From contig JAABTD010000028.1 of the NCBI GenBank assembly GCA_011390065.1, positions 1 through 33,717 on the forward strand: a stretch of 33,717 bases of DNA, read 5' to 3'. Every line of letters starts with the position of its first letter. The stretch's first letter is position 1. Shown piece by piece: positions 1 to 33,717 of this stretch. Below the pieces are notes generated by a model. That model saw nothing but the letters and a program-made list of their open reading frames with translations, made no database searches and was not told where the DNA came from. A program made the position numbers and the translations under genes. The stretch is from Desulfobacteraceae bacterium. GTDB lineage: Bacteria; Desulfobacterota; Desulfobacteria; Desulfobacterales; JAABSP01.

Positions 1-788
1 GGGAGACCCTGCCCTGGCGGGTGCTCAAGCCAACGGACCGGGCCCGGGCCGAAGGGTTTCTGAAAGAGGCCCTGGAGAATGAGGCCCCCGGTCAAACCTG
101 CACCCTGACCCTGCTCACCGCCGACGGCGAGGAGCGGCAGGTGGAGATCACCATCAACCAGGTTTTCGACGGCGGCCAACCGGCCGTTCTGGGCACCGCC
201 ATCGATATCACGGCCCACAAGCTGCTGGAGGACGAACTCAGGGAGCGCCTCGACGCCCGGACCCTGGAACTGACCGAAGCCCTGCGGAAGCTGGAAGATG
301 AAGTGGGCGAGAACGCCATGAACACCCATCTCGTCGCCGAAGAGACCCAAGAGGCCGAGACGCTGGGCCGGAAGATCGAAAACCTCAACACCGCCCTGGA
401 GGTGCTGCTCCAGAAACGGCAGGACGACCGGAAGGAAATCGAGGAAAACGTCACCGCCAACGTCCATCAAGTGATCCTGCCCCAGATTCAGACCCTCCGG
501 ACCCACACCAAAAACCAGGAGGTCCGCCGCTGCCTGGACCTGCTGGAAAAAGAACTCCACGAGATGACCTCCGGTTTCGCCTGCACCCTCACGGGCCGGT
601 ACAACCTGTCGGCCACGGAAATCCGCATCGCCCACCTCATCAAGGAGGGGCTCACCTCCGACGAAATCTCCGAACACCTCAACCTCGCCACCAAGACCAT
701 CAGCTACCACCGGAACAACATCCGCAAAAAGCTGGGTCTTCACAATAAAAAAGCGAATCTGCAGACCTACTTGCTGTCGCTGTCCTGA
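1..788 (+). CDS. PAS-domain / LuxR-type HTH transcriptional regulator, 3' part
   Basis: The reading frame is already open at the left edge (codons in phase from base 3), so this is the C-terminal part of a longer protein. The GTG at 21 should not be taken as the start. The visible part begins with the end of a PAS-like sensor domain (pattern ending in GTAIDITAHK around residue 60), continues through a roughly 100-residue charged coiled coil (ELRERLDARTLELTEAL onwards), and ends in a LuxR/GerE helix-turn-helix (LSATEIRIAHLIKEG, then [16 protein letters not shown]). Regulators of this build sense a ligand or partner through PAS and bind DNA through the C-terminal domain; the signal cannot be told from sequence. 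Its last 114 bases are repeated at 2496-2609. Confident about domain class, not about role. Confidence 0.8.
   Translation, partial: ETLPWRVLKPTDRARAEGFLKEALENEAPGQTCTLTLLTADGEERQVEITINQVFDGGQPAVLGTAIDITAHKLLEDELRERLDARTLELTEALRKLEDEVGENAMNTHLVAEETQEAETLGRKIENLNTALEVLLQKRQDDRKEIEENVTANVHQVILPQIQTLRTHTKNQEVRRCLDLLEKELHEMTSGFACTLTGRYNLSATEIRIAHLIKEGLTSDEISEHLNLATKTISYHRNNIRKKLGLHNKKANLQTYLLSLS
675..788 (+). repeat. Direct repeat copy 1 (3' end of the LuxR-type gene)
   Basis: This stretch matches 2496-2609 at constant offset 1821. I count 7 mismatches in 114 positions, including 76 consecutive identical bases (691-766 against 2512-2587). Five of the mismatches fall in the last 22 bases. The hipA-hipB pair lies between the two copies. 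Confidence 0.9.
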
Positions 789-845
789 ACCACCCGGTTT
801 GCCCGGTAGAATTTGGGAAATGGCGGCGGGGGACAGGGATTTGAT

Positions 846-896
846 ATGATAATGGCAAATTTTCTTGCGATGTAGGCGGAAATTTGCCATTATCAT
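846..896. promoter_or_regulatory. 17-bp perfect inverted repeat just upstream of hipA, probable operator or stem-loop
   Basis: The arms 846-862 (ATGATAATGGCAAATTT) and 880-896 are perfect reverse complements separated by 17 bases. The right arm ends 3 bases before the ATG at 900. A smaller palindrome, TGCCAT-TATC-ATGGCA (885-900), runs into the start codon. HipB-type antitoxins are known to repress their operons through inverted repeats in this position, so an operator is the likeliest reading. A hairpin in the transcript hiding the start is the alternative. The AT-rich arms contain a possible -10 (TATGAT, 845-850), but I see no convincing -35. Confidence 0.6.
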
Positions 897-899
897 GGC

Positions 900-2195
900 A
901 TGAAATGCGATATCGAGATCTTTCTAAGGGGGACATGGGTCAAGGCCGCCTCCTTTGAATTGAATGACGCCGGTGAGGTCGACAAGGGCGTCCAGGGGGC
1001 GGGATTTTTCGAATACGACCTGGATTACGCACTGGACCATCTCAACGCCGGCGGCGTCGATGCGGTTTCCTGCCGTTTTCCGGTTGATTTTGAATATCGG
1101 CGTCTGCCGGGATGGCCCGCGTTTCTGTTGGATATTTTGCCTGCCGGGGCCAATCGCCGATTTTTTCTAAATGAACTGGGCATCGAGAACCGCCCAGGCG
1201 CCGACTGGCCCTTGCTGTTGAAGGGCGGCGGCAACCCGCCTGGCAACATTCGCATCGCACAGGCCGCGCCGCCCTCCAAAAAAGGGTTTTCCCACGAGGG
1301 GTTCAGGTATGAAGAAGTCCTTGACCGGGGCGAGGACTTTATTGAATACGCCAGGGAAAACAACGCGCCGGTGGCCGGATCCAGCGGCGCCCAGGGGGAG
1401 GCGCCGAAATTTCTGTTGACCCAGGACCGGGGCGGCCGGTGGCATGCCGACGGGGCGCTTCCCGACGACCTGGCCCATCGGCACTGGCTGGTGAAATTCC
1501 CCAGGGGAAAAAAGCCGTCCGATCGGGACATCCTCCGCAACGAAGGGGCTTACCACTGTGTGGCTCGGAAAGTGGGGCTGAACGTGGGCGCCCCCGTCAG
1601 GTTCGATGCCGATGCGTTGTTCGTCCCGAGATTCGACCGGGAAACCGTTGAAACGGGCGTCCATCGCTTCGGTCTCGAGAGCCTTGCGTCCCTTTCGAAT
1701 GTCCCGTCGTTCGGCGCGCCCGTCCCCATGGAGACGCTGTGCGGGGCCATCTCCCGATTTTCTTCGGACCCGGCGGCGGATATCCGGGAGTTCGTCTTCC
1801 GGGACGTCCTGAATGCAGCGCTGGGCAATACGGACAATCACGGCCGCAATTCGGCCGTGCTCAAAACCCTGGACGGGGCGGTCAGGCTGGCGCCGCTTTT
1901 CGATTTTGCGCCCATGTTTCTCGACGACCAGGGGATTCCCAGGATCTGCCGGTGGACCGGCGCCGAATCCGGCGGCATGCCGGACTGGGGGGACGCCGTG
2001 GAAAACCTGAAGACCTTCGGCATGGATGCGAAGGCGCTCCGGGCGGAGCTGGCCGGGTTTTCGGGGACGGTCGAACGGCTCCCGGACATCATGGCGGGAT
2101 GCGGGGTCGATGGGTGGCTCATCGAACGCCTGTTTCGCCGCATCGGGTCGGTTCGGGCATCGCTCCAAAACGCTGAACCGGCCGTCTATTCGTAA
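900..2195 (+). CDS. hipA: HipA-family serine/threonine kinase toxin (module 1)
   Basis: This 431-residue protein has the HipA kinase signatures: a glycine-rich loop with PK (GSSGAQGEAPK, residues 160-170), the ATP-binding lysine in WLVKFP (K199), the catalytic loop NTDNHGRN (310-317, with D312 and N317) and the metal-binding aspartate in LFDFAP (D335). HipA kinases phosphorylate cytoplasmic targets such as glutamyl-tRNA synthetase and cause dormancy; the target of this member is unknown. The ATG at 900 has no Shine-Dalgarno sequence before it but sits right against the inverted repeat 846-896, so translation may be leaderless or structured. The HTH partner starts 6 bases after the stop, which is the reverse of the classical hipB-hipA order. 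All kinase residues appear intact. Confidence 0.88.
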   Translation: MKCDIEIFLRGTWVKAASFELNDAGEVDKGVQGAGFFEYDLDYALDHLNAGGVDAVSCRFPVDFEYRRLPGWPAFLLDILPAGANRRFFLNELGIENRPGADWPLLLKGGGNPPGNIRIAQAAPPSKKGFSHEGFRYEEVLDRGEDFIEYARENNAPVAGSSGAQGEAPKFLLTQDRGGRWHADGALPDDLAHRHWLVKFPRGKKPSDRDILRNEGAYHCVARKVGLNVGAPVRFDADALFVPRFDRETVETGVHRFGLESLASLSNVPSFGAPVPMETLCGAISRFSSDPAADIREFVFRDVLNAALGNTDNHGRNSAVLKTLDGAVRLAPLFDFAPMFLDDQGIPRICRWTGAESGGMPDWGDAVENLKTFGMDAKALRAELAGFSGTVERLPDIMAGCGVDGWLIERLFRRIGSVRASLQNAEPAVYS

Positions 2196-2201
2196 CCGCC
2201 C

Positions 2202-2483
2202 ATGTCCGAAAAGAATCGAAACCCTCGCCGGAAGGATCTTCGGCGCCGCTTTTACGAGGACCTTGACGAAGGCCGGCTGACGGACCTCCCCGACACCCTG
2301 CGCCGGATGCGCAAGGCCGTCGGATTGACCCAGACCGAGTATGCGCGCCTGGCCGGCGTGGCCCCCCGCGTGTTGATCGACCTGGAACGGGGCGTGGGGA
2401 ACCCGACGCTGAAAACCCTGGAAAAGCTGGCGGCGCCGTTCGGGCTGCGGGTGGGGTTGAAGCGGAAGAGTGGGCGGCCTTGA
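2202..2483 (+). CDS. hipB: XRE-family HTH antitoxin/repressor (module 1)
   Basis: This 93-residue basic protein has an XRE-type helix-turn-helix (LRRMRKAVGLTQTEYARLAG, then PRVLIDLERGVGNPTLKTLEKLAAPFGL, about residues 33-83). It follows hipA by 6 bases and is presumably cotranscribed, so it is the natural HipB-like antitoxin and the candidate protein for the inverted repeat at 846-896. The first 30 residues are charged and may form the arm that contacts the kinase; that is inference. No clear Shine-Dalgarno sequence precedes the ATG, which suggests translational coupling to hipA. Compared with the HTH protein of module 2 it resembles only the general fold, so the two modules are not a recent duplication. 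Confidence 0.8.
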   Translation: MSEKNRNPRRKDLRRRFYEDLDEGRLTDLPDTLRRMRKAVGLTQTEYARLAGVAPRVLIDLERGVGNPTLKTLEKLAAPFGLRVGLKRKSGRP

Positions 2484-2495
2484 CGGCTGGGAAGC

Positions 2496-2609
2496 CACCC
2501 CAACCTCGCCGCCAAGACCATCAGCTACCACCGGAACAACATCCGCAAAAAGCTGGGTCTTCACAATAAAAAAGCGAATCTGCAGACTTTCCTGCTGTCA
2601 CTTTCCTGA
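2496..2609 (+). pseudogene. 3' fragment of a LuxR-type regulator gene (direct repeat copy 2)
   Basis: The frame ending at TGA 2607-2609 encodes [20 protein letters not shown] and onwards to TFLLSLS, matching the last ~37 residues of the regulator at the left edge (one Y-to-F change near the end). It is not in frame with the HTH gene that stops at 2483, has no start of its own, and lacks the rest of the domain, so it is a remnant. It marks either a former tandem paralogue cut by arrival of the hipA-hipB pair, or a duplicated junction made when that pair integrated. Confidence 0.85.
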
Positions 2610-2612
2610 GCC

Positions 2613-2651
2613 CCTTGGATTTTACCGGTAAAATGCCGGTAAAATCCAAGG
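2613..2651. terminator. Perfect 16-bp stem hairpin after the LuxR fragment
   Basis: The arms 2613-2628 (CCTTGGATTTTACCGG) and 2636-2651 are perfect reverse complements around a 7-base loop. It starts 4 bases after the stop codon of the gene fragment, where a terminator would lie, but there is no strong T run after it. It may be a terminator, an mRNA-stabilising structure, or an operator-like palindrome. Confidence 0.55.
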
Positions 2652-2850
2652 CTTCCTTTGCCGAACCGCAATTGCCGGCAAGCGGTGTCATCCTCGACGG
2701 AATCATGGCGCCGGAGCCGACCTCCTGGTAAACGTCAGGCAGAGGGCCGTGTATCGTCTCAAGGTTACGGGTTTTATACTATTAAAACATCCCGATTCGA
2801 ATCGGGATGTTCAGAATGAAACCGAAAGATCTCCGAAATGCCCCGGGAAT
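2652..2850. other. Intergenic stretch without a convincing gene
   Basis: Between the hairpin and the first REP-like element I see no reading frame with a recognisable domain and start. The stretch does contain the perfect palindrome listed at 2786-2811. A 32-codon frame opens at the ATG at 2633 but has no Shine-Dalgarno sequence and no recognisable content. Confidence 0.5.
2786..2811. repeat. Perfect 26-bp palindrome
   Basis: AACATCCCGATTC is followed directly by its reverse complement, with no loop bases. It lies about 130 bases before the response regulator start. It could be an operator for a dimeric regulator or a stem-loop; no T run follows on the plus strand. Confidence 0.6.
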
Positions 2851-2881
2851 CTCCCTCCCCCTCGACGGGGGAGGGCCGGGG
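2851..2881 (+). repeat. REP-like GC-rich element, left copy
   Basis: This 31-base C- and G-rich near-palindrome centres on CCCTCGACGGGGG. Its exact reverse complement occurs at 3328-3358, so the two form a perfect inverted repeat around the response regulator. Sequences of this type are common dispersed intergenic repeats in GC-rich proteobacteria. Confidence 0.8.
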
Positions 2882-2939
2882 AGGGGGTGAAACGCCCGAT
2901 GCCCGAACGCGACGCGAAAACGAAAGGAAAAACAACGCC

Positions 2940-3392
2940 ATGACCGCTGATTCAGCGACCATTTTGTACATCGACGACGAAAAACCGATCCTGGAGATGA
3001 TCCGCCAGAGCCTCGGACGGATGGGCTACGGCGTGCTGGCCGTGGAGAATCCCGAGGAGGCCCTCGACCTGTTCCGCTTCGACCCCGGCCGTTTCGACAT
3101 GGTGATCACGGATCAGGTTATGCCGGAGATGAACGGCGACCGGCTGGCCGAAAAGCTGCTCAACATCCGGCCCGAGATTCCCATCATCCTCTGCACCGGC
3201 TCGGCCGGCATGAACCTGCGGGAGGTTTACGCCCTGGGCGTCCGGGCCTGCCTGCTGAAGCCGGTAGCGCGAGCCTGCATGGCCGAGACCATCCGTCGGC
3301 TGCTCTCGCAACCCGCCGTCGCTCCCACCCCGGCCCTCCCCCGTCGAGGGGGAGGGAGGTCTCCGTTTCATTCCGGCGATCTACCGGTTTAG
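2940..3392 (+). CDS. Single-domain response regulator (CheY-like receiver)
   Basis: The receiver domain starts TILYIDDEKPILEMI, with the acidic pair at residues 11-12 after the first beta strand. The phospho-acceptor aspartate sits in DMVITDQVMPEMNGD, followed by the conserved T/S in ILCTGS and the lysine in LLKPVA. There is no output domain. The ATG at 2940 is chosen because AAAGGAA lies about 10 bases upstream and the receiver fold begins just after it; an upstream ATG at 2838 would translate the REP-like repeat. The last ~25 residues (after LLSQPAVA, including PTPALPRRGGG) are encoded by the right copy of that repeat and look like a read-through tail, not domain sequence. No kinase gene is adjacent. 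Confidence 0.85.
   Translation: MTADSATILYIDDEKPILEMIRQSLGRMGYGVLAVENPEEALDLFRFDPGRFDMVITDQVMPEMNGDRLAEKLLNIRPEIPIILCTGSAGMNLREVYALGVRACLLKPVARACMAETIRRLLSQPAVAPTPALPRRGGGRSPFHSGDLPV
3328..3358 (-). repeat. REP-like GC-rich element, right copy (inside the response regulator 3' end)
   Basis: This is the exact reverse complement of 2851-2881. It lies inside the coding sequence and supplies the proline/arginine/glycine-rich C-terminal tail of the response regulator. Confidence 0.8.
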
Positions 3393-3419
3393 TCCTGAAT
3401 GTCCTGACCCCGAAATAAG

Positions 3420-3453
3420 AAAGGGGATAACGATCATGATCGTTATCCCCTTT
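3420..3453 (-). terminator. Perfect 34-bp palindrome after tRNA-Asp
   Basis: AAAGGGGATAACGATCA is followed directly by its reverse complement. It lies 6 bases beyond the CCA end of tRNA-Asp on the minus strand and ends in an A/T-rich edge on either side (AAA...TTT). It is best read as the terminator of the tRNA-Val/tRNA-Asp transcript. Since it is symmetrical it could also stop the response regulator transcript from the other side. Confidence 0.7.
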
Positions 3454-3459
3454 GACGAG

Positions 3460-3536
<77 letters not shown>

Positions 3537-3582
3537 GAATCATTATTTTCATATCCTTCTGCGGGCAGCCGACGCCTCAAGA

Positions 3583-3658
3583 TGGTAGGCGGAACAGGGC
3601 TTGAACCTGTGACCCTCGGCTTGTAAGGCCGATGCTCTCCCAACTGAGCTATCCGCCC
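3583..3658 (-). tRNA. tRNA-Val (TAC)
   Basis: On the minus strand the 76-nt sequence has the acceptor stem GGGCGGA/TCCGCCT, D arm TAGCTCAGTTGGGAGAGC, anticodon loop CTTACAA (anticodon TAC) in the stem TCGGC/GCCGA, and a T arm with GGTTCAAGCC. CCA is encoded. It lies 46 bases upstream of tRNA-Asp, probably in the same transcript. Confidence 0.95.
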
Positions 3659-3682
3659 ATGCTGCTCCCGCAAACAAGAGAG

Positions 3683-3712
3683 TATTTAGCAAAAACCGCG
3701 TTCAGAAGTCAA
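3683..3712 (-). promoter_or_regulatory. Probable sigma-70 promoter of tRNA-Val/tRNA-Asp
   Basis: Read on the minus strand: -35 TTGACT (3712-3707), an 18-base spacer, then -10 TAAATA (3688-3683). The predicted start is about 18 bases before the tRNA-Val 5' end. Confidence 0.6.
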
Positions 3713-3787
3713 GCAAAAAAGGGCGCAGGTCGATAAAAATATCCGGCCACGGTCATCGTTTTGCCTAACGCCCTGATTTTTCATGAG

Positions 3788-3804
3788 CGGCGCTCAAAGC
3801 GCCG
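3788..3804 (-). terminator. Short hairpin just past lon
   Basis: CGGCGC and GCGCCG form a 6-bp stem around TCAAA, 5 bases past the lon stop on the minus strand. An A-rich stretch follows instead of a T run, so termination is plausible but not certain. Confidence 0.35.
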
Positions 3805-3809
3805 GCCCC

Positions 3810-6257
<2,448 letters not shown>

Positions 6258-6343
6258 GTTAAAATAACCCCGATGCGGTTAAATGGGAAAACAATACTTG
6301 CACAAAATATGGATGTTCGGATGTACCAGCGGGGAGGGGGATG

Positions 6344-6372
6344 CCGGTCGACGACGGATGCTCGTCGACCGG
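6344..6372 (-). terminator. Hairpin between clpX and lon
   Basis: CCGGTCGACGA (6344-6354) and its reverse complement (6362-6372) form an 11-bp perfect stem with a 7-base loop, 17 bases after the clpX stop on the minus strand. No T run follows, so it may attenuate or protect the clpX 3' end instead of ending transcription fully. Confidence 0.5.
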
Positions 6373-6389
6373 CCGTGTCGGTTCAGCGG

Positions 6390-7634
6390 TCAGGCCTGCT
6401 TCTTGGTCTGCTCGTACAACAGGATCGGGTCTTCATTGTGAAGAACGACATCCTCCCCGATCACGCATTCCTTCACGTTTTCGGTGGAGGGAATGTCGTA
6501 CATGATGTCGAGCATGCACTTTTCCATAATGGCCCGAAGCCCCCGGGCCCCGGATTTTCGTTTCAGCGCCTCGGAGGCCACGGCCGCAAGGGCGCTGTCG
6601 GTCATGCGAAGATTGACGCCTTCGATCTCGAACAACTTCTGGAATTGCTTGATCAAAGCGTTTTTCGGCTCTGTGAGGATCCGGACCAGGGCTTCCTGGT
6701 CGAGTTCATGGAGCGTGGCGATCACCGGCAGACGACCCAGGAACTCGGGGATCAGCCCATATTTAATCAGGTCTTCGGGCTGGATCTGTTTGAGGGTTTC
6801 GCCGATGTTCTTCTCTTCCATCTTGACCAGCTTCGCCCCGAAGCCCATGGATTTCTGGGCGATGCGGCGCTGGATGACTTTTTCCAGACCGTTGAAGGTG
6901 CCGCCGCAGATGAACAGGATGTTGGAGGTGTCCACCTTGACGAAATCCTGTTGGGGATGTTTGCGCCCCCCCTTGGGCGGCACGCTGGCCGTGGTGCCTT
7001 CGATGATCTTGAGCAGGGCCTGCTGGACGCCCTCGCCCGATACGTCCCGGGTGATGGAGGGGTTGTCTGATTTGCTGGCGATTTTGTCGATCTCGTCGAT
7101 GTAGACGATGCCGCGTTTGGCCCGCTCCACGTCGTAGTCGGCGTTCTGGAGCAGCGAGAGGATGATGTTTTCCACATCTTCCCCCACATAGCCGGCCTCG
7201 GTCAGGCTGGTGGCGTCGGCGATGGTGAAGGGGACGTTGAGAAACCGGGCCAGGGTCTGGGCCAGAAGGGTCTTGCCCGACCCGGTGGGCCCGATGAGCA
7301 TGATGTTGCTCTTCTGGATCTCCACGTCGTCGGTCTTCACCGCAGATCCCAGCCGCTTGTAGTGATTGTAAACCGCTACCGACAGCACCTTTTTGGCGGC
7401 GTCCTGCTGAATGACGTAATCATCCAGAGAGCATTTGATGTCTTTGGGCAGCGGGGAGCTTTCCGACTCGCGGACGTCTTTTTCGCTTTCTTCCTCGATA
7501 ATCTCGCTGCAAAGCTGGATGCATTCATCGCAGATATAGACCGCGGGGCCTGCGATCAGTTTTTTAACCTCTTTCTGATTTTTTCCGCAGAAGGAACAGA
7601 ACAGATTCTCGTTGTCGTTGCGCTTTTTACTCAT
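6390..7634 (-). CDS. clpX: ClpX, ATPase subunit of the ClpXP protease
   Basis: This 414-residue AAA+ unfoldase has an N-terminal C4 zinc-binding domain (C13, C16, C35 and C38 in LFCSFCG and YICDEC), Walker A GPTGSGKT (115-122), Walker B with [10 protein letters not shown], and the conserved sensor/arginine regions including the [11 protein letters not shown] and PEFLGRLPV stretches. It recognises tagged substrates, unfolds them and feeds ClpP. Its ATG overlaps the clpP stop by 4 bases (ATGA), so the two are translationally coupled. Length and motifs are normal for the family. Confidence 0.97.
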
Positions 7635-8263
7635 TTGTCGCTTCCTCCGTCGGGTTCCTCGATCTGATCAAGATCATCGCGATTGATGATCACATGGTCG
7701 ATCAGCCCGTATTCTTGTGCCTCTTTGCCTGACATGAAGAAGTCGCGATCGGTGTCTTTCTCGACACGCTCGATGTCTTTTCCGGTATGATAGGACAGGA
7801 TCTGGTTCAGGGTGTCGCGCATGCGCAGGATCTCTTTGGCTTGGATGGCGATGTCTGACGCCTGGCCCTGGGACCCGCCCAGGGGCTGGTGAATCATGAT
7901 CCGGGCGTTGGGCAGGGCGTACCGCTTCCCCCGGGCCCCGGCGCCCAGGAGCAACGCCCCCATGCTGGCGGCCTGTCCGATGCAGACCGTGGCGATATCG
8001 GGCTTGATGTACTGCATGGTGTCGTATACCGCCAGTCCGGCGGTCACGATCCCGCCCGGCGAGTTGACGTAAAAATTGATGTCTTTCTCGGGGTCTTCCG
8101 ATTCCAGGAACAACAGTTGGGCGATCAGCAGGTTCGCGATCTCGTCCGTGACGGTGGATCCCAGAAAGATGATCCGGTCTTTGAGCAGCCGGGAGTAGAT
8201 GTCATAGGCCCGCTCGCCTCTGCTGCTTTGTTCGATGACCATTGGAATTAATGGCACAGGCAA
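7631..8263 (-). CDS. clpP: ClpP, proteolytic subunit of the ClpXP protease
   Basis: This 210-residue serine peptidase has the catalytic triad S100 (GQAASMG), H125 (MIHQPLGG) and D174 (DRDFFM). The N-terminus begins [27 protein letters not shown], the usual ClpP start with a very short propeptide. The protein forms the tetradecameric chamber of ClpXP. It lies 66 bases downstream of the trigger factor gene and overlaps clpX by 4 bases, a standard arrangement. No anomalies are seen. Confidence 0.97.
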
Positions 8264-8329
8264 ACTCCTTTTATGGCATTGGACCGCGTCTTTCCATAAT
8301 CCGGTGAGACGCGGCGCGTGGGTTGCAAC

Positions 8330-9673
8330 TTATTCGACGGGACTTTCCGCTTCCGCCGCCCGGGCGTCCGCTTCCGGTTCCGCTTCGACTTCTTCAACGT
8401 CGCTGTTTTCTATGATAAGATCAATCGCCTTTTTTTCAAGCAGGGTGTGTTTCAGGAAGGACAGCTTTTCCTGATTCTGCGTGTAGTGCTCCCGGACCGC
8501 GTCCACTGTGGCGCCGGCGGATTGGGCGATGGATTGAAAGGGTTCCTGCAATTCTTCATCGGGCAACTCGAGGTTCATCTGTTCGATGAGCTTGGAAAGG
8601 ATCAGGTGGCGGCGAACCTGCTGCACCGCCGTTTCACGATGGTCCTCGGCGATTTTTTCAGGGGTGATCCCGAGGCTTTCCATGGTGATGTTGTTGGACT
8701 CGAACTGCCGGCGAAAATCTTCGATAATGGCGTTGGTTTCCGATTCAACCAATGTATCGGGCACTTCGAAATCGGTTTGTTCCAGCAGGGCGGAAAAGAC
8801 CTGTTCGCTGATTTCCTGCTCCGAGCGCTTGTCGTACCCCTGCTTCAGGTTGGCCCGAATGGCGTCCCTGAGAGCGTCAAGGTTTGCGAAAGCACCGAAA
8901 TTTTTAGCCAGTTCATCATCGATGGGGGGCAGGACCTCCTCCCGGATCTCTTTGATGGTGATCCTGAAGTCGACCGTCTGGCCGGCCAGGTTCGCGTTGC
9001 CGTAATCTCCGGGAAAGGCGACCTGGACGTCCACCGTCTCTCCGGGCATTTTGCCGGGCAGGGCCTCGTCGATCTCCGGGGCGATGGCGGCCCGGCCGAT
9101 TTCCAGAGTGTGGTTTTCTGAAGACCCGATCGCCTCGAAGGGGGCGCCCTCCTGGGTCGCTTCATAGTCGACCACCACGAAGTCGCCCTTCTGCACAGGA
9201 CGCTCTTCGGTCACGGGTTTGTGCTCCGACACCTTCTTCTGGAGCATCCGCAGCTGGGCGTCGATCTCTTCCTCGCCGACCGGATAGATCGACTTTTTCA
9301 GCTTCAAGCCGGAATAATCGATGTCGGGGATGTCGGGTGCGATTTCCACGGTGGCGTCGTACCGGAAGGGAACGGCTTCGTCCAGTTCGAACGGCGCGAT
9401 GTCCGGCGCGCCCACCATCCGGAGTTCGTGTTCGCGGATGGCGTCAAAGAGGGTGGTCTGGATCAGGTTCTGGGAGACGTCCGCATCCACATCGCTTTTA
9501 TAAAGCCGTTTGAGCACGTTCCGAGGCACTTTTCCGGGTCGAAACCCTTTCACCTTGACTTTTTTGCTCAAGTCGCGATAGGCCTCGTCCATCTTCTGCT
9601 TCACCTCTTCCTGGGGCACTTCCACGTGAAGCACTTTTTTGACGCTGCTGAGATCCTCTAAACGAACCGGCAT
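8330..9673 (-). CDS. tig: Trigger factor, ribosome-associated chaperone
   Basis: The 447-residue protein has the N-terminal ribosome-binding domain with the signature GFRPGKVP, a central FKBP-type peptidyl-prolyl isomerase domain (around KGDFVVVDYEA) and a long helical C-terminal domain that cradles nascent chains. The end is acidic and alanine-rich (EVEAEPEADARAAEAES). The ATG at 9673 is chosen because AAAGGAAG lies just upstream and trigger factors start MPVxxEDLSSVKK; an in-frame upstream ATG at 9727 lies inside a hairpin and is unlikely. It is the first protein gene of the tig-clpP-clpX-lon block and lies downstream of tRNA-Leu. Confidence 0.95.
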   Translation of the reverse strand: MPVRLEDLSSVKKVLHVEVPQEEVKQKMDEAYRDLSKKVKVKGFRPGKVPRNVLKRLYKSDVDADVSQNLIQTTLFDAIREHELRMVGAPDIAPFELDEAVPFRYDATVEIAPDIPDIDYSGLKLKKSIYPVGEEEIDAQLRMLQKKVSEHKPVTEERPVQKGDFVVVDYEATQEGAPFEAIGSSENHTLEIGRAAIAPEIDEALPGKMPGETVDVQVAFPGDYGNANLAGQTVDFRITIKEIREEVLPPIDDELAKNFGAFANLDALRDAIRANLKQGYDKRSEQEISEQVFSALLEQTDFEVPDTLVESETNAIIEDFRRQFESNNITMESLGITPEKIAEDHRETAVQQVRRHLILSKLIEQMNLELPDEELQEPFQSIAQSAGATVDAVREHYTQNQEKLSFLKHTLLEKKAIDLIIENSDVEEVEAEPEADARAAEAESPVE

Positions 9674-9697
9674 AATCTTCCTTTCTACATAATCAAA

Positions 9698-9726
9698 TGC
9701 CTGAAGGCTCGATGCGTCTTCAGGCA
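9698..9726 (-). terminator. Hairpin between tRNA-Leu and tig
   Basis: TGCCTGAAG and CTTCAGGCA form a perfect 9-bp stem with an 11-base loop; on the minus strand it is followed by ATTTGATTAT. It lies 93 bases after tRNA-Leu and 25 bases before tig. It may end part of the tRNA transcript or mark processing between the tRNA and the tig mRNA. Confidence 0.5.
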
Positions 9727-9818
9727 CTGTCGCGCGTTAATTAATATTATAGACTGAATGTCAGGTTTATGCAATGTTCGACCCTGTTTAGACAATCGGG
9801 CGTCCCAAACAGGCTCGC

Positions 9819-9905
9819 TGGTGCGAGAGGGGAGACTCGAACTCCCATTCTGTCGCCAGAGCTGGATCCTAAGTCCAGTGCGTCTACCAGTTCCGCCACT
9901 CTCGC
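9819..9905 (-). tRNA. tRNA-Leu (TAG)
   Basis: On the minus strand this 87-nt class II tRNA has acceptor stem GCGAGAG/CTCTCGC, anticodon loop CTTAGGA (anticodon TAG) in the stem CTGGA/TCCAG, a long variable arm, a T arm with GAGTTCGAGTC, and an encoded CCA. It is followed on the same strand by tig. Confidence 0.95.
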
Positions 9906-9971
9906 CGGCATGTGGATTTCCGAGAAGCTCAGAGGAACGTAAGCGAAAGAAATCCGGAGAAAACAGCAACA

Positions 9972-10000
9972 AAAATAGTATCAATCTCCGGGGGTGTCAA
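9972..10000 (-). promoter_or_regulatory. Sigma-70-type promoter P2 for tRNA-Leu/tig
   Basis: Minus strand: -35 TTGACA (10000-9995), 17-base spacer, -10 TATTTT (9977-9972). The predicted start lies about 60 bases before tRNA-Leu. Confidence 0.65.
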
Positions 10001-10016
10001 GCGAAAACAGCCCAAA

Positions 10017-10060
10017 TTGCGCCTATGGTAAGCGCAAGATTGCGTCTATTATAAGCGCAA
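10017..10060. promoter_or_regulatory. Tandem pair of TTGCGC-N9-GCGCAA type sites
   Basis: Two 21-base units, 10017-10037 (TTGCGCCTATGGTAAGCGCAA without its last base in this quote's limit, arms TTGCGC and GCGCAA) and 10040-10060 (arms TTGCGT and GCGCAA), repeat with a 23-base period and match at most positions. The second unit covers the -10 of promoter P1. They look like paired binding sites of a dimeric regulator controlling tRNA-Leu/tig and perhaps the diverging tRNA-Pro; I do not recognise the motif. Confidence 0.55.
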
Positions 10061-10076
10061 ATGCGGCCGCAATCAA
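10048..10076 (-). promoter_or_regulatory. Sigma-70-type promoter P1 for tRNA-Leu/tig
   Basis: Minus strand: -35 TTGATT (10076-10071), 17-base spacer, consensus -10 TATAAT (10053-10048). The -10 lies within the right-hand unit of the tandem sites at 10017-10060, so binding there would block it. Confidence 0.65.
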
Positions 10077-10116
10077 GTTTTTGGATGCCGGATCGGCGAA
10101 ACACCGCAGACAACCC

Positions 10117-10145
10117 TTGCGCAGACCCCGGAAAGGTGATAAAAG
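10117..10145 (+). promoter_or_regulatory. Possible promoter of tRNA-Pro
   Basis: TTGCGC (10117-10122), 17 bases, TAAAAG (10140-10145), ending 14 bases before the tRNA-Pro 5' end. Both boxes are imperfect. Confidence 0.35.
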
Positions 10146-10159
10146 AAGGATGTTTTTAT

Positions 10160-10236
<77 letters not shown>

Positions 10237-10323
10237 TCCTTTTTGCACCTGTCCAGAAACCGATTGCATGAAGTCGATCAACCCGAAATTTCCCTCCCGC
10301 CCCCCTCTGCGCCTTTTTCGATC

Positions 10324-10887
10324 ATGAAGGCCCTCGCCCTCGTCGCCGCCCCCTGGCCCCTGTTCAACCGCCCGTCGATTCAGTTGGGGACGTTGAAGGC
10401 GTATCTGAATGACCGGTTTCCGGATCTGACGGTATCGGACCATCTTTTTTACCTGGAGGCGGCTGCGGCCATCGGGTATGATCGGTATCGCGCAGTGTCG
10501 GGCCGGACCTGGCTGGCCGAGACGGTTTACGGCGCCTTGCTGCATCCGGACCGGGCCGGAGAGATCGAAAGGCTTTACAAAGCAAAGAGCCGGGGGACGC
10601 CGGCGCTGGCTGAGGCCGATTTCGGGGCTCTGACGAATACCGTGAAAGGCGTTTCCGAGGCCTTTATCGACCGGATCGACTGGGGGCGGTTCGGCCTGGT
10701 CGGGTTTTCCGCCTCATTGTGCCAGTTGACGGCCACGCTTTATTTTGTCCGGGAGATCAAACGGCGGTTTCCGGAGGTGGCGGCGGCAGTGGGCGGTTCG
10801 ACCCTTTCGGGCAGCGGGTCCCGGGGCTTCATCCCCATGGCCGAGGCATCGCGTCCATCTGTTTCGCGGTGCCTTTTTTGCGTCTGA
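10324..10887 (+). pseudogene. Truncated cobalamin-binding radical-SAM-type protein (N-terminal domain only)
   Basis: The ATG at 10324 opens a 187-residue frame starting MKALALVAAPWPLFNRPSIQ. The pattern of APWPLFNRPSIQLGTLKAYL, then LVGFSASLCQLTATLYFVREIKRRFPEVAAAVGG, is that of the B12-binding N-terminal domain of radical-SAM proteins related to the RiPP-maturation C-methyltransferase group. Such proteins are normally several hundred residues longer. The CxxxCxxC cluster motif and the whole SAM barrel are absent, and the last ~20 residues (after GFIPMAEA) lose resemblance. I read it as a 3'-deleted remnant 87 bases after tRNA-Pro. A functional stand-alone domain is possible but unlikely. No RiPP precursor was found nearby. 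Confidence 0.6.
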
Positions 10888-10935
10888 ACGCCCCTTTCGC
10901 CTCTTTTGGCCCATGACGTTCCCGTCAGGTTTTCC

Positions 10936-10963
10936 TTGACAGCCCCTCATAATATGGTATTGT
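10936..10963 (+). promoter_or_regulatory. Probable promoter of the perR cluster, with AT-rich box
   Basis: -35 TTGACA (10936-10941), a 16-base spacer and -10 TATTGT (10958-10963). An almost pure A/T stretch follows (about 10964-10987, with AATTATTATTAA), right where the transcript should start. PerR/Fur family boxes are AT-rich inverted repeats, so self-regulation through this stretch is plausible but not proven by the bases. Confidence 0.5.
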
Positions 10964-11046
10964 TGTTTTTAAAAAATTATTATTAAAAGCGTGGAAAGCC
11001 GCCGCCTTTTACAGACGAGGGCGTCACGCTCACAGGAGGAACAGAC

Positions 11047-11493
11047 GTGGAAACACCCAAGGATAGACTGGACATCATGACCGAACGGATGAGGGCGCTG
11101 GAATACCGCATGACGCCTCAGCGTCAGGCGGTGCTCAAAGTGCTGGCCGAGAGTCGGGAACATCCGACGGTGGATCAGATCTATGAGCAGGTCAAAGCCG
11201 ATTTTCCGATGACCAGTCTGGCCACTATCTATAAAACCGTGACGCTGCTCAAAGAGATCGGCGAAGTCATGGAACTCAATTTCAGCGGCGGCCGCAGCCG
11301 TTACGACGGATTCAATCCGTCTCCCCATCCCCATCTGTACTGCATCAAATGCGAACAGGTGACCGATCCGGACATCGAAACCTTCGAGGGCCTGTCAGAG
11401 GAACTTGCGGCATCCACCGGTTACGAAATCGTGGGGCAGCGCCTCGACTTTTTCGGCGTTTGTCCCCGATGTCGGGAGATCGCCAGAAGTTGA
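11047..11493 (+). CDS. perR: Fur-family peroxide/iron-responsive regulator, PerR-like
   Basis: This 148-residue Fur-family protein has a winged helix (MTPQRQAVLKVLAESREHPT, then TSLATIYKTVTLLKEIGEV), a hinge, and a metal-binding dimerisation domain. The regulatory metal set of PerR is visible (H in SREHPT, D in RYDGF, the two His of PHPHLYC, and D in VTDPDI), with the aspartate at the last position that is typical of PerR; structural zinc cysteines are in CIKC and CPRC. PerR senses peroxide by metal-catalysed histidine oxidation and releases its targets. The start is GTG with AGGAGGA 6 bases upstream. It heads the oxygen-defence cluster and probably controls it. Confidence 0.85.
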   Translation: METPKDRLDIMTERMRALEYRMTPQRQAVLKVLAESREHPTVDQIYEQVKADFPMTSLATIYKTVTLLKEIGEVMELNFSGGRSRYDGFNPSPHPHLYCIKCEQVTDPDIETFEGLSEELAASTGYEIVGQRLDFFGVCPRCREIARS

Positions 11494-11675
11494 GTTCGCT
11501 CGGGCGACTGCGGTAAATTCGGTTAAAAGCCATATAATTTCAAATTGATGCATAATTGGCTTTGCATCCGGCTCACGCCATGTGATAAGATAGATCCCGT
11601 TGGTTGAACGTAAGAGAGCGCACCTGTTGCGCGGTTGAATTTAACACTCATTTGACAGCCCAAAGGAGGAAGACA

Positions 11676-12050
11676 ATGGCGGAAAGACTGGAAGTGTATA
11701 AATGCGAGGCATGCGGCAACATCGTGGAAGTTCTGACCGGCGGGGCAGGGGAACTGGTCTGTTGCGGCGAACCCATGAAGCTCATGACGGAAAACACCGT
11801 AGACGCGGCCAAGGAGAAACATGTGCCCGTGATCGAACAGACCGCCGATGGGATCAAGGTCAAGGTGGGAAGCGCGGCCCATCCCATGGAAGAGAAGCAC
11901 TACATCGAGTGGATCGAAATCATTGCCGACGGAAAGGCCTACCGCCAGTTTTTGAATCCCGGCGAAGCGCCGGAAGCGGTCTTCCCCATCAAAGCGACCC
12001 AGGTGACGGCCCGGGAATATTGCAACATGCACGGGTTGTGGAAGGCCTGA
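11676..12050 (+). CDS. dfx: Desulfoferrodoxin (2Fe superoxide reductase)
   Basis: This 124-residue protein has both iron centres. The desulforedoxin-like N-terminal centre uses C10, C13, C29 and C30. The catalytic His4Cys centre uses H49, H69, H75, C116 and H119, with the conserved E47 and K48 next to the active site. It reduces superoxide to hydrogen peroxide in the cytoplasm, taking electrons from rubredoxin, and unlike superoxide dismutase makes no O2. The ATG at 11676 has AAGGAGGA just upstream. A 182-base gap separates it from perR and holds AAAGCCA...TGGCTTT arms around an AT-rich stretch (about 11527-11565), which could be a regulator site. Confidence 0.96.
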
Positions 12051-12098
12051 AAAGAGCCGCTTCCGGATAGACCCATCGACAACAGAGGAGGTGATCTT

Positions 12099-12254
12099 AT
12101 GGCAAGTTGGAAGTGCAGCAACTGCGGGTACGCCCTGGAGGCCCAGAAGCCGCCGGAAGAGTGCCCGTCCTGCAAGACAAAATGCGAGTTCCTCGACAAT
12201 ACCTGCTATACGCCGGACTGCCAGACTGAAGGCGTCGACAAGCGGATTGGATAA
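12099..12254 (+). CDS. Small cysteine-rich rubredoxin-like protein
   Basis: This 51-residue protein has two CxxC pairs (C6/C9 and C22/C25) like a rubredoxin, plus three further cysteines (C29, C36, C41). It begins MASWKCSNCGYALEAQKPPE. The pair spacing is much shorter than in rubredoxin, so it resembles the small rubredoxin-like metal-binding domain proteins found beside oxygen-defence genes. The metal may be Fe or Zn. AGAGGAGG lies upstream. It lies 48 bases after dfx and 20 bases before the flavodoxin gene and is surely cotranscribed, which suggests an electron-transfer role. Confidence 0.85.
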   Translation: MASWKCSNCGYALEAQKPPEECPSCKTKCEFLDNTCYTPDCQTEGVDKRIG

Positions 12255-12274
12255 CTGCATCAAAGGAGCCAATG

Positions 12275-12712
12275 ATGCCCAAAGCTCTTGTCGCCTTTGC
12301 GACACGGACCGGCGAATCGCAGAAGATCGCCGAATTGATCGCGGAAGGCCTCCGGATGTCCGGCGTGGAAGTCACGATCATCAACGCCAACAAGGTTAAA
12401 GACGAATCGGAACTGAAAGGTTACGACGCCCTGGCGCTGGGATCGGCGACGTATCATGGCGATATGCTGCCAAAAATGAAAACCCTTCTGTTTCTGGCTG
12501 AAAAAGCGGAACTGGAGGGAAAAGTCGGCGGGGCCTTCGGCGCCTTCGGCTGGAGCGGCGAAGCGCCGGACCGCATCTTCGACACCATGAAAAATATTTT
12601 CAAGATGAAGATGGTCGGCGGTCCGCTTCGATTGAAATCGAGTTCCCTGGGCGGCGGCGTCAAGATGGCGCAGGACTACGGCCGGGAACTCGCCGGAAGC
12701 GTAAAAGCCTGA
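12275..12712 (+). CDS. Stand-alone flavodoxin-domain protein
   Basis: This ~145-residue flavodoxin fold has the FMN phosphate loop ATRTGESQKIAELIAE near the N-terminus, a 60s loop at GSATYHGDMLPKM and the second FMN loop GAFGWSGEAP. That last loop is the same kind as in the C-terminal domain of the flavodiiron protein encoded at 14860, so this looks like a free version of that domain. It could shuttle electrons to FprA or dfx. Two ATGs are adjacent (12272 and 12275); the second fits the AAAGGAG spacing better. It is part of the tight oxygen-defence operon. Confidence 0.88.
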   Translation: MPKALVAFATRTGESQKIAELIAEGLRMSGVEVTIINANKVKDESELKGYDALALGSATYHGDMLPKMKTLLFLAEKAELEGKVGGAFGAFGWSGEAPDRIFDTMKNIFKMKMVGGPLRLKSSSLGGGVKMAQDYGRELAGSVKA

Positions 12713-12765
12713 TCGCCGGACCGATGATGGCGTCCAACAACCGAACCCTGAAGAGGAGGCAACAC

Positions 12766-12984
12766 ATGGCCAACGAAGGCACCACAACCCCCGCGCACTG
12801 CCCCGGATTCGAATCCTTCAGAAATCTGGAGGCCTTTACGTGCAAATGCCCGGAATGCGGCGCGGAAAAAGAGATCTTCTCGGATGAATTCGACAAAAAC
12901 CACAAATGCGATTCATGCGGCAAGCCCATCGATTTTACCCAGTGCTCCCTTGAAGCAGGGGGCAAGCCCGCAGATCCGCGATAG
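12766..12984 (+). CDS. Small zinc-ribbon / rubredoxin-like protein
   Basis: This 72-residue protein has a four-cysteine ribbon: CKCPECG (residues 28-33) and KCDSCGKPID (about 49-53). A third Cys precedes (AHCPGFES). The spacing fits a zinc ribbon or a rubredoxin-like site. GAGGAGG lies upstream of the ATG at 12766. No enzyme domain is present, so a metal-binding accessory or electron-transfer role is all that can be said. It is followed by a strong hairpin, suggesting the end of the first sub-operon. Confidence 0.75.
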   Translation: MANEGTTTPAHCPGFESFRNLEAFTCKCPECGAEKEIFSDEFDKNHKCDSCGKPIDFTQCSLEAGGKPADPR

Positions 12985-12992
12985 ATCAACAC

Positions 12993-13030
12993 CCATCTTC
13001 CGGACGCCGGCGACAGCGTCCGGAAGATGG
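12993..13030 (+). terminator. 15-bp stem hairpin after the zinc-ribbon gene
   Basis: CCATCTTCCGGACGC (12993-13007) and its reverse complement (13016-13030) form a perfect stem with an 8-base loop, 8 bases after the stop codon. There is no T run, so termination may be partial. It splits perR-dfx-flavodoxin from the cytochrome-rubredoxin-fprA part. Confidence 0.6.
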
Positions 13031-13153
13031 ATCACCCGTCAACGCCTCGTCGCCTGCCTTGACCCTGAAAAACAAGATACATTCCCATGATGCGACATTT
13101 AGACAGATGAAGCCGAGGGAACAGCGAGTGATCTGAAAAAAAGGAGCGGATCG

Positions 13154-13507
13154 ATGCGCCGAAGTGCGATATATGCAGTGATGATCGTTTTTCTGACAGG
13201 ACTTGCAGCCACGGCCCCAACCGCAACCGACCAGGACAAAGGCGCTGAACAGATGTCGCTGGAAGGGGGCTCGCAGGGGATGGTCTCCTTCCCCCACCAT
13301 CAGCATCAGAAGTCCCTGGCGGACTGCAACGCCTGCCACGACCTCTTCCCTCAGGAGGCCGGGGCCATCGAAAAACTGAAGGCCGGGGGAGCCCTCAAAA
13401 ATCGGCAGGTGATGAACACCCGGTGCATCAAATGCCATCGGGACAAAAAACGGGAAGGAGCGGCAACCGGCCCGACCCTCTGCTCTCAATGTCACCAACG
13501 GGAATGA
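13154..13507 (+). CDS. Periplasmic triheme cytochrome c (class III, c7-like)
   Basis: This 117-residue protein has a Sec signal peptide (basic MRRSA, then a hydrophobic stretch to about residue 21) and three heme-binding CxxCH motifs (CNACH 58-62, CIKCH 91-95, CSQCH 110-114). Extra histidines at 48, 49 and 51 (FPHHQHQ) can serve as distal ligands. This is a cytochrome c3/c7-type periplasmic electron carrier, with one heme fewer than tetraheme c3. AAAAAGGAG precedes the ATG. Being periplasmic, it cannot directly serve the cytoplasmic dfx and FprA but may partner the membrane protein encoded at 16776. Confidence 0.88.
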   Translation: MRRSAIYAVMIVFLTGLAATAPTATDQDKGAEQMSLEGGSQGMVSFPHHQHQKSLADCNACHDLFPQEAGAIEKLKAGGALKNRQVMNTRCIKCHRDKKREGAATGPTLCSQCHQRE

Positions 13508-13533
13508 CCCCAAACCAGAAGGGAACTTGACCG

Positions 13534-14508
13534 ATGCTGGTGTTCGGACTGGAAGGAAGCCCCCGTAAAAAAGGCAATACACGGTTTCTTCTCTCGGCGT
13601 TCATGGCCGAAGCCGAAAAAAGAGGAGCTGAAACCCGGGTCGTCCATGCCCACGAGATGCCGGTGTCGCCCTGCATCGAATGCGGGGTCTGTGAAAGAAA
13701 AGGGGTCTGCTCCATCGACGACAAGATGCAACAGGAGATCTTTCCGCTGTTGCGCCGCGCCGAAGTGGTGGTGCTGGCCAGCCCTGTTTTTTTCTACAAC
13801 ATTACGGCCCAACTCAAAGCCCCCGTCGATCGGAGTCAGACCCTCTGGTCCTGCCGCTATCGCCTGGGGTTGGCGGACCCGCTTCACAAGACCCGGAAAG
13901 GGTTGCTGCTGTCGGTGGGAGCCACCAAGGGCAAAAGCCTGTTTGAGGGAATCCATCTGACGGCCCGCTATTTTTTCGACGCCATTTCAGCCAAATACGC
14001 CGGCGGGCTCACTTATTTTAAAATCGAGGCCCCCGACGATATGGAAAAGCATCCGACCTATCGTCAGGAGATCGAGGAGATGGCGGATGCCCTCATAAAC
14101 CCGCTGATGGAGAGGCGGAAGATCCTGTTCGCCGGTCGAGAAAACGCCTGCCGGAGCCAGATGGCCGCCGCTTTCGCCCAGTACCACGCCGGCGATCGGA
14201 TTGAGGCCTTAACAGCCGGCAGCGCGCCGGCGGAAAAAGTCGCCCCGGGCATGAAGGAGGTCATGGCGGAGAAGGGGATCGACATGGGCTTCCGTTTTCC
14301 CCGCGCCATTGACGCGGTGGTCGCCCGGGATAAGCCGGATACCCTGATCGCCATGGGATGCGACGCTGCCGCCGGCGAGGCGTCGTCTCCGGCCCGGATC
14401 GACTGGGACCTGCCGGATCCGGTCGGCCAGGGGCTGGACGCCATGCGGAAAGTCCGGGATGAGATCGAAAAAAAAGTGCTCGCCCTGGTCGATTCCCCGG
14501 ATGGATGA
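13534..14508 (+). CDS. Iron-sulfur-type flavoprotein fused to a degenerate ArsC/LMW-phosphatase domain
   Basis: The 324-residue protein has two domains. Residues 1-190 form an NADPH-dependent FMN reductase/iron-sulfur flavoprotein fold: the FMN loop GSPRKKGNTRFLL, then CIECGVCERKGVCSIDD, which has the cysteine cluster typical of 4Fe-4S flavoproteins, then ASPVFFYN. Residues ~193-324 match the ArsC/low-molecular-weight phosphatase fold (ILFAGRENACRSQMAAAF, then the LPDPVGQ acidic loop). The catalytic loop normally reads C-x5-R; here the nucleophilic cysteine position is Gly (GRENACR), though the second Cys and Arg remain, and one Cys stays in AMGCDA. So arsenate reduction by the usual mechanism is unlikely. 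It is set in the oxygen-defence operon, 26 bases after the cytochrome gene. Confidence 0.82.
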   Translation: MLVFGLEGSPRKKGNTRFLLSAFMAEAEKRGAETRVVHAHEMPVSPCIECGVCERKGVCSIDDKMQQEIFPLLRRAEVVVLASPVFFYNITAQLKAPVDRSQTLWSCRYRLGLADPLHKTRKGLLLSVGATKGKSLFEGIHLTARYFFDAISAKYAGGLTYFKIEAPDDMEKHPTYRQEIEEMADALINPLMERRKILFAGRENACRSQMAAAFAQYHAGDRIEALTAGSAPAEKVAPGMKEVMAEKGIDMGFRFPRAIDAVVARDKPDTLIAMGCDAAAGEASSPARIDWDLPDPVGQGLDAMRKVRDEIEKKVLALVDSPDG

Positions 14509-14568
14509 CGGATGGATGATGTCAACTGTCAATGAATCTCAACCCAAAACCAATAGAGGAGGTAGAGA

Positions 14569-14730
14569 ATGGACAAGTACGTTTGCACGGTCTGCGGCTA
14601 CATCTATGATCCAGAGCAGGGGGATCCGGAAACCGGCATCGAACCCGGCGTCAAGTTCAAGGATTTGCCCGGCGACTGGGTCTGCCCCATCTGCGGCGCG
14701 TCCAAGGAAGATTTTGAAAAGGAAGATTAG
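14569..14730 (+). CDS. Rubredoxin
   Basis: This classic 53-residue rubredoxin has iron ligands C6, C9, C39 and C42 ([11 protein letters not shown] and WVCPICGA) and conserved aromatic residues Y4, Y11, Y13, F30, W37 and F49. It carries single electrons in the cytoplasm and is the known donor to both desulfoferrodoxin and the flavodiiron oxidase, which flank it here. AGAGGAGG precedes the ATG with good spacing. It is the shared link that makes the cluster a working chain. Confidence 0.97.
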
Positions 14731-14771
14731 GCCTGAAGCGCCTGAGACCCGTAATCTGTGAATATCCGCAG

Positions 14772-14825
14772 ATGCCCTGCCGCGCCGGAGGGCGCCTGAC
14801 GGCGCCTGACGGCGCGGCAGGGCAT
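14772..14825 (+). terminator. 15-bp stem-loop between rubredoxin and fprA
   Basis: ATGCCCTGCCGCGCC (14772-14786) and its reverse complement (14811-14825) enclose a 24-base loop holding two copies of GGCGCCTGAC in tandem. There is no T run. It lies 41 bases after the rubredoxin stop and 34 before fprA; it may be a processing or stability element setting different levels of rubredoxin and FprA. Confidence 0.55.
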
Positions 14826-14859
14826 TCCTGCTTGATATATCTGTCAGAGGAAGATGCCA

Positions 14860-16053
14860 ATGAAACCGGTAGAAATCGCCAAGGGGATTTACAACGTCGG
14901 AGTGATCGACTGGAACATCCGGGATTTTCACGGATATTCGACTCACCTGGGAACCACCTACAACGCCTATCTGATCGTGGATGAGAAGGTCGCGCTGGTG
15001 GACACGGTCAAAAAGGAGTTCTCCGACCATCTGATCCACAACATCGCCCGGGTCATCGATCCCAAAAAAATTGACCTGGTGGTCAGCAACCATACGGAAC
15101 TGGATCATTCCGGAGGGCTGCCCCGGGTCATGCACCGGATCGGCGAGGACAAACCCCTTTATGTCTCCAAGATGGGCAAGAAAAACCACGCCCGCCATTT
15201 TCCCCAGCAATGGAACTACCAGCCCGTGACCAGCGGCGATGTCCTTGAGCTGGGGAAACGGAGCCTGACGTTTCTGGAGACGCGGATGCTCCACTGGCCC
15301 GATTCCATGTTCAGCTACTGCAAGGAAGACGGGGTGCTCTTCTCCAGCGATGCTTTCGGGCAGCATTACGCCGGTCAGGAGATGTTCGACGACGTGGTGG
15401 GCGACGCCATCATGCCGCACGCCAAAAAATATTTCGCCAACATCCTGCTTCTGTATGCGCCGCTGATCCTCAAGCTGGTGGACCAGGTCGTGGCCATGGG
15501 GCTGGATATCAAGACCATCTGCCCGGACCACGGCGTGATCTGGCGCAAGGATCCCATGAAGATCATCGACGCCTATGTCCGGTGGTCCAAGCAGGAAGAG
15601 AACCGGAACAAGGCGATCATCATCTACGACACCATGTGGCACAGCACCGAAGAGATGGCCGACGCCATAGCCGCCGGCGTGGCCGAGGCCGGGGCTCTGG
15701 CCCGACCCATGAAGCTCCGGGAATGGGATCGAAGCGACATCATGACCGAGGTGCTCGACGCCGCCGCCGTGGTGGTGGGATCGCCCACTCTCAACAACGG
15801 GCTCTTTCCCACCGTGGCCGACATCCTCACTTATCTGAAAGGCCTCAAACCCAAAAACAAGATCGGCGCCGCCTTTGGTTCCTACGGATGGAGCGGCGAA
15901 GCCCCCAAGCTGATCCATGACGCTCTGGCGGAGATGCAGTTTAATCTCATCGACGATCCGCTGAAGATTCAGTACGTTCCCCAGGAAGATGGGCTTGAGA
16001 AATCGGTGGAACTGGGAAGAAAGATCGGAAGCGCCATCCTGGGAAAGGGGTAG
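14860..16053 (+). CDS. fprA: Flavodiiron protein (rubredoxin:oxygen oxidoreductase)
   Basis: This ~397-residue protein has an N-terminal metallo-beta-lactamase-like domain with the diiron ligands in NHTELDHSG, MLHWPD, SSDAFGQHY and CPDHGVIW, and a C-terminal flavodoxin domain (IIYDTMWHSTEEMA, GSPTLNNGLFP, GSYGWSGEAP). It reduces O2 to water (and may reduce NO) in the cytoplasm using electrons from rubredoxin, whose gene lies just upstream. The start at 14860 is preferred because AGAGGAAG lies about 7 bases upstream; an ATG at 14854 would sit too close. All metal ligands appear present. Confidence 0.96.
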   Translation: MKPVEIAKGIYNVGVIDWNIRDFHGYSTHLGTTYNAYLIVDEKVALVDTVKKEFSDHLIHNIARVIDPKKIDLVVSNHTELDHSGGLPRVMHRIGEDKPLYVSKMGKKNHARHFPQQWNYQPVTSGDVLELGKRSLTFLETRMLHWPDSMFSYCKEDGVLFSSDAFGQHYAGQEMFDDVVGDAIMPHAKKYFANILLLYAPLILKLVDQVVAMGLDIKTICPDHGVIWRKDPMKIIDAYVRWSKQEENRNKAIIIYDTMWHSTEEMADAIAAGVAEAGALARPMKLREWDRSDIMTEVLDAAAVVVGSPTLNNGLFPTVADILTYLKGLKPKNKIGAAFGSYGWSGEAPKLIHDALAEMQFNLIDDPLKIQYVPQEDGLEKSVELGRKIGSAILGKG

Positions 16054-16083
16054 ATGCGCCCAAGGGCTAAAGGGAGGCAATCC

Positions 16084-16779
16084 ATGAAAGGCCGCGAACT
16101 GAAGCGGCGGATAAAAGATCTGCTGACCGGCGAAGATCTTAACTCGGCCTTTGAAACCATCCTGAAAATGCCGGCCCGACAGGCCGTCAACCCGCTGTTT
16201 TCCTTCTTCTACAGCGGCGATCCGGGGCTCAGATGGCGGGCCGTGGCCGCCATGGGCGCCGTCGTGGCCCATCTGGCGGAAGGGGATATGGAGTCGGCCC
16301 GGGTGGTCATGCGTCGCCTCATGTGGAATCTCAACGACGAATCCGGCGGCATCGGATGGGGTTCGCCCGAGGCCATGGGAGAGATCATGGCCCGAAACGA
16401 CGCACTGGCCCGGGAGTTCGGCGCCATCCTTGTTTCCTATGCCGATGAGACGGGCAATTATCTGGAGCATCCCGTTCTCCAGAGAGGCGTGCTGTGGGGG
16501 CTGGGCCGTCTGGCCCATGCCCGGCCGGAACGCGCAGCGGACGCCGAACCCCACCTTCACCCCTTTCTCCAGTCCGCAGACCCGTGGCTGCGCGGGCTTG
16601 GCGTCTGGGCCGCCGGACCCATCGCTGGAAAAGAGACAAAACACTTGATCGCGCAACAGGGGAATGATACATCACGGATCACCCTCTTCCGGAACGGCCG
16701 TCTGACCGAGGTCGCCGTCGGCGATCTCGTCCGGGAGGCCCAGCAATACGGAGACACCCCAAAGGAGCGCCGCCCATGA
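16084..16779 (+). CDS. DVU0298-like helical-repeat protein
   Basis: This 231-residue soluble protein has alternating helices (for example SFFYSGDPGLRWRAVAAMG, VLQRGVLWGLGRLAHA) that resemble HEAT-like repeats. It looks like the family named after Desulfovibrio DVU0298, recalled from memory; the function is unknown. The ATG at 16084 follows AAAGGGAGG; an upstream ATG at 16054 overlapping the fprA stop region is less likely. The 3' end overlaps the next gene by 4 bases, so it is translationally coupled to the membrane protein. It has no cysteine or metal motifs. A scaffold or assembly role for its neighbours is a guess from coupling only. Confidence 0.7.
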   Translation: MKGRELKRRIKDLLTGEDLNSAFETILKMPARQAVNPLFSFFYSGDPGLRWRAVAAMGAVVAHLAEGDMESARVVMRRLMWNLNDESGGIGWGSPEAMGEIMARNDALAREFGAILVSYADETGNYLEHPVLQRGVLWGLGRLAHARPERAADAEPHLHPFLQSADPWLRGLGVWAAGPIAGKETKHLIAQQGNDTSRITLFRNGRLTEVAVGDLVREAQQYGDTPKERRP

Positions 16780-17849
16780 ATCCCGTCGATCTGATCCCCG
16801 CAGCGGATGCCGTCCCGGTCCACTGGGCCTGGTTCAAGGTGTTTCTGATTCTCACCTTCACGGTCCATATTCTGCTCATGAACGCCATGCTCGGGTCCGG
16901 AATCATCGCTTTTGTCAGCCGGCTGACCGGCGACCAGGGGACTTATGCGCTTCAAAAGGACGTCTCCGACAAGCTGACCTTTCTCATCGCCTTTGCCGTC
17001 AATTTCGGGGTGGCCCCGCTGCTGTTTCTCCAGACCCTCTACGGCCACTTTTTTTATACCAGTTCCCAGCTCATGGCCGTATTCTGGTTGTCGGTGATCG
17101 GCCTTCTGATCATCGGCTACTACAGCGCCTACCTCTACAAGTACAAATTCGATGGCTTGGCGGACCGCCGGAATTGGGTCCTGGGAACGGCCGTCCTGAT
17201 CCTGCTCATGGTCGCCTTCATCTTCGTCAACAACATGACCCTGATGATCACGCCGCTGACGTGGCCCCGGTATTTTGAAAACCCCCAGGGGACCCTGCTC
17301 AACCTGATGGACCCCACGCTGATCCCCCGATATTTCCACTTCGTGACCGCCTCGGTGGCCATGGGAGGGCTTTTCATCGCCGTGGTCTGGGAATTCAGGA
17401 GACGCCGATCCGTCCCCGACGCCCGGGCCAACATCCGACGGGGTCTCAACTGGTTTCTCTACGCCACGCTGTTTCAGATCATCTTCGGATTCTGGTTCCA
17501 GATGCAGCTCCCGGACCCGATTCTGAACCTGTTCATGGGCGGCAGCCCGCTCCACACCGGGATTTTCCTGCTGGCCCTGGGCGTGATGGTCCTGGCCCTT
17601 ATTTTCGGCATCCGGGGCAGGGTATGGCCCACCGTCGCTTCCGCCCTGACGCTGGTTTTTCTCATGATCCTCATGCGGGATCTGGTGAGAACCGCTTATC
17701 TGAAGCCCTATTTCACCCTCGACGACCTCGCGGTGACCGGCGAGTATTCGCCGCTGGTCGCGTTTCTCATCGTCCTGACCGTGGGCGCGGTTGCAGTGAC
17801 GACCGTGGCGAGATGGGGGCTGACTGCGGCATCGACTTCCAACCGATAA
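16776..17849 (+). CDS. Polytopic membrane protein, distantly like cytochrome bd subunit I
   Basis: This 357-residue protein has about nine hydrophobic segments (roughly 20-48, 67-90, 98-121, 134-152, 186-207, 226-245, 258-279, 283-303, 325-347). Histidines lie in or at the membrane segments: H16, H31, H91, H188 and H260. Segment 5 (RYFHFVTASVAMGGLFIAVV) resembles the CydA segment carrying its heme-b histidine, and H31 fits the first CydA heme ligand region. It lacks the Q-loop and is shorter than CydA, and no CydB-like gene follows. I infer a heme-bearing quinol or oxygen-reactive protein; ordinary bd oxidase is unlikely. It overlaps the DVU0298-like gene by 4 bases. The alternative is a general membrane protein of unknown role. 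Confidence 0.6.
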   Translation: MNPVDLIPAADAVPVHWAWFKVFLILTFTVHILLMNAMLGSGIIAFVSRLTGDQGTYALQKDVSDKLTFLIAFAVNFGVAPLLFLQTLYGHFFYTSSQLMAVFWLSVIGLLIIGYYSAYLYKYKFDGLADRRNWVLGTAVLILLMVAFIFVNNMTLMITPLTWPRYFENPQGTLLNLMDPTLIPRYFHFVTASVAMGGLFIAVVWEFRRRRSVPDARANIRRGLNWFLYATLFQIIFGFWFQMQLPDPILNLFMGGSPLHTGIFLLALGVMVLALIFGIRGRVWPTVASALTLVFLMILMRDLVRTAYLKPYFTLDDLAVTGEYSPLVAFLIVLTVGAVAVTTVARWGLTAASTSNR

Positions 17850-17863
17850 AGGGAACGCATCCG

Positions 17864-18334
17864 ATGAAACAACCGGTCATATTGATCTGTATGCTGTGGC
17901 TGATGGCGATGGGTCCGGCAACCCCCGCTTATGGGGCGACCCTGAGCGTTCAAGTGAAAGCCGGCGACGTGCGGTCGACGCCTTCCTTTCTTGGGAACAT
18001 CCTGGCCAAGCTTCCTTACGGCGCGCGGGTTGCGGCGACCGGGGAGCGGGGCGACTGGATCGGCGTGGCCGGCGGCGGGGTCACGGGGTGGATGCACCGA
18101 TCGGCCCTGACGGAAAAAGAAATCGTTTTCAAAGCCGGCGCCGCCGACGTGGACCAGTACGCCACCAGCGAGGAAATCTCACTGGCCGGCAAGGGGTTCA
18201 GCGAGGAAGTGGAGAACGCCTACAAGTCTCGGAATCCCAATGTCGATTTCACCTGGATCGATCGAATGGAGGCCATCACGGTTTCCCAGAACGAGATGTT
18301 GCGGTTTCTGCAGGAAGGACAGGTCAGGCCTTAA
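17864..18334 (+). CDS. Secreted SH3-domain protein
   Basis: This 156-residue protein starts with a signal peptide (hydrophobic to about 22, cleavage near AYG-ATL) followed by a bacterial SH3 domain (VKAGDVRSTPSFLGNILAKL, then GWMHRSALTEK, residues ~28-85) and a helical tail. SH3b domains bind peptidoglycan or protein ligands in the envelope. It lies 14 bases after the membrane protein gene and 10 bases before the M48 peptidase gene, so all three are one transcript. Partnership with the peptidase is inferred from position. Confidence 0.8.
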   Translation: MKQPVILICMLWLMAMGPATPAYGATLSVQVKAGDVRSTPSFLGNILAKLPYGARVAATGERGDWIGVAGGGVTGWMHRSALTEKEIVFKAGAADVDQYATSEEISLAGKGFSEEVENAYKSRNPNVDFTWIDRMEAITVSQNEMLRFLQEGQVRP

Positions 18335-18344
18335 AGGAGGGGAT

Positions 18345-19295
18345 ATGAAACCGACCGACAGAAGAGCATTTCTCGGCTTTGCCGGCAAATGGGTTCTGGG
18401 CGCCGCCGCCGCCCCGACCCTCGCCGCCTTCCTGGCCGGCTGCGAATCCATGGGCGAAGTGGCCGCCCTGGGCTCGTCGATTGCCGCGTCCCAGGGCTGG
18501 ATCAGCGAAGAGCAGGGACAATCCCTTGTCCGGAGCGCCGATGCGGTGGGCAAGTCTTTTCAGGACATCACCCCCGAGCAGGAATATTACATCGGAAGGA
18601 CCGTGGGCGCCGTGATCCTCCAGCAGTACCGGCCCTACGCCGAACCCGCCGCAACCCGGTACGTCAATCTTCTGGGTCAGACCGCGGCCCGGGCCTCGGA
18701 GCGCCCCGAGACCTTCGGGGGGTATCATTTTCTTATCCTCGATTCCGATGAAATCAATGCATTTGCCGCTCCCGGCGGCCTCATTTTCGTGACCCGCGGT
18801 CTGCTCCGCTGCTGCCGGAGCGAAGACGCCGCCGCGGCCGTGCTTGCCCACGAAGTCGCCCATGTGCATCTCAAGCACGGTCTGCGGGCCATCAGCGCCT
18901 CGCGGATCACCAACGCTCTGACCATCATCGGCGCCGAAAGCGCCAAGACCTTCGGCGGGCGGGATCTGGCGAAACTCACGTCAGTCTTCGAGGATTCCGT
19001 CTCGGACGTCACCGGGACGCTGGTCAACAGCGGATATGCCAAGTCGCAGGAATATGCATCGGATGCCGACGCCGCGGTCACCCTGCGCAATGCGGGATAC
19101 AACCCCAACGGCCTGACGGACATGCTGGCGGTCATGGGCCGCCGCCTTGACCCCGGCGGGCGCGATTTCGCCAAAACCCATCCTTCCCCTGAAGCGCGCA
19201 TCCGGAAACTTCACCCCCTGATATCGGGGTTCGGCCCGGTGGGCGCGCCTCCGGCCCGGCAGGCGCGTTTCGAGGCGGCCATGAGAAACGTCTGA
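18345..19295 (+). CDS. M48-family metallopeptidase, Tat-type lipoprotein
   Basis: This 316-residue protein begins with a twin-arginine-like start (TDRRAFLGFAG), a hydrophobic run and a lipobox ending at C33 (AFLAGC), so it is probably exported and lipid-anchored. The zinc-binding motif HEVAH is at 169-173 (LAHEVAHVHLKHG), and the downstream glutamate ligand lies in SQEYASDADA. M48 members of this kind (BepA/LoiP group) act in envelope protein quality control. AAAGGAGGGG precedes the ATG. It lies next to an SH3 secreted protein and the CHASE2 cyclase gene, whose GTG starts 4 bases after its stop. Confidence 0.9.
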   Translation: MKPTDRRAFLGFAGKWVLGAAAAPTLAAFLAGCESMGEVAALGSSIAASQGWISEEQGQSLVRSADAVGKSFQDITPEQEYYIGRTVGAVILQQYRPYAEPAATRYVNLLGQTAARASERPETFGGYHFLILDSDEINAFAAPGGLIFVTRGLLRCCRSEDAAAAVLAHEVAHVHLKHGLRAISASRITNALTIIGAESAKTFGGRDLAKLTSVFEDSVSDVTGTLVNSGYAKSQEYASDADAAVTLRNAGYNPNGLTDMLAVMGRRLDPGGRDFAKTHPSPEARIRKLHPLISGFGPVGAPPARQARFEAAMRNV

Positions 19296-19299
19296 TCGG

Positions 19300-21483
19300 G
19301 TGCTGAAGCGATTCGCCAGGCTGGATCGTCGCATCTTCGTCATCTGCGCCGGCGTTGCCGGCGTCTTGGTTTCGCTGTTCCTGTGGCAAATGGAATGGCT
19401 CGACGCCTGGGAGGCCAGGACCTGGGACTGGCGCTCTCGGTTTCTGGCGGAAAAAGGGGCGGCCGGCGACGACATCCGTTTGATCCTGGTGGATCAGAAC
19501 AGCCTTGACTGGGGCAGGGACGTCAACGGCTGGTCGTGGCCCTGGCCCCGGGAGGTCTACGGAGCGATCATTCGCCACTGCCGGCAAAGGGGCGCCCGGG
19601 CGGTGGCCCTGGACATCCTGTTCACCGAGCCGTCGATTTACGGGGCCGGCGACGATCAGACCCTGGGGGAGGCCCTTGCGGCCCACGGCCGGGTGGCCGG
19701 GACGGTCTTTCTGGGTAAAGAAACCGGGGATCGGTTGGCGTGGCCCGATGATCTGCCGTTCTCCGGAATCGATGTCCGCGTTGCGCCGGACCTCCGAGAA
19801 AACCCCGTTCCCCGATTTCCCCGCGCCGCCTTTCCCATTCCGGAAGTCGCTGCGAACGCCGCCCTTCTCTGCAATGTCCAGCTCTCCCCCGACCCCGATG
19901 GCGTCTATCGCCGCATTTCCCTGTTAGGCCGATTCGACGACCGCTACCTGGTGGCCCTGGGTCTGGGACCCTATTTGGCCGCCGAGCCCGAAGCCGCTGT
20001 GACCGTTGACCGTCAGACCATCCGGGTGGGGGATCGCGCCATTCCCATTGACGCCGAAGGCCGGACCATCCTCCGGTTCCGGGGCCCCGCCGGCGCCCAC
20101 GCGGCCTACAGCGCCGCCGCGGTGATCCAGTCGGAAATCCGCAGGATGGAAGGGGAGACGCCGGTGATCGATGATCCTGAAGCGTTCAAGGACAAATACG
20201 TCTTTGTGGGGTTTTCCGCGCCGGGACTTTACGACCTGCGCCCCACGCCCGGCGGCGGGGTGTTCCCCGGCGTGGAGATCCACGCGACGGCCCTGGACAA
20301 TTTCCTCTCCGGCGATTTCGTCCGGACCGTTTCCTCATTCCAGACCTTCCTGGTGGGCGCCGGGCTGACCCTGGCCTGCGTAACAATCATGGCCTTTCTG
20401 GCCCACCCGGGGATCATCGTGGGCGTCGGTCTGCTCTTCGCCCTGCTGGCCCCGGCCGTATCCGCGGTCTACTATCTCAATGGATGGTGGCTCCACCTGA
20501 TGTTCTGCGAAACCGCCGTGGCAACGGCGGTATTTCTCGGCGTCGCCATCAAATACGCTACCGAAGGCCACCAGAAACGGTTTATTAAAAACGCCTTCAA
20601 GCACTACATCAGCCCTGCGGTCATCGACCAGCTGATCAACGATCCGGACAAACTGCAGCTGGGGGGCGACCGACGGGTTCTCAGCTTTTTCTTTTCGGAT
20701 ATCGAGTCCTTCACCGCCCTCTCCGAAAAGCTCGATCCCCGGGAATTGACCGGCCTGCTCAATGAATACCTGACGGCCATGACCGACATCATCACCGAGG
20801 AGGGCGGCGCCGTCGACAAATACGAAGGCGACGCCATCATGGCCTTCTGGAACGCCCCTCTGGAGATGGCGGACCACGCCGACCGCTGCGTCAAAGCCGC
20901 CCTGAGATGCCAGGCCAAACTCGCTCAGTTGCGGCCCTATTTCAGGGAAAAGCTGAAAGGAAAGATGGGTCAGGACCTTCACATGCGCATCGGGATGAAC
21001 ACGGGCGAGGCCGTGGTGGGGAATTTCGGGTCCCACGCCAAATTCGATTACACGGCCATCGGCGACGCCGTCAATCTGGCGTCCCGCCTGGAGGGCGCCA
21101 ACAAGGAATTCGGAACCTACGCCATGATCTCCGGCCATACCCGGGATGCCATGACGGCGGATTTCGGTTTTCGCGAACTCGGACGGCTTCAGGTGGTCGG
21201 CAAGAAGGCCGAGGCGGTCACGGTGTTCGAGCCCATGTACCTGAAGGAATTCGACGCCAAAAAAGAACTCTACGCAGCCTTTTTCGAAGGGCTGAGTCTG
21301 TTCTATGAAGGGAAGCTCCAGGCGGCCGAAACCGCCTTCTCCCAAATCGCCCGGTTCGACGCGGCCGCAGGGGCCTATCACCGAAAGTGTAAAGAATTGC
21401 TGAACGCCATGGCCGAAAGCCCGGACGGCGGGGAAACCATGATGCAGGCGTGGAAAGGGATCTGGGTAATGACGCGGAAGTAG
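19300..21483 (+). CDS. CHASE2-domain adenylate cyclase (class III)
   Basis: This 727-residue protein has an N-terminal membrane helix (12-29), a large extracytoplasmic CHASE2 sensor domain (about 35-340), a block of hydrophobic segments (about 349-416) and a class III cyclase domain (about 460-650). The cyclase metal aspartates are in FFFSDIESFT and YEGDAIMAF, and the D-T pair in FDYTAIGDAVNLASR favours ATP over GTP. A C-terminal helical region of ~75 residues follows. It makes cAMP in response to an unknown envelope signal. The start is GTG at 19300. It closes the plus-strand cluster and shares the transcript with the M48 lipoprotein, suggesting an envelope-stress input. Confidence 0.9.
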   Translation: MLKRFARLDRRIFVICAGVAGVLVSLFLWQMEWLDAWEARTWDWRSRFLAEKGAAGDDIRLILVDQNSLDWGRDVNGWSWPWPREVYGAIIRHCRQRGARAVALDILFTEPSIYGAGDDQTLGEALAAHGRVAGTVFLGKETGDRLAWPDDLPFSGIDVRVAPDLRENPVPRFPRAAFPIPEVAANAALLCNVQLSPDPDGVYRRISLLGRFDDRYLVALGLGPYLAAEPEAAVTVDRQTIRVGDRAIPIDAEGRTILRFRGPAGAHAAYSAAAVIQSEIRRMEGETPVIDDPEAFKDKYVFVGFSAPGLYDLRPTPGGGVFPGVEIHATALDNFLSGDFVRTVSSFQTFLVGAGLTLACVTIMAFLAHPGIIVGVGLLFALLAPAVSAVYYLNGWWLHLMFCETAVATAVFLGVAIKYATEGHQKRFIKNAFKHYISPAVIDQLINDPDKLQLGGDRRVLSFFFSDIESFTALSEKLDPRELTGLLNEYLTAMTDIITEEGGAVDKYEGDAIMAFWNAPLEMADHADRCVKAALRCQAKLAQLRPYFREKLKGKMGQDLHMRIGMNTGEAVVGNFGSHAKFDYTAIGDAVNLASRLEGANKEFGTYAMISGHTRDAMTADFGFRELGRLQVVGKKAEAVTVFEPMYLKEFDAKKELYAAFFEGLSLFYEGKLQAAETAFSQIARFDAAAGAYHRKCKELLNAMAESPDGGETMMQAWKGIWVMTRK

Positions 21484-21539
21484 CGGTGATCCCGATGCCG
21501 CAACGATTGCCGCCGCTTATCATGGCCGCCGGCGGGGCG

Positions 21540-22319
21540 TCATCTCTCCTTCCAATCCGGCTTCCGTTTATCGAAAAACGCGCTGACGCCTTCTTTTGCG
21601 TCATCGGTGCTGCACAAACGCGCAAAGACTTCATTCATATACGCAAACTGCTTCTCGTACGCCATGTCTTCTGCGTTGTAAAACGCGCTCTTGGCGATTT
21701 GGACGGCCACCGGGCTTCTTTGCGCCAAATCCTTGGCCCAGGCCATGGCTTCTTTTTCCAATTCGTCATCCGGCACGATGCGGTTGACCAGCCCCAGGTC
21801 AAGCGCTTCCCGGGCGGGGATCAATTTGCCGTAGAGCAGCAGTTCCAGCGCTTTTTTGCGGCCGACGCACTTTGATACCGGGATGACCGGCCCGACGCAG
21901 TTCAGCCCCACGTTGATGGCCGTCAGCCCCATTTTAGCCCTTTCACTCGCAATGACCAGATCGGCTGCAGCTGCGAGGCCCATTCCGTTAGCGGCGGCCA
22001 CACCCTGAAGCCGGGCGATGACCGGCTTTTTCATGGTGGAGATCGTCAGGAGAGGCCGCTCCATGCGTTCGATCCACTCACGGTATTCCAGCGTGGATTT
22101 GCCCGCCAATTCATTGACGTCGATTCCCGCACTGAAGGACCGCCCCGCCCCTCCCAGCAGGATGACCCGGACATCCTTGTCTTCTTCCGCCTGCATGAGA
22201 GCCGAATGCAGTTCCTCGGCCATTCCGGTGTTGAAGGTGTTCATCTGTTCAGGCCGATTTAAAATGATTTCGACCACATGGTTATCGCCTTTTTTTACGA
22301 TCACTTCTGAATAGGTCAT
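21540..22319 (-). CDS. Crotonase-fold protein lacking the usual catalytic glutamates
   Basis: This ~259-residue enoyl-CoA hydratase/isomerase-family protein has the N-terminal fold (LNRPEQMNTFNTGM), the first oxyanion-hole region (GRSFSAGIDVNEL) and the second (GVAAANGMGLAAAADLVIA). When I align it by eye to rat enoyl-CoA hydratase, the two catalytic Glu positions fall on Gly (in NGMGLAA) and Ala (in GLTAINVG). So hydration of enoyl-CoA is unlikely; another crotonase reaction (isomerase, hydrolase or decarboxylase-like) is possible. The start at 22319 is preferred because GGGAG lies 6 bases upstream; an ATG at 22331 is possible. It is convergent with the cyclase gene. Confidence 0.85.
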   Translation of the reverse strand: MTYSEVIVKKGDNHVVEIILNRPEQMNTFNTGMAEELHSALMQAEEDKDVRVILLGGAGRSFSAGIDVNELAGKSTLEYREWIERMERPLLTISTMKKPVIARLQGVAAANGMGLAAAADLVIASERAKMGLTAINVGLNCVGPVIPVSKCVGRKKALELLLYGKLIPAREALDLGLVNRIVPDDELEKEAMAWAKDLAQRSPVAVQIAKSAFYNAEDMAYEKQFAYMNEVFARLCSTDDAKEGVSAFFDKRKPDWKER

Positions 22320-22542
22320 GCTTGCTCCCATTTTGAATTTTACTGACCATCGATTTTCCAGCCATTTTCTAAATCCCCGAACAGGCGCCTGAACGTCCTG
22401 TAACGGTTAGAAAAAGCACTTCTAATCAACACCCGCCTTCATATCATTCGAATTTTCCTAAATCAAACCAAAAACACCGTCGTCCTAAAGTTGAGGGTCT
22501 CGGCGTCAAGAAGAATAAACCCTTGTCAAAGGATGTAATGAT

Positions 22543-24657
22543 TTATCGCTCCAGCGGCAACATGTCTTCCACATGGAGGAAGTTCCAGAAAACGTACCCG
22601 CGGGTAACCGGAAACTGGGCGTAATCCGTGTTCGGATTGACGATCTCTTCCTGACCACGGATGGTTTCAATCGCCCACTCCGACGCTTCCTGGTGGACGC
22701 CGCTGTCGAGCATCTCTTGCAAAGTAATCGGGGGCGACTGTAGAAAGCCGTGCACGAGCAGTGATGAAAAATTCTGGAAATAGCTCGTCTGATTCACGAT
22801 CGTTTGGCATACGCCGTCTTCATCCTCTCCTTTGAACACCTGCTTCAGGGGAATGTTCACCGGATTCTGGGCTGAGCCGGGATTGCTGACGGCAAAAGCG
22901 ACGCCGTCGTAGGTTCCGTCGAAGGATAAAAGAACGGATCCGCCGGTGGGAGGACCATAAGTCAAGCTTTGTTCACATTCCTCCTCCTCGTTTTCATATT
23001 TGGCCGCCGGAAACTGGAGCCGGACCTGGTCCTCCCCGGTCAGCTTGAGGGTGTTCACATCCGTGGTCATCCGGACATCGTGAAATTCCCACCAGCCGTT
23101 CGCCCCGGACTGAAGCGTCATCTCCGGCAGGTTATGCACCGCATCGTCCACGATCAGCCAGTATTTGATGTTCCCGACCCATACGTCGCAGTCGCCCACA
23201 TTTTTTTTCACCTTTTCCATCAGTTCATTCGCCTTTCCATCGTTGCCCAGCAGCATGTTCTGCTGCGCCACGTGGAGCATCTCCCTGAGTCGCCCGCAAT
23301 CCCCTTCGGCCAGCAGTTCATCCGCCATTTTCCCGGCGACATCCGCCGCCTCACCGATCAGGTCCGATGCGAGAGCGTCGTTTCCCAGGGCCTGAGCCTG
23401 TGCAGCGACCCCCAACAGGGCGGCTTTTCCCTTCTCGTTCTGGTTTCCGGCGGCGATATCCCGGGCTGCATTGGCGAGGTCGTTCAGCGCGTTCTGCAGC
23501 GCCGGATCATTCAGATTCGGTTCAAAATCCGGATCATTCGTCATCTGGTCCTGCCAATCGGTCAGGATCGACGTGAGATCCATCCTGGCAGCCATGTAGC
23601 CGCTCTGGGATCGCGCCAGGCGGCCTGATGTCCGCCTTTGGAGGTAATCCGGTTCTATAGCGTCGAACACGCCGTAAATGGATGAAAGGGACGTCGCCCG
23701 ACACTGAAAATGGAATGAGCCGTCGCGGCTGCAACCGTTTTCGATCACTTCCCATCGGCCGTCGGCATGGCTGAAAACAGCGAGTTGGGGGCTATCGGAA
23801 AGGCGACCGTTGTCCTGGATCCGGACGGCGATCTCCTTCCCCGCAACCAGTTGCGCCCCGCTGCCGTCCGCTCCTTGCGCGCCGATGGAAAACGCCATCT
23901 GCAAATTGAGATCCGCTCCGGAACTCAACGCCTCGAACACGGGTTGGACGTGAATCGGATCGATCTCGGTCAGGCTCGCCACCACCGGCGTTTCGGCGAA
24001 CAGGGCCGCATCGGCGACAGCCTCGTAAACAGGGGCGTCCGGCCTTCCCAGGTAGAGGCGCTGCGATTCCCCCTGCCGGATAAGCGCCATATCTCCGAAA
24101 GGCGTCAACTCGACGCGATAAAACGATGTTCCCGACATTGCCGATGACCGGAGAAAAGGATACAATGTTTCCAACGCAGCGGTGTATCCCGGTACATACC
24201 CCGAGGCCGACGCCTTTACCCAACCGCTCGGCGAAACATCGAATCGCCCTGTGGCGACGCCGTTCGCATCGGTCAGTTCGCCGCCGCCCACCCGGGCATT
24301 GAGAACAGGCTCTCCGGAAATGTCCACGACATGGGCCATGGCGTCGATGTTCAACGCATCGTTCTCACCGGCGATGAACCGCAGCGCATAGACGACCTCC
24401 GCCAATCCCATCCTGTCGTCCCCGTTCACATCGTTTCCGGTCAGGGACCAGTCGGGGGGAGCCGCCGACGGCGCCATCCCCGCTGTTACCTGCAAACCAA
24501 GCACCACGTCGGACAGATCGACGCCGCCGTCGTTATTCAAATCCCCTTCGGCGGCCATGGACAGGGCCGGGATGCCTGAAAGCGCCGTTGCGAAGAGAAG
24601 ACAGCATCCAGTGCAAAGCAATCGCTTAAAAAAGGTGTTTCTACAAATGGTTTTCAT
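22543..24657 (-). CDS. Large secreted dockerin-domain protein
   Basis: This 704-residue protein has a signal peptide (MKTICRNTFFKRLLCTGCC, then hydrophobic to about residue 35) directly followed by a type I dockerin-like domain with two calcium loops (GDLNNDGGVDLSDVVLGLQ and GNDVNGDDRMGLAEVVYALR). After it comes a carboxypeptidase-regulatory-like beta segment (VVDISGEPVLNARVGGG), a long mixed region, and an alanine-rich helical repeat zone around residues 390-480. Dockerins bind calcium and cohesins; free-standing ones are also used for surface display. No cohesin gene is in view. AGAGGTG precedes the ATG. Function of the main body is unknown. Confidence 0.8.
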   Translation of the reverse strand: MKTICRNTFFKRLLCTGCCLLFATALSGIPALSMAAEGDLNNDGGVDLSDVVLGLQVTAGMAPSAAPPDWSLTGNDVNGDDRMGLAEVVYALRFIAGENDALNIDAMAHVVDISGEPVLNARVGGGELTDANGVATGRFDVSPSGWVKASASGYVPGYTAALETLYPFLRSSAMSGTSFYRVELTPFGDMALIRQGESQRLYLGRPDAPVYEAVADAALFAETPVVASLTEIDPIHVQPVFEALSSGADLNLQMAFSIGAQGADGSGAQLVAGKEIAVRIQDNGRLSDSPQLAVFSHADGRWEVIENGCSRDGSFHFQCRATSLSSIYGVFDAIEPDYLQRRTSGRLARSQSGYMAARMDLTSILTDWQDQMTNDPDFEPNLNDPALQNALNDLANAARDIAAGNQNEKGKAALLGVAAQAQALGNDALASDLIGEAADVAGKMADELLAEGDCGRLREMLHVAQQNMLLGNDGKANELMEKVKKNVGDCDVWVGNIKYWLIVDDAVHNLPEMTLQSGANGWWEFHDVRMTTDVNTLKLTGEDQVRLQFPAAKYENEEEECEQSLTYGPPTGGSVLLSFDGTYDGVAFAVSNPGSAQNPVNIPLKQVFKGEDEDGVCQTIVNQTSYFQNFSSLLVHGFLQSPPITLQEMLDSGVHQEASEWAIETIRGQEEIVNPNTDYAQFPVTRGYVFWNFLHVEDMLPLER

Positions 24658-24978
24658 GGTTCACCTCTGTGTTTGTGGATTAAATTGTTCCCGGAATGGC
24701 GACATTGGTCGTCGCGTGGAGGGCTGCCCGGACTGAAGCGATCTTCAATGATGGGGCCCGGATTCCGGATGATAGGAATGGATAATGGTTGTTACGGCAT
24801 GGGACCCGGTTGCGTTTATGTTCAACAAACAATTCGGCCCGATTCGGGGCGCCGGACGGATCGGGCAGCATCGGGTCGCCCGGGAATCGAATTTGCCTCA
24901 GATTAGCGGGCCTGTCCCTGCCTGTCAATCAAATGCTGCACTATCATCCACCATTTGAAGCCTTCCCGAAAATTCACC
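24658..24978. other. Intergenic stretch between divergent genes, no gene recognised
   Basis: The dockerin gene and the helicase gene diverge here. I see no reading frame with a recognisable domain and no tRNA; the stretch presumably holds the dockerin promoter on the minus strand. The helicase promoter and leader follow at 24979-25111. Confidence 0.5.
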
Positions 24979-25007
24979 TTGACTTCCGCCGGTTAAGCGG
25001 TTATATT
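24979..25007 (+). promoter_or_regulatory. Sigma-70-type promoter of the DEAD-box helicase gene
   Basis: -35 TTGACT (24979-24984), 17-base spacer, -10 TATATT (25002-25007). The predicted start near 25014 gives a leader of about 98 bases. Confidence 0.7.
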
Positions 25008-25024
25008 TCCTTCTGATTTACCGT

Positions 25025-25085
25025 AGCTCCAGGTTTTAACGACAGAAATCATCGTAAGCCCCGGAATGCCTCCGGAGCTTTTTTT
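25025..25085 (+). promoter_or_regulatory. Leader attenuator: terminator with competing antiterminator
   Basis: A terminator hairpin (25056-25065 with 25071-25080, one mismatch, 5-base loop) is followed by a run of seven Ts (25079-25085). It lies 26 bases before the helicase ATG and after its promoter, so it would end transcription before the gene. AGCTCCAGG (25025-25033) can pair with GGAGCT and CCT of the terminator (25069-25079, two-base bulge) and would break the hairpin. This gives two mutually exclusive structures, as in attenuators. A released ~70-nt small RNA is also possible. Confidence 0.55.
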
Positions 25086-25111
25086 ATGGTCTCAACAGAA
25101 AGAAGAACTGA

Positions 25112-26350
25112 ATGACATTTGAGAATTTTTCGTTTCACCCCGCCGTCTCAGCCGGCATTGCGGCAGCGGGTTTCACCCGTCCCACCCCCATCCAGACCGA
25201 AGCCATTCCGCCGGTTATGAAAGGCAGCGACGTCATGGGCCTGGCCCAGACCGGCACCGGCAAAACCGCCGTATTTGCTCTGCCCATTCTGAATCGACTC
25301 ATGGACGGAAAGCGCGGTCATGTCCGCGCCCTGGTCATCGCCCCCACCCGGGAGCTGGCCGAACAGATCAATGACGACATCCGAAAGCTGGGAAAACAAA
25401 CCCGCCTGCGGAGCATGACCATCTATGGCGGCGTGGGCATCAATCCCCAGAAAGAAAAGCTGAAACGCGGCGTGGAGATCGTGGTCGCCTGCCCCGGACG
25501 TCTCCTGGACCATCTCGGCCAGGGAACCGTGGATCTGTCTCATCTGGAAGTGCTGGTTCTCGATGAAGCGGATCAGATGTTCGACATGGGGTTTTTCCCC
25601 GACATCCGGAGAATCATCCGTCAGGTCCCCAAACAGCGTCAGACCCTGCTCTTTTCCGCCACCATGCCCGATCAGATCCGGCATCTGGCCAGCGAAGTGC
25701 TGAACAAACCGATCACCGTTCAGATGGGCGCAAGCGCGCCGGCCGAGACCGTCCGTCATGCCCTTTACCCGGTGGCCCCGACCCTGAAAACGCCGCTGCT
25801 CATGGAATTGCTGAGCGATATCGACACCGGATCGGTGCTGGTGTTCACCAAGACCAAACATCGGGCCAAGCGCGTCGGCGACCAACTGGCCAAGGCCGGC
25901 CACTCCTCGACATCGCTCCAGGGAAATCTTTCCCAGGGAAAACGTCAGGCGGCCCTCAACGGCTTCCGCAACGGCACCTACCGGATTCTGGTGGCCACCG
26001 ACATCGCGGCCCGGGGCATCGACGTGTCGCAGATATCGCATGTCATCAATTACGATATGCCGTCCACCCCCGAAGCCTACATCCACCGCATCGGTCGGAC
26101 CGGCCGGGCCTCCCAAACCGGAGAAGCCTTCACCCTGCTCACCGCATCCGACATCAGCATGGCCCACGCCATCGACCGGATTCTCGGAGAGCGCGTCGAA
26201 CGCCGGACGCTCACGGACTTTGACTACGGTCCCCAGGGGTCGCCGGATGTCAAACCGAACCGGAAGCCGGCATCCCCCACCCGAAACGCCAGGCCCGCCA
26301 AGCGGAGACGGGATTTCAACGGCCGGATGATGCCTGCCGCCGCCAGATAA
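25112..26350 (+). CDS. rhlE: DEAD-box RNA helicase, RhlE-like
   Basis: This 412-residue ATP-dependent RNA helicase has the Q motif (FTRPTPIQTEAIP), Walker A AQTGTGKT, PTRELAEQI, DEAD with DEADQMFDMGF, SAT, and the motif VI segment HRIGRTGRA. A short basic tail (KPASPTRNARPAKRRRDFNG) follows the two RecA domains, as in RhlE-type helicases that act in ribosome assembly and RNA turnover. It has its own promoter and a leader with a terminator, so expression is likely conditional, for example on cold or growth, though the signal is unknown. Its 3' end is convergent with the lhr-type gene. Confidence 0.93.
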   Translation: MTFENFSFHPAVSAGIAAAGFTRPTPIQTEAIPPVMKGSDVMGLAQTGTGKTAVFALPILNRLMDGKRGHVRALVIAPTRELAEQINDDIRKLGKQTRLRSMTIYGGVGINPQKEKLKRGVEIVVACPGRLLDHLGQGTVDLSHLEVLVLDEADQMFDMGFFPDIRRIIRQVPKQRQTLLFSATMPDQIRHLASEVLNKPITVQMGASAPAETVRHALYPVAPTLKTPLLMELLSDIDTGSVLVFTKTKHRAKRVGDQLAKAGHSSTSLQGNLSQGKRQAALNGFRNGTYRILVATDIAARGIDVSQISHVINYDMPSTPEAYIHRIGRTGRASQTGEAFTLLTASDISMAHAIDRILGERVERRTLTDFDYGPQGSPDVKPNRKPASPTRNARPAKRRRDFNGRMMPAAAR

Positions 26351-26375
26351 CCGCCGCAGTTCAGCGGCTACGGAT

Positions 26376-26406
26376 AATGGAAGCGGCTGTTTGAGCCGTT
26401 TCCATT
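26376..26406. terminator. Hairpin between convergent helicase genes
   Basis: AATGGAAGCGGCT (26376-26388) pairs with AGCCGTTTCCATT (26394-26406), with one G-T pair and a 5-base loop. It lies 26 bases after the DEAD-box gene and 54 after the lhr-type gene and may serve both strands. Confidence 0.6.
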
Positions 26407-26459
26407 CAGGTCAGAACCGCAGATTGCCGTTGATTCACCGGATTCCGCAGACAGGATCA

Positions 26460-29400
26460 TCAGCGGTTCAGACCCCCCAATGGCCGCCGCATCTCCAGCC
26501 CTTTATACTCCCCTGAAAATCCAAATCTCTTTAACCGATCTGCATACGGACTTTCCCCTGCCTTTTCTCCATTGATCGTCTCCACCATGATCCGTCTCAC
26601 AGGATTGAATCGCCGGTTCAGCACCGCCTTGCAAAACGATAGATATCGTTCCAGAAACGGATGATCCGGCGGCGCGAAGATTTCCAGGTCCTTGAAGCGC
26701 CGCCTGGAAATGATCACGATCCGCGAGCCGTGGAAGACCAGGTGCGTGGTGGGTGCTCTCGGCGGCAACGGTGTCGACATGCCGTCGATGTTGACGCCGC
26801 AAAGGGATGCCGGATCGCCGGCGTTCATCCAGTAGACGGCGTCTTCGGGACACGGACCGCTGAGCATCCGGAAGGCTTCGTGTGAAACAAACTGAATGCC
26901 CGGGAGCCCTTTGAAAAAGTGCCCGGAAAGAATTTCGCCGGAAAGTTCCATGAGCCGCAACGTCCGGAAAAGCCGGCCCCAGCCGAGGGCGGGCAATTCC
27001 CGGGCGATGAGTTCCCGAAACACAATGCCGTAGCGCCGGAGGAGTTGACGGACCCGATCTTTATCCGTTTCCTGGGCCGAGATGGGATCACCCGGTTCGG
27101 CCGGGCGGGGCAGGGCGGACCAGTGGCCGGCCATGGGGGTTGCGGTTTTCCAGCGGTTGAACCGGCCGCGTCGGCCGCTTCTGCCGGACCGTTTCGAGGA
27201 TGCAGCGTCGAAAGGCTCGAATTTGGTCTGGATGCCCTTTCGGACCACTTCGAAGGCGTCGTTGGTCAGGACGCCCTGCCAGGCGAGGCCCCACAGTTTT
27301 TCGGTGAGGTCGGCCGAGGCGAGGCCGGCGTGGCGGGCGATGTCGAAAAATCCGAAGCGGCCGGTGGGACCGGGCAGCAATTGCGTCGCCGCGTCGAAAA
27401 CCGTTGACGGCGGATCATCCGCGCCGTCCGCCGCCGGTTCCTGAAACAGCTCCAGATCCTCTGAAAACGCGAAGCTGAGCCGTTGTTTTCCGCATCCGAA
27501 CCAGCTCAGATTGGTCCCGGACAGCAGGCTGTCGAGCCATTCGGGATAATACGGATCGTGGCGGGCCGGTAGAATCGATTCCTCCCAGGCGGCGACCGGA
27601 GCCGGAAACCCGAAAAGTGTCTCCAGCCGGTCCTGAAGGTCCTCCATCGATTCGCCGGGGCGGGCCAGTCCCTGAAAAGTCGCCAAAAACAGGATCAGCC
27701 GATCCGGCGGCAAAGGGGTGAAAGCAGGCTGCCGGGAACGGCGGAGCATCCGGAGCAGGACTTCCAGGTTCTCCCGGTCGCAAATTTCGACGGCGGCGTC
27801 CGCTTCCCGGAAGCGGTCCCGGACGATGCGGCCGGACTTCAGGAGGGACGCCAGGGCGTTGTCGAGGATCGCCGTCTTCACCCCGAAGATGGTCGTGATG
27901 CGCTCCGGCGGGATCGGCCCATAGGACGACAGCCACGCCGAGAGCAGATCGGGTAAACCATCGTTTTCTTCATCCGCCGATGCGCCCAGCCGGGCCGTCC
28001 GCGCCGTTTCAGCCCGCTGGAGGTTTTCCAGGATCTCCGTTTCGAGTCGCTTGTGCTTTGGCGCCGCAGGGGTCCAGCCTGCATCAGCGAAGGAAATCCC
28101 CAGATCCGACAACAGCCGAGGAAGGGTTTCGACCGCGCATATCGCCCGGCTGGCCGCGCCCGGCGGACGAATCCACACGATTTTTCCGCCAATGGCGGCG
28201 ACCGCCGCATCCCGGGCGAGGCCGTTGTCCCGCTCGACGGCATCGAGCAGCGTCGCCCATTCATCTTCCGGAATCAACACCCGTTCCTTGACCCAGTCGA
28301 GCAGCTCCGTCGCATCCCGGGGCGCATACCCGGGAGCGATGCGCTGAAGTTTGGCTTCGAGCGCCCGGACGAGGTCGTCCGGGATTCGGGGCCGCAAGTG
28401 GGGCGAGCCGGTCAGTTCCCGAAAAAGAGAATCCGTCAGACCGCCGCCGGCCCCCGTCCCGGGCGTGTCGTCCTCGTACATGTGGTAGTTGGTCTGCTGC
28501 CAGATGAGGTTGCCGGCAAACGGCGACGGGACCCCGGTCGCGGCCTCGCTCACCCGGATGGCGCCGCCGGCCAGTTCGTCCAGCAACATCTTCAGGGTCT
28601 TCAGATCGAACTCGTCACGGAGGCAGGTGCGCCAGGTCTCCAGGAGAATGGGAAAGTCGGGGAGCGTTGCAGCCGCCTCCAGCAGCTTCTTTGCCCGCAA
28701 GCGGTTGAGCCACAGGGGCATCCGCTTCTTGAAGTTCATCCTCGGCAGCAACAGGGCCCGGCCGGCGTTCTCCCGGAACCGGGCGCCGAAAAACCCGGTT
28801 TTCGGAAGCCGTTCCCGGAGCAGCGGCTCCAGGTTTTCCGGCGTGACCAGCTCCAGCACGTCGCGGGCGGAAAAGGCGTGGGGCAGGATCAGGAGGATGC
28901 CGTCGTCGTCGGTGTAGACCTCCAGCGGATATCGGTACCGCCCTTCCCATGCGGCGGACAGGGCCATGGCAAAGGGCCGGTTGATCCGTCCGCCCCAGAG
29001 GGTGTGGAGGATGGTTTGCTTGCTGTCGGACCGGTTGAGGGGATCGTCGAAATGCTCGATGAGCAGATGATGGCGGTGGGGGAGGGGGGCGTCGGTGAGA
29101 TCCCGCTGGCGCTGGAGAAAGGTGAGCAGCTCCCCGGCCGCTGTCTCATCCATGCGCCAGGTCTCCCGGAGTTCCCGGAGGAAATCCGGATCGGCCAGGC
29201 GGTCATCGGCATCCTCCAGAAACCGGCCGATCTTTTCGGACAGATGCCATTCCCGGTTCTGGGCTTCGGCCCGCCAGAAAGGGATGATGCCGGGTTTGCC
29301 CGCAGATGGGACCACCTCGACGTCGTTGGCGGTGATCTTGAGGATCTTCCAGGTTTGGGCCCCCAGGGCGAAGGTCTCCCCGACGCTCCGCTCCCAGACG

Positions 29401-30962
29401 AATTCTTCGTCCAGCTCGCCGATCTTGGCCCGGGAGTCGGCCATCCGCAGATCGTAGTATCCCCGATCCGGAATGGTCCCGCCGGCCATGTAAACAAACC
29501 GCAACTGACCGGACCGGGCCGCGACGGTGTTGTCGGTCCGGTCCAGGGAAATCCGGGGATTGAGTTCCCGGAGTCGGATTTCGGAATAGCGCCCGGCCAG
29601 CATCTCCAGGGTCAGATCGTACTGCCTTCGGGACAAATCGTGGAAAGGATGGGAGGTCCGGAAGAAGGCGAAAAGGGCGTCGATGTCCCAGGTTTCCACG
29701 CCGGCCATGGCCACGACGATTTGGGCCAGCACGTCCAGGGGGCAGGCGACGGGCCGGACGGGTTCGATGTCCCGTTCGGCCACGGCCCGGGCCATGACGG
29801 CGGCGTCCAGGAAATCCCGGCCGTGGGTGGGAAAAAGGACGCCCCGGCTGATCTCGCCCACGCCATGCCCCGCCCGCCCAATCCGCTGCACCCCCGAAGA
29901 CACCGACCGGGGCGACTGGACCAGCACCACGGCGTCCAGCTCGCCGATGTCGATGCCCAGTTCCAGCGAGTTGGTGGCCACGATGGCCTTCAGGTCGCCG
30001 CGTTTGAGCTTCTCCTCCACGGCCAGGCGGATCTCCTTTGAAAGGGACCCATGGTGGGCGTAGGCCAGGTCTTCCTCCTCGCCCTCGTTGATGAGCCGGG
30101 TCACCTTCTCCGTCAACCGCCGGCTGTTGGCGAAGAGGAGGGTGGCCCGGTTTTGGGTGATGATCCCCTTGAAGGACCGGACCAGGGCCGGCCACCAGGA
30201 ATCGTCGGTGAGCGTCTCCCGGGCGTCGTCGGGAAAACGGACGGTGAGGTCCAGGACCTTTCGGGCTTCGGACCGGATGACGGCGACCTCCCGGGCACGA
30301 TACTGCGGCGACCGGGCATCGCCGGTCATTTCGTATCCCCCCACAAAGGCGGCCACGGTGGACAACGGCCTCACGGTGGCTGAAAGCGCGATCCGCTGGA
30401 ACTCGCCGGTCAGGGGGACCAGGCGATCCACGGCCGTGATGAGGTGGACCCCCCGCTTGGTCCCGGCCACCGCATGGATCTCGTCCAGGATCACGGTGGC
30501 GATCCCCGCCAGCATCCGCCGCCCGCCCTTGGAACTGACCAGGATGTTGAGGCTTTCCGGCGTGGTGATGAGGATCTCCGGCGGCCGCCGGGCCATGGTC
30601 CGCCGCTCGTCCGGCGGCGTGTCGCCGCTGCGGGTCAGGACGCGGATGTCGGGGAAGGGCTCGCCGGCCGCCCCGAACACGGCTTTCAGCCCCGCCAGGG
30701 GCCGCAACAGGTTCTTCCGAACGTCGTTGTTGAGGGCCTTCAGGGGAGAGACGTAGAGGACCCGGGTCTGACCCGTCGGCCATTTCCCGGCGACGAGTTG
30801 ATGGATGGCCCACAGAAAAGCGGTCAGCGTTTTGCCGGAGCCGGTGGGGGCCGTGACCAGAACGTGCCGGCCGGCGGCGATTTCTGGCCAGGCTCTGGAT
30901 TGGATGTCGGTGGGTTCGCCGATGTCGGTGGTGAACCAGGATTGGATGAGGGGGTGGAACAT
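26460..30962 (-). CDS. lhr: Lhr-type large superfamily 2 helicase
   Basis: The 1500-residue protein has the Lhr build. The N-terminal SF2 helicase core starts right at the ATG with Q-like TDIQSRAWPEI, Walker A APTGSGKT (38-45), DEIH (VILDEIHAVAG), SAT, and motif VI QRIGRAGH preceded by ATNSLELGIDIGELDAVVL. A winged-helix and beta-barrel core follows, and then the long C-terminal Lhr extension. Lhr proteins are DNA or RNA:DNA helicases active in repair. Its length matches bacterial full-length Lhr (about 1500). The C-terminal HTH/barrel part appears complete. It is monocistronic, bounded by a convergent hairpin and an antitoxin remnant. Confidence 0.93.
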   Translation of the reverse strand: MFHPLIQSWFTTDIGEPTDIQSRAWPEIAAGRHVLVTAPTGSGKTLTAFLWAIHQLVAGKWPTGQTRVLYVSPLKALNNDVRKNLLRPLAGLKAVFGAAGEPFPDIRVLTRSGDTPPDERRTMARRPPEILITTPESLNILVSSKGGRRMLAGIATVILDEIHAVAGTKRGVHLITAVDRLVPLTGEFQRIALSATVRPLSTVAAFVGGYEMTGDARSPQYRAREVAVIRSEARKVLDLTVRFPDDARETLTDDSWWPALVRSFKGIITQNRATLLFANSRRLTEKVTRLINEGEEEDLAYAHHGSLSKEIRLAVEEKLKRGDLKAIVATNSLELGIDIGELDAVVLVQSPRSVSSGVQRIGRAGHGVGEISRGVLFPTHGRDFLDAAVMARAVAERDIEPVRPVACPLDVLAQIVVAMAGVETWDIDALFAFFRTSHPFHDLSRRQYDLTLEMLAGRYSEIRLRELNPRISLDRTDNTVAARSGQLRFVYMAGGTIPDRGYYDLRMADSRAKIGELDEEFVWERSVGETFALGAQTWKILKITANDVEVVPSAGKPGIIPFWRAEAQNREWHLSEKIGRFLEDADDRLADPDFLRELRETWRMDETAAGELLTFLQRQRDLTDAPLPHRHHLLIEHFDDPLNRSDSKQTILHTLWGGRINRPFAMALSAAWEGRYRYPLEVYTDDDGILLILPHAFSARDVLELVTPENLEPLLRERLPKTGFFGARFRENAGRALLLPRMNFKKRMPLWLNRLRAKKLLEAAATLPDFPILLETWRTCLRDEFDLKTLKMLLDELAGGAIRVSEAATGVPSPFAGNLIWQQTNYHMYEDDTPGTGAGGGLTDSLFRELTGSPHLRPRIPDDLVRALEAKLQRIAPGYAPRDATELLDWVKERVLIPEDEWATLLDAVERDNGLARDAAVAAIGGKIVWIRPPGAASRAICAVETLPRLLSDLGISFADAGWTPAAPKHKRLETEILENLQRAETARTARLGASADEENDGLPDLLSAWLSSYGPIPPERITTIFGVKTAILDNALASLLKSGRIVRDRFREADAAVEICDRENLEVLLRMLRRSRQPAFTPLPPDRLILFLATFQGLARPGESMEDLQDRLETLFGFPAPVAAWEESILPARHDPYYPEWLDSLLSGTNLSWFGCGKQRLSFAFSEDLELFQEPAADGADDPPSTVFDAATQLLPGPTGRFGFFDIARHAGLASADLTEKLWGLAWQGVLTNDAFEVVRKGIQTKFEPFDAASSKRSGRSGRRGRFNRWKTATPMAGHWSALPRPAEPGDPISAQETDKDRVRQLLRRYGIVFRELIARELPALGWGRLFRTLRLMELSGEILSGHFFKGLPGIQFVSHEAFRMLSGPCPEDAVYWMNAGDPASLCGVNIDGMSTPLPPRAPTTHLVFHGSRIVIISRRRFKDLEIFAPPDHPFLERYLSFCKAVLNRRFNPVRRIMVETINGEKAGESPYADRLKRFGFSGEYKGLEMRRPLGGLNR

Positions 30963-30982
30963 ATCAGGCGCTTTGAGAAGGA

Positions 30983-31022
30983 TTAATGATCTCTATGTTT
31001 CCAATACCGCGGTTTTCTACTG
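30983..31022 (-). pseudogene. C-terminal tail of a RelE/ParE-type toxin
   Basis: On the minus strand, just after the antitoxin stop, a different frame encodes SRKPRYWKHRDH and stops (TAA 30985-30983). RelE/ParE-like toxins paired with this antitoxin family commonly end in HxRRxPxYWxxR, so this reads as the last dozen codons of the lost toxin. The rest of the gene is missing. The match is short, so chance cannot be excluded. Confidence 0.45.
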
Positions 31023-31029
31023 GTTTGGG

Positions 31030-31230
31030 CTACCGCCAAGCGGCTCTTGCTCGTTTCATGACCTCTTCCGCTGTTATGCAACTGACCTCACCGTCCTTGA
31101 TTTCTTGCCAGCGCCTGTCCGCTTCATCCATCCAGGCTTTTTCGATTTCAGCATCGCTGAACCCCTTCAAGCTTTCCCTGATACGATAAGCCAGGGCCGC
31201 GCTTTCGTCACGCATCAACGCCTTCGGCAA
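31030..31230 (-). CDS. Orphan addiction-module antitoxin (unstable antitoxin family)
   Basis: This 66-residue (from TTG at 31230) or 61-residue (from ATG at 31215) protein has the pattern ALAYRIRESLKGFSDAEIEKAW, then MDEADRRWQEIKDGEVSCIT, then AEEVMKRARAAW. It fits the addiction-module component family with its AEIEAAW-DE-ERR-GEV-IPAEEV signature. The family pairs with RelE/ParE-like toxins encoded immediately downstream. Here no complete toxin gene exists between this gene and lhr, only a possible tail (30983-31022). An in-frame TAA sits directly before the TTG, so the N-terminus may be shortened. It is probably a decaying orphan, although an orphan antitoxin can still act in trans. Confidence 0.7.
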   Translation of the reverse strand: MPKALMRDESAALAYRIRESLKGFSDAEIEKAWMDEADRRWQEIKDGEVSCITAEEVMKRARAAWR

Positions 31231-31333
31231 TTATAACAGAAACTCATTTTTTCGCCATCTTCCAAAAATACAAAACAAAATAGGTGTTCAATTTTTCAGC
31301 GACAAAACCAAAAACCAGGAAATAAAAAAGCAT

Positions 31334-31383
31334 TGATCATCTTCGATGATGTGTTATATATTACCCTTAATTGAAATTAAGGA
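31334..31383 (+). promoter_or_regulatory. Promoter and operator of the hipBA module 2
   Basis: TTGATC (31334-31339) and TATATA or TATATT (31356-31363) form a promoter-like pair in an AT-rich stretch. The palindrome CCTTAATT-GA-AATTAAGG (31366-31383) overlaps the start of the transcript and the ribosome binding site AAGGAG, a natural operator for the HTH protein. A second small palindrome TCATC-TTC-GATGA lies between -35 and -10. Confidence 0.55.
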
Positions 31384-31390
31384 GATATTT

Positions 31391-31723
31391 ATGACCCTAA
31401 AAATGGATATTCCACCCGAAGTCACAACCGCCATCGCCCGGTTGGGCGACCACATCCGGATCGCCCGGAAACGACGGGCGATCTCAATGGCGGAGATGGC
31501 GTCCCGGATGTTCGTCACCCGAAAAACCCTGTCGCGCCTGGAAAACGGAGAGCCGGGGGTGTCCCTCGGGGTATTCGCCATGGCGCTCTGGGTGCTCGGG
31601 TTGGACCGGGAGCTGCTGGACGTGGCGCTGCCCGAAAAAGACCGGGCCGGAATCTTTCTGGAACGCCGGCGCCTGCCCCAGCGCATTCGGGAAAAAACCG
31701 ATGCGGATGACCTGGATTTCTGA
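31391..31723 (+). CDS. hipB: HipB-like XRE antitoxin/repressor (module 2)
   Basis: This 110-residue XRE-type protein has its helix-turn-helix at LGDHIRIARKRRAISMAEMASRMFV, TRKTLSRLENGEPGVS (about residues 19-60), followed by LGVFAMALWVLGLDRELLD. It is the typical HipB partner that binds the operator and inhibits HipA. The ATG at 31391 is chosen for the AAGGAG 7 bases upstream; an in-frame ATG at 31346 lies before the promoter elements. It ends 2 bases before hipA, so translation is coupled. Order is hipB then hipA, the classical one, opposite to module 1. Confidence 0.85.
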   Translation: MTLKMDIPPEVTTAIARLGDHIRIARKRRAISMAEMASRMFVTRKTLSRLENGEPGVSLGVFAMALWVLGLDRELLDVALPEKDRAGIFLERRRLPQRIREKTDADDLDF

Positions 31724-31725
31724 TC

Positions 31726-32946
31726 ATGGCCGAACGACAAGCCACTGTTTTCATTTATCTGCCGGGAGAGACCATCGCGGTCCCGGCCGGGCGGTTTTAC
31801 CATGATCCGGATGCCGGCGTCGGACGGTTCGCCTACGGCCGAAGATACGTCGAACGGCCCAATGCGCTTGCGGTGGATCCCGTGACGCTGCCGCTGGGCC
31901 CGCCCCCGCGGGAGACCACGGTCAATGGCGGAATCTATGGCGCCTTTCGGGACTCGGCCCCGGACCACTGGGGGCGTCTGGTCATCGCCATGGAGATGGG
32001 CGCGCCGCCGGAGGCCGTTTCCGAGATGGATTGTCTCCTGGCGGCCAGCGCGGCCCGGACCGGGAATCTCGATTTCAGAGTGAACCCGGAAGATCCGGAA
32101 CCGGGTCTTCATCCGCCGCAATTCAACGATCTTGTGGATGTCATGGAGGCCGCGCGCCGAATCGAATCGGATGAGCGGGTCGAGCCCCACCTGTTCCAGT
32201 TGCTCCGGCAGGGGAGCAGCATGGGCGGGGCCCGTCCCAAATGCACGGTGGAATGGGGAGACGGCCTCTGGATCGCCAAATTTCCGGCCAAAGGGGACCG
32301 CCTGAACATCCCCCGCATCGAGCATGCGACGATGACGCTCGCCGGCCGGTGCGGCATTCGGATACCGGAAGTCCGGTTGATTCCCATGAACGGGACGGAC
32401 ATCTTCCTGGTCCGGCGGTTTGATCGTGAAAAACGCGGGGGCGGGTGGTCCCGCGTGGGGTTCCTCAGCGCGCTGTCCCTGATGCAGTGGGACGAACGGG
32501 ACCGACCGCGGTGGGACTACCCTGCTTTGGCGGACATCATGCGGCGGCACGCTCGCGCCGAAGACATCCGGGAATTATTCCGCCGGATGGTCTTCAACAT
32601 CCTGGTGCGCAATACGGACGACCATCCGCGCAACCACGGTTTTCTGATGGACGGCCGAAGTCTGTCGCTTTCACCGGCCTACGATATCGTCCCCACGCCG
32701 GCGCGGGCCGGGGTGGGAACCGATTTTCATCTCGCCATGTCGGTGGGGGAAGCGGGCCGAACCGCCACAGTGAAAAACGCTTTGAGTCGCTCCGCCCGGT
32801 TCGGCCTGACCCATGAAGCGGCGGTCCGCGAAGTGGAAAGCATAAAGGACATCGCGGTCCGGTGGCGGGAACATTTCGAAAGCTGCGGCGTTTCTTCCCG
32901 GGATCGGGACCTGCTGGCGCCGTCGTTCCAGCGATGCGATTCGTGA
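31726..32946 (+). CDS. hipA: HipA-family serine/threonine kinase toxin (module 2)
   Basis: This 406-residue HipA-like kinase has the glycine-rich loop SSMGGARPK (164-172), the ATP lysine in WIAKFPAKG (K185), the catalytic loop NTDDHPRNH (296-304, D298 and N303) and the metal aspartate in AYDIVPT (D320). All kinase residues are present, so it should be active. It follows hipB by 2 bases. It shares only these motifs with the HipA at 900-2195 (different N-terminal sequence), so it is a distinct lineage. Its 3' end abuts a decayed metallopeptidase gene on the opposite strand. Confidence 0.9.
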   Translation: MAERQATVFIYLPGETIAVPAGRFYHDPDAGVGRFAYGRRYVERPNALAVDPVTLPLGPPPRETTVNGGIYGAFRDSAPDHWGRLVIAMEMGAPPEAVSEMDCLLAASAARTGNLDFRVNPEDPEPGLHPPQFNDLVDVMEAARRIESDERVEPHLFQLLRQGSSMGGARPKCTVEWGDGLWIAKFPAKGDRLNIPRIEHATMTLAGRCGIRIPEVRLIPMNGTDIFLVRRFDREKRGGGWSRVGFLSALSLMQWDERDRPRWDYPALADIMRRHARAEDIRELFRRMVFNILVRNTDDHPRNHGFLMDGRSLSLSPAYDIVPTPARAGVGTDFHLAMSVGEAGRTATVKNALSRSARFGLTHEAAVREVESIKDIAVRWREHFESCGVSSRDRDLLAPSFQRCDS

Positions 32947-33079
32947 TGGCGATGCTTCAGATGGCGCAGTTCATGGATGGCGACATATTCGATGCACTCC
33001 TTGGGGGCGCGGATCAGATCGGTAATTTCCGCCGGCGCAGCGTCTTGGTTTTCTTGCCGTAAACTAAAGGGATGCGCTG
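32943..33079 (-). pseudogene. Remnant of a YgjP-like (DUF45) metallopeptidase
   Basis: On the minus strand one frame encodes IEYVAIHELRHLKHRHH, the zinc-binding HExxH...H motif of YgjP-like proteins (family form xxYVVxHELxHLxxxNH). A second frame just upstream encodes QRIPLVYGKKTKTLRR, resembling the front part of the same family. A frame break separates them and most of the domain is missing, and the motif end runs into the hipA stop. So the gene is decayed and truncated by the hipA module end. Confidence 0.55.
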
Positions 33080-33086
33080 AATCGCT

Positions 33087-33717
33087 TCAATACCGCCTGA
33101 ATCCCTCATCATCGAAGAAAGACGCCTTTTCACCGTCGTCGTCGGGCGTATCGGAAAGGTCCAAGGGCTCCGGCAGCCCACCATTTTTCGTTGCGGATCT
33201 CGTGGGTTTTGATGTCTTGCCGCCCGCCGATCCGCTGGAAGATCCGGATTCAGCCGAACGGGTCCGGCCGCTGGTCCGCTCCGGAGGAGGATGAAATGCC
33301 GGGTGTTCCGACGCTTCGTGGGGCGCGTATTGTTCGAATCGTCGCCCCTGGTCTGCGGTTTTGAAAAACGCGATCCTTTTCTGGAGGTTGAGGGCGGATA
33401 CGGCCAGATTGTCCGCGCTGGTCAGCATGGTCTCCGCCGTGGACGACAGCTCTTCCGCTGTTGCCGACAATTCTTCCGAGGACGACGCATTCTGCTGAAT
33501 GACGGTGTCCAGCTGGGCGATGGCTCTGTTGATCTGGTCCGCGCCGGTGGTCTGTTCATCGGAGGCAGCGCTGATCTCCTCCACCAGCTCCGCTGTCTTG
33601 CGGATGTCCGGGATCATCTGGTCGAGCATTTTTCCGGCCTCTTCCGCCAGATCGACGCTGGATGTGGAAAGGGCGTTGATCTCGGATGCGGCCTTCTGGC
33701 TTCTTTCGGACAGCTTC
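33087..33717 (-). CDS. Methyl-accepting chemotaxis protein, C-terminal part
   Basis: The frame is open to the right edge ([20 protein letters not shown] continues past the window), so only the last ~210 residues are seen. It has the end of the signalling coiled coil: [19 protein letters not shown], then [19 protein letters not shown], typical of the chemoreceptor adaptation region. A low-complexity serine/proline-rich linker (about 90 residues) and a short C-terminal DDEGFRRY follow. The ending resembles the tethering pentapeptide used to recruit adaptation enzymes; that is inference. The sensor part and location are unknown. Confidence 0.9.

Follow-up and report, generated by a model that had tools for sequence, protein, structure and literature searches.

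The window analyzed here, a stretch of 33,717 nucleotides from a Desulfobacteraceae bacterium (contig JAABTD010000028.1), carries on its plus strand a gene for a DEAD-box RNA helicase that is preceded by a short leader. The elements of the locus are as follows.

24979-25007, plus strand: sigma70-like promoter, TTGACT-17 nt-TATATT, with a predicted RNA start at about 25013-25015
25025-25033, plus strand: strand 1, the nine bases AGCTCCAGG, proposed as the antiterminator strand on conservation and pairing
25027-25033, plus strand: CTCCAGG within strand 1, the window counterpart of a conserved UUCCNGG
25039-25055, plus strand: inner hairpin P2, ACGA (25039-25042) with TCGT (25052-25055)
25056-25085, plus strand: T-tailed terminator, AAGCCCCGGA / TCCGGAGCTT, then seven T
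25056-25066, plus strand: strand 2, the terminator 5' side AAGCCCCGGAA, the partner common to strands 1 and 3
25071-25080, plus strand: strand 3, the terminator 3' side TCCGGAGCTT
25079-25085, plus strand: U-tract of the intrinsic terminator
25086-25111, plus strand: post-terminator segment with a Shine-Dalgarno-like AGAAAGAAGAA at 25097-25107, the place of strand 4 in relatives
25112-26350, plus strand: DEAD-box RNA helicase with an RhlE/CshA-like core, 412 amino acids, start ATG at 25112

A domain scan found both the DEAD and the Helicase_C domains in the helicase. The protein scored under the cut-offs of all 19 NCBIfam models listed, with 403.7 bits against a cut-off of 743 for the RhlE equivalog and 403.8 bits against 646 for the CshA model. 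The long frame upstream (22543-24657) lies on the minus strand and the helicase gene points away from it; for that reason, the terminator was ruled out as belonging to this neighbor. Elsewhere in the window, a helix-turn-helix frame is followed by a HipA-like frame at 31346-32943 (HTH_31, HipA_C), a second HipA-like frame lies away from that pair at 900-2192, and consecutive frames for trigger factor, ClpP, ClpX, and Lon occupy 3813-9727 of the minus strand, with tRNA genes on the flanks.

The leader DNA has a single match within its own genome. Tested as a single sequence, it stayed within chance, with a fold z-score of -0.20, one terminator found against 0.6 in shuffles, and one promoter against 0.4. 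Because the single sequence did not go beyond chance, we accepted the leader as real on comparative evidence. A helicase search of 389 genomes of the window's class gave strong matches (E ≤ 1e-110) in at least 181, and for 110 of the better matches (30 loci and a further 80 that were fetched) we read the DNA upstream. The T-tailed terminator that the sequence-only reading had placed in the leader recurs as a block in 72 of these 110 regions at a score of at least 14 (4 of the 72 being degenerate) and in 74 at a score of at least 10. Alignment A1 took 62 of the 72 leaders; L093, L030, L024, L022, L023, L050, L040, L034, L038, and L097 were left out as near-duplicates, far from the gene, degenerate, or with strand 1 unplaced. 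Alignment A2, made for model R1, holds 57 leaders, 13 of the 72 and then two duplicates having been removed. A1, A2, and R1 were all built from leaders picked by the terminator block and are thus biased toward canonical leaders. Alignment A3 comprises 99 leaders, four of them before non-helicase genes. By inspection, a diverged group of helicase leaders (L034, L038, L040, L058, L073, L076, L078, L092, L102, and L107; the first three are counted within the 72) retains a stretch resembling strand 1 (e.g., TTTCCAGGATACAAAC), after which the terminator is weak and either degenerate or re-compensated, as with CCCTTGGAA/TTCCAAGGG in L107. Some leaders that lack the block directly follow another gene. 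On reading, a 94-aa RRM-like frame (L080:24-308) and a 65-aa cold-shock-protein-like frame (L035:91-288) lie upstream of helicase homologs, and small RNA-binding-type genes were seen there, by eye only, at L088, L096, L104, and L113.

Model R1 matched in 90 of the 389 window-class genomes (E ≤ 0.01), with a single match in all but four; at least four of the 90 have only an unrelated terminator as their match. A phylum sample gave matches in 25 of 395 genomes (E ≤ 0.001), one of which (L246) looks unrelated. A further class, that of G665, is labeled here the Geobacter class because the G665 match shares its coordinates with that of Geobacter sp. AOG1 (locus L210); R1 matched in 66 of its 195 genomes, in 37 genera out of 68. 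In the phylum to which a MAG with the title Nitrospirae (L171) belongs, R1 matched in 5 of 198 genomes, one match (L291) not standing before a helicase; neither group had contributed sequence to R1. The weak matches L156, L162, L163, L164, and L165, which are ordinary terminators and in four cases the sole match of their genome, were rejected, as were L246, L256, L324, and L291, because no helicase gene was seen downstream and strand 1 was degenerate or absent. A second set of 75 aligned matches, mainly from the Geobacter class, includes 6 that are reverse or partial, and 67 of its 69 forward matches precede a helicase. An exact-pattern scan of 84,980 species genomes returned 55 stretches. Of these, 48 precede a DEAD-box helicase gene (counting L193, the same as L151), L201 and L217 precede other genes, and L175, L187, L202, L211, and L224 look like chance on inspection. 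Two further pattern matches fell on viral contigs. At the level of sequence, many sulfate- and iron-reducing bacteria, along with a few Nitrospirae genomes, share the leader with hardly a letter changed, in the general order promoter, UUCCNGG, AU-rich spacer, and GUAAGCCCCGGAAU..UCCGGGGC-U7. The window-class search also placed the module before non-helicase genes at four loci, and three families were found behind it:

L167/L201 (L201:291-351): release factor 3 (RF3)
L153 and L155: B12-binding radical-SAM protein
L152/L217: nitronate-monooxygenase/FabK-like protein

The sequence-only reading had proposed covarying base pairs in related leaders as a check, and this came out differently for the terminator and for the upstream strand. 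In the terminator helix, 96.7% of cells were paired across the 57 leaders of A2, with double changes in 3 pairs. The second set was 97.4% paired, with compensatory changes in 7 of 10 pairs and 18 double-change cells against 2.1 in shuffles; this covariation was counted on 75 rows, 6 of them reverse or partial, in an alignment fitted to the model and against shuffles that ignore kinship. A conserved helix with compensatory changes is joined here to a U-tract. Alifold run on A1 returned part of the terminator only and no other helix. The window terminator has one C.A mismatch and with it fails the exact terminator motif. That motif, taken without strand 1, is nearly specific to this setting: a search of 192 genomes located it at 33 places (35 rows, with two palindromic doubles), namely 28 helicase leaders, one nitronate-monooxygenase-like gene (G177), and four unrelated terminators (G019, G024, G048, and G152), all four without strand 1.

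The upstream nine-base strand of the sequence-only reading, which an absence of conservation was to have counted against, proved to be strongly conserved. The six fixed positions of UUCCNGG stand at 90 to 99 of 99 leaders (UU 95 and 97, CC 96 and 90, GG 98 and 99); the window's genus is atypical in that its strand 1 has drifted. Strand 3 is a near-copy of strand 1. The strand had been proposed to pair with the 3' side of the terminator, and six bases, AGCUCC, do match GGAGCU there, but the 5' side is the better kept partner. Strand 1 with strand 2 (UUCCNGG with CCCGGAA) was paired in 98.2% of cells in the 57 leaders of A2, against 81.3% for the 3'-side register, which we rejected as the main pairing. 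When 161 leaders were reduced to 62 distinct combinations, the strand 1-strand 2 figure was 91.8%. In its CCGGGG register, strand 1 with strand 3 was 95.6% paired and is possible as a side pairing. Covariation gives no proof of the 1:2 pairing, since no pair in A2 had changed on both sides and the 3 double-change cells of the wider set, being reached in 219 of 1000 shuffles, are not significant. Suggestive double changes are UACC/GGUA (L342, L344, and L348) and UUUC/GAAA (L323), and uncompensated broken pairs occur in L290, L312, L061, L310, the L326-type clade, and others; the window, with one C x A, is a further case, as is its sister genome. Of 100 aligned matches, 98 retain the second A of GGAA while the terminator base facing it varies, as would be expected if this A paired with strand 1. 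The candidate pairing that would exclude the terminator is complementary and conserved, its covariation not significant.

Strand 1 and GUAAGCCCCGGAAU are conserved letter for letter beyond what a terminator needs, which is typical of a binding site, and because three non-helicase gene families carry the module, the effector need not be a helicase. Both observations would suit a different trans-acting factor, whether an RNA-binding, cold-shock, or ribosomal protein or a small RNA, that binds the strand 1 / GUAAGC region and decides termination. However, no particular factor is indicated, and from class to class and phylum to phylum the module remains linked to the helicase gene; we consider such a factor unlikely.

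Between strands 1 and 2, a 4-bp inner hairpin was present in 41 of 82 distinct spacers against 19.3 expected and, by a second count, in 39 of 59 against 10.5. Its alternative pairs include ACAA/UUGU and AAGA/UCUU, and one large subfamily (e.g., UUGUAACUAAAAAUCACGU) is without it. Beyond the terminator, many relatives carry a strand 4, GGAACAC, directly after the U-tract and complementary to GUGUUCC of their strand 1; the window is without it. With Watson-Crick pairs scored 1 and G-U pairs 0.5, strand 1 and the 28 nt that follow the terminator formed helices of score 6 or more in 44 of 96 leaders, where 11.7 were expected, and of score 7 or more in 24 of 96, where 3.2 were expected; the expectations come from a shuffle control that ignores kinship. 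The alternative pairs included GUGUUCC/GGAACAC, AUGUUCC/GGAACAU, UUGUUCC/GGAACAA, and AGUUCC/GGAACU. Since strand 4 is transcribed after the termination decision and adjoins the ribosome-binding site, it may act on translation. One could go further and place the main effect after transcription, with strand 1:strand 4 pairing by the ribosome-binding site controlling translation or stability, as the excess of helices and their alternative pairs would allow. Related sequences dominate that excess, however, the pairing is weak or absent in about half of the leaders, the window among them, and the terminator would be left unexplained; this seems to us improbable as the main effect.

In 92 of 99 leaders we found a sigma70-like site that matches at 8 or more of 12 positions, whereas mononucleotide shuffles would give 17.4; the -10 element ends 15 to 20 nt before strand 1 in 75 of the 92. 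A transcription start downstream of the terminator had been named as an observation that would contradict attenuation. The promoter-like site lies upstream and in near-fixed register with strand 1, and a conserved downstream start is therefore unlikely. As far as sequence can tell, the promoter precedes the terminator and the terminator precedes the gene. No ATG, GTG, or TTG occurs in window positions 25013-25055, and a leader-peptide attenuator of the trp type was ruled out because the window has no start codon ahead of the terminator. Farther along, an 18-codon frame (25066-25122) begins with an ATG in the terminator loop and overlaps the helicase start; that ATG is possible in about a quarter of relatives only (G at that column in 26 of 100). 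Another ATG, at 25086, opens a 9-codon frame ending in the ATGA of the helicase start.

Folding models gave an order to these pairings. In RNA ending after strand 2 at 37°C, the mean probability of 1:2 pairing was 0.575, against 0.027 with strand 1 shuffled, and it exceeded 0.5 in 69 of 96 leaders. Once strand 3 emerges in the modeled nascent RNA, the terminator replaces 1:2, and at the U-tract it wins outright at equilibrium (0.98 at 37°C and 0.99 at 10°C; 97 leaders), so that read-through would require an assumed kinetic or protein effect. Along a direct path that leads from the nascent fold into the terminator, the median barrier over 96 leaders was 8.6 kcal/mol at 37°C and 10.5 kcal/mol at 10°C, compared with 3.6 and 4.4 kcal/mol with strand 1 shuffled. 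For a locked 1:2 helix, the median barriers were 9.1 (37°C) and 11.4 (10°C) kcal/mol, from which we estimate half-lives of about 0.2 to 1.7 s and about 40 to 400 s, respectively, given assumed attempt rates of 1e6 to 1e7 per s and barriers from direct-path modeling. For the window itself, the 1:2 probability was 0.64 at complete strand 2 and, at 10°C, rose from 0.23 to 0.91 as strand 3 began; the terminator probability at the U-tract was 0.77, and the barriers to the terminator, 6.3 (37°C) and 7.8 (10°C) kcal/mol, were under the leader median. Its AGCUCC:GGAGCU pairing had a probability of 0.15 at the U-tract and 0.44 in the full leader, and in these models the 3'-side pairing may matter in the window's genus after read-through.

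In the full-length leader the alternative fold is much less stable than the terminator, which would also suit a constitutive leader, acting as a fixed partial terminator that lowers expression or as an independent small RNA of about 70 nt that ends at the terminator, with the helicase expressed via leak; a promoter-terminator unit of this size does resemble a small RNA gene. Yet a plain terminator needs no conserved strand 1, loop, or exact letters, the unit stays beside the helicase gene, and strand 1 specifically raises the modeled barrier to termination. We give a constitutive leader little credence.

The conserved strands and terminator identify the leader as real, widely conserved, and, by its sequence features, attenuator-like, as the sequence-only reading had suspected of the region before the helicase gene. 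They suggest that this gene is controlled by early stopping of transcription. The reading that we favor, with confidence somewhat better than even, is a cis-acting transcription attenuator with a metastable antiterminator, in which the speed of strand exchange decides and helicase activity and cold are the likeliest input. The RNA would begin about 10 nt before strand 1, and strand 2, on emerging, would pair first with strand 1 (UUCCNGG:CCCGGAA) around the small inner hairpin. Strand 3 would then have to displace this metastable 1:2 antiterminator for the terminator to form at the U-tract. Where displacement is fast, transcription would stop before the helicase gene; where it is slow, polymerase would read through. 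The likeliest input would be how well RNA duplexes get opened in the cell: by speeding strand exchange the helicase would hold down its own synthesis, which cold, by slowing the exchange, would raise. Sequence comparison shows the terminator, the conserved strands, the promoter-like site, and their place ahead of the helicase gene; the pairing order and the barrier to the terminator are modeled, and regulated read-through, the helicase as effector, and cold as signal are inferences. Both self-regulation by the helicase and a response to cold would be plausible.

Cold might suffice without any protein effector if low temperature alone slowed the passage from 1:2 to the terminator and increased read-through. 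The rise in the median barrier and the longer half-life of the locked helix from 37 to 10°C point in this direction. Published work reports cold induction of DEAD-box helicases in other bacteria (PMC6239172, PMC8552747) and describes the cold induction of Caulobacter crescentus cspA as resulting from transcription attenuation at optimal temperature (PMC5472812). On the other hand, transcription slows in the cold too, and our calculation leaves out this slowing and the non-direct folding routes; the mean equilibrium probabilities are nearly equal at 37 and 10°C; and none of the other targets (RF3, radical-SAM, nitronate-monooxygenase-like) is an obvious cold gene. An intrinsic cold switch of this kind carries, in our estimate, a low probability.

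Our favored attenuator with a metastable antiterminator can be compared with known systems. The covariance models of Rfam release 15, among them riboswitches, T-boxes, thermometers, and protein leaders, gave no match for the window, the only hit being a chance one at E 3, and none at the gathering threshold for the relatives L210, L186 (Desulfosarcina widdelii), and L201. Classical transcription attenuators consist of a promoter, a short leader, two mutually exclusive hairpins (antiterminator and intrinsic terminator), and a U-tract before the gene. The helicase leader has a promoter-like site, a terminator, a U-tract, and a putative antiterminator to set beside these, but differs in having no leader peptide or known ligand; moreover, just about 10 nt separate its upstream strand, a near-copy of the terminator 3' strand, from the predicted RNA start. 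In cold-shock mRNA thermosensors of the Escherichia coli cspA type, leader folding is proposed to respond to cold; the helicase leader, unlike these, has no Rfam match, and its proposed decision is premature termination. Ribosomal-protein leaders of the L20 type show attenuation controlled by the gene's own product, whereas in the helicase leader, again without an Rfam match, the effector is only proposed.

In the open-licence part of PubMed Central, we found no published description of this leader or of an RNA switch able to sense helicase activity, and a survey of premature terminators (PMC2965389) makes no mention of helicase, rhlE, cold, delta, or Desulfo. The Caulobacter cspA leader resembles the control proposed here in combining cold and attenuation and differs in gene and phylum, a likeness drawn from its description in excerpts of PMC5472812. 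The same excerpts report that Caulobacter RhlE is induced in the cold, that the 186-nt 5' untranslated region (UTR) of rhlE is needed for maximal expression, probably through stability, and that loss of rhlE in a null strain goes with higher rhlE-lacZ expression, which by analogy would suit negative feedback. That 5' UTR is likewise the leader of an RhlE-type helicase gene. Within those excerpts, however, no terminator is described there, and wild-type cells showed no induction of the transcriptional fusion at 10°C, with post-transcriptional control being the authors' conclusion (PMC5472812). For its acetogenesis genes, PMC6239172 did not clearly observe attenuation that depended on temperature.

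Bacterial DEAD-box helicases are cold-induced and suspected of autoregulation. An element of 60 nt found across several classes and at least two phyla would offer a compact system, open to direct testing, in which to study strand exchange during transcription, feedback by the helicase, and the response to cold, and the helicase leader is a candidate for a new RNA family in Rfam. A bolder reading, which we hold as tentative and rather doubtful, is that the leader is a built-in meter of RNA-helicase activity. Its antiterminator would be trapped kinetically, the helicase would have to open it for its own gene to be shut off, and the device would have been preserved in the window's class, in the Geobacter class, and among Nitrospirae genomes. 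If this were true, the RF3, radical-SAM, and nitronate-monooxygenase-like genes, having occasionally recruited the module, would join a helicase-activity regulon.
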